64,000 bases of DNA from positions 62,001 through 126,000 of the forward strand of contig NZ_FQUC01000003.1 of NCBI RefSeq assembly GCF_900128985.1. The letters are read 5' to 3'. Made by a program: the position numbers and the translations under genes. Each line of letters begins with the position of its first letter. Position 1 is the stretch's first letter. The stretch is from Indolivaga macrotermitis (GTDB lineage Bacteria > Bacteroidota > Bacteroidia > Bacteroidales > Dysgonomonadaceae). Shown here in pieces: positions 1 to 64,000 of the stretch. The notes beneath the pieces are model-generated. The model searched no databases. It worked only from the letters and a program-made list of their open reading frames with translations, and had not been told where the DNA came from.

Positions 1-3000
1 TGACGTTATAAAAGATTATCCCCAGCGGGTAATATGTATTTATGAAGATTCGAAAAAGAATATCTGGCTGGGTACATGGGAAGATGGCCTGTATCAATTG
101 ACCCCGACTAATGAAGGCGATTTGTCATACCATGTATCTAAGCACTATCCTAAAAATATAGTATCAAGTATTGTCGAAAAACCAAAGGGCAAGTTATGGA
201 TTGGAACTTATTATGGCTTTTTTCTCTATGATATAGAAAACAAAAGAGATGTTCCACTGAAAGAGAATTATTATGCTGTTACTCAATTTCTGGATACAGG
301 AGAAAAAAACAGCCTCTGGTTTTCTGTTTGGACAAATGGATTGTATAAACTCGAGTGGGACGAAAAAACTTTCCGTACCAAAGAGACGTCTATGACAAAA
401 AATATGGAAGATGTTTACCGTATTTTTCCAGCTACCGACAATAAACTTTATCTCGGGACTTGGGGTAACGGCGTAAAGGTTACTCAGATGTTATCTGATG
501 CTTATCCAGAGTCTCTGCAAATTGATGCTCCGGTTATATTATCATTTTATAGAGACCGGCATCGTAGATTTTGGGTAGGAACATACGGTACAGGATTATT
601 CCGGTTGAATGATAAAAGCAGAGGAATAACAAATCTTTCACCCATTAATACAAATGGGCTTTCGGCTGCATATTCATTACGTTATTTTGGTTCTGGCCAA
701 TTATTGATAGGGACTCAGGGCGATGGTCTTTATTTATATGATATAAAGAATCATAACTTACGCCCCCAGTTTATAAAAAACACAGGTAGTTTGTTCCACA
801 AATATATCTTGTCTCTTTATAGAGATAATGAAGTCCTAATTGTAGGGAATGATGATACTGGGCTGCAATATGCACCTCTAAAAGGAACTGATAATACAAA
901 TTTTACATTACGGACTTATCATGTAGACAAAAATTTTGGAAAAGTAACGGCAATCTTCAAAAGTAGTAATTCCACCTTCTGGATAGGAACTAAACAGTAT
1001 GGGTTAGTCTCAATGAAATATGATCCGGCAAAAGAGAACTTCACCAATTATATTCATTACGACTCATTTGGCATGGATGAAATTACAGGCTTTTCGGAAA
1101 CTATAGACGGACAGATATGGGTATCTTCACATAGTGGTATATACTTATTCGATCCTGTAACGAATAAGGTACAGAAGTATAATAATGCTTCTGAAATGAT
1201 ATACAGTTTAGCTGATGACCAAAAGAATAAGTGCCTATGGTTGGGAACATCAGGAGGATTGAGAAAATTAAGCTATACAGGTGATAACAAAATAGAAAAT
1301 CCTTTTTCCTCGGAAGTATTGCCCGACGGAGCCATACGCGATGTTATATTAGACACTTACAATAATTTATGGTTTTCGGCATCGAACCGTATATTTTGTT
1401 ATACAGATAGTTCGCGAGAGTTAAAAGAAATAAACCCGGGTACACCTAACCAGCAATTATTGTTTTCCACAACACGCTGCGAAACCGGAGGTAAACAGTA
1501 TGTTATATTCGGGGGGACAAATAGCATATTGCTAATAGACCCACAGGTAGTATTGAATCAGCCGGAGCATACTAAGATTTTACTCACCGAGCTACAAATA
1601 GACCATCAAACCGTGGATGTGGGAGAAAAGATATATGGTAAAATTGTATTGAACGAAGATACAGAATATATAAACTCGATAACCTTGTCATATCTCTGTA
1701 AATGGATTAGCTTGTCTTTTACAGAAGTGGGATGGGACAATTACTACAATAGCTATCAGTATCAAATAAAGGGATTTAGCGACGATTGGCAATATCTGGA
1801 TATAACAAAGCCAATAACATTTTCGCAATTACCTCCCGGAAACTATACTTTACAAATCCGATTGAACAACACTTCGTTAAACGATAAGAATGAACCATTG
1901 TGGAGCCTGCATATTGCAATTACCCCTCCATGGTGGCAAACAGGTACTTTTTATTTAGTTCTATCCTTAGCAATATTCATGATTCTGCTCAGCTTGTTCT
2001 TTATAATAAAAAATTACTACAAAAAGCGTCAATTGCAAAAGCTGGGAGAAATAGAAAAGAAGAAAAAAGAAGAACTTCTTCAAGAAAAAGAAAGCTTTTT
2101 TGCAGGATTATCGCACGATTTGCTAACTCCATTTTCGTTGATTATAGCTCCTGTAAGTGATATGATGAGAGATGAGACAATGAATGAGGAACAACACGAA
2201 AAACTGGAAATTATATCCAAAAACGCCACATTTTTGTCCGATGTGTTCAGTACAATATTAGATTTCAAAAGAGCCGAACAGATAGATACAGAGATAAAAG
2301 AGAAGAATATAGAGCTGGTATCGTTCGTTAATATTATAGTCAATGCCTTTGATTATCTGGCAAAGTCGGATAAAATAAAGTTGTCTTACCATTCCGCTAT
2401 ACCTAATTTATATATATCGATCGATAGTATAAAATTGGAACGTATTCTCTATAATTTGATTAGTAATGCTCTGAAATTCACAAAAGAAGAAGGGGAGGTA
2501 GATGTACTGTTGGACTATGATGAAGTTGCAGAAGTTTTTTACTTGAAAGTAAAAGATACAGGGATAGGCATCAGGCAACAGAATCAGGAAAAAGTATTTG
2601 AGAAATTCTATCGGGAAGATAAAGACAGCGACACTCAAGGGCTTGGACTCGGTTTATATAGTACCCGAAAATTTCTACATATGATGGGTGGTGAAGTACA
2701 TATTGAATCTATTCCGGAAAAAGGAACTGCTTTCACAATAAATCTTCCGGCTAAAAGAATCAACGAGCCGAAGCCAATATTAGATATAAAGGAAACTGTT
2801 GATACTGATGGTTTATTCACAATTTTACTTGTGGAAGATAATACACAATTACGTGATTATCTGAGAAAAAAATTAGCTGTCCACTTCGAGGTGGCTGTTG
2901 CTTCTAATGGGGCTGAGGCGCTGGATTTTATTAAAAGTAATCTACCCGAAATAGTTGTCTCAGATGTTGTGATGCCTGAGATGGATGGCCTCACTCTCTG

Positions 3001-3604
3001 CTCAATAATAAAGAATACGCCGATGTATTCCGAAGTATTTGTAATATTATTATCTGCAAGATCCTCGTCGGAAGATGAAATGCAAGGGTATAAAGCCGGA
3101 GCAGATTTCTATATCAAAAAACCATTTGACCCCGAAATACTGATCAAGCAAATGGTGAATGTGTATGCTACCCGCCAACAGCGAAGGAAACAAATAATTA
3201 CAGACTTATTATCGCCTCAGAATGATAGTGCTAAATCTCACCCCAAAGATGATTTTTTGGGGAAAGCTGTAAAAATAATTGAAGAGCATATAATGGACGA
3301 AAATTTCAAAATAGATGAGTTTGCCGCCGAAATGAATTTGAGTAAAACTGTATTACACCGCAAATTTAAACTGATTGTAGGAGAAACACCCAATATTTTT
3401 ATCAGAAACATTCGTTTGCACAAGGCTGCCAATATGTTGAAAGAAACGGATCTTTCGATATCAGAAATCGGCTATTTAACAGGTTTTAGCCAAGCTCATT
3501 ATTTCATTAAGTGTTTTAAGGAACTGTATCAGTATACACCGAAAAATTTTAGAGTAAAAAATAAAACTGGGGATACCCATACAGAGACAAATGAAAGTAA
3601 TTGA
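1..3604 (+). CDS. Hybrid two-component system protein (HTCS), 5' end outside the window
   Basis: One reading frame is open from the first bases of the window (codons from base 2) to a TGA at 3602-3604, so the true start lies to the left. The visible part begins inside a sensor beta-propeller with repeated W-(I/L)-G-T strands (to about 1560), then a Y_Y_Y domain (about 1580-1880), one membrane helix (about 1940-2030), a HisKA domain with motif SHDLLTP (His codon 2114-2116), a HATPase domain with DTGIGI and GLGLGL, a receiver domain (LLVEDN, phospho-acceptor Asp in SDVVMPEMDG) and a C-terminal AraC helix-turn-helix (about 3290-3575). Such fused sensors detect a glycan fragment in the periplasm and switch on neighbouring carbohydrate genes. 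The exported GH3 enzyme 95 bp downstream is a likely target, although more targets may lie to the left. Confidence 0.95.
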   Translation, partial: DVIKDYPQRVICIYEDSKKNIWLGTWEDGLYQLTPTNEGDLSYHVSKHYPKNIVSSIVEKPKGKLWIGTYYGFFLYDIENKRDVPLKENYYAVTQFLDTGEKNSLWFSVWTNGLYKLEWDEKTFRTKETSMTKNMEDVYRIFPATDNKLYLGTWGNGVKVTQMLSDAYPESLQIDAPVILSFYRDRHRRFWVGTYGTGLFRLNDKSRGITNLSPINTNGLSAAYSLRYFGSGQLLIGTQGDGLYLYDIKNHNLRPQFIKNTGSLFHKYILSLYRDNEVLIVGNDDTGLQYAPLKGTDNTNFTLRTYHVDKNFGKVTAIFKSSNSTFWIGTKQYGLVSMKYDPAKENFTNYIHYDSFGMDEITGFSETIDGQIWVSSHSGIYLFDPVTNKVQKYNNASEMIYSLADDQKNKCLWLGTSGGLRKLSYTGDNKIENPFSSEVLPDGAIRDVILDTYNNLWFSASNRIFCYTDSSRELKEINPGTPNQQLLFSTTRCETGGKQYVIFGGTNSILLIDPQVVLNQPEHTKILLTELQIDHQTVDVGEKIYGKIVLNEDTEYINSITLSYLCKWISLSFTEVGWDNYYNSYQYQIKGFSDDWQYLDITKPITFSQLPPGNYTLQIRLNNTSLNDKNEPLWSLHIAITPPWWQTGTFYLVLSLAIFMILLSLFFIIKNYYKKRQLQKLGEIEKKKKEELLQEKESFFAGLSHDLLTPFSLIIAPVSDMMRDETMNEEQHEKLEIISKNATFLSDVFSTILDFKRAEQIDTEIKEKNIELVSFVNIIVNAFDYLAKSDKIKLSYHSAIPNLYISIDSIKLERILYNLISNALKFTKEEGEVDVLLDYDEVAEVFYLKVKDTGIGIRQQNQEKVFEKFYREDKDSDTQGLGLGLYSTRKFLHMMGGEVHIESIPEKGTAFTINLPAKRINEPKPILDIKETVDTDGLFTILLVEDNTQLRDYLRKKLAVHFEVAVASNGAEALDFIKSNLPEIVVSDVVMPEMDGLTLCSIIKNTPMYSEVFVILLSARSSSEDEMQGYKAGADFYIKKPFDPEILIKQMVNVYATRQQRRKQIITDLLSPQNDSAKSHPKDDFLGKAVKIIEEHIMDENFKIDEFAAEMNLSKTVLHRKFKLIVGETPNIFIRNIRLHKAANMLKETDLSISEIGYLTGFSQAHYFIKCFKELYQYTPKNFRVKNKTGDTHTETNESN

Positions 3605-3699
3605 AAAACTTAATCCACACGATTAAAATAGCGAAGAATATATGAAACCTCTTTCTTTTTAACTAAAATATAATCTAACTAATATAATCAAGAAAGTAA

Positions 3700-5940
3700 A
3701 TGAATACCCGGAAAACACTTAGATTACTCTTTTTTTTATGCATGTTTTCATGTATAAAGCCATATTTATATTCACAACAACTCAATTATGATAAGGAAGT
3801 AGAAAGTCTTCTGTCGAAAATGACTTTAGATGAGAAGATAGGGCAGATGAATCAACTGAACTTTTATGAACTAAATGACGAACTGATCGAAAAAGTAAAA
3901 AGGGGTGAAACCGGTTCTTTACTGAATACGACAGATCCGAAAACCGTAAATTTGTTGCAAAAAGCGGCCGTAGAAAGCAGGTTGGGAATACCATTACTTA
4001 TTGCCCGAGACGTTATACATGGTTATAAGACTATATTTCCAATACCTTTGGGGCAAGCCGCTTCGTTTGATCCGCAAATAGCAGAGACAGGAGCCCGTAT
4101 AGCTGCTATAGAGGCATCCGAAACAGGAATCAGATGGACATTTGCTCCAATGATCGACGTTGTACGAGATGCAAGATGGGGCAGAATTGCCGAAAGCCCC
4201 GGAGAAGACCCCTATCTGACAGCTATAATGGGAGAAGCAATGGTCAGGGGTTTCCAAGGCACAGATCTGACAAATCCAACATCAATAGCTGCATGTGCCA
4301 AGCATTTCGTAGGTTATGGAGCATCCGAAGGCGGGCGTGACTATAATAGTACAAGCATTACACCTCACACTCTCAAAAACGTGTATTTGCCTCCTTTCCA
4401 GAAAGCAATCGATGCGGGTCTGGCTACTGTAATGACTTCGTTTAATGATAATGATGGAATTCCTTCCTCCGGCAATAAATATTTACTCAAAAATATTTTG
4501 CGTGAACAAATGGGTTTCAATGGCCTCATTGTCTCAGATTGGAATTCGGTAGGGGAAATGATCACTCACGGATTTGCAGCGGAAGGTAAAGATGCTGCAA
4601 TGTTGTCAGCAAATGCAGGTCTTGATATGGAGATGAATACAGAACTATATGCAAAACATCTGAAACATCTGGTAGAGGAAGGTAAAGTATCGGTAACAGA
4701 TATCGACAACTCGGTGCGCTATATATTAAAACTTAAATACCGGTTAGGCTTATTCTCAAAACCATATGTAGATGTAAACCAACCGACAACAATTTATTCG
4801 GATGAACATTTACAGGCGGCAAAAGATGCTGCTCTCAGATCGGCGGTATTACTAAAGAATGAGAATGTTTTACCTCTGAAAGAAACTCAGAAAATTGCAT
4901 TTATCGGTCCTATGGCTGATGCTCCACACGATCAGTTAGGTACTTGGATCTTTGATGGAGAAGATTCGCACACAGTAACTCCAATAGGAGCATTAAAAAG
5001 CGGTGAAGAATATAAGAGTCTGAAATTCGATTATGAGCCAATTCTTCGGTCTTCTACAGATACAGACACATCTAACTTCTCTAAAATACAAGAGATTGTA
5101 AAAAAATCAGATGTTGCCGTTGTCTTTTTGGGAGAAGAATCCCGATTATCCGGAGAAGCTCATTCTTTATCCAATATTAATCTGATAGGCGTTCAATCTG
5201 AACTGCTCAAAGAAGTGAAAAAAGCAGGTAAGCCAGTTGTACTTGTTATTATGGCAGGCAGGCCTTTGACTATAGAACGAGATCTGCCATACGCTGATGC
5301 TGTGCTATATAATTTTCATCCGGGAACAATGGGAGGGCCGGCTATCCTCGATTTGCTATTCGGTAAAGCTAACCCAAGCGGGAAACTACCGGTGACATTT
5401 GTGAGAGAAGTTGGTCAAATACCTTTATACTACAATCATAACAATACCGGACGACCTGCCCCGGATAATGCGAAAACATTGTATACTGATGAAACGAATA
5501 CAAAACAAACATCGGTGGGTGACGTATCCTTCTATCTGGACTCAGGCAAAGAACCTTTATATCCATTCGGATATGGTTTATCATATAGCAAGTTTGAATA
5601 CTCGGACTTGACTCTTTCTTCAAAAGTGATGGAAATGAGTGATACTCTTGTTGTGAGTGCCATACTAAAGAACACCAGTAATATTGAGGGTACAGAAGTT
5701 GTTCAGCTGTATATCAGAGACCTTGTAGGTTCGATAATTCGTCCGGTAAAAGAGCTGAAAGGATTTCAGCGAGTGAGTCTTAAGGGAGGAGAAAGTAAGA
5801 CAGTCAGATTTACTTTATCAGCTGAAGATCTCTCTTTTTACGGTATGGATATGACTAAAAGAGCAGAACCCGGTTATTTCAATGTTTGGGTAGGAGGAAG
5901 CAGTAAGGCCGAATTAAGCGAGACCTTTTTATTGCAATAG
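3700..5940 (+). CDS. bglX: Exported glycoside hydrolase family 3, beta-glucosidase (BglX-like)
   Basis: This 746-residue protein has an N-terminal signal peptide (about residues 1-25) and the classic GH3 architecture. The TIM-barrel domain carries the KHFVGYG motif near residue 201 and the GLIVSDW motif with the nucleophile Asp at residue 280. The second alpha/beta domain begins near LLKNENVLPL, and a C-terminal fibronectin III-like domain ends the protein. Length and order match periplasmic BglX enzymes, which release glucose or other beta-linked sugars from the non-reducing end of oligosaccharides. It follows the HTCS gene in the same direction and a strong terminator closes it. Exact substrate cannot be read from sequence; related GH3 enzymes also act on xylosides. 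The symbol is by similarity. Confidence 0.92.
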   Translation: MNTRKTLRLLFFLCMFSCIKPYLYSQQLNYDKEVESLLSKMTLDEKIGQMNQLNFYELNDELIEKVKRGETGSLLNTTDPKTVNLLQKAAVESRLGIPLLIARDVIHGYKTIFPIPLGQAASFDPQIAETGARIAAIEASETGIRWTFAPMIDVVRDARWGRIAESPGEDPYLTAIMGEAMVRGFQGTDLTNPTSIAACAKHFVGYGASEGGRDYNSTSITPHTLKNVYLPPFQKAIDAGLATVMTSFNDNDGIPSSGNKYLLKNILREQMGFNGLIVSDWNSVGEMITHGFAAEGKDAAMLSANAGLDMEMNTELYAKHLKHLVEEGKVSVTDIDNSVRYILKLKYRLGLFSKPYVDVNQPTTIYSDEHLQAAKDAALRSAVLLKNENVLPLKETQKIAFIGPMADAPHDQLGTWIFDGEDSHTVTPIGALKSGEEYKSLKFDYEPILRSSTDTDTSNFSKIQEIVKKSDVAVVFLGEESRLSGEAHSLSNINLIGVQSELLKEVKKAGKPVVLVIMAGRPLTIERDLPYADAVLYNFHPGTMGGPAILDLLFGKANPSGKLPVTFVREVGQIPLYYNHNNTGRPAPDNAKTLYTDETNTKQTSVGDVSFYLDSGKEPLYPFGYGLSYSKFEYSDLTLSSKVMEMSDTLVVSAILKNTSNIEGTEVVQLYIRDLVGSIIRPVKELKGFQRVSLKGGESKTVRFTLSAEDLSFYGMDMTKRAEPGYFNVWVGGSSKAELSETFLLQ

Positions 5941-5961
5941 GAGTTAATAATAACAGATAAG

Positions 5962-5996
5962 AACGCCTGGATCTTTACGATCCGGGCGTTTTTATT
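5962..5996 (+). terminator. Rho-independent terminator after the GH3 gene
   Basis: Twelve-base stem AACGCCTGGATC / GATCCGGGCGTT (5962-5973 and 5979-5990, one G-T wobble) with a 5-base loop, followed by TTTTATT. It ends the HTCS-GH3 transcription unit. Confidence 0.9.
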
Positions 5997-6050
5997 ATAT
6001 AGCTTAATTGTACTCAGTTGCACCTAATGAAACACGATCGGTTTCAATAT

Positions 6051-6080
6051 AAAAAAACCGGGGAAGTTATAATCCCCGGA
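6051..6080 (-). terminator. Probable minus-strand terminator
   Basis: Stem CCGGGGA / TCCCCGG (6058-6064 and 6073-6079). On the minus strand the hairpin is followed directly by a run of seven T (6051-6057 read in reverse), so it would stop minus-strand transcripts such as the small-protein gene at 6318-6455. The stretch between (6081-6317) shows no convincing gene. Confidence 0.6.
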
Positions 6081-6317
6081 ATAAAAAATTAATTTTTGAG
6101 TGTTTGGTAATGTAAAAAAAATAGTAAAAAACTAACAATGAAAATGGTATATTACTTCTTTGATGATATATTTTGCTTTGCTTGTTTTATAGCGCTTCGT
6201 TACCATTTTTTAAGTTGGCTTCTGTCAGTTTTTCGATTTTTAAGCTTCTCGCAAATGAGGTTCAACTAATATCCGAAGAATAATATTAAAACTCTGAGTC
6301 TGCTAAATAGTTCCGAG

Positions 6318-6455
6318 TTAATTGGTATGAAGTATTTTCTTCTTTTTAATAGCTTTTTTCTTCATACGGTTAGTTTCATACAAATGGATTCCTACTATTG
6401 CTACAGCTACAGCTGCCAATCCTGCCAAAAAATATAATAAAGGGTACAAATGCAT
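6318..6455 (-). CDS. Small single-pass membrane protein, 45 residues
   Basis: On the minus strand an ATG at 6455 opens a 45-codon frame ending in TAA (6318-6320). The product starts MHLYPLLYFLAGLAAVAVAI, giving one strongly hydrophobic helix (about residues 4-25), then a very basic tail with RMKKKAIKKKK near residues 30-40. This pattern (membrane helix followed by a positive cytoplasmic tail) is typical of real small membrane proteins and unlikely by chance in AT-rich spacer. No family is recognised. A minus-strand terminator-like hairpin lies about 240 bp downstream. Confidence 0.55.
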   Translation of the reverse strand: MHLYPLLYFLAGLAAVAVAIVGIHLYETNRMKKKAIKKKKILHTN

Positions 6456-6781
6456 AATATATAAGTGTTTAGTTAGACAATATAGAATATAATAGAAAAA
6501 AAATTCCGTTAAGAAAGTGTGATGATCTTTCGACCAGTAATAATCAGTTATATTCTAATTTTGAAAAGAGGGAGAACAATACCAATGTATTGATTGATAA
6601 CCTCGAACACTTACAAAAATATAAAGTAGAAGAGAGTAATGCTAATAATTTAAGGTTATCTATGATATTATATTATATATTGCTATAATAAATCTATATA
6701 ATAGCCAAATGTTAAATAAATTTTTACAAAAAATAAGAGGAATCGACTGTCGGAAAAACTAAAAATATTAAACATTGTGCT
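6456..6781. other. Intergenic stretch with a start-less open frame
   Basis: No gene with a normal start is visible. On the plus strand, 6473-6688 is open for about 70 codons and reads like a protein (for example LIDNLEHLQKYKVEESNANN) but lacks an upstream ATG, GTG or TTG. It may be a decayed gene fragment or chance in AT-rich DNA. Confidence 0.3.
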
Positions 6782-7066
6782 TTAAAGAAACAAGTCAAAT
6801 CCTTCGATATATTTGGTCGGTTCAAATTCTATAATTTCATAATCGGCTATTTCGTACTTATAAAAAGGGTCTTCTTTTATAAGAACCTGAACTTGTTCGA
6901 TATTTTCTGCCCGACAAAAAATAATACCCCCGATACGAGGATTTCTACGTCCGGATACAATGAAATTTCCGAGATTATAGTTTTTATCCAAATAGTTTTT
7001 ATGAGCGTCTAAATGGTTTTCAACCTCACTTAATGCCTTTTTGTAAGAAAGAATAAGGATATACAT
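6782..7066 (-). CDS. YciI-like protein (dimeric alpha-beta barrel)
   Basis: A 94-residue protein that starts MYILILSYKKAL and matches the YCII family pattern: an N-terminal strand, a helix carrying His residues (ENHLDAHKNYL), a central GRRNPRIGGIIF strand region, and a second helix with EDPFYKYEIADYEIIEF, where the DPF motif is characteristic. Members fold as ferredoxin-like dimers with a conserved His-Asp pair; enzymatic roles are mostly unproven. It stands alone on the minus strand. Function beyond the fold is not clear. Confidence 0.8.
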   Translation of the reverse strand: MYILILSYKKALSEVENHLDAHKNYLDKNYNLGNFIVSGRRNPRIGGIIFCRAENIEQVQVLIKEDPFYKYEIADYEIIEFEPTKYIEGFDLFL

Positions 7067-7439
7067 AATTTGCTGTTAATTAGTTCGTACTCGTATTTGC
7101 ATGAATTAATTCCAGTGTATAACTGTCGCAAAGGGATACAAAGAATGATTGCTATAATTGTTGTTCTTTTATTATTTTTTTCTTCTTCAATATGCTTGAA
7201 AAATTTTCATCCTTCCTGTTCCTTATTGTTTTTAGTAATTTATAAATATAAGATTTTTTTTACGTCAATAAGAAAGCTCGAATTTTATTTAAGAATTGAA
7301 GATACAGATATCCAGATCATAAATCATATCTTTGGCTTATTACGTAATATTAATATATTTCAACTTGATTAAAGTTATTTCAGTTATGGATTTACAATTA
7401 AGGGCTTACTGAAATATTCGGCAACGATCGAGATTAAAT
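7067..7439. other. Intergenic region upstream of the Crp/Fnr gene
   Basis: A 100-codon plus-strand frame (7070-7372) exists but has an unconvincing, very AT-driven composition and runs through the likely promoter, so I do not call it a gene. An 8-bp inverted repeat (TATTTCAG 7376-7383, CTGAAATA 7409-7416) lies between that promoter and the regulator start and could be an operator or leader stem. Confidence 0.35.
7327..7334 (+). promoter_or_regulatory. Bacteroidota -7 promoter element TATCTTTG
   Basis: Perfect match to the Bacteroidota TAnnTTTG -7 motif, about 105 bp before the first possible start of the Crp/Fnr regulator. No clear TTTG -33 box is seen at the usual distance, so this is tentative. 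Confidence 0.35.
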
Positions 7440-8048
7440 ATGGTTTATATTAATACAATAAGGAAGATAGAAGTGGTATTGAAAATGAAAAATATTATAG
7501 GCAATATGAAATCGTCATATCCGATTTCTGATGAAACCATAAGAGAGTTGGAAAACTGTGTCACTTTTTGTCATTTCCCTAAAAGACACCAGTTGATAAA
7601 GGCAGATATATTCTGCAAATATGCCTATTTTATAGAAAAGGGATTGACCCGTTCATTTTGGTTAGTGGATGGCGAAGAAATCACCACATCATTTGCGGGT
7701 GAAGGAAGTATAGTATTCAGTATGGACGAACTATATTATAAAAAAGTGAGTGAGGAATATGTTGAAGCATTAGAATATGTGGAAGTTTACAGAATACTAT
7801 TGAGTGACTTGACCCGTCTTTTCGAAACGAATATTGAATTGAGTAACTGGGGTAGAATTATCCATCAGAATGAATACAGACGCTTGCACCGTAGCCATAA
7901 GGAACGTCTGACCTTACCTGCCAAAGAAAGGTATGAGGCATTCAAAGAACAGTTTCCGGATGTATGTCAGCGAACAAATCTAAGATATATTGCGTCTTAT
8001 CTGGGGATTACACTTTCGACTCTCAGCCGGCTTCGAGCTAATGAATAA
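7440..8048 (+). CDS. Crp/Fnr-family transcriptional regulator
   Basis: Up to 202 residues. The first part is a cyclic-nucleotide-binding-type beta-roll (roughly residues 30-140, with KRHQLIKADIFCKYAYFIEKG and later FAGEGSIVFSMDELYYK), and the end holds a winged helix-turn-helix with IASYLGITLSTLSRLR. Members of this Bacteroidota subgroup sense small molecules or redox state and bind DNA as dimers. No Cys cluster for an FNR iron-sulphur centre is present. Starts at 7485 (MKNIIGN) or 7506 are equally possible and would give a more typical N-terminus. The acyltransferase gene follows in the same direction 100 bp later but probably has its own promoter. Ligand unknown. Confidence 0.85.
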   Translation: MVYINTIRKIEVVLKMKNIIGNMKSSYPISDETIRELENCVTFCHFPKRHQLIKADIFCKYAYFIEKGLTRSFWLVDGEEITTSFAGEGSIVFSMDELYYKKVSEEYVEALEYVEVYRILLSDLTRLFETNIELSNWGRIIHQNEYRRLHRSHKERLTLPAKERYEAFKEQFPDVCQRTNLRYIASYLGITLSTLSRLRANE

Positions 8049-8105
8049 TTTCAGGTATGATCGGCAATTTTGATTTAGGACAAATTTTTATAGATAAATA
8101 TGCTG

Positions 8106-8113
8106 TAAATTTG
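8106..8113 (+). promoter_or_regulatory. Possible -7 element TAAATTTG
   Basis: A TAnnTTTG match 36 bp before the ATG of the acyltransferase gene. It would place transcription start near 8120 and supports the ATG at 8149 over an upstream in-frame TTG at 8119. No good -33 box. Confidence 0.3.
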
Positions 8114-8148
8114 ACCTATTGTTAATTTCAAATAAAAAATTAATACCA

Positions 8149-9297
8149 ATGTCACAATTAACAGCTTCCAGAGCTGCATTTCCGGACACGAAACCACATT
8201 ATAATATACTTGACGGATTACGCGGAGTCGCGGCTATCACCGTTGTCTGTTTTCATATATTTGAAGCTTTTGCAACAAGCCATTTAGATCAGCGTATCAA
8301 TCACGGTTATCTGGCAGTTGATTTTTTCTTTATCCTATCCGGATTTGTTGTAGGATATGCTTATGACGACCGTTGGGGGAAAATGAATACAAAAGACTTT
8401 ATTAAGCGTCGTATTATACGTCTACACCCGATGGTTGTAATGGGAGCTATCATAGGAGCTATCATGTTTTACACCCAAGGTTGCTCGGTATGGGATGTTT
8501 CGGTAGTACCAGTTCTAGCTTTATTTATCGCCACATTTCTGAATATGTTGTTGATTCCGGCCACTACCGGAACTGAAATCCGCGGAGTAGGGGAAATGTT
8601 CCCTTTAAATGGGCCAAGCTGGTCTTTGTTTTTCGAATACATTGGCAATATCCTTTATGCGTTATTTATTCGTAGACTTCCTAGTAAAGCCCTAGCGGTT
8701 TTGGTCTTTCTTACCGGCTGCGGCTTGGCTGCGTTTGCCATATTTGGACCGTTAGGTGATTTATGTGTGGGGTATTCGCTGACTGGGACTGAGTTTACCG
8801 GAGGGTCATTGCGCTTATTGTTCTCATTTTCTGCAGGATTGTTACTTTCCCGTGTCTTCAGGCCGGCTAAAATTAAAGGTGCTTTTTGGATATGCAGTTT
8901 GGCTATAGTTGCCCTTCTGGCTGTACCACGCATTGGTGGAGCCGAACATTTATGGATGAACGGAATATATGATACATTGTGTTGTATTGCTTTTTTTCCG
9001 CTTCTGGTCTATCTAGGAGCTTCTGGTAAAAGTACCGATAAGTATACGACTCGCGTATGCAAGTTTTTGGGAGATATTTCCTATCCTTTGTATATGGTAC
9101 ATTATCCTTTTATCTATCTGTATTTCGCTTGGGTGAAGAACAATGATCTCACATTTGAAGAATCGTTTCCCGGAGCGGCAGCAGTAGTTGTTGGAAGTAT
9201 TATTTTAGCTTATATCTGTCTGAAAATTTATGATATACCCGTGCGAAGATACCTGGCAAACCGATTTCTAAAGCCAAGAAATAGTATAAATAATTAA
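8149..9297 (+). CDS. Membrane acyltransferase (acyltransferase 3 family)
   Basis: A 382-residue integral membrane protein with about ten hydrophobic helices. The first segment carries LDGLRGVAAITVVCFHIFEA, with the conserved Arg and His of the acyltransferase 3 (OatA/NodX) family, followed by DFFFILSGFVVGYAY. These enzymes move acetyl or other acyl groups across the membrane onto exported sugars, peptidoglycan or antibiotics. The ATG at 8149 was chosen because the preceding codons back to a TTG at 8119 lie in what looks like leader sequence. No polysaccharide cluster surrounds it, so its acceptor cannot be guessed. Confidence 0.88.
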   Translation: MSQLTASRAAFPDTKPHYNILDGLRGVAAITVVCFHIFEAFATSHLDQRINHGYLAVDFFFILSGFVVGYAYDDRWGKMNTKDFIKRRIIRLHPMVVMGAIIGAIMFYTQGCSVWDVSVVPVLALFIATFLNMLLIPATTGTEIRGVGEMFPLNGPSWSLFFEYIGNILYALFIRRLPSKALAVLVFLTGCGLAAFAIFGPLGDLCVGYSLTGTEFTGGSLRLLFSFSAGLLLSRVFRPAKIKGAFWICSLAIVALLAVPRIGGAEHLWMNGIYDTLCCIAFFPLLVYLGASGKSTDKYTTRVCKFLGDISYPLYMVHYPFIYLYFAWVKNNDLTFEESFPGAAAVVVGSIILAYICLKIYDIPVRRYLANRFLKPRNSINN

Positions 9298-9392
9298 GTA
9301 TAGATAGCACATCTTAAAGATGTATTAATAGTAGATTCTGAAACCATAAAATTATATATAAGATTAGACCTTTATAATAAAACTGCGATATT

Positions 9393-9878
9393 ATGAAATT
9401 TGAGCCTACATTTGATTATGGCAAAACAGACTTGAGTAAAGAGGAAAACCAGGTCTTGTGGAAGTTTGGTGAACTAGTAAAAAATCTTATTACAATAGCG
9501 AGCAACGCAGATAAACAAATATATATTATAGGGATGGGACTCGTCACTGATGAAATGGCGTTAGATTTTGAGTCATATTTTACATTGTCATATAAGCAAT
9601 ACTTAAACCTTCAGCTGTTAAATAAAGAAGCCTTTAACGAATTGCTTTTACTTGATAATTTCTTTGAAGAGCGTAGTGGGGATAAAGATCCTGATTTTTG
9701 GGATGAATCATTATTAGGCACAAATAATGATTGGAACATTGTAAGACAAAATGCAAAATCTATTCTATTGTTTATGGGTATGGATAATTTAGATATCGAA
9801 TGTACTCATCATAATATACAAGATAAAGGAATAATTATAGGTCAACATACTATAACTCGATTAATAAGAAAAGCCTGA
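9393..9878 (+). CDS. Hypothetical protein, 161 residues
   Basis: A soluble acidic protein with no signal peptide or membrane helix. It starts MKFEPTFDYGKTDLSKEENQ and is rich in helices, with aromatic and acidic patches such as FFEERSGDKDPDFWDESLLG near residues 90-110. No family is recognised; its size, acidity and solitary position resemble small immunity-type proteins, but that is only an impression. Its stop codon lies inside the stem of a terminator, which argues for a real, single-gene transcript. Confidence 0.6.
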   Translation: MKFEPTFDYGKTDLSKEENQVLWKFGELVKNLITIASNADKQIYIIGMGLVTDEMALDFESYFTLSYKQYLNLQLLNKEAFNELLLLDNFFEERSGDKDPDFWDESLLGTNNDWNIVRQNAKSILLFMGMDNLDIECTHHNIQDKGIIIGQHTITRLIRKA

Positions 9879-9903
9879 CAGATTTCTCTATCAGGCTTTT
9901 CAA
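9871..9903 (+). terminator. Terminator overlapping the stop of the 9393 gene
   Basis: Stem AAGCCTGA / TCAGGCTT (9871-9878, 9891-9898) followed by TTTT. It also faces the tRNA gene on the other strand and may act in both directions. Confidence 0.8.
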
Positions 9904-9904
9904 G

Positions 9905-9988
9905 TACCCAGACCCGGGATCGAACCGGGATGGAAGTGAATCCACTGGTGTTTGAGACCAGCGCGTCTACCAATTCCGCCATCTGGGC
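9905..9988 (-). tRNA. tRNA-Leu, anticodon CAA
   Basis: Read on the minus strand the 84-base gene begins GCCCAGATGGCGGAATTGG and folds as a class II tRNA: acceptor stem GCCCAGA / TCTGGGT (first pair G-T), D-arm, anticodon stem CTGGT / ACCAG with loop CTCAAAC, a long variable arm (TGGATTCACTTCCA) as expected for leucine, and T-arm CCCGG-TTCGATC-CCGGG. The anticodon CAA reads UUG. The 3' CCA is not encoded. A good promoter sits just upstream. Confidence 0.97.
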
Positions 9989-10002
9989 GATTTTTGTGAG
10001 TG

Positions 10003-10031
10003 CAAAGATAGATATATTTTTGAAATATCAA
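10003..10031 (-). promoter_or_regulatory. Promoter of the tRNA-Leu gene
   Basis: Minus-strand TATCTTTG (10003-10010) with an upstream TTG (10029-10031) 18 bases away, matching the Bacteroidota TTTG / TAnnTTTG layout. It lies 15 bases before the tRNA 5' end. Confidence 0.65.
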
Positions 10032-10089
10032 TTGATTTTTGAGTTTTTTGAAAAAACTTCTTAAATTTTTTTCTCGCTATAAAATATAT

Positions 10090-10097
10090 TACATTTG
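10090..10097 (+). promoter_or_regulatory. Possible -7 element TACATTTG for manC
   Basis: TAnnTTTG match 44 bp upstream of the manC ATG; no clear -33 box. Confidence 0.4.
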
Positions 10098-10141
10098 TTT
10101 TCGTCTTTATTTAGTAGTATATTCAATGTAAAAATCAGAAC

Positions 10142-11221
10142 ATGAACAATAATAATTATTGCGTAATAATGAGCGGTGGAATAGGAAGTCGTTTCTGGCC
10201 TTTTAGCCGTGAAGCTAAGCCTAAGCAGTTTTTGGATTTCTTTGGTACCGGACGCTCTTTACTACAGCTGACAGTAGACCGTTTCAAGAAGATACTTCCG
10301 ATCGAGAATATATATATTGTAACAAATGAAGCGTATGCGGAATTGACAAAACAAGAGATTCCGGAATTGAAGTCCAGTCAGGTTTTGTTAGAGCCTTTAA
10401 GGCGTAATACTGCACCTTGTATTGCTTATGCCGCTTATCATATCAAGAAGATGAATCCTGATGCGAATATAGTGGTAGCACCTGCCGATCATTTAATCTT
10501 GAAAGAGGATGAGTTTGCTTCTGTTATAAAGCAAGCATTGGAGTTTGTATCCAGAAATCCTATACTTTTGACATTGGGAATAAAACCAAACAGACCGGAA
10601 ACCGGATATGGATATATTCAGATTGATGAGGATAAAGTGGACGGTATCAATAAAGTAAAAGTATTTACCGAGAAGCCTAATTACGAATTAGCCAAAATAT
10701 TTTACGAAAGCGGCGAGTTTCTATGGAACTCAGGTTTGTTTATATGGAATGTGGACACAATACTTAGAGCTTTCCATGATTATCTGCCCGAAATCTCTAA
10801 TGTATTTGATCAGGGTGTAGATATATATTGCACACCCGAAGAACAAGGCTTTATCAATGAGCAATATGCCTACTGTCCTAATATTTCTATTGATTATGGA
10901 ATTATGGAAAAGGCTAGTAATGTGTGTGTGCTGGGAGCGGACTTCGGATGGTCTGATTTAGGTACCTGGGGATCTTTACATGATATCTCAGAAAAAGATG
11001 AGGAAGCTAACGTAACATTGAAGTGCGAAACTATGTTTTTCGACAGTTCCGAAAATATAGTCGCTATGCCCGAAGGTAAATTGGCTGTAATTCAGGGGTT
11101 ACATGATTATATTGTGGCTGAATCCGATGGAATATTGTTGATTTGTAAGAAATCTGATGAACAGAGTATCAAGCAGTTCGTTGCAGATACCAAGCTTAAA
11201 TATAACGACAGATACATTTAA
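10142..11221 (+). CDS. manC: Mannose-1-phosphate guanylyltransferase
   Basis: This 359-residue protein makes GDP-mannose from mannose-1-phosphate and GTP, the donor for mannose and fucose in surface glycans. The nucleotidyltransferase signature is near the N-terminus (MSGGIGSRFWPFSREAKPKQ, residues 10-29), followed by EPLRRNTAPCIAYAA, the VAPADHLIL motif, the ETGYGYI strand and the EKP loop (VFTEKPNYE). The length fits the short single-domain form without a C-terminal isomerase cupin, the usual Bacteroidota form. A glycosyltransferase gene follows 71 bp downstream in the same direction. The ATG at 10142 directly precedes the conserved core. Confidence 0.95.
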   Translation: MNNNNYCVIMSGGIGSRFWPFSREAKPKQFLDFFGTGRSLLQLTVDRFKKILPIENIYIVTNEAYAELTKQEIPELKSSQVLLEPLRRNTAPCIAYAAYHIKKMNPDANIVVAPADHLILKEDEFASVIKQALEFVSRNPILLTLGIKPNRPETGYGYIQIDEDKVDGINKVKVFTEKPNYELAKIFYESGEFLWNSGLFIWNVDTILRAFHDYLPEISNVFDQGVDIYCTPEEQGFINEQYAYCPNISIDYGIMEKASNVCVLGADFGWSDLGTWGSLHDISEKDEEANVTLKCETMFFDSSENIVAMPEGKLAVIQGLHDYIVAESDGILLICKKSDEQSIKQFVADTKLKYNDRYI

Positions 11222-11292
11222 GACTACTAAGTCGATAATTAAATACGAGTAAAAGTGGCTTTAACGGTCACTTTTTTTAAATTAATCGGTCT

Positions 11293-12090
11293 ATGACTCG
11301 AATATCAATAATTACTGTAAATAGAAACAATGCCGAAGGCTTAGAGAAGACTATTATTAGTGTAATCTCCCAGACCTATACTAATTACGAGTTTATCGTA
11401 ATAGATGGAGCATCTACAGACAGGAGCCGGGAGGTTATATCTAAATACGGATCAAATATTCATTATTGGGTGAGTGAGCCTGATTCAGGTATATTCAATG
11501 CTATGAATAAAGGAATAGAGAAGGTTACAGGTGATTATTGTTATTTTTTGAATTCTGCTGATGCATTTGCGTCGAATACCGTGCTTGAAGATATTTTCGG
11601 GAGCCGTCAATATTCAGCACCCTTTATAAACGGTAATCAATTAAACAACTTCGGAACATACAGGCAACGGGTACCTTGTCTAAACAGGCCTCTCACTTTG
11701 TTCGATTTTTATTGGGGCACGATAAAGCATCAGGCTACATTTATTCGCAAAGATTTGTTCGATACCTATGGGCTTTATGATGAAACGCTCAAAATCATAG
11801 CAGACTGGAAGTTTTTTCTTCAGACAATAGGTTTGCATAATGAGCAACCCGACTTTGTAGATATAGATATTGTAGACTTTGAATGGAATGGGATGAGTAC
11901 TAATCCTGAATTTGAAGAGAAGCATCGCCTTGAGAGAAATAAGGTATTAGACGATTGTATACCTGCGTCTATACAGGCTGATTATGTTCATTTGCGAGAA
12001 ATGAGCAATTACCGGTATATCAGTGATGCTATGAAAAAGAATAAAATACTGGATAAAATAATAAGAGGGCTGGTCAAAATATTGAACTAG
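11293..12090 (+). CDS. Glycosyltransferase family 2
   Basis: A 265-residue cytoplasmic protein with the GT-A fold signature: SIITVNRNNAEGLEKTIISV at residues 5-24, QTYTNYEFIVIDGASTD, and the EPDSGIFNAMNKGI motif where the acidic pair binds the metal and sugar nucleotide. These motifs match the WcaA/WcaE-like branch that adds hexoses during exopolysaccharide or lipopolysaccharide assembly. No membrane helix is present. It lies just after manC, so a mannose- or fucose-using step is possible, though no polysaccharide locus surrounds it. Confidence 0.9.
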   Translation: MTRISIITVNRNNAEGLEKTIISVISQTYTNYEFIVIDGASTDRSREVISKYGSNIHYWVSEPDSGIFNAMNKGIEKVTGDYCYFLNSADAFASNTVLEDIFGSRQYSAPFINGNQLNNFGTYRQRVPCLNRPLTLFDFYWGTIKHQATFIRKDLFDTYGLYDETLKIIADWKFFLQTIGLHNEQPDFVDIDIVDFEWNGMSTNPEFEEKHRLERNKVLDDCIPASIQADYVHLREMSNYRYISDAMKKNKILDKIIRGLVKILN

Positions 12091-12107
12091 TCACCTAATA
12101 AAATTAT

Positions 12108-12896
12108 TCAGAAAGGTTTCAGTATACCTTTTTCGTCAATGGAAATACTAAATAAAGCGAAATCGTATTTAATAGGGTCTTCGGGGTCTAATAACCTTAA
12201 ATTTTCGGTGAGTTCTACGGCGGCTTGCCAGTCAGGCTTATCTCTTTTAAGCAATCCTAGTTTTTTAGCAGTGCGTTCCACATGTAGATCTAAAGGGCAT
12301 ATCAGGTCTTTGGGGCTTAAGGCAGACCATATCCCGAAATCGACACCCCGTTTATCATTACGGATCATCCATCGGAGATACATATTCAGGCGTTTACATG
12401 CCGATTTTCGTTTTGGGTCGGGTATATGTTTCCGGGTTCTTGATGGTGCATCCTCTAAAGAAAAGAAATAGCTACTGAAATAGTTTAGCCCTTCTTCTAC
12501 ACTCATATCTTCATGAGGGAAGAAAGCCGATTCCAAAGACGGGTGATTTTTGTAATGAGATTTAAAAAATTCGATACAATACAATAAGTCCGTGTCATTA
12601 AAAGTGCGATGTTTAAATCCTAGTAGATTCTGTAAATCGGAAGTTTGGTGTTCTGTTATGAATTGATATGGGCTATTGTCCATTCTTTCAGATAGTTCAA
12701 TGCATTTGTTTATTATTGTTTTTCTTTGTCCCCATGCGAAGATTGCCGCAAAAAAGCCGATAATCTCAATGTCTTCTTTTCGTGTAAACCGATGAGGTAC
12801 AGATATAGGGTCATCTTTGATAAAATCGGGACAATTATACAGATCCGCCTTTTGATTCAGAAAATCCTTAAGATTACTAAAATTTACGGTATTCAT
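12108..12896 (-). CDS. TIGR02757 family protein (DUF2400)
   Basis: A 262-residue cytoplasmic protein recognisable by RFTRKEDIEIIGFFAAIFAW near residue 37, the YRWMIRN-like segment (MYLRWMIRNDKRGVDFGIW) and the PLDLHVERTAKKLGLL segment. The fold is thought to resemble helix-hairpin-helix DNA glycosylases, and the family is widespread in Bacteroidota with no proven reaction. It is a single gene on the minus strand, convergent with the glycosyltransferase and divergent from the OmpA/TPR lipoprotein. Start ATG at 12896 is well supported by homology at the N-terminus (FLNQKADLYNCPDFI). Confidence 0.85.
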   Translation of the reverse strand: MNTVNFSNLKDFLNQKADLYNCPDFIKDDPISVPHRFTRKEDIEIIGFFAAIFAWGQRKTIINKCIELSERMDNSPYQFITEHQTSDLQNLLGFKHRTFNDTDLLYCIEFFKSHYKNHPSLESAFFPHEDMSVEEGLNYFSSYFFSLEDAPSRTRKHIPDPKRKSACKRLNMYLRWMIRNDKRGVDFGIWSALSPKDLICPLDLHVERTAKKLGLLKRDKPDWQAAVELTENLRLLDPEDPIKYDFALFSISIDEKGILKPF

Positions 12897-12988
12897 CTTT
12901 ATTTATTGTGGTTTTATGTATAGCTTTACAGAACCGGTAAGATTGTTTTTGTGTTATAAAAGTAAACAATAATAATATATAATTAATC

Positions 12989-14686
12989 ATGAAAGCCAAG
13001 AGAAAGATTTTAATTAACTCAATGCTGGTTGCTTTGTTTGCAATCATTCTTGTGTCATGTAGCAGTAAGTTAACCCCGTTATCTTCATCATTATTTTCGG
13101 TGTCTCCTTCTCCAATGGAAGTACAAGGCACTAAAATACCTGTGACAGTAAATGGAAGGTTCCCTGAAAACTGGTTCAATAAAAATGCAGAAGTCACAGT
13201 CACCCCGATTCTTAAAACAGGCAACTCCGAAAAGTACGGAACATCTGTTACTTATCAGGGAGAGAGCGTAGCCGGAAACGGAATAGTTATTCCTCAAAAA
13301 CAAGGAGGAGCCTTTACTATTAAATCTGAGTTCGATTATGAAGACGGAATGACAAATCCAGAACTATATTTGAGATTTACATCCCGTATCAAAAATAAAA
13401 CAGTAGAATTGCCGGATGTAAAAGTCGCAGAAGGTTTGATCACTACTGTTACTTTAGCCAATGCTTATACAAATACACCGTCAGAAGCTCCGGATGATTT
13501 TCAGAAGTTAATAAAGGAGTCATACGATGCGAATATATTATTCTTGATTCAGCAGGCACAACTCAGATCAAGTGAATTGAATTCTTCAAACTTGGCTGCG
13601 TGGAAAAATCTGGTGAAAAGTGCAGACGAAAATAATAAACAAAAAGTAAATGTAGAAGTACAAGCTTATGCTTCTCCGGATGGAGGTTACAAGTTAAATG
13701 AAAAACTGGCTGGAGAACGCGAAAAAAATACGTCAGAGTATCTTGAAAAAGAGTTTGACAAACAAAATATAAACACTAACATCTATGCAAACTATACAGC
13801 CCAAGACTGGGAAGGTTTCAAGAAACTGGTAGAGGCATCTAGTTTGCAGGATAAAGACTTAGTGTTGCGTGTATTGTCTATGTATAACGATCCGGCAGAC
13901 AGAGAGCGTGAGATCAAAAATATATCTATCGTTTACAAAGATTTGGCAGAAACGATCCTACCTCAATTACGCCGCTCGCGTTTAGTTGCTAATATTGAAA
14001 CTATCGGAAAAACTGATGCTGAGCTGTTACAAGCTGTAAGCACAAACCCTTCAAGCTTGAATATTAATGAACTATTATATACCGCAAATCTACCGGGAGC
14101 GCCGGCTGAGAAAATATATAATGTAGTTACTCAAAAGTATCCAAACGATTATAGGGGCTGGAACAATCTGGGAGCATATTATTATTCTCACGGACAGGTT
14201 GATGCTGCTAAACAAGCTTTTGCAAAAGCACAACAGTTAGATAGTAGGGCTGCAGAGCCTAGTGTGAACTTAGGGCTGTTGGCTTTAGCTGATAACGACG
14301 TTCCGAAAGCAGAGCAATTGATCGGTTCGGCATCTAATGCTAATACAGCCAGTGAAGCATTAGGACTTCTTTATCTTAAAAAAGGAGATTATTCGAGAGC
14401 TGTGCAATCATTCGGTAATACAAAATCGAACAATGCGGCATTGGCTCAAATTCTGACAAAAAATTACTCTCAGGCAGAACAAACGCTTAGTGGGGTAGAG
14501 AATAAGGATGCTACCACATCTTACCTGAAAGCTATAGTTGCAGCACGTACAAATGATGCTAGTGGAGTAGCTTCGGCGTTGAATGATGCATTCAGTGCAG
14601 ATCCTTCGCTAAGGCAACGTGCTTCTTCAGATATGGAGTTTGCAAAATTCGCTAATAATGCAGTTGTCTCGGGACTGTTGAAATAA
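12989..14686 (+). CDS. Outer-membrane lipoprotein with OmpA-like and TPR regions
   Basis: A 565-residue protein with a lipoprotein signal (lipobox LVSC, Cys 24). A beta-rich N-terminal part includes PVTVNGRFPENWFNKNAEV. A middle OmpA-like segment (about residues 220-265, VNVEVQAYASPDGGYKLNEK) could contact peptidoglycan, and C-terminal TPR-like helices (about 375-480, with YRGWNNLGAYYYSHGQVDAA) follow. This combination is common and conserved in Bacteroidales as a single-copy envelope protein, possibly structural, with no known enzymatic role. A clear terminator follows. Confidence 0.85.
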   Translation: MKAKRKILINSMLVALFAIILVSCSSKLTPLSSSLFSVSPSPMEVQGTKIPVTVNGRFPENWFNKNAEVTVTPILKTGNSEKYGTSVTYQGESVAGNGIVIPQKQGGAFTIKSEFDYEDGMTNPELYLRFTSRIKNKTVELPDVKVAEGLITTVTLANAYTNTPSEAPDDFQKLIKESYDANILFLIQQAQLRSSELNSSNLAAWKNLVKSADENNKQKVNVEVQAYASPDGGYKLNEKLAGEREKNTSEYLEKEFDKQNINTNIYANYTAQDWEGFKKLVEASSLQDKDLVLRVLSMYNDPADREREIKNISIVYKDLAETILPQLRRSRLVANIETIGKTDAELLQAVSTNPSSLNINELLYTANLPGAPAEKIYNVVTQKYPNDYRGWNNLGAYYYSHGQVDAAKQAFAKAQQLDSRAAEPSVNLGLLALADNDVPKAEQLIGSASNANTASEALGLLYLKKGDYSRAVQSFGNTKSNNAALAQILTKNYSQAEQTLSGVENKDATTSYLKAIVAARTNDASGVASALNDAFSADPSLRQRASSDMEFAKFANNAVVSGLLK

Positions 14687-14710
14687 AGTTTGACAAATAA
14701 ATCAATAAGA

Positions 14711-14750
14711 AAGCAGATTGCCTATACATGGGTAATCTGCTTCCTTGTTT
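14711..14750 (+). terminator. Terminator after the OmpA/TPR lipoprotein gene
   Basis: Stem AAGCAGATTGCC / GGTAATCTGCTT (14711-14722, 14731-14742, one wobble) followed by a T-rich tail. Confidence 0.85.
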
Positions 14751-14809
14751 ATGTGTCAATAAGATTTTAAATCGGTCAGTAAAACTGTTTTTATTACCTA
14801 AATATTACG

Positions 14810-14817
14810 TATTTTTG
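14810..14817 (+). promoter_or_regulatory. Possible -7 element TATTTTTG for the HAD gene
   Basis: TAnnTTTG match 52 bp before the ATG at 14870; -33 box unclear. Confidence 0.35.
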
Positions 14818-14869
14818 CTATGCAAATTTTTGTCAGTGTACTTTTTATAACTGTAAGATATTAGATATA

Positions 14870-15658
14870 ATGGGAATAAAACAACCAAAAGCGATTTTTT
14901 TTGATATTGACGGCACATTGGTGAGTTTCAAAACACATCAGATTCCGGAATCGACGATACATGCAATAGATGAACTTCGGAAAAAAGGAATAAAAGTATT
15001 TATTGCAACAGGGCGTTCACGCCTTGTAACAGATAATCTGGGTGATATAGAGTTTGATGGCTATGTAACCGTTAATGGAGGATATTGTACGACAGAAAAA
15101 GGTGAAGTGATTTATAAAAATGCAGTACCTCAGGAAGATTTAAAAGCTTTGGTAGAATATCAAAAGAAGGAAGCATTCCCCTGTATCTTTGTAAGGGAGC
15201 ATGATATGTTTCTGAATTTTGTTAATGAAGATGTCGAAACTATATTAAAGCTACTGGATTTTCCGACCCTGCCGATTAAGGATAATGAAGAGGCTCTGAA
15301 CGGAGAAATCCTTCAATTGGTTGCTTTTCTGAATAAAGATGAAGAAGAACGTATAATGCCCGAAATATTACCCGGTTGCGATTCAGCCCGTTGGCATCCT
15401 CTGTTTACAGATGCACTGGCCAGAGGGAATAGTAAGCAAACAGGTATAGATCAGATATTGAAATATTATAATATAGATTTGAGTGAAACTATGGCCTTTG
15501 GAGACGGAGGAAATGATATTCCGATGTTGAAACATGTAGCGACAAGTGTAGCCATGGGAAATGCCGAAGATGAAGTGAAGGCCGTAGCCGACTATGTAAC
15601 AACAGCAGTTGATGATGACGGTATATTTAATGCTTTAAGGCACTTTGGCATTATTTAA
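14870..15658 (+). CDS. Cof-type HAD phosphatase
   Basis: A 262-residue cytoplasmic hydrolase of the HAD superfamily, Cof/YidA branch. Motif I is FFDIDGTLVSF (catalytic Asp pair near residues 11-13), motif II ATGRSR, and motif IV FGDGGNDIPML near the C-terminus, with the alpha/beta cap between. Such enzymes dephosphorylate sugar phosphates, flavin or vitamin precursors with loose specificity, so no single substrate can be assigned. It is followed 61 bp later by the prephenate dehydrogenase gene in the same direction, probably co-transcribed. Confidence 0.92.
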   Translation: MGIKQPKAIFFDIDGTLVSFKTHQIPESTIHAIDELRKKGIKVFIATGRSRLVTDNLGDIEFDGYVTVNGGYCTTEKGEVIYKNAVPQEDLKALVEYQKKEAFPCIFVREHDMFLNFVNEDVETILKLLDFPTLPIKDNEEALNGEILQLVAFLNKDEEERIMPEILPGCDSARWHPLFTDALARGNSKQTGIDQILKYYNIDLSETMAFGDGGNDIPMLKHVATSVAMGNAEDEVKAVADYVTTAVDDDGIFNALRHFGII

Positions 15659-15719
15659 AATAATTAAGAGAAATAATCGATAAACAAAATAGGCTGGAAG
15701 CCCGAAATAGAACCCGAAA

Positions 15720-16493
15720 ATGAAAATACTTATACTTGGAGCCGGAAAGATGGGATCTTTCTTTTCCGATGTGTTGAGTTCCGATCACGAGGTCGCATTG
15801 TTTGATACAGACCCCAACAGACTAAAATTCACATACAATGTGATACGCCTCAGTGATCCGAATGAGATTAGAACTTTCGATCCTGAACTAGTAATCAATG
15901 CCGTTACGGTAAAATATACAATAGAGGCATTCAAATCGATTCTGCCATACATTAGCGACACATGTATAGTGTCTGATATTGCTTCTGTTAAAACAGGGTT
16001 ACAAGACTTTTACGCATCGCTGAAGCAGCCTTTTGCTTCCTCACACCCGATGTTTGGACCTACTTTTGCTGATCTGAGAAACCTTACGACACAGAGCGCC
16101 ATAGTTATATCAGAATCGTCTGAAATAGGGAAGAAGTTTTTCTTGGACTTGTATCGCAGCCTGAGTCTACAGGTGTTCGAATATACTTTCGATGAGCATG
16201 ACGAAACGATAGCCTATTCATTATCTATTCCTTTTGCTTCTACTTTGGTCTTTGCTTCTGTAATGAAACATCAGGAGGCGCCGGGTACAACTTTTAAGCG
16301 TCATATGGATATTGCGAAGGGGTTGTTATCTGAAGATGATTATCTGTTGACAGAGGTTCTTTTTAATCCTTATACCCCTAATCAAGTAGAGCAGATCAGG
16401 GCAGAACTGGCTCATTTGCTAACCATAATAGAAAAGAAGGATACTCCGGCAATGAAAGAGTTCCTGACGAAAGTGAGAAAAAATATAGAGTAG
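15720..16493 (+). CDS. tyrA: Prephenate dehydrogenase
   Basis: A 257-residue NAD(P)-dependent enzyme that converts prephenate to 4-hydroxyphenylpyruvate in tyrosine synthesis. The Rossmann motif LGAGKMGSFF is at the N-terminus, followed by SDIASVKTG and ASSHPMFGPT, the region that holds the conserved catalytic His of TyrA proteins. A helical dimerisation domain completes it. Other aromatic amino-acid genes are not in the window, although in many Bacteroidales tyrA sits in a pheA-aro operon. A long perfect hairpin ends the unit. Confidence 0.88.
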   Translation: MKILILGAGKMGSFFSDVLSSDHEVALFDTDPNRLKFTYNVIRLSDPNEIRTFDPELVINAVTVKYTIEAFKSILPYISDTCIVSDIASVKTGLQDFYASLKQPFASSHPMFGPTFADLRNLTTQSAIVISESSEIGKKFFLDLYRSLSLQVFEYTFDEHDETIAYSLSIPFASTLVFASVMKHQEAPGTTFKRHMDIAKGLLSEDDYLLTEVLFNPYTPNQVEQIRAELAHLLTIIEKKDTPAMKEFLTKVRKNIE

Positions 16494-16510
16494 TATCAAT
16501 CTTATATATA

Positions 16511-16556
16511 AATAAAGGGAGGCAAAAGATTATTTTTGCCTCCCTTTATTTAATAT
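16511..16556. terminator. Bidirectional terminator, 17-bp perfect stem
   Basis: AATAAAGGGAGGCAAAA (16511-16527) pairs perfectly with 16534-16550 around a 6-base loop. A/T flanks on both sides suit convergent tyrA and the NUC endonuclease gene. Confidence 0.92.
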
Positions 16557-16569
16557 AATAGTAAAAGAA

Positions 16570-17703
16570 TTATTTCCACTGATCCTCTACAATCTTAGAC
16601 TTATCGTCTGACGATAATTTAGGGAAGAATGAGAATCCTGTTTCAGCTTCGAGTTGCGACACTGTAAGTTTATAGCCTGTAAAAGTATTGGATGTGGGAA
16701 CTTTATTATCCATCTTGTATGCTATGGTATAATAAGTGCTACCCATCTTCTTGGCTAAAGCTTTATAGTAATATTTAGGCCTGGCAACAGATGCACCGAT
16801 GTTATCCGTTACGTAATCGATGTTTGAATCTGTGGCCGATTGTATCATAGCTCCCGTGACAACATACAGGGTATCGCATTGTTTAGTCCAAACACGGATA
16901 CGGGTTTCCAAATCTGCCCATATACCTTGATTCAAGGTTGAATTTTGGGCAGTCATATTCGAGAAATAGAAAGTAGTTTCATTCGCTGCTTTATTGATGG
17001 TCCGGTCTGCACTTGGTATCTGGTGTCCTCTGTCGGTACTTGCGACACCAAATCCTCTGAATAACTGGGGTTGGAATGATGTGTTTATAGCCGGGTCATA
17101 TTGCCATTCATCGGTTCTGGAAGCAGAGCCCAGATATGCCGAATGCATTGGATATGCAACCCAATATGCTAGTTTATTAATAGTGTCATAAAGCATCGAG
17201 TAGTTTCTGACACGGTCATTATCCGGTAGATTGTGACCTACCAGAATAGTATTTAGCAGACTGCTTTTTGCCGGAAGTTCTATCCATCCTGCATTAGTGA
17301 TGTCGGGAGGAGTACCTTTCGAAGCGGCCTGAGTAATATATACCGGTTTTTGTTCGTTCGAATTAGCTATTACTAGTTTAGCAAATCGTTCTTTGTCGGT
17401 TGTGTTTTCAGCGATTTTAATTTGTACAGTTGCATTACCACTTCCATTCGACTTATCTACACTGATCCATGTTTTGTCATCTGTCGGGATTAAGACTTCC
17501 CATGCATCCGAGCCTTCATTTTCTATGGTCAATAGAACTGTCGATTGTTCGGCTTCCACCCAATTTTTATCAGTAGAAACTTTCAAAGGGTAGGATACCG
17601 GATCGTTATCGTCACTCGAACATCCTGTATTCAGGATCAGAGCGAATAAGATGGCAGATAGTAGATATGTAAATATCTTTTTGTTGTTAGTTAGGTTAAT
17701 CAT
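16570..17703 (-). CDS. Surface lipoprotein DNA/RNA non-specific endonuclease with BACON-like domain
   Basis: A 377-residue lipoprotein (lipobox region ILNTGCSSDDND near residue 28). An N-terminal immunoglobulin-like domain (about 35-130, with WEVLIPTDDKTWISVDKSNG) resembles BACON/Viral-A-type all-beta modules. It is followed by the NUC endonuclease domain with the signature DRGHQIPSADR, where His is the catalytic base and a downstream Asn (FYFSNMTAQN) binds the metal. The enzyme cuts DNA and RNA with little sequence preference; placed on the cell surface it would degrade external nucleic acids. It diverges from a second exported nuclease at 17947, suggesting a shared purpose and control region. 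Confidence 0.92.
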   Translation of the reverse strand: MINLTNNKKIFTYLLSAILFALILNTGCSSDDNDPVSYPLKVSTDKNWVEAEQSTVLLTIENEGSDAWEVLIPTDDKTWISVDKSNGSGNATVQIKIAENTTDKERFAKLVIANSNEQKPVYITQAASKGTPPDITNAGWIELPAKSSLLNTILVGHNLPDNDRVRNYSMLYDTINKLAYWVAYPMHSAYLGSASRTDEWQYDPAINTSFQPQLFRGFGVASTDRGHQIPSADRTINKAANETTFYFSNMTAQNSTLNQGIWADLETRIRVWTKQCDTLYVVTGAMIQSATDSNIDYVTDNIGASVARPKYYYKALAKKMGSTYYTIAYKMDNKVPTSNTFTGYKLTVSQLEAETGFSFFPKLSSDDKSKIVEDQWK

Positions 17704-17742
17704 AATCGATTTTATAGGATTAAGTTATTTGTTTTGAGTGTA

Positions 17743-17831
17743 TAAAGATAATAAATATTGCATTTTGTTAACGCATAAGTGAAAATTCTTTTGAAAAATA
17801 GGGATTTTTTAGATAAAAAGATTTATCTTTA
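17743..17831. promoter_or_regulatory. Divergent promoter/operator region between two nuclease genes
   Basis: Each strand carries a near-match to the -7 motif, TATCTTTA: minus strand 17743-17750 and plus strand 17824-17831. The plus-strand copy overlaps an inverted repeat AGATAAA-AAGA-TTTATCT (17811-17828). This symmetric layout suits joint control of the NUC endonuclease and the exonuclease/receptor operon. Confidence 0.4.
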
Positions 17832-17946
17832 GGAAAAATTTAACATTCAAGGTGAAATATATAGAGATATCTATTAACCTTCTCTTCAGTTTTATTTTCT
17901 TTTAAGAAAGGTTATCCGTTTCTCTTTTAAAACACGACTAATACTT

Positions 17947-18972
17947 ATGAAAAGATTAAGTTTGATTTTATTAGTTACGCTCTTTCCTGCATTATTATTC
18001 AGTCAGAAGAAGTATAATGTTTATTCTGCAGCATTTTATAATGTCGAAAATCTATTCGATACGGTAGATGATGAAGGAGTGAATGATACGGAATTTACCC
18101 CTACAGGGAGTAAAGCTTGGACAATGGACAAATACCAGAAAAAGTTGAACAATCTGGCTTTTGTCATGAGTAAGCTGGCAAAAGAACATTGTCCCGGAGG
18201 CCCGGCCGTAATAGGTGTCGCTGAGATAGAGAACAGAGGTGTTCTGGAAGACCTTCTTAAAACGAAGGAAATGTCCGCGATGGGATACCAAATAGCGCAC
18301 TACGACTCTCCTGACCGCAGAGGTGTTGATGTAGCACTCTTATATAATCCAACATTATTTAATGTTACATCATCGAAAGCTTATCCATACAATTTACCCG
18401 ATAATCCAGGTTTTAAAACCCGGGATCAGTTACTGGTAAGTGGTACACTTGCCGGAGACCCTTTCCATGTTATAGTTGGTCACTGGCCATCAAGATATGG
18501 ATCCAAATCGAGCAGTTTGCGCGAGTTTGCAGCTTCAATAACAAAACATATTGCAGATTCTATTTACAAGGCAGATCCTGCAGCAAAAATAGTCATTATG
18601 GGAGACCTGAATGACGATCCGGTGGACAAAAGTGTGCGCGTTGTCCTTGATGCCAAGCGTAACAAGAAGGATGTTAAGCCCGGAGGCCTCTATAATACTA
18701 TGTGGGGATTTTATGATAAAGGGATCGGTTCTTTGGTATACCAAAATAAATGGAATTTGTTTGACCAGATTATTATATCTGAAAGTTTATTGGGAGACGA
18801 CAGATCTACTTTGAAATTTTGGAAAGCGGAAATATTTAACCGGGAATTCTTAATCCAGAAAGAAGGAAAAAATAAGGGATATCCATTGCGCACGTTCTCC
18901 GGCGATACATTTATAAATGGTTACAGCGATCACTTTCCTACCTTGATATACTTAGTTAAAGAAGCAGACTAA
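17947..18972 (+). CDS. Exported endonuclease/exonuclease/phosphatase family protein
   Basis: A 341-residue protein with a signal peptide (about residues 1-19, ending LLFSQ) and the EEP (DNase I-like) fold. Metal and catalytic motifs are visible: FYNVENLFD at the first strand, VAEIENRG, DRRGVDVALLY, GHWPSRYG, GDLNDDP (the conserved GDxN) and YSDHFP near the C-terminus (the conserved SDH). The family includes secreted nucleases and phosphodiesterases. It starts a three-gene run with the TonB receptor 80 bp later and the DUF5689 lipoprotein, which points to breakdown and uptake of external nucleic acid or a phosphodiester compound. Confidence 0.92.
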   Translation: MKRLSLILLVTLFPALLFSQKKYNVYSAAFYNVENLFDTVDDEGVNDTEFTPTGSKAWTMDKYQKKLNNLAFVMSKLAKEHCPGGPAVIGVAEIENRGVLEDLLKTKEMSAMGYQIAHYDSPDRRGVDVALLYNPTLFNVTSSKAYPYNLPDNPGFKTRDQLLVSGTLAGDPFHVIVGHWPSRYGSKSSSLREFAASITKHIADSIYKADPAAKIVIMGDLNDDPVDKSVRVVLDAKRNKKDVKPGGLYNTMWGFYDKGIGSLVYQNKWNLFDQIIISESLLGDDRSTLKFWKAEIFNREFLIQKEGKNKGYPLRTFSGDTFINGYSDHFPTLIYLVKEAD

Positions 18973-19052
18973 ATAAGTATATCTCTACGGAAACTTCTTA
19001 TCGATAATTAATTGTATTTGAATTAGGCTATTATGAAATAATAAATTTAAGT

Positions 19053-21764
19053 ATGAAAGGAAAACTATTATTTTTTATGACATTTCTCCTCTCTTTGTCA
19101 GGCTATGCCCAGACGGGGTTAAAGGGATATGTTATAAATTCAGTAACAAGCGATCCCGTAATAGGAGTACAGGTAACGCTACAAGGACAAAACCGATCGG
19201 TGACTACCGATGCCAAAGGTGAGTTCCTTTTTCAGTCTATCGCGGCTGGTGAGGATATCTTAGCATTCAATTCTCCCGGCATTAATGCTAAAGTACAAAA
19301 AGTGAATATTCTGGCGAATAGAATTAACGAAGTGGGAGATGTAAGAGTAGATGTTATAGAATTTGCTCATAACACGGCTTTGATCGGTACAATCGACGCT
19401 GATATTCTGGGAGACGACGATGATGCTTCTCAGGAAATCAGTTCGACCGTGATTCTTTCTAATGATGTGTATTTAAAACAAGTTGCATATCAGCTTTCGC
19501 CCGGAAGGTTTAAAGCCAGAGGCTATAATCAGATATATGAACAGACATATATCAATGGTGTCACTTTCAATGATCAGAACAGGGGAGTTTTTAATTATGC
19601 AGCTATTGGTGCGCTGAATGACCTTACCCGCAACGGAAATGTTGTTAACTATAACAATGTAAATGATTTTACCTTCGGGTCTATCGGAGGAACAACCGAT
19701 ATAAATATGCGTGCAAGTAATTACGCTAAGGGTGGAAAAGTTACTCTATCGTATACTAACCGTAATTATTACCTGAGAGGAATGGCTAGTTATTCAACAG
19801 GCTTGATGGATAACGGATGGGCTGTAACAGGTGCGGTCGGAGGACGTTATTCCGACGAGGGTAATGTCGACGGAACGTTTTATCGTAATATATCGTATGC
19901 CTTAGCCGTTGAAAAACAATTGGACGGAGGACGACACAGTATATCTCTGACAACATTCGGGTCTCCTGTGCAAAGAGGTCAACAAGGGGCTTCTTTTCAG
20001 GAAGTATATAACCTCGTGGGAGATAATTTATACAACCCTAACTGGGGATATCAGGATGGGAAGAAACGTAATGCAAGAGTTGTAAAAGCGTATGATCCGA
20101 CAGTAATCTTATCTCATATCTGGCAGATTAATGATAAAACGAATTTAACTACGGGTATAGGTACCCATTATGGAAGATATGGAGGTACTGCCTTAAACTG
20201 GTATAATGCGCCTGATCCACGTCCAGACTACTACAGGTATTTGCCTTCGTATTACGCCGATTCGGAAGATATTTATAATAAATATACAGACCTTTGGAGA
20301 AGTAATAACACATCAGTTACTCAAATCAATTGGGACGAACTTTACCATATCAATGCTTTAGCAGCCCGCGAAGGTCAGGAATCTGCCCTGTACATGGTAG
20401 AAGAACGTAGAAGCGACCTTTTCGAAACTTCTCTAAATTCGGTATTAAATACCATAATAGGACGGAACCATAAATTGACGGCAGGCATTGGACTGCGTCA
20501 TTCACGTTCGAAACAATTTAAAACGGTTGACGACTTACTTGGCGCGGCATATGTGCTTGACATAGATAAGTTTGCAGAAAGGGATTTTCCGGGAGATGGG
20601 CAGACTATCCAAAATGATCTGAATAATCCGAATAAAAAAGCTAAAGAAGGTGATGTATTCGGATATGATTTCAGATTGAATATTAACTCGGCAAATGTAT
20701 GGGTACAAAATCAATATACTACCCGGAAGATTGATTTCTACTATGGAACAAAACTGTCATATACTGATTTCTATAGAGATGGTAAAATGAAAAATGGACG
20801 TTATCCTACTTCTTCATACGGAAAAGGTAAGACTCATACATTTATTGACTATGGCTTGAAAGCAGGGCTGACATACAAAATATCAGGTCGTCATTTCCTC
20901 ACAGGTAATATTAGTTACCAGACGGAAGCACCACTTCCTAATGTAGCATATATATCGCCTCGTATTACAGATAACACTGTTGATCTGGAAAGTGGAAAGG
21001 TTTTATCTATGGATATCAATTATATATTCTCTTTGCCTTCATTGTCGGGACGTATTGCTGTATTCCAAACCAATTTCTATGATCAGATGAAACGTTCCAG
21101 CTATTACCATGATGCAGAACGTACATTTGTAAATCATGTATTAACAGGCATGAATCAGGTTCACAGAGGTTTTGAGTTAGGATTAGATTATAAAATAAAT
21201 AACAACTGGGGAGTAAATTTTGCCGGAACAGTTGCTCAATATTACTACAGTAACAATCCTGATGGAACGATCAGTTATGAAAATGGTAAGGAAGTTGATG
21301 TTGAAGAAAAGGTATATCTGAATGATTATTATATCGGAGGCACCCCTCAAATTGCCGGAACTATTGGTGTTTCGTATTTCTATGATTTTTGGTTCCTTAA
21401 TTTGAATCTAAATGGATTTGCTCAAAATTATGTAGATATTGCTCCTATCAGACGTTTAGCATCTAGTTATGCAGGTATCACACCGGGAACAGATGAGTAC
21501 GATGCTTATAAACACTTGACCGGTCAGGAAAGATATGGTAGTGCTGCAACTTTAGATTTTTCTATAGGTAAAATATTATACTTACCTAATAAGCACTCTA
21601 TTAATTTTAATCTTTCTTTCAATAATATCTTGAACCGCAAGAATATTAAAACCGGAGGATACGAACAAGGACGTATGGATGTAACTAGCGCAAACAAGTT
21701 CCCTTCTAAATATTATTATATGCAAGGATTTAATTGCTTCTTAAACACAAGCTATAAATTCTAA
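19053..21764 (+). CDS. TonB-dependent outer-membrane receptor with carboxypeptidase-like domain
   Basis: A 903-residue receptor with a signal peptide (about residues 1-20), an N-terminal carboxypeptidase regulatory-like domain (GLKGYVINSVTSDPVIGVQ, to about residue 100), a plug domain and a C-terminal beta-barrel rich in alternating aromatic strands and ending in Phe. It is shorter than most SusC-type proteins, and no SusD partner is encoded; the partner is instead the DUF5689 lipoprotein 51 bp downstream. It probably imports products released by the neighbouring nucleases, energised by TonB-ExbBD. The substrate is inferred from context only. Confidence 0.9.
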   Translation: MKGKLLFFMTFLLSLSGYAQTGLKGYVINSVTSDPVIGVQVTLQGQNRSVTTDAKGEFLFQSIAAGEDILAFNSPGINAKVQKVNILANRINEVGDVRVDVIEFAHNTALIGTIDADILGDDDDASQEISSTVILSNDVYLKQVAYQLSPGRFKARGYNQIYEQTYINGVTFNDQNRGVFNYAAIGALNDLTRNGNVVNYNNVNDFTFGSIGGTTDINMRASNYAKGGKVTLSYTNRNYYLRGMASYSTGLMDNGWAVTGAVGGRYSDEGNVDGTFYRNISYALAVEKQLDGGRHSISLTTFGSPVQRGQQGASFQEVYNLVGDNLYNPNWGYQDGKKRNARVVKAYDPTVILSHIWQINDKTNLTTGIGTHYGRYGGTALNWYNAPDPRPDYYRYLPSYYADSEDIYNKYTDLWRSNNTSVTQINWDELYHINALAAREGQESALYMVEERRSDLFETSLNSVLNTIIGRNHKLTAGIGLRHSRSKQFKTVDDLLGAAYVLDIDKFAERDFPGDGQTIQNDLNNPNKKAKEGDVFGYDFRLNINSANVWVQNQYTTRKIDFYYGTKLSYTDFYRDGKMKNGRYPTSSYGKGKTHTFIDYGLKAGLTYKISGRHFLTGNISYQTEAPLPNVAYISPRITDNTVDLESGKVLSMDINYIFSLPSLSGRIAVFQTNFYDQMKRSSYYHDAERTFVNHVLTGMNQVHRGFELGLDYKINNNWGVNFAGTVAQYYYSNNPDGTISYENGKEVDVEEKVYLNDYYIGGTPQIAGTIGVSYFYDFWFLNLNLNGFAQNYVDIAPIRRLASSYAGITPGTDEYDAYKHLTGQERYGSAATLDFSIGKILYLPNKHSINFNLSFNNILNRKNIKTGGYEQGRMDVTSANKFPSKYYYMQGFNCFLNTSYKF

Positions 21765-21815
21765 GTAGAGGATATTTTAATTTCTAATAAAGAGAAACAA
21801 TAAAAAATACACGAT

Positions 21816-23765
21816 ATGAAAACGTTAAAAAGATTATCTTATCTGTTACTAATTGCAATACTAGCAACAGTAACATCGTGCGAACGTGACTATGACGCCC
21901 CACCGTTAAACATGCCTGAGTATACAGGTGATGCCCCTAATATTACAATTGCAGGACTAAAAGAAAAGTATGCAAGTGTTACATCAAGTTCTCCACAATT
22001 AATAGAAGAGTCATTGATTCTTCAAGCCCGTGTTGGAGGAAATGATATTTCGGGTAATATATATAAGCAGGTTATTATTCAGGATGCTACAGGAGGGATA
22101 TCTATTGGCGTTGACCAGAATAGTATCTATACTACATATAGAGTAGGACAAGAAATATTTATAGACCTTAAAAATTTATATATTGTAAATTATGGAGGAG
22201 AACTCCAGATAGGTTATGGAACTACTCAGGCAAACCGTATCCCTTGGGAAAACTTCAAAGATCAGGCTCATCTGAATGGATGGCCCGATTCTACACAGGT
22301 TGCGCCAAAGGTTGTAGCTATAAAAGATCTCAACGTTACAATGAACAATACTGTTGTTCAGTTAGATAATGTATACTTTGTGAATGGAGGTAAAACTACA
22401 TTTGCGGTAAATGATGCTACAACCAGCCAGACATTAAAAGATGCAGATGGAAATTCTATTGATGTAAGAACCAGTTCATATTCTAATTTTGCAAACGATC
22501 TTTTACCATCAGGCACCGGAACCCTTATCGGTGTATTGGGACGTTATAATGGAAACTGGCAATTTACAATCAGAAGTACAGCCGATATCAAAGATTTTGG
22601 AGGAGAAACACCTACGACGCCGGAAGGAACAGGTACGGGTACAAAAGAAGATCCGTATGATATTACAAATGCGATTGCAAAACAAGGCGAAAATGATGTT
22701 TGGGTGAAAGGTTATATTGTAGGAGCAGTTCCGGCAGCTGTATTGAATGAAGCAGAGTTTACGGCACCATTTACAAGCCAGTCTAACCTGTTGATTGCAG
22801 CAAGTGCCGATGAGACCGATCCTACTAAATGTTTCCCTATTCAGTTAGTATATAATACCGATCCTCGGAATATTAACCTGAATCAGAATCCGGATAACAA
22901 AGGAAAAGAAGTATTGTTGAGAGGTAATCTTACTACATATTTTGGTGTTGCGGCAATGAAAGAAACATCCGAATATGTATTGGAAGGAGGTTCAACAACA
23001 CCAGAACCGGAACCAGGCACCGGAACGGGTACTAAAGATGATCCGTATGACTTGGCTAATGCTATTGCAAAACAAGGCGAGACCGGTATGTGGATCAAAG
23101 CCTATATTGTAGGGGCAGTCCCTGCGGCTGTATTGGCAGAAGCAGAGTTTACAGCACCGTTTACAAGTCAATCTAATATATTGGTTGCAGCAACACCAAA
23201 TGAAACAGATCCTACTAAGTGTTTCCCTATACAATTAAAATCAGGTAGTGATGTTCGAACTAATTTAAACCTGAATCAGAATCCGGGTATGTTAGGAAAA
23301 GAGGTAAAACTATATGGTGATCTGACAACATATTTTAATGTTCCCGGATTGAAAGAGACATCTGATTTCGAAGTTGAAGGTGGTACTGATCCTACACCGG
23401 GAGATAACGACGGAACCAAAGAAAAACCATATACAGTTAGTGAATATGTAGCTTTGGAATCGGGTACAGATATTTGGGTCGAAGCTTATATTGTAGGAAA
23501 TGTTCCCGGATCTAAGCTCGAAGAGGCTTTATTCGTAGCTCCGTTCGGAAGTAATACTAATATTCTTATTGCCGATTCTCCAACTGAAACGGATGTAACA
23601 AAATGTGTTCCGGTACAGTTACCTGCTAGCCCTGCTAGTTTGAGACAAGACTTAGGTTTGGTTAGCAAACCCGAAGTACTAGGCAGTAAGGTTAAGCTGA
23701 AAGGAAATACAGGAGCTTATTTTACAGTTCCGGGGTTAAGAGGTGTAAGCGAATATGAGTTCTAA
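21816..23765 (+). CDS. DUF5689 lipoprotein with three tandem OB-fold-like (DUF6359) repeats
   Basis: A 649-residue lipoprotein (lipobox TVTSCERDYD, Cys near residue 22). The first about 230 residues match the DUF5689 type, an OB-like domain common in Bacteroidota surface nucleases. Three homologous repeats of about 125 residues follow, separated by Pro/Gly/Thr linkers; each begins with GTGTGTK(E/D)DPYD or a variant and contains (V/I)K(G/A)YIVGAVPAAVL and FTAPFTSQSN. The third repeat is the most diverged. OB-folds often bind single-stranded nucleic acid, so this looks like the surface binding partner of the TonB receptor just upstream. A terminator follows. Confidence 0.82.
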   Translation: MKTLKRLSYLLLIAILATVTSCERDYDAPPLNMPEYTGDAPNITIAGLKEKYASVTSSSPQLIEESLILQARVGGNDISGNIYKQVIIQDATGGISIGVDQNSIYTTYRVGQEIFIDLKNLYIVNYGGELQIGYGTTQANRIPWENFKDQAHLNGWPDSTQVAPKVVAIKDLNVTMNNTVVQLDNVYFVNGGKTTFAVNDATTSQTLKDADGNSIDVRTSSYSNFANDLLPSGTGTLIGVLGRYNGNWQFTIRSTADIKDFGGETPTTPEGTGTGTKEDPYDITNAIAKQGENDVWVKGYIVGAVPAAVLNEAEFTAPFTSQSNLLIAASADETDPTKCFPIQLVYNTDPRNINLNQNPDNKGKEVLLRGNLTTYFGVAAMKETSEYVLEGGSTTPEPEPGTGTGTKDDPYDLANAIAKQGETGMWIKAYIVGAVPAAVLAEAEFTAPFTSQSNILVAATPNETDPTKCFPIQLKSGSDVRTNLNLNQNPGMLGKEVKLYGDLTTYFNVPGLKETSDFEVEGGTDPTPGDNDGTKEKPYTVSEYVALESGTDIWVEAYIVGNVPGSKLEEALFVAPFGSNTNILIADSPTETDVTKCVPVQLPASPASLRQDLGLVSKPEVLGSKVKLKGNTGAYFTVPGLRGVSEYEF

Positions 23766-23814
23766 CTAAAAGAATTAAACTGAGAACTTAAAACATCTTA
23801 TTATATTATCAGAG

Positions 23815-23851
23815 AATGGCAGTATGGAGTAATCTATACTGCTGTTTTTTT
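23815..23851 (+). terminator. Terminator of the nuclease-receptor operon
   Basis: Stem GCAGTAT / ATACTGC (23819-23825, 23836-23842) followed by GTTTTTTTAT. Confidence 0.8.
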
Positions 23852-23938
23852 ATAATGCGCATCAGTAGTTGAAGACATTCTATCTTTTGCTGTAATGATC
23901 TTTATAGTAAGGTTACAGTAAGGTAACATTAACTAAGC

Positions 23939-24090
23939 AAAGGTGACATTCGGCTATTGCCTGAGTGTCACTTTTGTTACTTTTCTATTTCGTTTTAAAT
24001 CAACCAGATACCATTAAAAAAGGTGACAAAGGTGACAAAAGTGACACCATTTTTGAATCTATTTTTTTTAAATTTTCTACTTTCAGTTTA
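23939..24090. repeat. Dispersed hairpin/iteron-like element, copy A
   Basis: Left arm TGTCACTTTTGTTACTTTT (23966-23984) is nearly the reverse complement of AAAGGTGACAAAAGTGACA (24028-24046). The right arm is part of three tandem 9-bp units (AAAGGTGAC, AAAGGTGAC, AAAAGTGAC; 24020-24046). The same layout recurs at 36465-36627. A 61-codon frame over it (23965-24150) is produced by the repeat and is not a gene. The rest of the gap (24091-24374) has no recognisable feature. Confidence 0.75.
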
Positions 24091-24374
24091 CTCTGTTCCA
24101 ATATGTCAAAGGTCTCTTTGGTAATAGATAAAAATAAAAGGGATTTATAATTGAGAGAAGTCCTTTGAGCATTGTTTATTTACTAAAACGTGCTTTTAGT
24201 TGACGGGCGTAAGCAAAACCTTGCGTAAGTGTAAGAGTGTTTTTTTAGCTTTAGCTACTGATTCGCATTAATAAGTTTAAAAAGAAATAGAACCGGTTTG
24301 AATTTGCTATTTCCGGCAAAAAAAAGTATCATTGTACTGCTATACCTTAATTATACTATTTTGATTGTCATCAC

Positions 24375-27300
24375 ATGACAAAGCCTTTAAAATGTGCCTT
24401 TTATGTCTTCGTAATGTGTCTGTGCTTCACCATCCGGGCACAACATATTCCTATATTCACACAATATACGCCCGAAGACGGGCTTGAGCAGAGAACTATC
24501 CGTAAGATAATACAGGATCAGAAAGGGTTCATATGGCTGGCTACATGGGATGGACTATCCCGGTTTGACGGGCATACATTCCAGAATTATAAAAATACGA
24601 TCAGTTCATTTGAGCCGTCTTTTATAAGTAACAGAATAAGCTTTATAGCCGAAGATGCCTTTGGATGTATCTGGGCTCTGGGTTACGATAAACGTATCTC
24701 TCGGTTCAATCCGAATACAGACCGTTTGACTCCTGTTCTGGAAAACGATTGGCAGGTAAGGCGTTTCTTTACCCTGTCTAACGGACATACATGGGTGGTA
24801 ACCGAAAATCAGGGATTATTACTAATGAAAACCGATAAAGAGGATTACTCTTTACATAATGAAAATATATCCCAAAAAGCAAATATCCCTTTTACGACTA
24901 ATGTAAATTTGATTTTTCTTGATAAGAATCAAAAGGAATGGATCTTAACCGAAAAAGGAATCTATACATATTCCGAAGATAAGTCGGTGTACATACCATT
25001 TGTACAGGGGCAGGTATTTACCGATGCGCAAGAGACATCCGGATTTATATACTTCAGTTCGGAATCAGGTCAAATATGGAAGTACAATAAAAGCACCCAA
25101 ACTTACGAGATCATTCAACTTCCGGTAAAGAACCGGATTAATACATTACGTCTTATCGATTCCGGGTTATTGTTTTGTGGTACAGGGGCGAACGGATTTT
25201 TCTTATTGTCGGCAGATGAGAAACATATGCGCCATTATAATACATCTACATCTAAAGGTATGCCGGACAATATTATAAGAGATGTATATGTAGATAAAAA
25301 AGGGGAAGTCTGGATAAGGCAGGAAAGTACCGGCGTAACGCATCTCGACCCCAAGACCGGACTTATAACCCATTTTGTATTAAAGGACAAATCAGGGAAT
25401 TCCATTACGGGAAGCCATCAGGAGCAAATTATAGTAGAAGACGACTCAGGTAATCTCTATGTTCATCCTAGCGGAGGTGGATTTGCTTATTATGATAGGC
25501 TAACTCATAAACTTGTACCGGTATATAACAAACAGCTGATTGACGGATGGCACGAGTCTGATATGATTATGGATATCTATCAGGACAGGCAAGGGAACAT
25601 TTGGATTAGCTCTTTCAAAAATGGACTGGAAAAGATAACTTTTAAACAAAAGCAGTTCAATTTATATTCTTCTCCCGACTTCCGTTCGGAACAAGTCGAT
25701 ACCCGTGCAGTTTATATCGATAAGGATAACCGTTTATGGTTTGGCTCTAAATATATGGGAGTTGGTATTTACAGTGCCGAGCGGAAATTTTTGGGATACC
25801 TTCAGGCTGATGGTACTCTTTCTAAATCAGGAAGTGATTTTCGAATAATGGCATATTCAATAACACAGGATCATGAAGGAACTATCTGGATAGGAACTAA
25901 AAAATCGGGTGTTATCTCAGCACAGCCCAATGATAAGGCTGTTACATTTAAATTAAAACATTTCCGGTTCAAGAGAGACGATATTTACAGTATAAGTAAC
26001 GATGATGTATGGCAAATCTATGAAGATAGCCATAAACGGCTCTGGTTTACTACTTGGGATGGAGGTATTAATTATTTAGATCGCAGGGAAAATGAAACAT
26101 ATCGTTTTATAAATTATCGCAATCAACTGAAAAATTATCCGATACAGACATGTGGAAGAGCCAGGTCAATTACAACCGATAACAAAGGTAATCTATGGAT
26201 TGCGACAGCCGACGGCTTATTGGTTTTTGACGAAAACTTTACAGATCCGTCAAAAGTGTTTTTCAAACAGATCAAACATATTCCCAACGACCGCAATAGT
26301 CTAAACAATAATGATATCCAATATTTATACCTGACTACCCGCCGGGAACTTTATATTGCAACATTCGGTGGTGGTATGAATAAACTGATATCTTATAATA
26401 ATGGTGTAGCCCGTTTTAAATCATATACGAAGGAAGACGGATTGCTTTCCAATATCTTACTTTCGATGATAGAGGACAGAAAGGGTAATATCTGGATATC
26501 TATGGTAGAAGGGCTCAGTAAGTTTTTGCCCGAAAAGGAGTCGTTCGAAAACTATACGGAAAGGGAATTTCTCGAATCAATACGCTTCAATGATGGAGCG
26601 GGCTGTTATTCGGAGGCGGATAATCTTTTGCTATTTAATACAGCAGAAGGGTTATTGTCTTTTGATCCCAATGAAGTGCGCAAGCCCGGCTATATACCTC
26701 CTATTGTATTTACCCGGTTACAAATGGGGAACTATCAGGTAATGCCCGGAGACAGTACAGGTATTTTACAAACCAATGTGAACGATACCGGACAAATAAC
26801 TCTAATTCATTCCCAAAATTCTTTCAGTATCCATTTTGCAGCATTGGATATGACAGACCCTCAGAACATTTCTTATGCGTATCGTTTACGGGGATTTGAG
26901 GATAACTGGCATCAATCGGATAAAAATTATATTGCTAATTATACGAATATACCCAAAGGAGATTATGTATTTGAGGTACGGTCAACTAACAGTGACGGCA
27001 TTTGGGTTGATAATGTCCGCCAGCTTCCTGTAAAGGTATTACCGTCGTTTTGGGAGTCTAATTGGGGGATATTACTGTATATAGTGATCGGTATAACCAT
27101 TTTGTCCGGACTTTTTATTTACTACCGGTTAAGGCAAAAGGTAAAGCTGGAACAAAAACTGTCAGAATTGAAACTGCAATTTTTTACAAATATTTCGCAC
27201 GAATTACGAACACCTTTGACTTTGATTTCCGCTCCCGTAAAAAATGTATTGGAACAGGATAATTTGCACCCCGATGTTCGTAATCAATTACAATTAGTAG

Positions 27301-28781
27301 ACCGCAATACAGACCGTATGAATTTGCTGGTGAATCAGATTCTGGATTTCAGGAAAATACAAAACCGAAAAATGGAACTCAGGGTACAATCGTTTGACCT
27401 GATCTCGTTTGTTTCCCGCTTGATGGGCTTTTTCGAAGGGTTGGCAGAGAAAAGACAGATAGATTTTTCTCTCGAAACATCGTTTTCGTCATATACAATA
27501 TGGGCTGATACAGATAAGCTTGAAAAAGTATTATTTAATCTTATCTCAAATGCTTTTAAATATACACCGGAGGGTAAACAGATAAAAATCGCGATAGAAG
27601 AGATCGATAAGAATATTCGGATCAGTATCAATGATCAGGGGATAGGTATAGAAAAATCAGAGCAGAAGCGGCTTTTCAATAGGTTTGAAACAATAAACAG
27701 TACCCAATTTATCGATCAGGCCGGAACCGGAATCGGACTGTCTTTGGTTAAGGAACTAGTTGAGATGCATGGAGGAAGTATTTATATAGATAGCGAGCCC
27801 GGTAAAGGTGCTACATTTATCATAACATTAAAACAGGGTAAAGAGCATTTCGATAAAAATAATGTTGTTTGGGTTGATGAAGAGCTATCAATAAACAGAG
27901 GTACTGCCAATGCGAAGTCTTTTATTGATATTGACGGAGTAGATAAGGTTATGCCGGAAATGAACAGGGAAACCGACACGACAAAAAAAGCAATGCTGAT
28001 TGTAGAAGATAACAATGAATTGCGTTACTTCTTACGGACAATTTTCGAAACTGAATTTTACATTCTTGAAGCAGAAAATGGAGCAGTCGGATTGAATATA
28101 GCGCGGGCTGAGTTGCCGGATGTAATAATAAGTGATATCATGATGCCCGAAATGGATGGTATTGAATTACTAAGGGCATTGCGGTTAGACTTATCGATCA
28201 GTCATATTCCGGTTGTTTTATTAACAGCAAAATCATCTGTCGAGAACAGGATTATAGGGATCGAGCTGGGCGCAGATGATTATATAACCAAGCCTTTCAA
28301 CGCATACTATCTCAAAGCAAGAATAATGGGTATTCTTCAACAGCGGGAAAAGTTGCAACATTATTACAGCACATTGCTTTTTTCCGAAAGCCGAGAGGAT
28401 GATATTCTCGCGGGATCTCCGGTTACAGAGTCAATAACCTCCAATAACCAGATGTTTATGAAGCATCTGATTGAGTCAGTAGATAAAAATCTGGGAAATG
28501 GTAATCTGACTATAGAAGATTTAGCTCAGGAAACAGGGATGAGCCGCAGTATTTTCTTTAAAAAGGTAAAGAACTTAACCGGATTATCACCTGTTGAGTT
28601 TTTGAAAGATATCCGTATGAAAAGGGCTGCCGGACTTATCAAGTCCAGTGATCTTACAATGTCACAGATCGCTTTTCATGTCGGATTTAATGATGCCCAT
28701 TATTTCAGTAAATGTTTTAAGCAGAAATTCGGAATTACCCCTACCGAATACCGCGAAGGAAAAGAATCTCTTTTCGAATAA
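24375..28781 (+). CDS. Hybrid two-component system protein (HTCS), complete
   Basis: A 1468-residue fused sensor and regulator with a signal peptide (about 1-23). The periplasmic double beta-propeller has many W(I/L)(G/A/S)T-type blades (about 30-760), then a Y_Y_Y domain (about 790-875) and one membrane helix near residue 895. A HisKA domain with the canonical SHELRTPLTL, a HATPase domain (DQGIGI, GTGIGLSLV), a receiver domain (LIVEDNNELRYF, Asp in SDIMMPEMDG) and a C-terminal AraC helix-turn-helix follow. The linker between HATPase and receiver is short. It precedes five exported carbohydrate-active genes on the same strand and most likely controls them. Paralogous to the partial HTCS at the left edge. 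Confidence 0.95.
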   Translation: MTKPLKCAFYVFVMCLCFTIRAQHIPIFTQYTPEDGLEQRTIRKIIQDQKGFIWLATWDGLSRFDGHTFQNYKNTISSFEPSFISNRISFIAEDAFGCIWALGYDKRISRFNPNTDRLTPVLENDWQVRRFFTLSNGHTWVVTENQGLLLMKTDKEDYSLHNENISQKANIPFTTNVNLIFLDKNQKEWILTEKGIYTYSEDKSVYIPFVQGQVFTDAQETSGFIYFSSESGQIWKYNKSTQTYEIIQLPVKNRINTLRLIDSGLLFCGTGANGFFLLSADEKHMRHYNTSTSKGMPDNIIRDVYVDKKGEVWIRQESTGVTHLDPKTGLITHFVLKDKSGNSITGSHQEQIIVEDDSGNLYVHPSGGGFAYYDRLTHKLVPVYNKQLIDGWHESDMIMDIYQDRQGNIWISSFKNGLEKITFKQKQFNLYSSPDFRSEQVDTRAVYIDKDNRLWFGSKYMGVGIYSAERKFLGYLQADGTLSKSGSDFRIMAYSITQDHEGTIWIGTKKSGVISAQPNDKAVTFKLKHFRFKRDDIYSISNDDVWQIYEDSHKRLWFTTWDGGINYLDRRENETYRFINYRNQLKNYPIQTCGRARSITTDNKGNLWIATADGLLVFDENFTDPSKVFFKQIKHIPNDRNSLNNNDIQYLYLTTRRELYIATFGGGMNKLISYNNGVARFKSYTKEDGLLSNILLSMIEDRKGNIWISMVEGLSKFLPEKESFENYTEREFLESIRFNDGAGCYSEADNLLLFNTAEGLLSFDPNEVRKPGYIPPIVFTRLQMGNYQVMPGDSTGILQTNVNDTGQITLIHSQNSFSIHFAALDMTDPQNISYAYRLRGFEDNWHQSDKNYIANYTNIPKGDYVFEVRSTNSDGIWVDNVRQLPVKVLPSFWESNWGILLYIVIGITILSGLFIYYRLRQKVKLEQKLSELKLQFFTNISHELRTPLTLISAPVKNVLEQDNLHPDVRNQLQLVDRNTDRMNLLVNQILDFRKIQNRKMELRVQSFDLISFVSRLMGFFEGLAEKRQIDFSLETSFSSYTIWADTDKLEKVLFNLISNAFKYTPEGKQIKIAIEEIDKNIRISINDQGIGIEKSEQKRLFNRFETINSTQFIDQAGTGIGLSLVKELVEMHGGSIYIDSEPGKGATFIITLKQGKEHFDKNNVVWVDEELSINRGTANAKSFIDIDGVDKVMPEMNRETDTTKKAMLIVEDNNELRYFLRTIFETEFYILEAENGAVGLNIARAELPDVIISDIMMPEMDGIELLRALRLDLSISHIPVVLLTAKSSVENRIIGIELGADDYITKPFNAYYLKARIMGILQQREKLQHYYSTLLFSESREDDILAGSPVTESITSNNQMFMKHLIESVDKNLGNGNLTIEDLAQETGMSRSIFFKKVKNLTGLSPVEFLKDIRMKRAAGLIKSSDLTMSQIAFHVGFNDAHYFSKCFKQKFGITPTEYREGKESLFE

Positions 28782-28993
28782 TACGTGATAGGTTAACATA
28801 AGCAGGTTAAATAATTGTATCAAAGTGGTGGAATAATTGAGTTCTGTATAATATTCCATGTTTGAATAAATTTTTGTATTCGACTTTTTCTCCTAAATCC
28901 TTAATATTGTATAAAAATCAGAATCAGTGAAAAGCGCCTGGTACTGGTATTAGTTCAGTAGAGATCTTGAATCCTAAATTTAATATGTTAGCC

Positions 28994-31990
28994 ATGAAGT
29001 ACAACTATCTTTTTCTGGTACTCCTTTTTTCTACTATAAGCATTATAAGTGGTAATGCTTTTGAGCGGAAGAAGTACAATTTTAATAGTGAGTGGAGTTT
29101 TCAAACAGGAGATTTTCCCGAAGCTAAAAATATAAAGTTCGATGACTGTAAGTGGAAAAAAGTAACTCTGCCCCGGAGTTATAACGAAGATGATGCATTC
29201 AGAGTCGCAATTGACGAACATACTACAGGAATTGTGTGGTACCGGAAACATTTTAAATTACCCAAATCCGATCAGGGAAGGAAAGTCTTTATCGAATTCG
29301 AAGGAATAAGATTCGGAGGTGAGTTTTATGTCAATGGCAGATCGATAGGAATACACGAAAATGGAGTAATGGCCAGTGGCTTTGATATTACAGACTATAT
29401 TGACTATGGAAAAGAAAATGTTATCGCTGTACGTATAGACAATGACTGGAAATACAAAGAACGGGCTACCGGTAGCGGTTTCCAGTGGAACGACAAAAAT
29501 TTCAATGCCAATTACGGAGGCATATCCAAGAATGTCTATTTGCATGTAACGGACAAGCTATACCAGACATTACCTCTGTACAGCAATTTGCAGACAACGG
29601 GTACATATATATATGCCCGGGAAATAAATATCTCGAAAAAAAGTGCAGTCGTACATGCCGAATCGGAAATAAAGAATGAATATGATTCAGATAAAGAGTT
29701 TCGTTTTGTAGTCGAAATAGAAGACATGGATGGAAAAATCGTAAAGAAATACGAAACGCCTGCCATAAAAATAGAAGCCGGAAAAACAGGAGTAGTGAAA
29801 GCTCAGGAGAAAGTAGAAAATATTCACTTCTGGGGATGGGGATACGGTTACCTGTATAACGTATATACGACGCTGTATGTTGGTAATGAGCCAGTAGACA
29901 AGGTGAAGACCCGTACCGGATTTCGTAAAACCGCTTTTCGCGATGGTATGGTATACCTGAACGACCGCGTATTGCAGATGAAAGGATACGCACAGCGCAC
30001 CAGTAACGAATGGCCGTCGGTAGGTATGTCGGTTCCCGCTTGGCTGAGTGATTATAGTAATAAACTGATGGTCGACGGCAATGCAAATCTTGTCCGGTGG
30101 ATGCATGTTACACCATGGAAACAGGATGTAGAATCGTGCGACAGGGTAGGGCTGATACAGGCAATGCCGGCAGGAGACTCTGAAAAAGATGTAGATGGTC
30201 GCCGTTGGGAACTGCGTGTAGATCTTATGCGTGATGCAATCATATACAATAGAAACAATCCGAGTATCCTTTTCTATGAGTCGGGAAATGAATCTATCAG
30301 TGAAGAACATATGGCCGAAATGAAAGCCCTCCGGGATAAATATGACCCTTATGGCGGACGGGCCGCAGGCTCCCGCGAAATGTTGGACAGTAAAATAGCC
30401 GAGTACGGAGGAGAAATGCTCTATATAAACAAAAGTGCACATATCCCGATGTGGGCAACCGAATATTGCAGGGATGAGGCATTGCGTAAATATTGGGATG
30501 AGTATTCTTACCCGTTCCATAAAAACGGAGAAGGCTCCAAGGCTTATAAATCTACCGTAACTAATACTGTGCAGAAAAAGGTAGATGCGACTGCCTACAA
30601 CCAGAATCAGGACTCTTATACTAAAGAAATTGTAACCCGTTGGTTCGATTACTTCCGCATACGCCCCGGCACAGGAAAGAGAGTGAGTTCGGGTGGCGTT
30701 AATATTATATTCTCCGATTCGAATACACACTACCGAGGAGCTGAAAATTATCGCCGGAGCGGCGAGGTGGATGCTATGCGTATACCCAAAGATGCATTCT
30801 TTGCCCATCAGGTAATGTGGGACGGATGGGTTGATATTGAAAATTACCGGACGCACATTGTCGGCCACTGGAATTATACGCCCGAAGTAAAGAAAGATAT
30901 CTATGTGGTATCATCCGGTGAACAGGTTGAACTATTCGTAAACGGTAAATCCAAAGGGATGGGCGAAAGAAGTTCACATTTCCTGTTTACATTCAAAGAT
31001 ATACAATGGGAACCCGGAGTAATAAAGGCGGTCAGTTATGATAGTCATAAGAATAAACTCAGCGATCATGAAATTAAAACCGCAGGAGAACCGGCTTCAT
31101 TGAAGCTTAGTTTGATGCAAGCGCCTGATGGATTTAAGGCCGATGGAGCAGACTTGGTATTGGTACAGATTGAGGTAGTAGATAAAGATGGTCTGCGTTG
31201 TCCGTTAGCCAATAACCTTATAACATTCGATCTGAAAGGCGAAGCAGAATGGCGAGGCGGAATAGCCCAAGGACCGGATAACTATATTTTGTCGAAGGAG
31301 CTACCTGTAGAGTGTGGTATCAACAGGGTGCTGATCCGTTCAACTACCAAAAGCGGTAGTATAAAACTGACAGCTACAGCCGAAGGATTACCTGTCCAGA
31401 CGTTGACATTTACATCAGTGCCTGTAAAAGAATCAAACGGTCTATCGACTTACATTAGCGGAGAGCATCAGCCTAGTAATCTGACGAGAGGAGAAGTATT
31501 GGGAGGAGAATCGTTTAAGGTATCACGTAAGACTGTCGATATCATAGGTGCAGTAACAGAAACAAATCAGGATAAAGTCCGGAACAGCTTTGATGATAAT
31601 GAACTATCGGAATGGTCTAATGACGGAAAACTCAAGACCGGCTGGATTATATATGAACTGGAAAGAGACGCAGAAGTGTCGGAAATAGAACTTAAGTTGA
31701 CCGGTTGGCGTATGCGTAGTTATCCAATACAAATATTCGTAGACGATAAGGAAGTGTACAAAGGGGAAACTGAAAAAAGCCTGGGTTATATCTCTATTCC
31801 TATAACACCGACAAAAGGGCGTTTTGTAAAAGTTCAACTAATTGGTCAAAGTACCGATAGTGATGCTTTTAGCGATATTGTAGAAGTAACAGGTAAAATT
31901 GAATTGGACCTTTACAGGGATCCGAATGCAACAGACGCAAAAGGACAACTCCGGATTGTAGAAATAGATGTACATGAATCAGTGAAATAA
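28994..31990 (+). CDS. Exported glycoside hydrolase family 2 (beta-galactosidase/glucuronidase type)
   Basis: About 998 residues from the ATG at 28994, chosen because it gives a clean signal peptide (MKYNYLFLVLLFSTISIISG); an earlier ATG at 28985 is possible. Order: jelly-roll sugar-binding domain (about 20-190), immunoglobulin-like domain, TIM barrel with the acid/base Glu in FYESGNES and the nucleophile Glu in WATEYCRD, then immunoglobulin-like domains (DUF4982-type) and a C-terminal F5/8-like galactose-binding domain (about 880-975). It removes a terminal beta-linked galactose, glucuronic acid or related sugar. It heads the gene set downstream of the HTCS. Exact linkage unknown. Confidence 0.9.
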   Translation: MKYNYLFLVLLFSTISIISGNAFERKKYNFNSEWSFQTGDFPEAKNIKFDDCKWKKVTLPRSYNEDDAFRVAIDEHTTGIVWYRKHFKLPKSDQGRKVFIEFEGIRFGGEFYVNGRSIGIHENGVMASGFDITDYIDYGKENVIAVRIDNDWKYKERATGSGFQWNDKNFNANYGGISKNVYLHVTDKLYQTLPLYSNLQTTGTYIYAREINISKKSAVVHAESEIKNEYDSDKEFRFVVEIEDMDGKIVKKYETPAIKIEAGKTGVVKAQEKVENIHFWGWGYGYLYNVYTTLYVGNEPVDKVKTRTGFRKTAFRDGMVYLNDRVLQMKGYAQRTSNEWPSVGMSVPAWLSDYSNKLMVDGNANLVRWMHVTPWKQDVESCDRVGLIQAMPAGDSEKDVDGRRWELRVDLMRDAIIYNRNNPSILFYESGNESISEEHMAEMKALRDKYDPYGGRAAGSREMLDSKIAEYGGEMLYINKSAHIPMWATEYCRDEALRKYWDEYSYPFHKNGEGSKAYKSTVTNTVQKKVDATAYNQNQDSYTKEIVTRWFDYFRIRPGTGKRVSSGGVNIIFSDSNTHYRGAENYRRSGEVDAMRIPKDAFFAHQVMWDGWVDIENYRTHIVGHWNYTPEVKKDIYVVSSGEQVELFVNGKSKGMGERSSHFLFTFKDIQWEPGVIKAVSYDSHKNKLSDHEIKTAGEPASLKLSLMQAPDGFKADGADLVLVQIEVVDKDGLRCPLANNLITFDLKGEAEWRGGIAQGPDNYILSKELPVECGINRVLIRSTTKSGSIKLTATAEGLPVQTLTFTSVPVKESNGLSTYISGEHQPSNLTRGEVLGGESFKVSRKTVDIIGAVTETNQDKVRNSFDDNELSEWSNDGKLKTGWIIYELERDAEVSEIELKLTGWRMRSYPIQIFVDDKEVYKGETEKSLGYISIPITPTKGRFVKVQLIGQSTDSDAFSDIVEVTGKIELDLYRDPNATDAKGQLRIVEIDVHESVK

Positions 31991-32079
31991 ATATCTACTA
32001 TGAAAACTAGATTAACCTTTGGCGTGCATGTGTTTATGATGATACAGTACGCTGAAGGCTAGTCATAATAAAATATATT

Positions 32080-32751
32080 ATGAAAAAAATATTGTTTTTC
32101 TTTCTGATTTTATCGCAAAGTACGCTGTTCTCTAGTGCCCAGACGTTATCTAATGATGTTAAAATGGAGGGCATACCCCATAAGATATCATGGATAAACC
32201 GGCCATTGAGTTATGAAGTATTAGGTAATACTTTTGTGTTAACGGGCGACAAAGGATCCCGGCTATTTACTGATCCTCAACAAAAAGAGATCGTAGATAC
32301 TGCACCTATTGCATTGTTTAAGCCTGACGGGAAATTCCAGTTTTACTGTAAGGTTAAGGTCGACTTCAAATCAGTTTTCGATGCCGGGGTACTTGTTGTC
32401 TATTCAAACTCGAATTTGTGGGCTAAGCTGTGCTTCGAGTACACACCTCAATTTAAATATCAGGTAGTCAGTGTTGTCAATAAGAAATATTCGGATGATA
32501 ATAATCATGCTTTTATTGAAAAAGACGAAGTGTATCTCCGGATATCAGGCTTAGGCGGTGGAGCATACGCTTTCCATTATTCACTGGATGGTAGTTACTG
32601 GAATATGGTTCGTTATTTTTATCTGGGTACTGATGATAGTCTTAAAATAGGATTTTTGTCACAATCTCCCCGGGGAGAATCATGTAAAACGGTTTTTTCC
32701 GAAGTAAAATACTCTACAACGTATTTAGATGATATCAGAGGAGGGAAATAA
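32080..32751 (+). CDS. Exported DUF1349 family protein (concanavalin-like fold)
   Basis: A 223-residue protein with a signal peptide (about 1-21). The family is recognised by the strand pattern with FKPDGKFQFYCKVKVDF, a DAGVLVVYS strand, and the C-terminal YFYLGTDDSLKIGFLSQSPR. DUF1349 proteins have a beta-sandwich of the concanavalin A/lectin kind and often sit in glycan-degrading clusters, as binding modules or weak hydrolases. It lies between the GH2 gene and the SASA esterase with 25-90 bp gaps. Confidence 0.82.
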   Translation: MKKILFFFLILSQSTLFSSAQTLSNDVKMEGIPHKISWINRPLSYEVLGNTFVLTGDKGSRLFTDPQQKEIVDTAPIALFKPDGKFQFYCKVKVDFKSVFDAGVLVVYSNSNLWAKLCFEYTPQFKYQVVSVVNKKYSDDNNHAFIEKDEVYLRISGLGGGAYAFHYSLDGSYWNMVRYFYLGTDDSLKIGFLSQSPRGESCKTVFSEVKYSTTYLDDIRGGK

Positions 32752-32777
32752 TTACATTATATAGTTTGGAGATTGCC

Positions 32778-33704
32778 ATGTTAAGAATAAAATCATTGTT
32801 GATCCTTTTTACCTTCTATGCAGTTGTAATGTTTGCTGCTAATCCGGTGAAAGTTATAATCACCGCCGGACAATCGAATACGGATGGAAGGATACTGAAT
32901 ACAGATTTACCGGAATATATTTCGCGTATATCCGAGAAGGAATACCAATACTGTAAATGGAGTAAAGGCAGTACAACTGAAAGGATAACAGGGATATTTA
33001 CACCATTCTGGCCGTCTATTGACAATAAAAATAATCCTAACAGATGGGCATATGATGCGGTAACTTACTATTGGTTAGAACAGGCTTTACAAGAAGACTT
33101 TTATGTTATAAAATGGTCGCTCGGAGGAACGGCTATAGATACAGCATGTACATCGACCAATAAGTATTACTGGTCAGCCGATCCGGGTTGGTTATCGCAA
33201 ACAACATCAACAGCCACGGGAGGTAGATCGCTTCTTCTTTCGTTCGAAGAGAATATTGCAGCTTGTATAGATAGTACCCTTTCTAAATTAGATGGAGGAT
33301 ACGAGATTGTAGCATTCTTATGGCATCAGGGAGAAAGTGATACCAGAGCCGGAGACCGTTATTATGATAATCTGAAAAATATGTTGGAGCATGTCCGCAG
33401 TTTCTTAATTGAAAAAACAAATAACCCCGGATATGCACAATTACCCTTTATTTACGGTACGGTATCGCAACTCAATAAACGATACAATGATAAAGTAGAG
33501 AGTGCTATGTATCGGTTAGCGACGGAAGATAAGAATTGCTATGTAATAGATATGTCACAGGGCGAGTTGCAGAATGATAAGCTTCACTTTACGAAAAAAT
33601 CAGGAGAATATCTTGGTGTACAAATGTATAATGTATTAGTAGAACTAGGTATTGCAGGAACCGAAGCGAGAAAGCTTAATTCAGATTCTTTAAAGTATGA
33701 GTAA
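32778..33704 (+). CDS. Exported carbohydrate esterase, sialate O-acetylesterase (SASA) family
   Basis: About 308 residues from the ATG at 32778, which gives a good signal peptide; an in-frame TTG at 32766 is less likely. Catalytic signatures of the SASA/SGNH group are visible: IITAGQSNTDGR near residue 30 with the nucleophile Ser, and LWHQGESDTRAGDRYY near residue 180. A Asp/His pair is expected near DKLHFTKKSGEYL. These enzymes remove acetyl groups from sugars such as sialic acid or xylose residues. It overlaps or abuts the next gene, so they are co-transcribed. Confidence 0.87.
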   Translation: MLRIKSLLILFTFYAVVMFAANPVKVIITAGQSNTDGRILNTDLPEYISRISEKEYQYCKWSKGSTTERITGIFTPFWPSIDNKNNPNRWAYDAVTYYWLEQALQEDFYVIKWSLGGTAIDTACTSTNKYYWSADPGWLSQTTSTATGGRSLLLSFEENIAACIDSTLSKLDGGYEIVAFLWHQGESDTRAGDRYYDNLKNMLEHVRSFLIEKTNNPGYAQLPFIYGTVSQLNKRYNDKVESAMYRLATEDKNCYVIDMSQGELQNDKLHFTKKSGEYLGVQMYNVLVELGIAGTEARKLNSDSLKYE

Positions 33705-33726
33705 TTACCGGGATAAACCATTTGAT

Positions 33727-34416
33727 ATGATGAAACAAAACCTCTTTTTGAAATTTCTACTATTGCCATTACTAATAATTGTAAGTAGCATCTCTTATGC
33801 TCAGCAAACCGGCCAGAATAAGATGTTGGATAATAAACGGATTGGTGTTATAGGAGATAGTTATGTCCGAAACCACAAGGAACCGGTAGAATATACATGG
33901 CATTATAAGTTTGCGAAAAAACACAATATGGAGTATCATAACTTCGGTCGAAATGGAAACTGTATAGCTTTAGACCGGGCTAGGTTTGGCCAAGCAATGT
34001 ATAAACGCTATACGGAAATGCCGGATTCTCTCGATTATATAATTGTAATAGCCGGACATAATGACACCGGATTACTCGATTCGATTGGAGGTATCGGGCC
34101 ATTTAAAGAGAAAATGTCTGTTCTGTGTAAAGGTTTAGTAAATAAATACCCCTCGGCAAAGATATTCTTCTTTACACGCTGGGTTACTGATGATTTTGCA
34201 GGAAGTGATGCTGAAAAGATAGTAGATGCAATGATTGAGGTCTGTGGTAATTACAGTATCCCTATTTTTGATGCAGCAAGAAAAGGTGGTATTTTCACCT
34301 ATAATGATTCATTTAGGCGTATGTATTTTCAGAAGGAAACAGATACAGCTCATTTAAACTCTAAGGGGCATGACCGTTTTCTACCTGTAGCGGAGAGTTT
34401 CATATTACAATATTAG
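33727..34416 (+). CDS. Exported SGNH/GDSL hydrolase (likely sugar deacetylase)
   Basis: About 229 residues from the ATG at 33727, which begins a normal signal peptide (MMKQNLFLKFLLLPLLIIVS). A frame start at 33697 overlaps the previous stop by eight bases and would add ten odd residues, yet translational coupling is possible. Block I is IGVIGDSYVRNH (Ser nucleophile), block III AGHNDTG (Asn), and block V DTAHLNSKGHDRF (Asp-His). Family members are esterases acting on acetylated or acylated sugars. It is the second of three consecutive putative deacylating enzymes here. Confidence 0.85.
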   Translation: MMKQNLFLKFLLLPLLIIVSSISYAQQTGQNKMLDNKRIGVIGDSYVRNHKEPVEYTWHYKFAKKHNMEYHNFGRNGNCIALDRARFGQAMYKRYTEMPDSLDYIIVIAGHNDTGLLDSIGGIGPFKEKMSVLCKGLVNKYPSAKIFFFTRWVTDDFAGSDAEKIVDAMIEVCGNYSIPIFDAARKGGIFTYNDSFRRMYFQKETDTAHLNSKGHDRFLPVAESFILQY

Positions 34417-34482
34417 TTCAGTTTTTTAACTGTGCTTGATCAGGTTAAATGCATAAAATAAACTATGGAATATCTAAAATAC

Positions 34483-35451
34483 ATGAAACGGTACACTTTG
34501 TTATTCTGTTTCTTAATTATATTCAGTCACATCGTATTAGGAGCCGATCAGGGCGATGTCTCTATACGGATAGCGAAATACAAAGGAGATAAATCGTGTG
34601 CTATCAGCTATACTTTTGATGATGGTTTAGCTGAGCATTATACTTTGTTGGCTCCTTATCTGGATAAGTTAGGGTTTAAAGCTACTTTCTGGATAAACGG
34701 AAGCAAGATAAATAAGGACGGAAGTTCAATACAAGACACTACCCGTATGACATGGGGACAATTAAAGAACCTCTCGGACCGGGGACATGAGATATCTAAT
34801 CATGGATGGGCACATAAGAATCATGGACGGCATACCAGGGCTGAGATTATCGAAGATATTAATAAGAACGACAGTGCCATATATGCAAGTACAGGAGTTA
34901 TGCCACGTACATTCTGCTATCCGAATAATACTAAAACACCGGAGGGTGTTGAACTCGCTTCGAAAAATCGTGTCGGAACAAGAACCGAACAACACTCGAT
35001 AGGAAGTAAATGGACGCCCGAAGATTTAGATAAGTGGGTGAATACATTACTGGAAACGAATTACTGGGGAGTCGGAATGACCCATGGTATAACATATGGT
35101 TATGATGCATTCAAAGCACCGTCTGTTCTTTGGGATCATTTGGCCCGGGTGAAGGCAATGGAAGATTCGGTTTGGGTTGCAACATTTCATGATGTTGCAG
35201 CATACGTAAAGGAAAGGGATAGTATCAAATGGAAGTTCGAGAGAAAGGGTCGTAATCAAATACTTATAACTCCGGAACTGTCACTGGATAAAGACCTTTT
35301 CTCCGAAGAATTAACAATGGTTATAGAGAAAAAGGATATAAACAAAGCCACAGTCGAACAAGATGGAAAGCAATTGCAGGTTAATATATCGCTAAATAAG
35401 GTTTTCTTTGATTTTAATCCTCATGGAGGTATTATTGAGGTCTCTTTTTAG
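34483..35451 (+). CDS. Exported polysaccharide deacetylase (NodB homology, CE4)
   Basis: About 322 residues from the ATG at 34483 (MKRYTLLFCFLIIFSHIVLG signal peptide); an ATG at 34465 is also in frame. The NodB domain shows AISYTFDDGLAEHYTLLAPY (the Asp-Asp metal/base motif near residue 45) and ISNHGWAHKNHGRHT (metal-binding His motif), with FATFW in between. A C-terminal beta-rich part of about 80 residues (from about 245) follows the domain. It hydrolyses N- or O-acetyl groups from a glycan. It ends the HTCS-linked run and is closed by a strong terminator. Confidence 0.88.
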   Translation: MKRYTLLFCFLIIFSHIVLGADQGDVSIRIAKYKGDKSCAISYTFDDGLAEHYTLLAPYLDKLGFKATFWINGSKINKDGSSIQDTTRMTWGQLKNLSDRGHEISNHGWAHKNHGRHTRAEIIEDINKNDSAIYASTGVMPRTFCYPNNTKTPEGVELASKNRVGTRTEQHSIGSKWTPEDLDKWVNTLLETNYWGVGMTHGITYGYDAFKAPSVLWDHLARVKAMEDSVWVATFHDVAAYVKERDSIKWKFERKGRNQILITPELSLDKDLFSEELTMVIEKKDINKATVEQDGKQLQVNISLNKVFFDFNPHGGIIEVSF

Positions 35452-35483
35452 AAGAGTTCTCTGAAATTGTGTTTGGAGAGTCG

Positions 35484-35524
35484 AACCTCAAGATAAAATA
35501 TTTTATCTTGAGGTTTGTTTTTTT
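35484..35524 (+). terminator. Strong terminator ending the HTCS-linked carbohydrate cluster
   Basis: Perfect 15-bp stem AACCTCAAGATAAAA / TTTTATCTTGAGGTT (35484-35498, 35501-35515) followed by a T-rich tail. Confidence 0.92.
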
Positions 35525-35546
35525 AAGAGTAAGTTGAGGAATAATT

Positions 35547-35562
35547 CCTACTTTTGTAGGAT
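35547..35562 (+). promoter_or_regulatory. Promoter with overlapping inverted repeat, FNT gene
   Basis: TACTTTTG (35549-35556) matches TAnnTTTG and sits inside the inverted repeat TCCTAC-TTTT-GTAGGA (35547-35562), 88 bp before the channel gene. The overlap suggests repressor control, or may be coincidence. Confidence 0.4.
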
Positions 35563-35649
35563 GGAAAATGGGATTGAGTAGTTCCATTATTACTATGAAT
35601 AAACACGGTTTCTAGAAACAACTATTCTTTATCTTAATAATTCAGATGC

Positions 35650-36441
35650 ATGATAAACTATTATTCTCCTAGGGAGACTACGCTCAATTTTGCTCAATCA
35701 GCTACTTCCAAGAGCAATTTATCCTTATTCAAGTTTATGCTTATCGCCATATTGGGAGGTGCTTTTATAGCATTCGGAGGAATGCTCTCTGTAATGGTTG
35801 CAGGCGGAATGCCGGGAATTGGTTCGTCCAATCCGGGGTTGATAAAGTTTGTGGCAGGGGCATTATTCCCTGTAGGACTGATTATGGTTTCCATTACGGG
35901 TGCTGATCTGTTTACGAGCGATTGTGCTGCTTTTACTTATCAGGTTTTGCAGAATAAGATCAAGATCAAACTGTTCTGTAAGTTGCTCATACTTTCCTAT
36001 CTCTTTAACTTTATAGGGACTCAACTCGTAGCATTTGTTTTAACTTACGATGTCGGATTATTAGAAAAGGAGCCTTGGCGGGCATATTTGCACCACTATT
36101 CGGAAGCTAAGGTTAATCAGGACTTCCTCAAGGTACTGATAAAAGGCATTGGCGCGAATTGGCTTGTATGCCTCGGTATGTTTATGGGATATTCGGCAAA
36201 AGATATTACGGGAAAATGTATAGGAATATGGATTCCTGTAATGTTGTTTGTGACACTTGGTTACGAACACTCTATTGCCAATATGTTCTTTATACCGGCG
36301 GCTATCTATTCGGGAGCCGACCTTTCGTGGGGAGCCTTTGTTTTACAGAATCTTATTCCGGCTACAATCGGTAACTTTATAGGTGGAAGCCTTTTTGTTG
36401 GCTGCATATATTGGTTTCTATATTTGAAGGAGGATAAATAA
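35650..36441 (+). CDS. Formate/nitrite transporter family channel
   Basis: A 263-residue membrane protein with six hydrophobic segments and FNT-family signatures: AFGGMLSVMVAGGMPGI in the first half, GADLFTSDCAAF at the second helix, GANWLVCLGMFMGYSAKDITG with the characteristic NWLVC, and GYEHSIANMFFIP, which carries the central-pore His region. FNT proteins form pentamers that pass formate, nitrite or hydrosulfide. The nrfHA genes about 7.5 kb away reduce nitrite, so a shared role is possible but not shown. Single gene with its own promoter. Confidence 0.92.
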   Translation: MINYYSPRETTLNFAQSATSKSNLSLFKFMLIAILGGAFIAFGGMLSVMVAGGMPGIGSSNPGLIKFVAGALFPVGLIMVSITGADLFTSDCAAFTYQVLQNKIKIKLFCKLLILSYLFNFIGTQLVAFVLTYDVGLLEKEPWRAYLHHYSEAKVNQDFLKVLIKGIGANWLVCLGMFMGYSAKDITGKCIGIWIPVMLFVTLGYEHSIANMFFIPAAIYSGADLSWGAFVLQNLIPATIGNFIGGSLFVGCIYWFLYLKEDK

Positions 36442-36464
36442 AAGCCTCTCTTCTTTCCGTAACA

Positions 36465-36627
36465 AAAAGGTATACATGTCACCTTCGTGAGTGTCACTTT
36501 TGTCACCTTTTTACTTTGCTTTATTTCAATCGTTTACTCTTGAAAAAGTGACAAAGGTGACAAAAGTGACAGCTTTTTTGTGGTTTTATTTTTCTACTCA
36601 TTCTTTTGTTTTTTGTATAGATAAAAT
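36465..36627. repeat. Dispersed hairpin/iteron-like element, copy B
   Basis: Left arm TGTCACTTTTGTCACCTTT (36492-36510) is a perfect 19-bp reverse complement of AAAGGTGACAAAAGTGACA (36553-36571), with a 42-base spacer. The right arm is part of three tandem GTGACAAA(G/A) units from 36548. Same layout as copy A at 23939-24090. The right end of the element (36584-36627) recurs at 39005-39048. The remainder to 36741 holds no gene I can support. Confidence 0.8.
36584..36627. repeat. 44-bp direct repeat, left copy
   Basis: Identical at 43 of 44 positions to 39005-39048, in the same orientation. The two copies bracket most of the minus-strand island of small orphan genes. This copy is contiguous with hairpin element B. 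Confidence 0.88.
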
Positions 36628-36741
36628 CCGGTAGTGCTTTATAATAATTATAAGAGAAAATAATGGCTACCATTTATGAGATAGCCGTTGTTACTATGAA
36701 AGATGGTAGAATTGCGCAATGTGTGCTATTATTCACATAAT

Positions 36742-37089
36742 CTATTTATCCCTATGTAATGGTATGGAATCTAATTCTCTATCTATGTATAAATATATTA
36801 TATCCACATTAGCAGGCCTATGAATAGAATCTCCAACTTTCAGAAAACTAAAACCTGAGGTCGAGAATTTTTGCCCATTAGATAGATCAAACAAATATGC
36901 CCCCTTATAGACTCCACTGATAGAACGCTTTGTTATTACTCCTTGATAATCATTGCTATTCTTAGTTATAAATGGGTATTCGTTATCCTCCATTATAATT
37001 GTTGCTTTCTTATCAATTTGTAGATAATAATAGAACCCCAAAACCATTAAGGCTCCTATAATGTATTTCAAGTAATTTTGCTTTTTCAT
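36742..37089 (-). CDS. Hypothetical membrane-anchored protein, tandem paralog 1
   Basis: 115 residues with one N-terminal membrane helix (about 8-25, YLKYIIGALMVLGFYYYL) and a small beta-rich outer domain. It is clearly homologous to the next gene upstream (37186-37551): both share KNSNDY, ITKRS or IIKRS, SGVY, SNGQKFS and VGDSIHRPAN. Tandem divergent duplicates of small anchored proteins are typical of immunity genes against toxins, and the surroundings fit, but no family is recognised. Confidence 0.75.
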   Translation of the reverse strand: MKKQNYLKYIIGALMVLGFYYYLQIDKKATIIMEDNEYPFITKNSNDYQGVITKRSISGVYKGAYLFDLSNGQKFSTSGFSFLKVGDSIHRPANVDIIYLYIDRELDSIPLHRDK

Positions 37090-37185
37090 ATACTAATCTC
37101 AATACTATCTCGGTTATATAAGTTGTTCTTATATTTATGTTCACAGCAGCAGTTATTGTTGCATCTATACTTTATCGACTTTATA

Positions 37186-37551
37186 TCATTTACGATCTCT
37201 GTAGAGATATATTTTAGATTCCTTAGTTCCTTTTTCTCTATATATAAATAAACTATCCTTATTTGCTGGTCTATGAATAGAGTCACCTACATCTAAAAAG
37301 CCAGATTCTGAAAATTTCTGTCCATTTGACAATTCAAATAAATATGTACCTGTATACACTCCACTCATTGAGCGTTTTATTATTGTGCCACAATAATCAT
37401 TACTGTTTTTAGAAAGAAGAGGATAATCTGCTCCTTCATTTATTATTGTTTCTACCTTGTCTTTCTGAAGATAAAAACGGAAAAAAGCTACGGCTAATAC
37501 GCTAAATAGTATATATAAATATTTGATCTTTCTACTCATTTTTGGTTTCAT
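37186..37551 (-). CDS. Hypothetical membrane-anchored protein, tandem paralog 2
   Basis: 121 residues with a membrane helix near residues 10-28 and a C-terminal domain sharing SGVYTGTYLFELSNGQKFSE and VGDSIHRPANKDS with the 36742 gene. A second start four codons later (MSRKIKY) is possible. It ends with a basic tail (YLYRDRK). Part of a run of AT-rich minus-strand genes, probably transcribed together. A role as an immunity protein is inference from neighbours. Confidence 0.75.
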   Translation of the reverse strand: MKPKMSRKIKYLYILFSVLAVAFFRFYLQKDKVETIINEGADYPLLSKNSNDYCGTIIKRSMSGVYTGTYLFELSNGQKFSESGFLDVGDSIHRPANKDSLFIYREKGTKESKIYLYRDRK

Positions 37552-37633
37552 CGTATTTCTATTATATAGTCACCCAATACCCAAAGCTATACATGTTGCT
37601 CTAATTAATATTTCCTTTGTTGTTTTTATATTT

Positions 37634-37924
37634 TTATTTTTCTCTTGTTAAAAAGTTTACAATCAATAGAGAAAATAGAAGTATTATACTCTGAATTATA
37701 AAAATAGGGTATAAGGGATATGAGTAAACAAATCTATATGCAAAGCTTACTATTATTATAGGCAAAGTCAATACTCCAAGAAATCCGCTTTTATCAAAAT
37801 AAAAAGGATCATGAGGATATAGACCTAATAAATAAATTAACCCAAGTAAATTATATATAATGGTAACAAATGACCATATTCTTTGTATTCTAGTCTTAAG
37901 GAGAGTCATAATATTATATAGCAT
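37634..37924 (-). CDS. Hypothetical small membrane protein
   Basis: 96 residues with two to three hydrophobic helices (around residues 17-35, 48-66 and 70-90), ending in NFLTREK. It overlaps the end of the upstream gene (37914-38312) by 11 bases if the ATG at 37924 is used; the ATG at 37909 would avoid this. No family recognised. Membrane immunity proteins of this size exist, consistent with the island, but unproven. Confidence 0.6.
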   Translation of the reverse strand: MLYNIMTLLKTRIQRIWSFVTIIYNLLGLIYLLGLYPHDPFYFDKSGFLGVLTLPIIIVSFAYRFVYSYPLYPIFIIQSIILLFSLLIVNFLTREK

Positions 37925-38312
37925 TCGTTCGAAACCATAGATCTTCTAATGTAAATGAATTTAAATTAAGAGGATAAGCATCGAGTAAATCACCTGTTTT
38001 TTTACAATTAATTTTGAATAAACTGCTATTTAAGTTATCAGCCTCAATATAATTTATTACTTCATATTCTTTGAGTAAAAGAGGTAAATTTAAATAACTA
38101 TTTTTTTCAAAAAGTATCAATGGATACTTTTGCCAGATATATGCTGCTATTCTATCACCTTGTATAACCGAAGCCCAATTTTCCTCTCTTTCCCAAAATG
38201 AGATATTTATATCATTTTTTTCTAAAATAAATAAAGCGGCATGAAAGGTATTTATCATCCAATCGCTATGACTAAAAAGTGCTTTTTTAAATATACTAGT
38301 TACATCTTTCAT
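37914..38312 (-). CDS. Hypothetical protein, possible immunity protein
   Basis: 132 residues, soluble, acidic to neutral, with the helical start MKDVTSIFKKALFSHSDWMI and a stretch INISFWEREENWASVIQGDR. The stop overlaps the start of the next gene downstream. It lies directly behind a decayed toxin-like C-terminus (38321-38562) only eight bases away, the standard toxin-then-immunity order on the minus strand. I do not recognise the family; the immunity role is inferred from position. Confidence 0.65.
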   Translation of the reverse strand: MKDVTSIFKKALFSHSDWMINTFHAALFILEKNDINISFWEREENWASVIQGDRIAAYIWQKYPLILFEKNSYLNLPLLLKEYEVINYIEADNLNSSLFKINCKKTGDLLDAYPLNLNSFTLEDLWFRTNAI

Positions 38313-38320
38313 ATTATTAT

Positions 38321-38562
38321 TTATCTCATAGAAACAGGGGAGCCATGAATAAATCCATTTCCATTTCGATATACATTAATAACATTAGTTGGGGAACCGA
38401 ACCGTTTCCTAATGTTAGTGTTCAAAACTGGAACTTTAGTTTTATTTTAACCTATTGACCAACATTGTCTGCATGTTGAGCTGCTTTTAAGGCAGACTCC
38501 TCTGCATTTAATGTTGGGTAAAAAAGGCTTTTGCCCGAAATTCTCCTAAATACATGCTTCTT
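38321..38562 (-). pseudogene. Decayed C-terminus of a polymorphic toxin-like protein
   Basis: Two minus-strand reading frames in different phase together read like one protein end. The first gives RISGKSLFYPTLNAEESALK and AAQHADNVGQ, then hits TAG (38452-38454). After a frameshift the second gives NKTKVPVLNTNIRKRFGSPT and NVINVYRNGNGFIHGSPVSM to a TAA at 38321-38323. The (V/I)NVYRNGNGFIHG ending resembles toxin C-terminal domains of contact-dependent systems. There is no start, so it cannot be functional. The adjacent 37914 gene is the likely former immunity partner. Confidence 0.6.
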
Positions 38563-38570
38563 CTAATTTA

Positions 38571-39005
38571 CTACATTACCAGAATATTTCCATAATCAGT
38601 TATCATAACTAATACTTCAATATCTGAAAAATAAAGTAAGCACATCTCATCAGATGCTCCGTACCATATATAATTCCAATAATAATGTAAAACCGATGCT
38701 CTAAATTTGTCTATTTCATTATAATTCCATACTACATAAACAGTAGAAGTTTGGCGCATATCTAATTTTAATAGTGAACATAAATCGCTGAATCCATCTT
38801 TTTCATTAATATTTAGTAATATATATTCTTTATTAAGCCTCTTGCATATTTTAATAAAAATAGTGGCATCGTTGATACTATCAACAGATATATTACATAA
38901 CTTTTCAATTTTATATAATATATGCTGAGTTTGCAAATTATTTAAAGAACTATACTCAAGATTGAGATTATCTTTTTCCCATATCTGTCTTTTGAAAGCA
39001 TCCAT
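38571..39005 (-). CDS. Hypothetical protein, possible immunity protein
   Basis: 144 residues, soluble, alpha/beta-like, rich in Asn, Ile, Leu and aromatic residues. Distinct segments are LNINEKDGFSDLCSLLKLDM and YYWNYIWYGASDEMCLLYFS near the C-terminus. The ATG at 39005 abuts the right copy of the 44-bp direct repeat, so the repeat provides or replaces its upstream region. No family recognised; immunity role inferred from the island. Confidence 0.65.
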   Translation of the reverse strand: MDAFKRQIWEKDNLNLEYSSLNNLQTQHILYKIEKLCNISVDSINDATIFIKICKRLNKEYILLNINEKDGFSDLCSLLKLDMRQTSTVYVVWNYNEIDKFRASVLHYYWNYIWYGASDEMCLLYFSDIEVLVMITDYGNILVM

Positions 39006-39048
39006 TTTATTTTTCTATTCATTCTTTTGTTTTTTGTATAGATAAAAT
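39005..39048. repeat. 44-bp direct repeat, right copy
   Basis: Matches 36584-36627 at 43 of 44 positions, same orientation, 2.4 kb apart. It contains only the right end of the hairpin element, so it is either a truncated copy or the product of a recombination that built the island. Confidence 0.88.
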
Positions 39049-39086
39049 ACTGATAAACTAAATATAAATAAGAAACTATTATATGT

Positions 39087-39335
39087 TTATTTACAAAGTT
39101 TCTCTAAATAAGAATAAGTATTTTTGTCTTGGTTCATCTTATCTAATATAGAATTTGCTAATTCATGGAAACTCTTATCTATTGTAATGTCATACTCATA
39201 TAATTGTTCTAATATTGTATCTAATGCAAGTCCATATTCTTTATGCTCCAAATATTCTAGAGCACAGTTAATTAATTCTTGATTTAAACCAAGTTTTTTT
39301 GCATCGCTAATTAATTTTATTAAATCTTGTTGCAT
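39087..39335 (-). CDS. MafI-like small immunity protein
   Basis: 82 residues, all helical, with IKLISDAKKLGLNQELINCA, then LEYLEHKEYGLALDTILEQL and YEYDI. This arrangement (leading helix, E-Y/F-G-LALE and LYEYDI) matches my memory of the MafI family, small immunity proteins that neutralise Maf-type and other polymorphic toxins. The decayed toxin end at 39349-39429 lies 13 bases upstream on the same strand, again in toxin-then-immunity order. Family call is moderate. Confidence 0.65.
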   Translation of the reverse strand: MQQDLIKLISDAKKLGLNQELINCALEYLEHKEYGLALDTILEQLYEYDITIDKSFHELANSILDKMNQDKNTYSYLEKLCK

Positions 39336-39348
39336 ATCTTCTTAATAA

Positions 39349-39429
39349 TTATTGGTTGTTATGTTCCTCATAAACTCCTTCTTTTATATACCTCACAGGA
39401 GCTCTAGGTCTTGTTTTTGTAGCCCCAAA
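39349..39429 (-). pseudogene. Second decayed toxin-like C-terminal fragment
   Basis: A start-less minus-strand frame after a TGA encodes about 26 residues, including GATKTRPRAPVRYIKEGVYE, to a TAA at 39349-39351. The composition is coding-like and its position just before the MafI-like gene suggests the tail of a lost toxin. Too short to name. Confidence 0.4.
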
Positions 39430-39483
39430 TCATGGTTAGTCTTTTTTACTTTAAATGTATAAGTAAATAATTGAGCCTGACAA

Positions 39484-39491
39484 CAAAGTTA
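39484..39491 (-). promoter_or_regulatory. Minus-strand -7 element TAACTTTG for the orphan island
   Basis: TAnnTTTG match pointing into the minus-strand island. It mirrors the plus-strand copy at 39532-39539, giving a symmetric divergent promoter pair. Confidence 0.4.
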
Positions 39492-39531
39492 TTTGAGCTT
39501 TTAGGCAAAAGTGTATTTGGTTTATCTCCTA

Positions 39532-39539
39532 TAACTTTG
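39532..39539 (+). promoter_or_regulatory. -7 element TAACTTTG upstream of the CMD gene
   Basis: TAnnTTTG match 26 bp before the ATG at 39566; no TTTG at exact usual spacing. Confidence 0.45.
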
Positions 39540-39565
39540 TTACCGAAACAAACTTAATCATATTT

Positions 39566-40276
39566 ATGAAGAAGATAAGCATTGTACTTGTGATGATTTT
39601 ATTTAGTTTATCAAATAATTTAAATGCTCAGGATATGGATAGTATAGACAAAAGGCAGGAAAAAATAGTGACCATTGCAGCAAATATGGCTGTCGGCAAT
39701 CTCGAACAACTTAAAAAAGAGTTAAATGCAGGTCTTGATAATGGGTTAACTATAAATGAGATAAAAGAGGTACTCGTCCAGATGTATGCTTATTGCGGAT
39801 TCCCCCGGAGCTTACATGGACTTAATACCTTTATGGCTGTGGTACAGGAAAGGCAAGCCGGCGGTATAAATGATACAATTGGGAAAGACGCATCTCCGGT
39901 AATTGAAAGTGAAAATAAATATGCAAAGGGTAAAAAGGTATTGGAAGAACTGACTAATCGTCCCGAAAATGCCCCTTCGGGAGTTAACGCTTTTGCTCCT
40001 GTTATAGATCAATTCTTAAAAGAACATTTATTCGCGGATATTTTCGAAAGGGATATCCTCACATATAAGGAGAGGGAAATAGCTACTATCTCTGCATTAA
40101 TGGCTATGAAGGGAGTCGAGCCAATGCTTCAATCTCATCTGGGCATGGGCATGAATACCGGACTTACAGAATTTCAACTGAAAGAAATTATCTCAGTAAT
40201 CGGGAGTTCGATAGGGCAAGAGCAAGCAAAAACAGGCTTGGATATTTTAAATAAAGTATTACAAAGTAGAAAATAA
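39566..40276 (+). CDS. Exported carboxymuconolactone decarboxylase (CMD) family protein
   Basis: 236 residues with a signal peptide (about 1-21, ending LNAQ) and two AhpD-like CMD domains. The first holds NGLTINEIKEVLVQMYAYCG and FPRSLHGLN (about residues 65-95), the second REIATISALMAMKGVEPMLQ and HLGMGMNTGLTEFQLKEI (about 170-215). The paired CxxC of AhpD peroxidase partners is missing; only one Cys is seen in YCGFPR. Related proteins act on lactones or may be redox proteins; the exported form is common in Bacteroidota and unexplained. A lipoprotein cupin follows 7 bp later, clearly in one operon. Confidence 0.88.
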   Translation: MKKISIVLVMILFSLSNNLNAQDMDSIDKRQEKIVTIAANMAVGNLEQLKKELNAGLDNGLTINEIKEVLVQMYAYCGFPRSLHGLNTFMAVVQERQAGGINDTIGKDASPVIESENKYAKGKKVLEELTNRPENAPSGVNAFAPVIDQFLKEHLFADIFERDILTYKEREIATISALMAMKGVEPMLQSHLGMGMNTGLTEFQLKEIISVIGSSIGQEQAKTGLDILNKVLQSRK

Positions 40277-40283
40277 TCAGTTT

Positions 40284-40787
40284 ATGAAAAGAAAAACGAA
40301 GTTATTGGCGTTATTAATAATTAGTACAGTTGTAATATCGTGTAGTAATAATCAGAAAGAAGAAGAAGATATGAACACAAATGAGAAAAGTTTATCGGTT
40401 TTTCCTCTTGGAGATCCCGGATCATCGGATTGGTTTACTGGAGAAGTACATGTTCAGGGACTTGTAAATCCCGATCAGATAGAAGGATTATATTCTGTCG
40501 GACAAGTAACTTTTGAACCCGGTAGTAAAACAAACTGGCATACCCATCCGGCCGGACAGGTATTGTTGGTAACCGAGGGTCGGGGATGGTATCAGGAGAG
40601 AGGAAAACCTGCACAGGAACTGATAAAGGGAAGTGTTGTTGCTATCCCGAAGGATATAGAACATTGGCACGGAGCATCAAAGGAAACAAAGCTTGTCCAT
40701 ATCGCTATCTCTAACGTTAAGGACAATAGTGCGGTTACATGGTTAGCACCTGTTAATGATGAGGAATACGACAGTGTTGACAAATGA
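40284..40787 (+). CDS. Cupin-domain lipoprotein
   Basis: 167 residues with a lipoprotein signal (ISTVVISCSNN, Cys about 20). The single cupin domain shows motif 1 NWHTHPAGQVLLVTEGRGWY (metal-binding His pair) and motif 2 KGSVVAIPKDIEHWHGA (third His). Cupins next to CMD proteins in bacteria often carry out paired steps on small aromatic or quinone-like molecules; here both are envelope proteins. The partner spacing of 7 bp supports joint function. Substrate unknown. Confidence 0.88.
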   Translation: MKRKTKLLALLIISTVVISCSNNQKEEEDMNTNEKSLSVFPLGDPGSSDWFTGEVHVQGLVNPDQIEGLYSVGQVTFEPGSKTNWHTHPAGQVLLVTEGRGWYQERGKPAQELIKGSVVAIPKDIEHWHGASKETKLVHIAISNVKDNSAVTWLAPVNDEEYDSVDK

Positions 40788-40834
40788 TTAATCAAATCTC
40801 TAGTTGTAGAAAAACAGATAGTTAGATGATTTGT

Positions 40835-40871
40835 ATAAAGTGCCGGGTTTTAATGGCACTTTATTTTTTTG
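40835..40871 (+). terminator. Terminator of the CMD-cupin operon
   Basis: Perfect stem ATAAAGTGCC / GGCACTTTAT (40835-40844, 40855-40864) followed by TTTTTTT. Confidence 0.9.
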
Positions 40872-41012
40872 CTTTTAGGCAGATTATAGCAATTACAAAA
40901 GCGAAAACCTTCATGATACAGATACCTCAAATATGGTATTTTTCTCTCTGTTTGGTTTGTGTTCCTTTGTGTTAAAATGTAGATCAAACAAGTATAAACA
41001 AGAGAGAATACA

Positions 41013-42185
41013 ATGAAGAAACTATTTTCGAATACAACAGTAAAGCTTCTGTTGGGAGGCATTCTTGGATTGCTGATAGGCACTGTAGCAACAGAGAGGA
41101 TGATTGAAGTAATTTTACCAATAAAACATGTGCTCGGGCAAATCATATTTTTCTTAATTCCCCTCCTGATTTTCGGCTTCATAACGCCATCAATTACTAG
41201 GTTGAAGTCTAATGCTTCCCGCCTGTTGTTTATTTCGATCTTATTAGCATATATTTCGTGTATCGGCAGTGCATCTTTGGCAGCCGTAGTAGGTTATATA
41301 ACAATACCGCTTCTTAATATAACACCCGTCTCGGAAAGCGTAAAAGAGATCCCTGAGATGATTTTCCGGCTTGATATCCCTCCTTTAATGTCTGTATTAA
41401 GTGCCCTCGTTTTAGCTTTGATGTTGGGCGTATCTATCGTTTGGACAAAGGCCGATAAAATAGAATCGGCGCTTTATGAGTTTCAGGATCTTGTATTTGT
41501 AATGGTAAAAAAGTTTCTGATCCCGTTATTACCTTTTTTCGTTGCTGCCAATTTCTGTATTTTAGCATACGAAGGAGCATTGTCTTCCCGGTTACCGATT
41601 TTCCTTGCAATTTTACTGATCACAGTTTTGTGCCACATAACTTGGATTAGTTTCTTGTATATTTCAGCAGGAATATATTCGGGGAGAAACCCATGGAAAG
41701 TACTGAAATATTACGGACCGGTTGTACTGACAGCATTGGGAACACAATCGTCGGCCGCAAGTTTAGGAGTTGCGATAGACCAGACAAAAAAATCACCTGT
41801 CCTGAGGCATGATATAAGAGACTTTGCTATTCCGTTGTTCGGGAATATACATTTTGTAGGTTCTATATTGGATGTTGTATTTTTAGCCCTGGCTGTATCG
41901 CAACTTTTATACGGAACTATGCCCGGTATCGAGAAGATGATTATTTTCATACCCTTACTTGGGATATTTGCGATAGCAGCTCCCGGATTACCGGGCGGAA
42001 CACTTATCACGTCACTAGGATTGATACATACTGTTTTAGGTATCGATGAGGCAGGTACAGCTCTAATGATCACTATTTTTGCCTTACTCGATAGTTTTGG
42101 AACAACACACAACATTACCAGCGACGGAGCATTAACTTTGGCTCTGAGTAGCTATGCTGATAAAGAGAATCTGGAAGTAAGGTGA
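41013..42185 (+). CDS. Cation:dicarboxylate/amino-acid symporter (DAACS family)
   Basis: 390 residues with about eight hydrophobic helices plus hairpin loops. Recognisable family features are LLLGGILGLLIGTVA near the start, the serine-rich reentrant stretch ALGTQSSAASLGVAIDQT, and the C-terminal APGLPGGTLITSLGLIHTVL followed by ALLDSFGTTHNITSDG, which carry the Na+ and substrate sites. It is shorter than DctA/GltP (usually 420-440) and lacks some of the first helix region, like other Bacteroidota members. It probably takes up dicarboxylates or glutamate/aspartate. Stands alone. Confidence 0.9.
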   Translation: MKKLFSNTTVKLLLGGILGLLIGTVATERMIEVILPIKHVLGQIIFFLIPLLIFGFITPSITRLKSNASRLLFISILLAYISCIGSASLAAVVGYITIPLLNITPVSESVKEIPEMIFRLDIPPLMSVLSALVLALMLGVSIVWTKADKIESALYEFQDLVFVMVKKFLIPLLPFFVAANFCILAYEGALSSRLPIFLAILLITVLCHITWISFLYISAGIYSGRNPWKVLKYYGPVVLTALGTQSSAASLGVAIDQTKKSPVLRHDIRDFAIPLFGNIHFVGSILDVVFLALAVSQLLYGTMPGIEKMIIFIPLLGIFAIAAPGLPGGTLITSLGLIHTVLGIDEAGTALMITIFALLDSFGTTHNITSDGALTLALSSYADKENLEVR

Positions 42186-42255
42186 ACCTATCTGTTAAAA
42201 ACTAAATACATTCGAAACTGTTATACCTATATAAATGTGAAAAAAGAATATCAAG

Positions 42256-42885
42256 ATGAAAAAACTTATTCTCTTTTATGGACTGGTATTATTAGCAGTT
42301 AGTGCGTGTACATCTTCTAAAACGACCCGTTACAGGGTTGCATCGGAATATGGCGATTGTGTAGGTGTAGCGCCTCAGAAATGTATGTATGTAAAAGTTG
42401 GAAACCAAGCCGATTGGCAATTTTTCTATAGCAGGATAGAAGGCTTTAATTACGAAGAAGGATACGAGTACGTATTGGATGTGAAAACTGAAAAACGCGA
42501 AAATACTCCCGCAGATGCATCGTCTTTTCGGTATATTCTGGTAAAGCAAATATCGAAGACCCGGACAACTTCAACCGGATTACCCAGAATACCATCACGT
42601 AATACAGGTTATCAGATAAATGGAAAAGTAGTTTCTATCGAGGATGCAACAATAGGACGAGGCGCGGCTCAGGGGCAGTTTGGTGTATTAGTTGTCGGAA
42701 TAGAAGTGACAAGCTCTACCGATACATTTGTAAAACCGGGGGATATTGTTTATTGTGAATTGCTTCCTTCGCCATCAGTAAAACCTGTAAAAGGGCGGGA
42801 GTATGTATTCAAGGCAAAAAGTAAGCATCCGGCTCATGCAAAAGGTGTTTATTTTCTGGAAACAGATGTTATAGATCTTAAATAA
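42256..42885 (+). CDS. DUF4377 lipoprotein
   Basis: 209 residues with a lipoprotein signal (LLAVSACTSSK, Cys near 18). The first half matches DUF4377: VKVGNQADWQFFYSRIEGFN followed by YEEGYEYVLDVKTEKR and YILVKQISKTRTT, a small beta-rich domain found alone or next to lipocalin/META domains. The second half (KVVSIEDATIGRGAAQ and later GDIVYCELLPSPS) looks like another beta domain. Role in the envelope unknown. Confidence 0.8.
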   Translation: MKKLILFYGLVLLAVSACTSSKTTRYRVASEYGDCVGVAPQKCMYVKVGNQADWQFFYSRIEGFNYEEGYEYVLDVKTEKRENTPADASSFRYILVKQISKTRTTSTGLPRIPSRNTGYQINGKVVSIEDATIGRGAAQGQFGVLVVGIEVTSSTDTFVKPGDIVYCELLPSPSVKPVKGREYVFKAKSKHPAHAKGVYFLETDVIDLK

Positions 42886-42901
42886 AATCAGTTCTTAAAA
42901 T

Positions 42902-42936
42902 AAAAAAGCACAACTATAAAAGGTTGTGCTTTTTTA
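42902..42936 (+). terminator. Terminator after the DUF4377 gene
   Basis: Stem AAAAAGCACAAC / GTTGTGCTTTTT around TATAAAAG (42902-42914, 42923-42935), with flanking A and T runs that allow both directions. Confidence 0.9.
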
Positions 42937-42986
42937 TTTTATTACAGGCTCTTATTAGTTATGATATTTATAATTAATAGTTTATT

Positions 42987-43118
42987 ATGGATGAATTGCA
43001 TGGTATTAAAATTAAATCTATTTTTGGAATCATTTTATACTTAGGTTTGTTTTCTGATTTTATAATCGGGATTTCTAAAATGTTAGTTAACGGTCGGGAT
43101 GAAAATATATCTGTATAA
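42987..43118 (+). CDS. Small membrane protein, 43 residues, overlapping the next gene
   Basis: An ATG at 42987 opens 43 codons to a TAA at 43116-43118. The product MDELHGIKIKSIFGIILYLG has one hydrophobic helix (about residues 11-30) and ends with MLVNGRDENISV. Its end overlaps the start of the 43099 gene by 20 bases in another frame, a layout that can couple translation. Both could be an exported-protein/small-partner pair. No family recognised. Confidence 0.45.
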   Translation: MDELHGIKIKSIFGIILYLGLFSDFIIGISKMLVNGRDENISV

Positions 43119-43572
43119 ATATTTTATAGCTTTTTTCTACTGTTGCTATTCGATAACAGGGTGGGCCCAACAGGCCGATAATAAGACTTTGATAGACTTT
43201 AACCGCCAGCTTAATTTTTATGATTTCGAGCAAATAAGGTCTTATGTTATAAAACATGGTGATAGGAAAACTTATTGTCCGAATTATAAGGATAACCCTC
43301 ATTATATAGTAAAAGACTTAGCTGTCGAAGTTTATTTTAACCCGACAAATAACGATGGACGTCAACCGACTGAAAATGATTATAATGTAATGTATATAAT
43401 TGAAGAAGAAGGAGACTCAATTATTCATTATTATTTATATCTCACACCTCAAAGAGATGTTCTGGTGTATGATTATGATAAACAATTTACAGATATAGAT
43501 ACCAGAGCCTTCCGGTTAACCGAGTTGAAAAATATTACGGACTATTTAGTTGATCTGGCTGCAGTGAAATAA
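43099..43572 (+). CDS. Exported hypothetical protein
   Basis: 157 residues with a signal peptide (about 1-23, YCCYSITGWAQQA). The mature part is rich in Asp, Asn and Tyr, with NFYDFEQIRSYVIKHGDRKT, VEVYFNPTNNDGRQPTENDY and a C-terminal acidic helix. No family is recognised. It precedes the nrfH gene by 250 bp, which is probably a separate unit. Confidence 0.65.
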   Translation: MKIYLYKYFIAFFYCCYSITGWAQQADNKTLIDFNRQLNFYDFEQIRSYVIKHGDRKTYCPNYKDNPHYIVKDLAVEVYFNPTNNDGRQPTENDYNVMYIIEEEGDSIIHYYLYLTPQRDVLVYDYDKQFTDIDTRAFRLTELKNITDYLVDLAAVK

Positions 43573-43822
43573 GCGGTCGTTTGTTGGATTTAGTAACATA
43601 TAGTTAATAAAGAAGCCTTTGAATCTGTTTTTTTACTGTTCACCTTATTTATTTTGCCGTATTATTAGCCTTTTTTAGAATAATAATAATATTTTAACAA
43701 TATTGATAAATTATATCTATAACTTATTGATGGGTCTCTTTTTTTTAGTTTATTTGTTTTTAGGAGGAGCGTATTATAGGGAAAATACCTCTCTTTTTAT
43801 TGAGATGATCAACTAAGTTCGT

Positions 43823-44407
43823 ATGAAGAAAATCTTACAGATACTACCAACACAATTTATTCTTCCCTTATTTATTATGGGAGGGATAATCGCAGGCTTA
43901 GGAGCATATACCGTATATATGTCCCGGGCTTATTCGTATCTATCTGACAGTCCCGAAGCTTGTATCAATTGCCATATAATGACGCCTTATTATGCGACAT
44001 GGGAACATGGTTCCCATGCGAAATGGACTACTTGCAATGATTGCCATGTTCCTCATGACAACATTGTAGAAAAGTATGCATTCAAAGCACAGGATGGGCT
44101 TTATCATGCTGCTGTTTTTACTATGAGAGCAGAACCTATGGCTATCAGGGCACGAGAGGCTAGCTTAGGTGTGATAATGGATAATTGTATCAGATGCCAT
44201 TTAGACTTAAATACGACATTGGCAAAAACGGGGCTTAAGTGTTACGAGGATGTACAAAAAGGAAACGGACAAGCTTGCTGGGATTGCCACAGGGATGTTG
44301 CGCACGGAACAGCCAGCAGCATAGCAGCCACACCCAATGCTCTTGCTCCATTACCGAAATCGCCTGTACCCGATTGGTTAAAGAGACAAATGACGAAAAA
44401 TAACTAA
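43823..44407 (+). CDS. nrfH: Cytochrome c nitrite reductase small subunit, quinol dehydrogenase NrfH
   Basis: 194 residues. One N-terminal membrane helix (about 10-33) anchors a periplasmic tetraheme domain with four CXXCH motifs: CINCH (Cys 47), CNDCH (Cys 71), CIRCH (near 132) and CWDCH (near 155). NrfH belongs to the NapC/NirT family, oxidises membrane menaquinol and passes electrons to NrfA, with which it forms a complex. The nrfA start follows 16 bases after the stop, so the two are one operon. Slightly longer C-terminus than in Desulfovibrio. Confidence 0.95.
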   Translation: MKKILQILPTQFILPLFIMGGIIAGLGAYTVYMSRAYSYLSDSPEACINCHIMTPYYATWEHGSHAKWTTCNDCHVPHDNIVEKYAFKAQDGLYHAAVFTMRAEPMAIRAREASLGVIMDNCIRCHLDLNTTLAKTGLKCYEDVQKGNGQACWDCHRDVAHGTASSIAATPNALAPLPKSPVPDWLKRQMTKNN

Positions 44408-44423
44408 AAAACAATATTAGGCT

Positions 44424-45926
44424 ATGTTAACTAAACTATCAGAAGCTATTAGAAAAAAACCGATCATAGGCTGGGCATTATTTCTGGCTGTAATGGTGAT
44501 CGTTTTTCTACTTGGGTTATTCGCTGCATCAGTGACTGAGCGACGTGCCGAAATTGCATCGATATTTAATAATAAAAAAGTTGAGTTCGATACAATCGAA
44601 GCAAAAAATGAACTTTGGGGACTAAACTATCCGCGTGAGTATGAAACATGGAAGCGCACAGCAGATATGGATTTCCGTAGTAAACATCAGGGAAATATGG
44701 AAGACGATGTACTTGAGCAACGTCCCGATATGGTTGTGTTATGGGCCGGATATGCATTCGCTAAAGAATACAAAGCGCCTCGTGGGCATATGCATGCTTT
44801 GGAAGATATCCGCAATACATTGCGTACAGGTTGCCCTGAGAATGTAGGGGATGGGCCTCAGCCTGCAACTTGCTGGACTTGTAAGAGCCCCGACGTACCT
44901 CGTATGATGAATGAAATGGGAATCGAAAACTTTTACAAAGCTCAATGGGGCGATTTAGGAGCCGAAATCGTAAATCCTATAGGATGTGCCGATTGTCACG
45001 ACCCGAAGACAATGGATCTGACCATTACGCGCCCAGCTTTAATAGAAGCGTTTGAGCGTCAAGGTAAAGATATCAAACAAGCAACAACACAAGAACTTCG
45101 TTCATTGGTTTGTGCTCAATGTCATGTAGAATATCACTTCAAAGGTGATGGAAAATACCTAACTTTCCCTTGGGATAAAGGATTCACAGTTGAAGCTATG
45201 GAAGCTTATTACGATAGCGTACAGTTTTCGGACTGGACACATGCCTTGAGTAAGACTCCGATGTTGAAGGCTCAACACCCCGATTACGAATTATTTATGA
45301 TGGGGCCTCACTATCAGAGAGGTCTGTCATGTGCCGATTGCCATATGCCATACAAAGCTGACGGAGGTATCAAATACTCGGATCACCAGATAATGAGTCC
45401 GTTGAAGAATATGTCGGGTACTTGCCAGACATGCCATCGTGATAGCGAAGAAAAACTTCGTAACTATGTATATGAGTATCAAGATAAAGCTTTTGAAATT
45501 CGTGACCGTGTCGAAAACGAGTTGGTAAAGGCTCATGTCATGGCAAAAGCAGCATGGGATAATGGTGCTACAGATGCCGAAATGAAGCAGGCTCTGGAAG
45601 ATATTCGTCATGGACAATGGCGTTGGGACTTCGTGGCGGCTTCGCATGGAGGATCATTCCATGCACCGGTGGAAACACAACGTATCCTTTCTCATAGTTT
45701 AGATAAAGCAATGCAGGCTCAGCTTAAACTTCAAAAGATATTATTTGCACACGGAGTGTCCGGCGATGTAGTAATGCCTGATGTATCTACAAAAGCTAAA
45801 GCGCAGGCTTATATCGGTCTGGATATGAAAAAAGAAAATGAAAATAAGGCAAAATGGATACAAACAGTTGTCCCGAAATGGCTCGAAAAAGCTAAAGCAA
45901 ATAATCGCTTAATTGCAGAAAGCTAA
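44424..45926 (+). CDS. nrfA: Ammonia-forming cytochrome c nitrite reductase NrfA
   Basis: 500 residues, N-terminal membrane helix or uncleaved signal (about 15-37), then the pentaheme catalytic domain. Heme motifs in order: CWTCK (Cys 150, Lys 154, the special active-site ligand), CADCH (Cys 188), CAQCH (near 233), CADCH (near 306) and CQTCH (near 337). The CXXCK motif is the hallmark of NrfA, which reduces nitrite to ammonium with six electrons in the periplasm. It works with NrfH just upstream, and heme attachment would use the resB/ccsA genes nearby. A terminator follows. Confidence 0.97.
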   Translation: MLTKLSEAIRKKPIIGWALFLAVMVIVFLLGLFAASVTERRAEIASIFNNKKVEFDTIEAKNELWGLNYPREYETWKRTADMDFRSKHQGNMEDDVLEQRPDMVVLWAGYAFAKEYKAPRGHMHALEDIRNTLRTGCPENVGDGPQPATCWTCKSPDVPRMMNEMGIENFYKAQWGDLGAEIVNPIGCADCHDPKTMDLTITRPALIEAFERQGKDIKQATTQELRSLVCAQCHVEYHFKGDGKYLTFPWDKGFTVEAMEAYYDSVQFSDWTHALSKTPMLKAQHPDYELFMMGPHYQRGLSCADCHMPYKADGGIKYSDHQIMSPLKNMSGTCQTCHRDSEEKLRNYVYEYQDKAFEIRDRVENELVKAHVMAKAAWDNGATDAEMKQALEDIRHGQWRWDFVAASHGGSFHAPVETQRILSHSLDKAMQAQLKLQKILFAHGVSGDVVMPDVSTKAKAQAYIGLDMKKENENKAKWIQTVVPKWLEKAKANNRLIAES

Positions 45927-45952
45927 TTTGTCTGAATAGCATAAATTAAAAA

Positions 45953-45992
45953 AACTTGATGTTTGTCACTGACAAGAGTCAAGTTTTTTTTT
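45953..45992 (+). terminator. Terminator after nrfA
   Basis: Stem AACTTGA / TCAAGTT (45953-45959, 45979-45985) followed by nine T. The gap to 46215 shows nothing else. Confidence 0.8.
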
Positions 45993-46215
45993 GAATAATA
46001 AGTAGATAAACAAATAAGAACGATACATTACTTTTTATTTACTGCTATAATCCGGTATAGTTCCCAAAAAATTATAGCCGAATCTATAGTGTAAATTTTG
46101 TCTATTTCATTAATTCATTTTATATTAGTATTAATTGCGGCATATTTAAAGTCTTTAAGATATAGTATCCTGATATCATAATCTTTAAGATCACTGATTA
46201 AAAAAATAATTTTGA

Positions 46216-47475
46216 ATGAATAGCACTAAAAGATCTGTCTGGCAATTCCCTTGGAGGTATACCGAAAGTATACTTATAGTCATCGGATTAGTGATTGTCG
46301 GGTTTGCCTTACAATTATCCGTAGGGAAGGTTGACTTTGTTCAACTGGCCTATCCTCTAAATATTGTGGTCGGTAGTGGAATGATACTGTTTCTTCTGTT
46401 ATTTGCATTTGCCCGTAATACCCAGTTTTACCAGTGGTTTTCAGGGGTTCCCTTTTCCGTATCATTGATCGGAGGTCTGCTGGTTCTGGGAATCGCTATG
46501 GGATTGATTCCGCAAATGCAGAAGCTGGATCCTCATGCACATGATATTTGGACTCTATTAGGGCTAACGCAGGTAACATCATGTTGGGCTTTTGTTCTGG
46601 TATATTTTGTGACATTGTTGTCACTGGGTTCACTAATTGTCCGGCGGTTGATTCGTTTCAACTGGCGTGATTATGCTTTTTATTTTAATCATATTGGTTT
46701 ATGGATATTATTATTTGCATCAGGACTTGGAGCAGCAGACCTGCGTCGTTACGTGATGTATGTATATGAAGGTGAGACCGAATGGCGTGTGTATAGCGAT
46801 CACGGGGATATTCTGGAGTTGCCGATAGCTATTCAACTGAACGATTTTGTGATGGAGGAATATCCTCCTAAATTGACTATCATAGACCGGGAGTCGGGTA
46901 AAGCACAGCCGGAAGGCAAGCCGGATTATTTTCAGATAGATGAACGGTATCCTGAAGGACGATTGGACAAATGGGAACTCCGTGTCGAAAAATATATACA
47001 TCAGGCAGTACGCAACAGTGACAGTACTTATACAGAAGTACCCATGCCCGGAGCAACCCCTGCAGTATTGGTGAAAATTACAAACACGGAAACAGGGAAG
47101 AGCTTTTCGCACTGGGTCTGCGGAGGAAGTATTGCACAACTGTATATGATGGCTCCCTTAACCGAAACTTTAGGATTGGTAATGACTCAGGCGGAACCGA
47201 AAAGGTTTATGTCCGATATTGTAGTATATACTGAGGACGAACGGGTAGATAGTGCTGAACTGGAAGTTAATAAACCTCTGAAAGTAGGAGACTGGATGAT
47301 ATATCAGTATGGATATGATAATATAGCAGGCAAAGCTTCTAACTATAGTAGTTTCGAAATGGTATACGATCCGTGGTTACCGGCTGTATATGTCGGTATT
47401 ATATTGTTCGCAATGGGCTCGGTCTGTCTAATGTGGTCCGGTAATAAAAAGAAAAGGAAAGGAGATACAGAATGA
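46216..47475 (+). CDS. resB: Cytochrome c biogenesis protein ResB-like
   Basis: 419 residues, with about four membrane helices in the first 180 residues (for example YTESILIVIGLVIVGFALQL and GIILFAMGSVCLMWSG near the end) and a large periplasmic domain between. ResB (Ccs1) is the partner of CcsA in system II cytochrome c maturation and carries heme across the membrane for attachment to apocytochromes. The gene ends four bases into the ccsA start (47472), so the two are translationally coupled. Placement after nrfHA indicates that it serves the nitrite reductase hemes. Confidence 0.88.
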   Translation: MNSTKRSVWQFPWRYTESILIVIGLVIVGFALQLSVGKVDFVQLAYPLNIVVGSGMILFLLLFAFARNTQFYQWFSGVPFSVSLIGGLLVLGIAMGLIPQMQKLDPHAHDIWTLLGLTQVTSCWAFVLVYFVTLLSLGSLIVRRLIRFNWRDYAFYFNHIGLWILLFASGLGAADLRRYVMYVYEGETEWRVYSDHGDILELPIAIQLNDFVMEEYPPKLTIIDRESGKAQPEGKPDYFQIDERYPEGRLDKWELRVEKYIHQAVRNSDSTYTEVPMPGATPAVLVKITNTETGKSFSHWVCGGSIAQLYMMAPLTETLGLVMTQAEPKRFMSDIVVYTEDERVDSAELEVNKPLKVGDWMIYQYGYDNIAGKASNYSSFEMVYDPWLPAVYVGIILFAMGSVCLMWSGNKKKRKGDTE

Positions 47476-48257
47476 CTTGGAATGAATATCTATGGTTTGC
47501 AATTCCGGCTATCGTATGTTGGTTAGGAGCTGGTGTAACGGGATACCTGACTGATAAAAAATGGATATCAAATACATTAATGATCTTGGGTACAGTAATA
47601 TTCGGCGCTTTTATTGTCGGATTGTGGTTCGGACAACAGCGCCCGCCTTTGCGTACTATCGGAGAGACCCGTTTGTGGTATTCTTTCTTTCTTGCCCTGA
47701 TCGGTTTTATTACTTACCGGCATTGGAAATATACATGGATGCTGGCTTTTGCCGCACTTATGGCAACAGTATTTGCCTGTATAAATATATTTAAGCCCGA
47801 AATACATTCTACCAACCTGATGCCTGCACTCCAGAGTTATTGGTTTGTACCTCATGTTACAGTTTATATATTGTCGTATGCTATGTTCGGGGCCTCGGTA
47901 ATTGCGGCGTTCATCCAATTATCGAAATTGGGTAAAGGTAAAGAGGATGAGAACCTCAATATCTTTATTGATAATATCGTATATGTCGGTTTCGGTTTCC
48001 TTATTTTAGGAATGTTGATGGGAGCAGTCTGGGCAAAAGATGCGTGGGGTCATTATTGGTCTTGGGATCCGAAAGAAACATGGGCATTTATTACAGGTGC
48101 TGCTTATTTGGTATTTATACATATGAGATTGCAGCAATATCACAAACGTTTTGTATTGTGGATGTTGCCTATAGCTTTTATCTTGTTGATGATAACCTGG
48201 ATAGGGGTAAACTATCTGCCTGCTGCACAGGGCAGTATTCATGTTTATTCTAATTAA
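47472..48257 (+). CDS. ccsA: Cytochrome c biogenesis protein CcsA
   Basis: 261 residues, about eight membrane helices. It has the WWD-type heme-handling motif WGHYWSWDPKETWAFITGAA near residues 187-206 and the His residues around it. CcsA presents heme to the ResB complex in system II. In Bacteroidota it is usually found as here with ResB next to nrfHA. Its start overlaps the resB stop by four bases (ATGA). A terminator follows after 25 bp. Confidence 0.93.
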   Translation: MTWNEYLWFAIPAIVCWLGAGVTGYLTDKKWISNTLMILGTVIFGAFIVGLWFGQQRPPLRTIGETRLWYSFFLALIGFITYRHWKYTWMLAFAALMATVFACINIFKPEIHSTNLMPALQSYWFVPHVTVYILSYAMFGASVIAAFIQLSKLGKGKEDENLNIFIDNIVYVGFGFLILGMLMGAVWAKDAWGHYWSWDPKETWAFITGAAYLVFIHMRLQQYHKRFVLWMLPIAFILLMITWIGVNYLPAAQGSIHVYSN

Positions 48258-48282
48258 CTATATATAGATTTGCACACTGAGG

Positions 48283-48308
48283 GGCAGGGGAGACCCTGCC
48301 TTTTCTAT
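48283..48308 (+). terminator. Terminator after ccsA
   Basis: Perfect stem GGCAGGG-GAGA-CCCTGCC (48283-48300) followed by TTTTCTATTT. Confidence 0.85.
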
Positions 48309-48367
48309 TTAATGGAACAAATATTCTTTAAAGACTATTTGAGATAGTTTATATACTATTCCTATCT

Positions 48368-49759
48368 TTACTTATATTGGTTTAGCAAGGCAATAAATTC
48401 CGGATCTTTTTGAATTTCAGGCCAGGGAACATATTGGTTTATGGCTGATAATATTTCATTCGAACTATCCTCTTCAAAGCTTTTTCTTAAGTATTCAATG
48501 GCAACTTTGGTCTCATTAAGTTCTGCATAACAACATGCTAAAAGATAATTATTGGGATATGGAGATTTTAAAGCTGTGTTTATAGCTGATTCATACCTAT
48601 TTACACTATATAAAGATAAAGCCCAGCTATCGTATAAGTCAGATAATGCCCTGTCGAGATCTTTATTGTTTATTTTCTTAACTTCTTGGCGTATTTGTTC
48701 TATTCTGAGAGTGTTTTCATTAAAATTACTCTCTGTTGTATAGCTTATTATTTCTTTTTTCAATAAGTCTATCTCTTTCCTCTTGCCTGTATAATCCTTA
48801 GGGGTATTTCCCTCTTCGTACCGCTTAATAGCATCTTTTATCTGCCTTTTATTTATTTCGAGGCGTTCTTTTACATTTTTATAAATGTCATCATCATTTA
48901 CATCGACTATTGAATTAATTGTATTCAGTAGGGAAGTAAATGGTGATTGCAGAATATCGGGAGTGCTTAAGCCTAGTTCGGCATGAAGTCGCATCATAAA
49001 AGAATCGGCATCATAACCTCTCACTAAGCTCGAATTTGCATATGGCCTATCGAGTAATTTTCCCTTAACACGGTGATTGGGTTCATTGTCTTTGTAAGTA
49101 ACCCAATAAAGATTATTAGAGAAGCTTCCCAGATCGGCAATAGCATCTAATATGCGGTCTTCGCCACTGTAACCAAGCACTATCCATGTGCGGCGTTCGG
49201 CAATACGGTTGAAAAAAGAAGGGCATATCGAAATTGTCCTGTCCATCTCTTCTTCGGTATTCAGCATCCAAAGCCCCCGATGGGTACCATGCAGATAGGT
49301 AACCGACTGACGCTCTATACGATCGGTAGTCATATCTTTAAGGATAGACAGGTCGTAGATAGGAGGGAAAAGATTGTACATTGCCATTGCCCTCAAAATA
49401 AGGTTGTCGAAATTTACAGTCAGTATATAATCTACATATCCCTGTTTGATGAGGTCTGCCAGATAGATATAAGCCACATTTACTTTAGCCTCCTTAATAT
49501 ATCCGTTAAGCAAATGATTACGCTCCGATGTTGTAAGGCAAGCCATAAGCTTACTATATGTACGGTCTTCTTCCTTCAGATTTCTGACCTTCGGATTGTT
49601 TTTGTAAGTAGCCAAAATTTCCTTGGCAATGTCTCCGGCAAGAGGAATCCCTCCCGCAACGGACATACCTGCTCCTAAAAATACAATCGGTTTGTTGTAA
49701 TTTTTATCTTTGGCCTCTTTCAGTAAATGGGCTATATAATCGACCTGTGCTTCTGTCAT
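48368..49759 (-). CDS. SIR2-like protein with C-terminal TPR region, possible phage-defence gene
   Basis: 463 residues, soluble. The N-terminal half is a SIR2-type NAD-binding domain: VFLGAGMSVAGGIPLAGDIA at residues 27-45, TVNFDN with Asn 116 and Asp 118, and TYLHGTH with the likely catalytic His 157. It is followed by a charged helical segment (about 290-355) and TPR repeats of the end-of-group type (about 375-460, NNYLLACCYAELNETKVAIE, DPEFIALL). SIR2 effectors in several anti-phage systems deplete NAD+, and helical repeats sense the trigger. No second defence gene is adjacent. Single gene; function is inference. Confidence 0.85.
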   Translation of the reverse strand: MTEAQVDYIAHLLKEAKDKNYNKPIVFLGAGMSVAGGIPLAGDIAKEILATYKNNPKVRNLKEEDRTYSKLMACLTTSERNHLLNGYIKEAKVNVAYIYLADLIKQGYVDYILTVNFDNLILRAMAMYNLFPPIYDLSILKDMTTDRIERQSVTYLHGTHRGLWMLNTEEEMDRTISICPSFFNRIAERRTWIVLGYSGEDRILDAIADLGSFSNNLYWVTYKDNEPNHRVKGKLLDRPYANSSLVRGYDADSFMMRLHAELGLSTPDILQSPFTSLLNTINSIVDVNDDDIYKNVKERLEINKRQIKDAIKRYEEGNTPKDYTGKRKEIDLLKKEIISYTTESNFNENTLRIEQIRQEVKKINNKDLDRALSDLYDSWALSLYSVNRYESAINTALKSPYPNNYLLACCYAELNETKVAIEYLRKSFEEDSSNEILSAINQYVPWPEIQKDPEFIALLNQYK

Positions 49760-49763
49760 GGTG

Positions 49764-49794
49764 TACTTTTGTAAAAGCGTTTGTTACAAAAGTA
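49764..49794. promoter_or_regulatory. Perfect inverted repeat overlapping the SIR2-TPR promoter
   Basis: TACTTTTGTAA (49764-49774) and TTACAAAAGTA (49784-49794) form an 11-bp perfect inverted repeat with a 9-base spacer, four bases before the SIR2 start codon on the minus strand. Each arm also contains TACTTTTG, which matches TAnnTTTG on its own strand. It can be an operator, a symmetric promoter or an mRNA hairpin that hides the start. Confidence 0.65.
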
Positions 49795-49807
49795 ATTATT
49801 TTTAGGT

Positions 49808-50335
49808 TTATTGATCTACAAATTTGCCACCCATTTGCTCATCAAAAGCTGCACCCTCTTCTGCGCTCATATGCTTGCGTATCACTTGCATAGTGTATCC
49901 GCCATATATGTCGCCGCTATTGGTGTCGGTATACATCCAATCACTGAGCTTTTTCTGGTCTATGTTTACCGAATCCCCGTACTTGATCGTCATTTTGCCT
50001 ACAGGTTCATTTACTAATATACCGCTGAATCTTTTACCATCGTATGTGATATCCGATACCCACATATGCTCTACGCTTCCGTCCTTGGTTGGGAAACCTA
50101 TTTTTACGATAAAATCTTCGTACTTGTTTGTTTTCTTATTATCAATGAATGCTTTTTCGAATTTATCAAAAGTAGATTGAGCTTTAGAAATTGCATCATT
50201 CATTTCTTTGTCGTTTCTATCGACATTGGTTACACCAGTTTCGGTATTTGTCTGATAACTTTTTTTCTCGCTATTGCAATTCGTGAATAGTCCAACAAGA
50301 GCAAAGAAGCTCAAGTAAAGAATTGTTTTTTTCAT
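49808..50335 (-). CDS. DUF2314 lipoprotein
   Basis: 175 residues with a lipoprotein signal (LVGLFTNCNSEKK, Cys near 20). The mature domain matches DUF2314: AISKAQSTFDKFEKAF, VKIGFPTKDGSVEHMWVSDI and MTIKYGDSVNIDQKKLSDW, a small alpha/beta domain. DUF2314 proteins occur widely with unknown function and sometimes near toxin genes. It has its own promoter in the motif-rich gap upstream. Confidence 0.85.
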   Translation of the reverse strand: MKKTILYLSFFALVGLFTNCNSEKKSYQTNTETGVTNVDRNDKEMNDAISKAQSTFDKFEKAFIDNKKTNKYEDFIVKIGFPTKDGSVEHMWVSDITYDGKRFSGILVNEPVGKMTIKYGDSVNIDQKKLSDWMYTDTNSGDIYGGYTMQVIRKHMSAEEGAAFDEQMGGKFVDQ

Positions 50336-50349
50336 GTTTGTTCAAATCT

Positions 50350-50759
50350 TGTTGAAAACGTGTTTATAACTCACGTTTTAGTGTTGAAAATCCCTGATTA
50401 ATAAGTGAATTGTTTGTTAACAAAGATAAGGCGAATTTTTTAAACAAGAGGCATCATTCGTTTGTTTTAAGATTATTCCGCTGGGAAGATTTGTCTTCTC
50501 TCAGAGTAATTCCGTGTCATGTAGTGGCTGTTATGTAATGTTCCCCAAAGATTTGGGGTATGTTTATTGTGTGTTGACAAGTTGTTGATAACTTGTTAAT
50601 AGAGTCTTTTTTATTGTTGAAAAAACTCAGAAAACGGTTTATTCTCAGTTAAATTCCTGTTGAGAGGAAGAGTGTAGAGATTGATTACCAGTGTTTCCGG
50701 TGTCAATAACTTAATTAATGGAGGCAGAAACCCGGTAAATGTCTACCGGTTGTTGAAAA
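50350..50759 (+). other. Cluster of TGTTGA 9-mers, candidate DnaA-box cluster or replication origin
   Basis: Seven same-strand copies of TGTTGA-N3 lie in a 500-bp gene-free gap: TGTTGAAAA at 50350, 50382, 50615 and 50751; TGTTGACAA at 50572; TGTTGATAA at 50583; TGTTGAGAG at 50658. TGTTGATAA differs by one base from the DnaA box TGTGGATAA. The gap also holds the inverted repeats CCCCAAA/TTTGGGG (50543-50558) and ACAAGTT/AACTTGT (50577-50596). This pattern resembles origins, but I cannot check strand skew. No gene is visible here. Confidence 0.4.
50421..50447 (-). promoter_or_regulatory. Promoter of the DUF2314 gene
   Basis: Minus-strand TATCTTTG (50421-50428) with a TTG (50445-50447) 16 bases upstream. 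The -7 match is perfect, and the leader to the ATG at 50335 is about 80 bases. Confidence 0.5.
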
Positions 50760-50786
50760 CAGAAAGAGCCTGCCTACCGGCAGACC
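50760..50786 (-). terminator. Probable sppA terminator
   Basis: On the minus strand GTCTGCC-GGTA-GGCAGGC (positions 50785-50768, one wobble) followed by TCTTTCTGTTTTC. It lies about 50 bp after the sppA stop. Confidence 0.5.
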
Positions 50787-50833
50787 CTTCCCAAAATAAG
50801 TAAATTGAGTATTGAGATGTAGTAAAATAAAAA

Positions 50834-52639
50834 TTAATAGCTTACCTGTTCTGTTATCATAGCAGAACGGATATCGAATGTTTGTAAATAGTTTCGGGTA
50901 ACATTCTGATTATAACCGGTCTCACCCATGAAGAATTTGATTGCTTTGATTTTTGAATTATTCATAGACTCTTCAAAGATTTGAGAGAACATATCTTTCT
51001 TTACAGGATATTTTGCAGTACTGTATTCTGTTACTTTTGCCTGTTCTACAGCTAGGGCAATAGCAGTATCAAGACCTCCCAGCTTATCTACTAATCCGAT
51101 TTTCAGAGCTTGTGCACCTGTCCATACACGTCCCTGACCTATTGAATCAATGTCGGCTTTGGTTTTATTACGACCATCGGCACAGCGACTAATAAACAGG
51201 TCGTATCCGTTTTCGATATATTTTTGGAGTATGCGTGATTCCTCATCATTAAAACCTCTGGAAGAAGCCGTTAATAAAAATGGAATAGAGTAGGGTGCAC
51301 CTCCGAACGAACTGTGTTTATTGGTATTTACTTCATCGAACGACAATCCTATCTTCTTCGCAAGTTCTTCTCCGTCGGGAATGATACCGAAGATTCCGAT
51401 AGATCCGGTGAGTGTAGTTGGTTCCGCTACAATGGTATTGGCTGCGCATGATATGTAATAACCTCCTGATGCTGCATAATCGCCCATCGACACGATAACC
51501 GGTTTCTTAGCTTTTAGCTCTTTTACGGCATTCCATATTTGCTCCGAAGCATAGGCGCTACCTCCGGGCGAGTTTACTCGGAATACAACAGCTTTTACCT
51601 TATCGTCGTTTTTGAGTTTGTTCAGTTCTTTTACATATTCTTTTGCAGTTATAGTGCTTCCTCCTGAGAACAGATTATTGGCCGCATCATCAACAATAGT
51701 ACCTTCTGCATAAAGAATTGCAATTTCGTTATCTTTGTTTTCTTTTGTTTTTGATTTTACATTAACCATATTTTCTACGGTTGCCATGTTCAAATCCTTG
51801 CTTTCTTCTATATTAACCAGTTGTTTCAGATAGCTCTCTACAGCAGGTGTATATAGTAATGTATCTACCATCTGGTAATTGATAAGAGAATCCGCTTCGG
51901 TGAACATCAGGAACTTATCTGCATATTCATTCAGCTTCGCTACGGGTATGTTGCGGCTGTCGGAAATTCCTTTTAATAAATGTGCCCATATGTCATTCAG
52001 ATACGAAGTGCGTTGCAAACGGTTGGCATCGCTCATTTTTTCCTGGATAAGGGGTTCTACGGCAGATTTGAATGTTCCTACTTTGAATACCTGCATTTTA
52101 ATGCCTAGCTTGTCGGTCATATTCTTGGTAAATGTCAGGTTGGAACTTAGTCCATGAAAATCGAGGCTACCTTTAGGATTAAGTATAATTTTATCGGCAA
52201 CTGAAGCTAAGTAATAAGTGTCTTGCGCATAAAAATCACCATAGGCAACAATAAATTTGCCTGTTTCCTTGAAATCGATCAGGGCATTACGGATAGGTTC
52301 CAGATTTGCAAGCCCTCCATTAAACTGTCCGGCTTTCAGGTAAATGCCTTTTACTTCGTCATTTTCTTTGGCTTTTTGTATAGCATCCAGAATATCATCC
52401 AGCCCTATACTTGAAGGGTTACCCAGAATTTTATCAAGAGGGTTCGAGGCTGATCTTTCGTTGAGAATACCCTCCAGATCGATCGATAATACTGTTTGGT
52501 CTTTCAGTGAGTAGGTCGATGAGCTACCCATGCCTGCTATTATTCCTGCGAAAATCATAATAGCGAAAAGAGATAATATCGCTGATCCGATAATGACTCC
52601 TAATGTAGAGGCTAATAAGGTTTTAAAGAAATTCTTCAT
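50834..52639 (-). CDS. sppA: Signal peptide peptidase SppA, 67K type
   Basis: 601 residues with an N-terminal membrane helix (LLASTLGVIIGSAILSLFAI near residues 8-27) and two homologous ClpP-like peptidase domains, as in the long-form SppA tetramer. The second domain shows NSPGGSAYASEQIWNAV with the catalytic Ser and the VSMGDYAASGGYYISCAANT segment; the general-base Lys is expected in the first domain (ASVADKIILNPKG). SppA degrades leftover signal peptides in the membrane. The next gene upstream, an XRE regulator, ends 24 bases before sppA, so read-through is possible. Confidence 0.93.
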   Translation of the reverse strand: MKNFFKTLLASTLGVIIGSAILSLFAIMIFAGIIAGMGSSSTYSLKDQTVLSIDLEGILNERSASNPLDKILGNPSSIGLDDILDAIQKAKENDEVKGIYLKAGQFNGGLANLEPIRNALIDFKETGKFIVAYGDFYAQDTYYLASVADKIILNPKGSLDFHGLSSNLTFTKNMTDKLGIKMQVFKVGTFKSAVEPLIQEKMSDANRLQRTSYLNDIWAHLLKGISDSRNIPVAKLNEYADKFLMFTEADSLINYQMVDTLLYTPAVESYLKQLVNIEESKDLNMATVENMVNVKSKTKENKDNEIAILYAEGTIVDDAANNLFSGGSTITAKEYVKELNKLKNDDKVKAVVFRVNSPGGSAYASEQIWNAVKELKAKKPVIVSMGDYAASGGYYISCAANTIVAEPTTLTGSIGIFGIIPDGEELAKKIGLSFDEVNTNKHSSFGGAPYSIPFLLTASSRGFNDEESRILQKYIENGYDLFISRCADGRNKTKADIDSIGQGRVWTGAQALKIGLVDKLGGLDTAIALAVEQAKVTEYSTAKYPVKKDMFSQIFEESMNNSKIKAIKFFMGETGYNQNVTRNYLQTFDIRSAMITEQVSY

Positions 52640-52663
52640 ATTGTTTGTTCTTTTTAGATGTTG

Positions 52664-52882
52664 TTATTCTTCTGTAAATTCTAATATATCGCCGGGCTGG
52701 CATCCGAGTTCTTTGCAAATGGCATCCAATGTACTAAAGCGGATAGCCTTGGCTTTACCGGTTTTTAATATCGAAAGATTTGCCGGAGTAATGTCTATCT
52801 TTTCAGATAATTCATTCAATGATATTTTCCGTTTGGCCATCATTACATCCAGATTTACTATTATAGGCATATGATTGATCAT
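52664..52882 (-). CDS. XRE-family helix-turn-helix regulator, YozG type
   Basis: 72 residues (68 from the internal ATG at 52870). A compact helix-turn-helix covers almost the whole protein: MAKRKISLNELSEKIDITPA followed by NLSILKTGKAKAIRFSTLDA and an acidic end. It lies one base after the DUF2975 gene stop on the same strand; XRE plus DUF2975 is a well-known conserved pair in which the small repressor probably controls the pair itself. Confidence 0.92.
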   Translation of the reverse strand: MINHMPIIVNLDVMMAKRKISLNELSEKIDITPANLSILKTGKAKAIRFSTLDAICKELGCQPGDILEFTEE

Positions 52883-52883
52883 T

Positions 52884-53525
52884 TTAGATAGTTAAGTCTT
52901 GTTCTTCTTTCATTTTTAAAGTAACACTCAGTATTTCGGCAAGAAGTAGCGTAACAATACCCAGTATCAAGGTGCCGAATCCCGAAAAATCGACGAAAAA
53001 GTTATAATGCTCTAATTTGACCAGATATTCAGCTTTGAGAGTCTCTACAATATAAATAAGTACATCTATTACGTAAAAGAATACCAGAATAATACCTATT
53101 TTCTTTATTCGTTTTATAACCTTCAGATCGATAATGTTACCTTTCGATGCCGATCTTATTATTTTGAAAAATAAGAATGGCAACCAAATAGTACAGATCA
53201 ATATCGCAAAAGCCAGAAATATAATTGCATAATACATTATCGTTATAGGCAATGGTAGCTTTTGAGGATGAAAGACCATTATCTTGGCAGATTGTATTTC
53301 CATCTTCATTTCCTGATTGTCCATTATATTTGTGGTCGATGTAGGAAAAGAATACCCTCCACTTTTAGGTATGAGATTGACGTGTAGTGTTTCGCGCGGA
53401 ATATCTTTTAATCCTTCGTTGAATCCGGCGCTAAAGCTGGCAACTTCTCTAAAGATTGTATAGACTACTACAGATATGTAAATAACCGATAAGATTATAC
53501 AATACAGTTTTATTTTTTTATTCAT
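52884..53525 (-). CDS. DUF2975 membrane protein
   Basis: 213 residues with four hydrophobic segments: one near residue 8, then about 95-117, 145-163 and 185-205. This DUF2975 arrangement has a long extra-cytoplasmic loop between the first and second helices. The pairing with the 72-residue XRE regulator is the common arrangement for this family. The function of the membrane partner is not established; it may sense a signal and regulate the repressor. The start codon ATG at 53525 begins MNKKIKLYCI. Confidence 0.85.
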   Translation of the reverse strand: MNKKIKLYCIILSVIYISVVVYTIFREVASFSAGFNEGLKDIPRETLHVNLIPKSGGYSFPTSTTNIMDNQEMKMEIQSAKIMVFHPQKLPLPITIMYYAIIFLAFAILICTIWLPFLFFKIIRSASKGNIIDLKVIKRIKKIGIILVFFYVIDVLIYIVETLKAEYLVKLEHYNFFVDFSGFGTLILGIVTLLLAEILSVTLKMKEEQDLTI

Positions 53526-54006
53526 GTGGTTATTATTTTAAGTAGCTGTAAGTATTAAAGACGTATTTTGGAGTCATATCAATTTATTGCTGATTTGTAA
53601 TAAATGCTGATAGCTTGTTGTTTAATGGCGGTTTGCTATCAGAGCATATATAAAAATTACAACTGTTATGTAAACACAAATAATGATACCCATACGATTG
53701 TTATTCTGTGATAATTATGATAATGCAAAAGAATAATTATTTTTCGAAATACACAAATAATTTATCGAAAAACGATAAATATTTATTGAAATACTGTTTC
53801 GCGTGTGTCCGGTTATGGTGGTCTGCGGTTGTAATATAAGTCCGGAAGTTTTATGAGGTGGAAGCAGTAATGTAAAATTTAAGATATTTTAGGGTAACTA
53901 TTCTTTTTACTTTTATATTTGTATCCTGATTATTATTGCCGGAGTTAATTCGGGATAAGGATTCAGCGTATAAACAATACTTTTTTAGGGATAAATATTT
54001 TTTGAA
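53526..54006. promoter_or_regulatory. Divergent intergenic region with palindrome and promoter
   Basis: ATTTATCG-AAAAA-CGATAAAT (53760-53780) is an 8-bp perfect inverted repeat, flanked by similar half-sites TTTTTCGAAATAC and TTTATTGAAATAC. It may be the operator of the XRE repressor. The plus-strand TATATTTG at 53914-53921 is a -7 candidate for the DKNYY genes. No coding sequence is seen. Confidence 0.45.
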
Positions 54007-55386
54007 ATGGATAGTTTTAAAATCAAAGTACAAAACCGTCAGCTATTATTAATATCGGTACTCTGTTTACTCGTACTATTTACTATATCTGCAATTTATT
54101 TCAGTGATTTTTTCATTAGTGGCGGAATGGAGAAGTTTCTGATCATAGCGGTTATACCGTTCTTTGCACTCATGGGATTATTAGCCCGTATTTGCAACAA
54201 AGTCTATACAATAGAAATAACCCAATCGGATTTCACGGTACGAAAGAACAATAAAGTGGAAGCTTCGGTTCAACTAAACCGGATAATGCTTATCAAACAT
54301 CGTGGCGGTACAAACGAAGGCAACGATGCTTTAATTATTTATGCCGATAACCAGAAAAAAAGCCTGTTGAATGTTCTGGCTAATAATCAGTCTGCGGAAA
54401 TAAAATCGATGTTAGAACGATTACTACAGTCTGCTACATATAAGAAAAGCCAGAAAGTATATAAGAATACTCTCTGGAACGAATACTATAATGAAGCTCT
54501 ATTTCATGAAAATACCTCCACAATTGTCCGTATAAACAAAAAGGGAGAACATACTAATAAGGTTGTAATATGGGCGTTGGTTATCTTTTTTGCACTGTTA
54601 TTAGGTGGGTCGATATTGCCTTTCTTTATCAATCCTAAAAAATTCTATGAATACGAGCGTACCCGGGTTCTGTATGGAGATAAAGAGTTGGTCGGAGTTA
54701 ATCCCGATTCGGTAAAAGTACTTAGCTATACAGTAATAAAGGATTCATCACATGTGTATTACAAAGGGGAGATACTGGAATGGGCCGACAGGGCAACATT
54801 TACGTGCCTGCGCGATCCTTTCTATTATGATAAGAATGGTGTTTATTTTGAAACCTCGAATTTCTATTCTAAAAATAAAATAAAGCCAATTGAAGGTGAA
54901 TACGACGCTGCAACCTTTCAATCGGTAGGGGGATATTCGTCTCATTATTACAAGGATAAGAATAATGTATACGAAATTAATATTAGTCTCATGGATGGCG
55001 ATAAAAGTCCTCTTAAAAAAGTGGAAGTTGAAGGCCTTGATGTAGCCTCGTTCCAGATGCTTGAATCCTCTTATTGGTATGCTGATAAAAACAGGATCTA
55101 TTTCGGAACATGGCAAGATCTTCGTCCTTGTCCCGAAATAGACCGCAATACATTCGAGATATTATCTTTCACAACGGTTAAAGACAAAAATCATGTTTAT
55201 TATCTGACCCGCGATTTGTCATCGGATACTAAAAAGGCTACCGAAAAGGACGGTTATGCGATTCTCGAAGGTGCGGATGCTCCGTCGTTCCGAAGGATAA
55301 ATGATAAGAATTACGAAGATAAAAATACTACTTGGACTATACGCTCGGGAGGTGAAGAGATATCTGTAAGAAGAAATGTAAAGTAG
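54007..55386 (+). CDS. DKNYY-repeat membrane protein 1
   Basis: 459 residues, with two N-terminal membrane helices (about 12-35 and 38-60), a further one near 195-210 and a long C-terminal half of DKN(Y/H/N)-type repeats (VYYKGEILEWADRATF, YKDKNNVYEINISLMD, YADKNRIYFGTWQD and KDKNHVYY). The DKNYY family has a repeated strand pattern found in Gram-negative bacteria, of unknown function. It forms a tandem pair with the next gene (6-base gap), and the two share layout and many residues, so they arose by duplication. Confidence 0.85.
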   Translation: MDSFKIKVQNRQLLLISVLCLLVLFTISAIYFSDFFISGGMEKFLIIAVIPFFALMGLLARICNKVYTIEITQSDFTVRKNNKVEASVQLNRIMLIKHRGGTNEGNDALIIYADNQKKSLLNVLANNQSAEIKSMLERLLQSATYKKSQKVYKNTLWNEYYNEALFHENTSTIVRINKKGEHTNKVVIWALVIFFALLLGGSILPFFINPKKFYEYERTRVLYGDKELVGVNPDSVKVLSYTVIKDSSHVYYKGEILEWADRATFTCLRDPFYYDKNGVYFETSNFYSKNKIKPIEGEYDAATFQSVGGYSSHYYKDKNNVYEINISLMDGDKSPLKKVEVEGLDVASFQMLESSYWYADKNRIYFGTWQDLRPCPEIDRNTFEILSFTTVKDKNHVYYLTRDLSSDTKKATEKDGYAILEGADAPSFRRINDKNYEDKNTTWTIRSGGEEISVRRNVK

Positions 55387-55392
55387 TTTTAA

Positions 55393-56688
55393 GTGAGCGG
55401 AGGCAGAACGTATAAACTGAGAAAATTTAGTCCTACAGCGATACTAATCGCTCTGGGACTGATTTTTGTGTTTTATTTTGCTATCTATGCTGTATATCCT
55501 CGTATTATCAGTGCTTTTGTAGGTATGATAATGCTGGCTTTTGTGGTCATGTTCGTAATGTTCCGCTATGGAGTAACTTATCGTCTGACACTTGATGATG
55601 GTATATTGTCTATCGGTATTTTCGAAAGAGGCAGGCGCCGGATAGAGATCAGGGATATTACAACTATCATGTATAAGCAGGAGGGAGGAAATAAGACGAT
55701 AGAGCTGTATATTCGCCCGGCAGAGAAGATATTTATGTGTAACTCGCTCCGGCAGGAAGAGCTTTTCAAACGCTTTCTTGTAGATTTACTTTCCCGGAAA
55801 CAGTGGATTCAGGCAAATGAACATAGTTGGATTGAGCATGTAAACGGAATGCCGTTAAATAACTATACTTGTGAATACATAGACAAGGTACAGGCCTCAG
55901 ATTTTAGTTCAGCTCCTATCGAGATACGGAAGAAAAGTAAAGGATCTAATCCTTTTGTCGTTGGTGCTTTGGTCTTTGTGTGCTTTTTTTGTATAGTTCC
56001 TTTTCTGTTCAATCCTAAAGAGTTTTACTCACAAGAGGATGGTAAAGTATATTACGGAGATAAAGAAATAATAGATGTGGATGTACCTACTTTCTCTACA
56101 ATGTCATATAATGTGGCGAAGGATTCGTTACATGTTTACTACAAAGGAGAGGTTCGTGAAGAATTGGATGCATCGACATTCAATTGGATTGAACAAGATC
56201 TGTACCGGGATACTTCCGGAGTATACGTGGAGGTTCATAAGCTATTTTCTCCTGACCATTTAAAGAAGCTCGATTACATCGATGCGAATAAGTTCAGAAA
56301 AGTTGGTTACTTCTTTAAGGATGATAAACGTGTTTATCAGATAGATACGTATGAGGAAGACCGTCTCTCAACAGTAGTTCCGGTTGCAGATATGGATGTG
56401 CCGACTTTTGGTGTGTCTGGTGTTTCACCTTATTGGTATTTTGATAAGAACCATGTATATTACTTTTATATGGACGGAATGGATATGTGTTTAGCTGTTA
56501 CTGATGAGATTGATCCAAAAACATTTGAAGTCCTTTCCCAAATGGTGGCTAGGGATGCTAATCATGCTTATCTGTATCGGGGAGGACAATACAAAATCTG
56601 GAGGAATATGGATATGTCTACATTCAAAAAAATAGATGAATACACATTCGAAGATAAATATGGGCGATATTCATCACGAAATGAGTGA
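55393..56688 (+). CDS. DKNYY-repeat membrane protein 2
   Basis: 431 residues from a GTG start (55393), since no ATG is available before the first helix. Layout matches the gene before it: membrane helices in the N-terminal region and around residue 195, followed by DKNYY repeats (VYYKGEVREELDASTFNWIE, FKDDKRVYQIDTYEED, YFDKNHVYYFYMDG). A membrane-anchored, repeat-domain protein with no known role; probably acts together with its paralog. The stop is one base away from the convergent 56690 gene. Confidence 0.85.
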   Translation: MSGGRTYKLRKFSPTAILIALGLIFVFYFAIYAVYPRIISAFVGMIMLAFVVMFVMFRYGVTYRLTLDDGILSIGIFERGRRRIEIRDITTIMYKQEGGNKTIELYIRPAEKIFMCNSLRQEELFKRFLVDLLSRKQWIQANEHSWIEHVNGMPLNNYTCEYIDKVQASDFSSAPIEIRKKSKGSNPFVVGALVFVCFFCIVPFLFNPKEFYSQEDGKVYYGDKEIIDVDVPTFSTMSYNVAKDSLHVYYKGEVREELDASTFNWIEQDLYRDTSGVYVEVHKLFSPDHLKKLDYIDANKFRKVGYFFKDDKRVYQIDTYEEDRLSTVVPVADMDVPTFGVSGVSPYWYFDKNHVYYFYMDGMDMCLAVTDEIDPKTFEVLSQMVARDANHAYLYRGGQYKIWRNMDMSTFKKIDEYTFEDKYGRYSSRNE

Positions 56689-56689
56689 T

Positions 56690-57595
56690 TTATTCGTATA
56701 TGTAACCTTCATAGTCCTTTAGCATCCATAGGGACAGTATTTTATCTTCAAGCTCCTTTGTATATTTATAATTTGTACCCTTAAGTCCGGATAAATATTC
56801 TTGCAGTATTTTACAACTTTCAGTCTCAGGGTATTTTCTAGCAAGGGCCCTGATCTCTTCTAATATGTAGCCTTCAAGAATTCCGGTTGTCCGGTCGAAT
56901 GTCGGAGTATTGTCATAATCACAGAACATGATCAATTCCATATAGAGCCTGTATCTGGCTATTGTCTTAGACCTTAATTTACCTTCAGGATAAGCTTTTA
57001 GATACTTCTCCCATTCTATAGCGTAATCTAAAAGTTCATTCAGAGGCACTACAAGTCCGGCGTCTGCGGAGAGAAGCCTGTCCTGATCGGCTTCGATTTT
57101 CATATACCCTTTGACAGCATCTGTAACATAAGGTTCGAAAATGTTGTAATACCAATATGCATTAGTAGCTATATCTGCATTTCCTTCGCCGATATAGATA
57201 GGCTCAAACCCTTCTTCAGCTAATAGCCCGACAATAAGAGTGTCTTCTTTAGTGGTATTGCCGTACACTTCCCACCGGCTGAGGGTTGGTTCTGTGAGAT
57301 CAAAAAAGTTTATATGATCAGGACGATAATTTTGTGCCATAAAAATAGAGTCTGCCTGTTGTGGCGAAGCCTTCCGGAGTTTAGTCCGTAATGCTTCATG
57401 AATTTGATGTGCTTCTTGCAGATACATCTTTACTGAGTCTATATCCACGGCTCTTGAATAATAATTATTCGATTCGTCTGTTTCTTTATCCGGAATTGTA
57501 TCTCTTACTATATTACATACCGAAACAATATTTTCTTTTTTTGTATTACTGCAACACGTAAATGCGAAAAGTGCTATTACTAAATATTTAAGCAT
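56690..57595 (-). CDS. Hypothetical lipoprotein
   Basis: 301 residues with a short lipoprotein signal (MLKYLVIALFAFTCCSNTKK, Cys near 15). The mature protein is rich in charged helices, with YSRAVDIDSVKMYLQEAHQI near residue 47, DHINFFDLTEPTLSRWEVYG, and a C-terminal end LSLWMLKDYEGYIYE. No family recognised. It is convergent with the DKNYY pair. Confidence 0.6.
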   Translation of the reverse strand: MLKYLVIALFAFTCCSNTKKENIVSVCNIVRDTIPDKETDESNNYYSRAVDIDSVKMYLQEAHQIHEALRTKLRKASPQQADSIFMAQNYRPDHINFFDLTEPTLSRWEVYGNTTKEDTLIVGLLAEEGFEPIYIGEGNADIATNAYWYYNIFEPYVTDAVKGYMKIEADQDRLLSADAGLVVPLNELLDYAIEWEKYLKAYPEGKLRSKTIARYRLYMELIMFCDYDNTPTFDRTTGILEGYILEEIRALARKYPETESCKILQEYLSGLKGTNYKYTKELEDKILSLWMLKDYEGYIYE

Positions 57596-57655
57596 AATCT
57601 GAATGTTGTTTTTTTCTCCTGCAAAATAGCATTTTCTCTTCTAAAAAGAAATTAA

Positions 57656-57700
57656 AAAAGGCTTTTATCCAATGATTTATTCATCACAGATAAAAGCCTT
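57656..57700 (-). terminator. Terminator of the copper gene pair
   Basis: AAGGCTTTTATC (57658-57669) pairs with GATAAAAGCCTT (57689-57700) across a 19-base loop. On the minus strand it is followed by TTTTTTAAT. Confidence 0.8.
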
Positions 57701-57731
57701 CGGTCAAAAGAGTATATGATTAATTTTTACT

Positions 57732-57944
57732 TCAGATTTTGCTGATGTCAAAACCTGCTTGCTCTACAGTATCAATTACTTGTTCGGCATTTGCGCCGGA
57801 CGATTGTACAGTAAGTACTTTGTCTGGATTTGCGAGGTCTACACTCCATGATTCGATACCGGATACTTTGTCCAGTAAAGGTTTTACTCGGGCTACACAA
57901 TGTTGACAATCGAGATTGGTCTTAAATTTTAATTCTGTATTCAT
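57732..57944 (-). CDS. Copper chaperone-like heavy-metal-associated domain protein
   Basis: 70 residues, the size of a single HMA domain, with the metal motif NLDCQHCVARVKPLLDKVSG near residue 10 (Cys-x-x-Cys) and the typical beta-alpha-beta pattern ending VEQAGFDISKI. Such proteins bind Cu(I) and deliver it to the ATPase. It lies 6 bases after the copA stop on the same strand, so both form an operon. CopZ role is inferred from this. Confidence 0.9.
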   Translation of the reverse strand: MNTELKFKTNLDCQHCVARVKPLLDKVSGIESWSVDLANPDKVLTVQSSGANAEQVIDTVEQAGFDISKI

Positions 57945-57950
57945 AACTGT

Positions 57951-60182
57951 TTATTTTAATGATTTATATTTTAGAATTATACTGTTACTAACTACACTTA
58001 CACTACTCAGAGCCATAGCAGCACCTGCTATCATCGGATTCAGAAGAAAACCATCTATCGGATACATAATGCCTGCTGCAATAGGTATAGCTATTATGTT
58101 GTAAATAAATGCCCAGAAAAGATTCTGCCTGATAGTACGATTTGTTTGTTTCGATAGCTTGATAGCTGTCGGTATTTTCGTTAAATCGTTCGATATGATA
58201 GTCATTTTGGCTGCATCAATAGCTATATCACTCCCTTGCCCCATTGCAATACCTACATTTGCCTGAGCCAGAGCTGCGCTATCATTGATTCCGTCACCTA
58301 CCATTGCCACAATCTTTCCTTCCGATTGCAATTGCTTGATAAATTCAGTTTTATCGGCAGGCAACAATCCTGCCTTGAAATGTTTTATTCCGGCTTGAGT
58401 AGCTATGCTTCCGGCAGTATATTCATTATCACCTGTCAGCATATATACTTCGCAGCCTTGGGCTTGTAACTGTTTTACAGCATCAATAGAACTTGGTTTT
58501 ATACGGTCGGCGATTGCAATAGTACAGATAACCGAATCCGCGTCGGCGAAAAGCACAACTGTATTTGCCTGTTTTAAGCGTCCGTTTACCCATTCTCGTA
58601 TGTTATCGGGATAGGTTATCTGATTTTTTTCGATAAGAGACTCATTCCCTACAAGATAGTGTACACCGTTCAAAGTCCCGGAAATGCCTTGCCCGGTAAG
58701 GCTTTCTATTGTTAAGTCAGAGATCAGCTGTGCGTCGTCCTGCAAATATGTAACAATGGCTTCGGCTAAAGGGTGCTCGGAAGATTGTTCTATACTGAAC
58801 AGGATATTTTTAAGTTCGGAGGTTGCTTCTTTGCTCCATAGGATATCTGTAACTTGAGGTTTTCCCTCAGTAATAGTTCCTGTTTTATCTAGCATAATAG
58901 CATTTACCTTCTGGATGATTTCGAGGCTCTCCGCATCCTTAATCAGTATACCGTTTTCGGCACCTTTTCCTATCCCGACCATAATAGCTGTCGGGGTTGC
59001 CAGTCCTAAAGCACAGGGGCATGCTATAACCAGTACCGTAACAAAAGCTAATATTGCATGAGTAAAAGCATTATCTCCACCTAATATCATCCATATTATA
59101 AAAGATAGTATAGCAATACCAATAACGATAGGTACAAATATTCCGGCTATTTTATCCACTAGTTTTTGAACAGGGGCTTTACTTCCCTGTGCATCCTGCA
59201 CCATCTTTATTATTTGTGCAAGTAGGGTAGAAGCACCGACCTTTTCGGCTCTGAAACTGAAACTGCCACGTTGATTAATAGTTCCGGCAAAAACTTTATC
59301 ACCGGATTTTTTCTCAACCGCAACCGGTTCACCGGTGATCATACTTTCATCAACGAAAGATGCTCCTTCAATAACGATTCCGTCTACGGCTATCTTTTCT
59401 CCGGGTTTTACTAATATTGTATCGCCAGCTTTAACCTGAGCAATAGGTGTTTCTACTGCCTGTCCCGAAGAATCGATCAGCATTACCGTTTTCGGTTGTA
59501 GACCAATCAGTTTCTTAATCGAAGAAGATGTATTTCCCTTTGCTTTCTCTTCGAGCAGTTTTCCCAAAAGAACAAAGGTGATAACCACAGCAGCAGCCTC
59601 GAAATAAACATCGGCATGTAATCCTCTCGAATGCCAGAATTCAGGATACAATGTATTGAATATACTGTACAAATATGCTGTTCCGGCACTGAGTGATACC
59701 AGAGTATCCATATTAAATGCTCCATGCCGAGCCTGTTTGAAAGCTCTGATAAAAAAATCCTTACCGAAATATAAAACAATAGGTGTAGACAATATCCACA
59801 TTGCATAATTAGCGAAAGGCAGATGCATCAGTGAAGGAGTCATTGCAAATATGACTAATGGAATAGCCAATATAATAGACCCCGTTACTTTCTTTTTCAA
59901 TGACTGGTAATGTTCCCTGTGATGGGTTTCTACATCCTCCCTTGCCTGTTCGTTTTCTTCTATATTAAGGTCATAACCCACAGCCTGTAATGCAGCTTTG
60001 AGTTTATCGGTATTAGTTTTCTGTGGATCGTATTCTATCTGGGCGGTCTCTGTTGCAAAGTTTACCACAGCATCACCAACCCCGTCCTGACGTTTCAATA
60101 TTTTCTGTACACTGTTGGCACAAGCAGCACAGTACATATTCAGTACAGGTAATGTCTTTTTTATATTATTATTTGTATCCAT
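57951..60182 (-). CDS. copA: Copper-translocating P-type ATPase
   Basis: 743 residues from the ATG at 60182, chosen because an in-frame upstream ATG at 60269 lies beyond the promoter at 60206-60213. The N-terminal HMA domain has [12 protein letters not shown] (Cys pair near 18 and 21). P1B ATPase motifs follow: membrane motif [10 protein letters not shown], phosphorylation site [14 protein letters not shown] in the actuator domain and [10 protein letters not shown] in the ATP-binding domain. CopA pumps Cu(I) out of the cytoplasm. The chaperone gene follows downstream. Confidence 0.95.
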
Positions 60183-60205
60183 ATTATTCTTTCCTTTTGG
60201 TAAAA

Positions 60206-60213
60206 CAAAGATA
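60206..60213 (-). promoter_or_regulatory. Promoter -7 element of copA
   Basis: Minus-strand TATCTTTG, 24 bases upstream of the ATG at 60182, placing the transcription start close to the gene and supporting that start. A weak AGAG...CTCT symmetry spans 60213-60233. A copper-responsive regulator such as the HMA-AraC at 62215 could act here. Confidence 0.55.
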
Positions 60214-60340
60214 GAGACTACAAGGTTGCTCTCTATTACATAATTTTGGATATTGTTTATACTTTGCATATAAAACCTGAAGAATATTGTGAAATTGTTA
60301 TTATAAATTAAGTTTTGGGGCGCGGATATATTTTTATTAT

Positions 60341-60500
60341 TATCTTTACCTCAGAGCGAATCGCAACTGGATATATGGAAATTGGATGATTCGCCGGATA
60401 TATATTATTTTTTTTAACAACGACTCAAACTCATATTGTAATAACGCGTATTATCTATGCGTAATTCTCTCGCGATACTGATATCCTGTCAGTGATACGT
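60341..60500 (+). promoter_or_regulatory. Promoter and long structured leader of the NrtR-type gene
   Basis: A near -7 motif TATCTTTA (60341-60348) is followed by a leader of about 190 bases. It contains the inverted repeat GCGAATC (60356-60362) / GATTCGC (60388-60394) and, around 60430-60500, weaker symmetries. Such sites may be the regulator's own operator; no riboswitch class is recognised. Confidence 0.35.
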
Positions 60501-60544
60501 TTATTGGAAAATGTGTTTGTATTAAAGAACGAAAGAACGACAAC

Positions 60545-61306
60545 ATGAAAAAATTAAACCCTAGTACTGGTAGGCACAACCTATCAGTAGAAGCTACTTG
60601 CTATCAAAAAAGTTTATCAGTAGCATGTGTAATTGTTGGCTTCGATAGCAGAAGCCCGAAGATTTTACTAACCCGGACTGGTGCCTCTCGTAAATGGATG
60701 CTTCCTTCCAGTTTAGTAATGCGATCGGAAAATACCGATGACGCTGCCCGGCGTGTAATCTCGGCCTACACAACGCAAACAAACGTAACTGCATATCAAT
60801 TCAGGTTGTTTGGAGATAATGACAGGCTCACTAAAAATGAACTGGCTACCATTATGGATTTGCATGGTTTGAGCGATACAGATTCTTCTGAAGATGTTAA
60901 GCGTATAGTGACCATGGGGTATTACTCATTGGTGGATATGAGAAAGATTGACTTATCATCTAATCCGAATGTTGAATCTAAATGGTTCTTGTTGACAAAA
61001 ATGCCTGAATTATTTGGAGATGACCGGAATATTGTAAAATCTTCGATCGACGAAATCCGCAGGCATGGTCATGCCATCCCTATTGAAAAGGATGTACTTC
61101 CCGATTATTTTACGATAGAAGATCTGCGAAGTGTATATGAACAGGTTTTTCAGAAAGATCTGGATGCCCGCAATTTTGAAAGAAAAGTACTCTCCAAAGG
61201 TTATATCTCGAAAATGTCGGGCTATACAGATATCGGCAAAGCCCGGTTGTTTTACTTTAACTGGAAAAAGTTTAACAGAAGGGCAGACCTTGTATTCTGG
61301 ATATAA
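60545..61306 (+). CDS. NrtR-type transcriptional regulator (degenerate Nudix plus winged helix)
   Basis: 253 residues. The N-terminal Nudix-like domain (about 20-150) begins SVACVIVGFDSRSPKILLTR and keeps the fold, but the catalytic Nudix box is degenerate (no RExxEExG), as in NrtR proteins that bind a ligand rather than hydrolyse it. The C-terminal part (about 180-253) is a winged helix (DYFTIEDLRSVYEQVFQKDL, ARNFERKVLSKGYISK). Related Bacteroides proteins control arabinose or NAD genes. No such target gene is seen here, so the regulon lies elsewhere. Confidence 0.88.
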   Translation: MKKLNPSTGRHNLSVEATCYQKSLSVACVIVGFDSRSPKILLTRTGASRKWMLPSSLVMRSENTDDAARRVISAYTTQTNVTAYQFRLFGDNDRLTKNELATIMDLHGLSDTDSSEDVKRIVTMGYYSLVDMRKIDLSSNPNVESKWFLLTKMPELFGDDRNIVKSSIDEIRRHGHAIPIEKDVLPDYFTIEDLRSVYEQVFQKDLDARNFERKVLSKGYISKMSGYTDIGKARLFYFNWKKFNRRADLVFWI

Positions 61307-61330
61307 TCTATTAGAAGGAATTATAAATAT

Positions 61331-61368
61331 TGCCGCCTTGGGTTTAAACCTTAGGCGGTATTTTTTTC
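61331..61368 (+). terminator. Terminator after the NrtR-type gene
   Basis: TGCCGCCT (61331-61338) pairs with AGGCGGTA (61353-61360) followed by TTTTTTTCTC. The rest of the gap to 61679 has no gene. Confidence 0.8.
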
Positions 61369-61679
61369 TCATCCTAAGTTTTTATTTATTAGTTGCTTGT
61401 CTCTATTCTAGAATGCTGTTAACTTTTCTTAAGGGTTGAAGCCGCAACGTATGCCTCTTTTTTGACTCTTTCTATACAGATATTGGAAATATCCCGGGTA
61501 TAGTACTGTCAAGGCACTGAAAAAGTTTTCTGTTATCTATCTCACAATTGTGTAAAACAAGATTTACGCCTTACTGAATTTTTTATGCCGGCTATAATTG
61601 AATTATGGCTAAAGGAGGAAGGTATGTCTTGTTTAGAATACTAACTATTAACTAACCATTAAAAAAACATTATTTAATC

Positions 61680-62162
61680 ATGAATCTGAAAAATTTATTA
61701 AGTTTATTTCTGGTATCTTCTGTTTTGAGTACTTCATTTACTGCATGCAGTGATGATGATAACGATAATGATAAGGGGAATATTCCTGATGCTTTGGTTG
61801 GAACCTGGAAACGGACTAACGTAGAGGCTTCTGTTGAAGCTACTGATGCTGAGGTAAAGACGCAGGTGGAAGAATTTATAAAAAAGATGGAACTGGAGAC
61901 CACTACCTATGTCTTTAAGCTTGATAATACTGCCCAAAAGAAAGTCGGAGAAGAAATCTTCGACCTGTCGAAATACGAATTAAAAGCTGGTAAAATTATT
62001 TTTTCTAAACCTGATACGGTCTATACCGATATTATCCTGAAAGATAATGTAATGACAGGTACAGCAGATGTGAAAAAATATGTGGCAGAGCAACTGGAGT
62101 TGGATACAACAATACTGACAAAAGCTGAAAGAAAAGACCTTTTCGAGAAGGTTACTAAGTGA
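61680..62162 (+). CDS. Small lipoprotein, lipocalin-like
   Basis: 160 residues with a lipoprotein signal (SVLSTSFTACSDDDNDN, Cys near 23) and a Asp-rich linker. The mature domain opens with PDALVGTWKRTNVEASVEAT, where the L-x-G-x-W pattern is typical of lipocalin-type barrels, and includes EFIKKMELETTTYVFKLDNT and IILKDNVMTGTADVKK. Probably binds or shields a hydrophobic ligand in the envelope. A terminator follows. Confidence 0.7.
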   Translation: MNLKNLLSLFLVSSVLSTSFTACSDDDNDNDKGNIPDALVGTWKRTNVEASVEATDAEVKTQVEEFIKKMELETTTYVFKLDNTAQKKVGEEIFDLSKYELKAGKIIFSKPDTVYTDIILKDNVMTGTADVKKYVAEQLELDTTILTKAERKDLFEKVTK

Positions 62163-62180
62163 GAATCAAAGAGTGCTGAA

Positions 62181-62216
62181 GAAGCTGTCCTGCGGTCGCA
62201 GGACGGCTTCTTTTTT
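62181..62216 (+). terminator. Terminator after the small lipoprotein gene
   Basis: Stem GAAGCTGTCCTGC / GCAGGACGGCTTC (62181-62193, 62198-62210, one wobble) followed by TTTTTTATAT. Its tail overlaps the stop of the convergent regulator gene. Confidence 0.88.
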
Positions 62217-62775
62217 ATATAATCTGGTCAAGACCTTTTCTGAGCCCAATTCCCTGCTGTTTGAATTGGGTAGGAGTAAATCCCGTAACCTTTTTAAACT
62301 GAGACGACAGATGGGCGACACTGCTGTAGCCCAACGAATCCGCTATTTCACTCAATGTTTGCTGGTTATATGTTAGTAGTTCTTTTACCTTCTCTATTTT
62401 CTGTAATATTGTATACTGTTCGATAGTAATACCTTCGGTAGCAGAAAATAATTTACTGAGGAAAGAATATTCGCGGTGCAACTGTTCCGAAAGCACTTCG
62501 GATATATTAAATCCATTGTCAGTCGAAAAGTGGATATGGTTGATAATAATTGTCCGTATCTGTTCTATTAGTTGTTGTTGGTAGTCGTCGAGAAGCTCAA
62601 AGCCCATATTCCCAAGGGCTATCCTCAGTTCCTGAAGCTTTTTTTTGTCGGGTTCCCCTGTTAAAATAGCTTCTCCTAACCTCACATCCAGAGTCTCTAT
62701 TTTTTGTTCGTTGAGTATGTTCTTTACTGCCATGATACAACGCGGACATACCATATTTTTGATATAGAGTTTCAT
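62215..62775 (-). CDS. AraC-type regulator fused to an HMA-like copper-sensing domain
   Basis: 186 residues. The first about 70 residues form an HMA-like domain with KLYIKNMVCPRCIMAVKNIL (Cys 10 and Cys 13), a typical metal-binding loop. The C-terminal about 100 residues are an AraC DNA-binding domain with TLSEIADSLGYSSVAHLSSQ and KVTGFTPTQFK. This fusion is known in Bacteroidota near copper genes and would turn copper binding directly into transcription control. The copA-chaperone pair is 2 kb away and is the likely target. It has a promoter at 62792-62799. Confidence 0.9.
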   Translation of the reverse strand: MKLYIKNMVCPRCIMAVKNILNEQKIETLDVRLGEAILTGEPDKKKLQELRIALGNMGFELLDDYQQQLIEQIRTIIINHIHFSTDNGFNISEVLSEQLHREYSFLSKLFSATEGITIEQYTILQKIEKVKELLTYNQQTLSEIADSLGYSSVAHLSSQFKKVTGFTPTQFKQQGIGLRKGLDQII

Positions 62776-62791
62776 AATAGAATCTTTTTAT

Positions 62792-62799
62792 CAAAGTTA
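62792..62799 (-). promoter_or_regulatory. -7 element TAACTTTG for the HMA-AraC gene
   Basis: Minus-strand TAnnTTTG match 17 bases before the ATG at 62775; -33 box unclear. Confidence 0.4.
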
Positions 62800-62946
62800 T
62801 AAAGATATTTTCTGTAATCATCATTAATCTGAAAGATAGATTATATTAATGATATGAAATATCTATAAAAAAAATAACATAGTTTGTGAACGAAAGTAGT
62901 ACATTAGAATGTTCTATACGTGATTGGTTAAGTACAGTAAACTAAA

Positions 62947-64000
62947 ATGAATCTGATTATGGGGAAAAGTAAGAAAAAGAATTTTGTACTGGATACAAAT
63001 GTTATTTTACACGATTTTAGATGTCTGGATAATTTCGAAGAAAACGACATCTATATCCCGATTGTAGTTCTCGAAGAATTGGACAAATTTAAAAAGGGAA
63101 ATGATCAGATTAATTACAATGCCCGGGAGTTTCTCCGGCAATTAGATTCGATAACCGATGATGATCTGTTCACAAAAGGATCAGCTATCGGTAGCGGAAT
63201 GGGACGGTTGTATGTAGAAACAAGTATTAAAGCGCAAGACCGGATAACAGCATTGTTTCCGGAGAAAATTCCTGATCACCGTATTCTGGCAGCTACGCTC
63301 GATATTACCGAGCGTAATCCAAAGCACAAGACGGTACTGATAACTAAAGATATTAATCTGAGGATGAAAGCACGTTCCGTAGGGTTAATGGCAGAGGATT
63401 ATATCAACGATAAGGTTACCGATATTGCCCTTTTCGAAGAGCATCATAAGACCTTGTCGGGGTTCGACACTTCGGTTATCGACCGGCTGTATAGTGAGCC
63501 GGAGGGTATCCCTTTCGGGGAATTCAATTTTGATGTGCCGATCAACCCGAATGAATGTTTCGTGATGAAAAATGGGAAGAAAAGCGTCTTGACCCGTTAT
63601 GATTCCTATGCAGGACGTATCCGTAAAGTTGATAAACAAGTATGCTTCGGGATACAGCCCCGAAATGCAGAACAGGCCTTTGCTTTCGATATACTGACTG
63701 ATCCCAATGTCAAGCTGGTAGCATTGACCGGTAAAGCAGGAACAGGAAAGACTCTCTTGGCTCTGGCTGCAGCACTAAAGCAGAATGAAGATTATGGGCA
63801 GATTCTTTTAGCACGGCCAATTGTTGCATTGAGTAATAAGGATCTAGGCTATCTTCCGGGTGACGAAAAGCAAAAAATAGCACCCTATATGCAACCTCTT
63901 TTTGATAACTTAGTAGTTATAAAAAGCCAGCTTAACTATGCAGGGACAGAAGTAAAGCGGATCGAAGAACTTCAGACGACGAAGAAGCTCGAAGTAGAAG
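62947..64000 (+). CDS. PhoH-like ATPase with N-terminal PIN domain (runs off the right edge)
   Basis: The frame opens at ATG 62947 (or 62959, MGKSKKKNFVLDTNV) and is still open at the window end, about 351 residues seen. The N-terminal PIN domain (about 10-155) shows FVLDTNVILHD with the first catalytic Asp and LLITKD-like VLITKDINLRMKA with a later one. The PhoH domain starts near 235 with the Walker A motif ALTGKAGTGKTLLALAAALK at about residue 260. PIN-PhoH proteins are RNA helicase-ribonuclease fusions in RNA turnover. The distal part of the ATPase is missing here only because of the window edge. Confidence 0.93.
   Translation, partial: MNLIMGKSKKKNFVLDTNVILHDFRCLDNFEENDIYIPIVVLEELDKFKKGNDQINYNAREFLRQLDSITDDDLFTKGSAIGSGMGRLYVETSIKAQDRITALFPEKIPDHRILAATLDITERNPKHKTVLITKDINLRMKARSVGLMAEDYINDKVTDIALFEEHHKTLSGFDTSVIDRLYSEPEGIPFGEFNFDVPINPNECFVMKNGKKSVLTRYDSYAGRIRKVDKQVCFGIQPRNAEQAFAFDILTDPNVKLVALTGKAGTGKTLLALAAALKQNEDYGQILLARPIVALSNKDLGYLPGDEKQKIAPYMQPLFDNLVVIKSQLNYAGTEVKRIEELQTTKKLEVE

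Follow-up and report, generated by a model that had tools for sequence, protein, structure and literature searches.

A conserved one-way array of candidate DnaA boxes lies far from the predicted replication origin in Dysgonomonas

Introduction

Why should a short gap between two genes carry the same hexamer seven times, always on one strand? The gap in question lies in a 64,000-nucleotide stretch (hereafter the window; contig C21, positions 62001-126000) of the genome G000, a 4.66 Mb draft in 49 contigs. An earlier note, made from the sequence of the window alone, had suggested that it could be a replication origin or an array of boxes for the initiator DnaA. These two proposals have different consequences for the position, composition and conservation of the gap, and we examine them here together with alternatives in which DnaA regulates a neighbouring gene, in which another protein binds, or in which the words are a neutral remnant.

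Results

A gene-free gap carries a one-way, helically phased array

The gap (50336..50833, assigned to no strand) is 498 bp long with 65% AT and separates the 3' end of a sppA paralogue (Peptidase_S49, 50834..52639, minus strand) from the start of a lipoprotein-like DUF2314 gene (49808..50335, minus strand; Pfam was run on the window copy of this gene only). No open reading frame of at least 80 aa was found in it, in agreement with the earlier description as gene-free, and the reading frames on both sides lie on the minus strand. TGTTGA starts at 50350, 50382, 50572, 50583, 50615, 50658 and 50751, seven times on the plus strand and never on the minus strand, within the 9-mers TGTTGAAAA (four copies), TGTTGACAA, TGTTGATAA and TGTTGAGAG. 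That these words form a true cluster was borne out: none of 3000 dinucleotide shuffles of the gap reached seven copies, and in 1000 shuffles no 6-mer with at least three different letters did so. The better strand of the shuffles held 0.69 copies on average, so the earlier expectation of about 0.1 per strand was too low. When both strands were compared, the gap was the densest 420-bp stretch of the window for TGTTGA (7 on the plus strand; maximum of 2 on the minus strand). The word itself is not rare in the window (46 found, 37 expected), and it is not enriched in noncoding DNA generally (ratio 1.04 in C21 of G000 and 0.90 in the genome G001). The E. coli-type word TTATNNACA was not enriched in the window either (16 found, 19.8 expected).

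Four words absent from the earlier note extend the array, and two of them are further TGTTRA words (50415 and 50594) that bring the window copy to nine TGTTRANAR boxes. Read along the plus strand, it begins with TGTTGAAAA (50350..50358) and, 11 bp past it, the weak box TGTTTATAA (50361..50369; TGTTTATAACT also occurs in the oriC of G000), followed by a second TGTTGAAAA (50382..50390) and by TGTTAACAA (50415..50423), a near-palindrome readable on both strands. A triple with 2-bp spacing is then opened by TGTTGACAA (50572..50580) and continued by TGTTGATAA (50583..50591), which has the same letters as the main oriC box, and TGTTAATAG (50594..50602), a word present once in each of five oriCs. TGTTGAAAA recurs 21 bp further (50615..50623), the weak boxes TGTTGAGAG (50658..50666) and TGTCAATAA (50701..50709) follow at successive steps of 43 bp, and a last TGTTGAAAA (50751..50759) adjoins the 3' end of sppA. 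The small hairpins reported earlier are present, CCCCAAAGATTTGGGG at 50543-50558 and AAAACGTG/CACGTTTT at 50355-50379. A consensus scan of the minus strand, the strand of the lipoprotein and sppA genes, detected neither the lipoprotein promoter nor the sppA terminator that had been placed here; a hairpin 3' of sppA was recognized by eye in relatives. No RNA element in the window matched Rfam at the gathering threshold.

The boxes share one orientation and are mostly separated by multiples of about 10.6 bp. Phasing was tested in four genomes on spacings of at most 60 bp (21 of 25), and same-strand spacings were 11, 21, 22, 32, 33 or 43 bp in 19 of these 21, the others being 15 and 12 (G004). 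A period of 10.6 bp fitted best (R 0.89, n=21). Against uniform spacings, and with optimisation of the period taken into the test, p was 5e-5, and it stayed at this value when G001, which shares spacings with G005 by descent, was removed. Taken genome by genome, p was 6.5e-4 for G000, 3e-4 for G005, 0.014 for G001 and 0.13 for G004.

The array is kept at one place in the genus

We compared the gap among five good Dysgonomonas genomes; a sixth, G003 (62% complete), was included only where six genomes are counted. The array is kept at the same place in four of the five (G000, G001, G004 and G005), as the earlier note had asked to see in relatives. A pattern describing the triple matched 12 times in the six whole genomes, with no match for its reversed control, and 11 of these matches fell in the sppA gap (G000 three, G001 two, G005 four, G004 two). 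The twelfth lies in G004, 14 kb from its sppA gap, in front of a 251-aa ORF adjoining a cytochrome c assembly gene that is 96% identical to the copy found at a distance of 2.1 kb from the window array, which makes it likely that a rearrangement divided the former region in G004. The sppA paralogue adjoins the array in all four array-bearing genomes. A lipoprotein-like ORF does so in three (G000, G001 and G005) and is absent beside the G004 array, which has seven TGTTRANAR boxes and lies between two 3' ends, those of sppA and of a 312-aa ORF. The array thus follows sppA and not the lipoprotein gene.

In a tree of SppA proteins (32 of 33 rows used, the lpxK-linked sppA of G000 being left out), the window sppA belonged to its own clade (support 100/99), and the array occurs in both branches of the genus. 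Outside the genus the sole holder of this sppA type in the tree was the sister-genus genome G017, in which no TGTTGA was found within 800 bp downstream of the gene.

In G002 the array is nearly all lost, with one TGTTGA left near sppA, and the stretch from the cytochrome c assembly gene to sppA contains a repeat at the site of the missing array. This repeat holds GATGCAAAACGAAACAAAAGATCAAGAC and recurs in Dysgonomonas DNA (L006 3813-3840, L127 23-50, L128 512-539, L045, L051, L074, L077); within 3 mismatches it has no match in the window. Its core is also found close to oriC in G004 and four times in those parts of G001 that were read.

The predicted oriC lies elsewhere

GC skew was computed from samples or partial contigs, the genomes used being drafts except G001. 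On C21 the third-codon-position skew was 0.05 to 0.18 in each 12-kb window between 40 and 140 kb, so that it is positive on both flanks of the gap, at 112 kb, without any switch there. At 10-40 kb and at 140-160 kb it was close to zero or a little below, returning to positive values from there to 206 kb; total skew tracks gene strand, with negative values in some windows right of the gap. Within the 77 kb of contig C26 that were examined, the skew minimum of G000 fell at 200141 (third position) or 200165 (all bases), and directly past it we found a noncoding region of 79% AT (about 201158-201507) that we predict to be oriC. In the examined stretch of the complete G001 chromosome (4298355 bp) the minimum lies at 1.641 Mb by third position and at 1.651 Mb when all bases are counted, next to a box cluster at 1652489-1652889, the predicted oriC of that genome. 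The oriCs are thus at skew minima in both genomes tested. Skew in G001 changes sign again between samples at 3.66 and 3.87 Mb, and three of 20 samples ran against their arm (1-20 kb, 645 kb and 2.58 Mb). The G001 sppA gap, at 2.9887 Mb, is inside an arm, 1.34 Mb or 31% of the chromosome away from oriC. Skew rules out an origin as well as a terminus at the gap, and the first of the two earlier proposals has to be given up.

The oriC counterparts in four other Dysgonomonas genomes have 77-80% AT. That of G000 carries inverted TGTTGATAA and TGTTAATAG boxes and a run resembling a DnaA-trio, TAGTAATAATAG, which is present in all five oriCs. ATATGGTAGTAATAATAGG occurs once in each of three of the six genomes, at oriC, and is absent from the other three; by eye, its last base differs in G001 and G005. 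The predicted oriC lies near genes of 312 and 349 aa, which we take to encode a methyltransferase-like and a phosphatase-like protein. The sppA gap of G000, with 65% AT against 77-80% in the five oriCs, has neither an AT-rich unwinding element nor a trio-like run beside its boxes. A run of four TAN triplets occurs once each in the G001 and G005 gaps (83 and 62 bp from the nearest box start) and nowhere in the G000 and G004 gaps, and TAGTAATAATAGG has no match in the window within 1 mismatch.

An altered DnaA box and its initiator

The commonest 9-mer of the five oriCs is TTATCAACA (that is, TGTTGATAA), with 21 copies, present in all five and 177-fold above background. In a second genus of the family, four exact TTATCAACA copies lie within 190 bp (G029, 267910-268091). 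They are located at the lowest skew in the 200 kb examined (minima at 266030 and 268382) and adjoin an lpxK-linked sppA. The same word is listed among the boxes of a Cyanothece oriC bound in vitro by DnaA domain IV (passage in PMC4674748). The Dysgonomonas DnaA box is very likely to be mainly TTATCAACA and not the E. coli box TTATCCACA. By alignment, domain IV of the G000 DnaA keeps R399, H434 and H439 (E. coli numbering), and three of six base-contact residues, as listed in a section of PMC7561715, are altered (P423A, D433N and T435A, with the numbering placed by us). We take these changes as fitting an altered box. Bacteroidetes oriCs are described as commonly far from dnaA (PMC4755523), and dnaA of G000, on C22, is likewise apart from oriC on C26. 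Autoregulation of dnaA was considered and rejected: six dnaA loci, that of G003 with only 73 bp upstream, held a single TGTTRATAR box, on the 3' side of dnaA in G005.

A search of G000 with the PF00308 profile returned one protein, DnaA itself. As structures of Hda turn up as sequence relatives of this DnaA, G000 probably lacks an Hda of the known type. Five ORFs of 253-256 aa in G001 (1139448, 1953385, 2373505, 2564079 and 4276748) gave weak DnaA-family matches, four of them with identical scores; we presume that they are perhaps IS21-type IstB helpers.

The array matches the oriC box motif

A 10-position motif was built from the seed TGTTGATAA and trained on 29 oriC sites only, to which both oriCs and no gap contributed. 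Over 878374 bases of G000 and G001, with both strands scanned, the top four clusters were the two oriCs (97.6 and 82.1) and the two sppA gaps (77.3 and 66.5). The fifth (46.4) was the upstream region of a parA-like gene, and the same four clusters led at a looser threshold. The whole of G000 has three tight tandem pairs (boxes separated by 1-3 bp), of which two are in the gap and one is in oriC. Such pairs are present in the gaps of G000 and G004 and absent from those of G001 and G005. In the remaining genomes the search picked up oriC pairs, pairs within or close to the G004 gap, and four at other sites (G001 two, G002 one, G004 one); the control search matched once each in G001, G004 and G005. 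These counts come from looser patterns, an earlier pair pattern that was stricter at the last base having matched nothing. Judged both by the oriC-trained motif and by tight pairs, the species' own oriC box motif is clustered outside oriC.

The match is uneven at the level of single boxes. Two of the nine in the window copy, TGTTGATAA and TGTTAATAG, are exact oriC words, and the seven others (TGTTGAAAA four times, TGTTGACAA, TGTTGAGAG and TGTTAACAA) are absent from all five oriCs and would be weaker DnaA sites. TGTTAATAA is common in the gaps of relatives and is an oriC word in G004 only. The suggestion of a DnaA-box array thus gained good support from the identity of TGTTGATAA with the commonest oriC 9-mer, from the motif ranking and from its retention in four of five genomes, tempered by the small share of exact oriC words. 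We infer with high confidence that DnaA binds the array, and a DnaA oligomer would form on it.

Box arrays elsewhere in the genus and family

In G000 (C4:56511, L130) and G001 (1726649, L131) two boxes 20 bp apart, start to start, lie just upstream of genes that we take from their sequence to be parA-parB-like; similar box pairs are also present in G002, G004 and G005. In the family, the triple pattern was found in 29 of 101 genomes and its reversed control gave 7 matches in 4 of 101, so single family hits are not safe. Genus g6 has a box cluster 5' of sppA, and the triple pattern is present in 10 of 25 g6 genomes (L144-L146, L148-L152, L155, L156, L169). In G029 this cluster (C1:268047-268107, L145) coincides with the skew minimum, so oriC would have a different neighbourhood there. 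A link between this origin-side sppA and the window gap was considered and rejected: the g6 sppA groups with the lpxK-linked paralogue (99/96), in a clade separate from the window sppA, and its boxes are 5' of the gene, so the shared neighbour is taken as a coincidence. Two g6 genomes (L147, L154) have box triples upstream of a gene that from its sequence we presume to be rsmH-like. In six genomes of four other genera, one-way triples, spaced for the most part by 11 bp, are found on the 3' side of an FtsX/MacB-type permease gene (L157, L158, L160, L161, L163, L164; Pfam was run on two of the six, and a small gene intervenes in three); in the complete genome G025 this array (1982901) is not at a skew sign change at the coarse sampling used. 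Two g10 genomes (L165, L166) carry arrays of five and six boxes, mostly TGTTAAGAA, with many 11-bp steps.

Discussion

We consider it probable, with moderate confidence, that the gap is an off-origin DnaA-box array that would load DnaA and sequester or modulate it, in the manner of datA or other DnaA-box clusters. A conserved row of DnaA-like sites, for the most part on a single face of the helix and far from oriC, suggests a control site rather than a second start. E. coli DnaA is described as preferring box pairs 2-3 bp apart (section of PMC11317965) and Thermotoga DnaA as binding same-direction pairs best at 2 bp; in E. coli oriC, one-way arrays guide head-to-tail ATP-DnaA oligomers (both in passages of PMC10316083). 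Much of the capacity of the E. coli chromosome to titrate DnaA comes from off-origin clusters (PMC12371093), which also alter DnaA activity and are deletable (PMC4585315). From these properties together with the probable lack of Hda we infer a DnaA sink or a site of activity control. With boxes that point one way and are mostly about one to four whole helical turns apart, DnaA molecules could align head to tail along a single face of the helix. After the replication fork has copied the gap, the array could withdraw DnaA, probably ATP-DnaA, from circulation or alter its nucleotide state, and this removal or modulation would adjust when the distant oriC initiates next. Titration, hydrolysis and reactivation are not told apart by the sequence. 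Whether the array controls chromosome copying at all is, in our estimate, an even question.

The alternative that fares best, although we regard it as unlikely, is a regulatory region in which DnaA or another factor on the array controls the adjoining lipoprotein-SIR2 gene pair. The array is just upstream of the lipoprotein-like ORF in three genomes, E. coli DnaA is also described as a transcription regulator (PMC11317965), and a box pair precedes the parA-like gene in both genomes examined; however, no promoter is expected between the two 3' ends where the seven G004 boxes lie, and the array accompanies sppA. It is less probable still that a protein other than DnaA, with a TGTTRATAA-like site, binds the gap. 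DnaA binding at the gap is deduced from base sequence, the majority of boxes in the window copy differ from any oriC word, and comparable 11-bp arrays are found at other sites in the family, for instance 3' of the permease gene, but the presence of the commonest oriC 9-mer and the confinement of G000 tight pairs to gap and oriC argue for DnaA. There is only a slight chance that the array is a neutral relic, for example the degenerate remains of a former origin or a chance product of simple repeats: the many imperfect boxes of the G000 copy and the loss in G002 would fit, but the array is found in both genus branches, box columns of the G001-G005 alignment are identical at 52 of 63 positions against 126 of 184 for other columns, and G000 stays in helical phase with spacings unlike those found in G001 and G005. 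Finally, an origin at the gap retains next to no probability, since its DnaA-like boxes in noncoding DNA and the sppA gene beside the G029 skew minimum are outweighed by the skew, the position within the G001 arm, the composition, the near disappearance of the array in G002 and the different clade and 5' box position of the g6 sppA.

A broader and more tentative proposal is that Dysgonomonas, for which the Pfam DnaA profile detected no Hda-type protein in G000, might control initiation through a dedicated one-way, phased DnaA-loading platform far from oriC. If true, the platform would be a Bacteroidota control device distinct in architecture and in DnaA box, and other members of this class would be seen in the related 11-bp arrays of the family. 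Titles and abstracts of the open PMC literature yielded no report of off-origin DnaA sites or box arrays in Bacteroidota. The handles gained are a predicted Dysgonomonas oriC, an altered box together with changes at the corresponding domain IV residues of DnaA, and a conserved off-origin array. Confirmation would extend DnaA control by chromosomal sites, as in E. coli, Bacillus and Streptomyces, to another phylum, and to a genome where no Hda-type protein was found.

Among known systems, DARS1 and DARS2 are off-origin sites acting on the nucleotide state of DnaA (PMC4585315), and they resemble the gap in kind only; DARS promotes ADP release with the help of partner-protein sites. Clusters of B. 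subtilis and Streptomyces coelicolor are, like the gap array, extra boxes outside oriC, and are said to repress untimely initiation, but they are described as near oriC (PMC4585315), whereas the G001 array is 1.34 Mb from it. The left and right DnaA-oligomerizing regions of E. coli oriC share with the gap same-direction boxes that promote head-to-tail ATP-DnaA oligomers (passage of PMC10316083); unlike them, the gap has boxes in one direction only, and no unwinding element or trio was found in it. The DnaA-inactivating site datA of E. coli, which promotes ATP-DnaA hydrolysis, shares with the gap that it is a noncoding, dispensable off-origin DnaA-box cluster on one replichore. Its function depends on boxes 2 and 3 and on an IHF site lying between these two (PMC4585315), whereas the gap is a long one-way phased array with a TTATCAACA-type box. 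G002 seems to have dropped its array, much as the off-origin clusters of E. coli can be deleted (PMC4585315).
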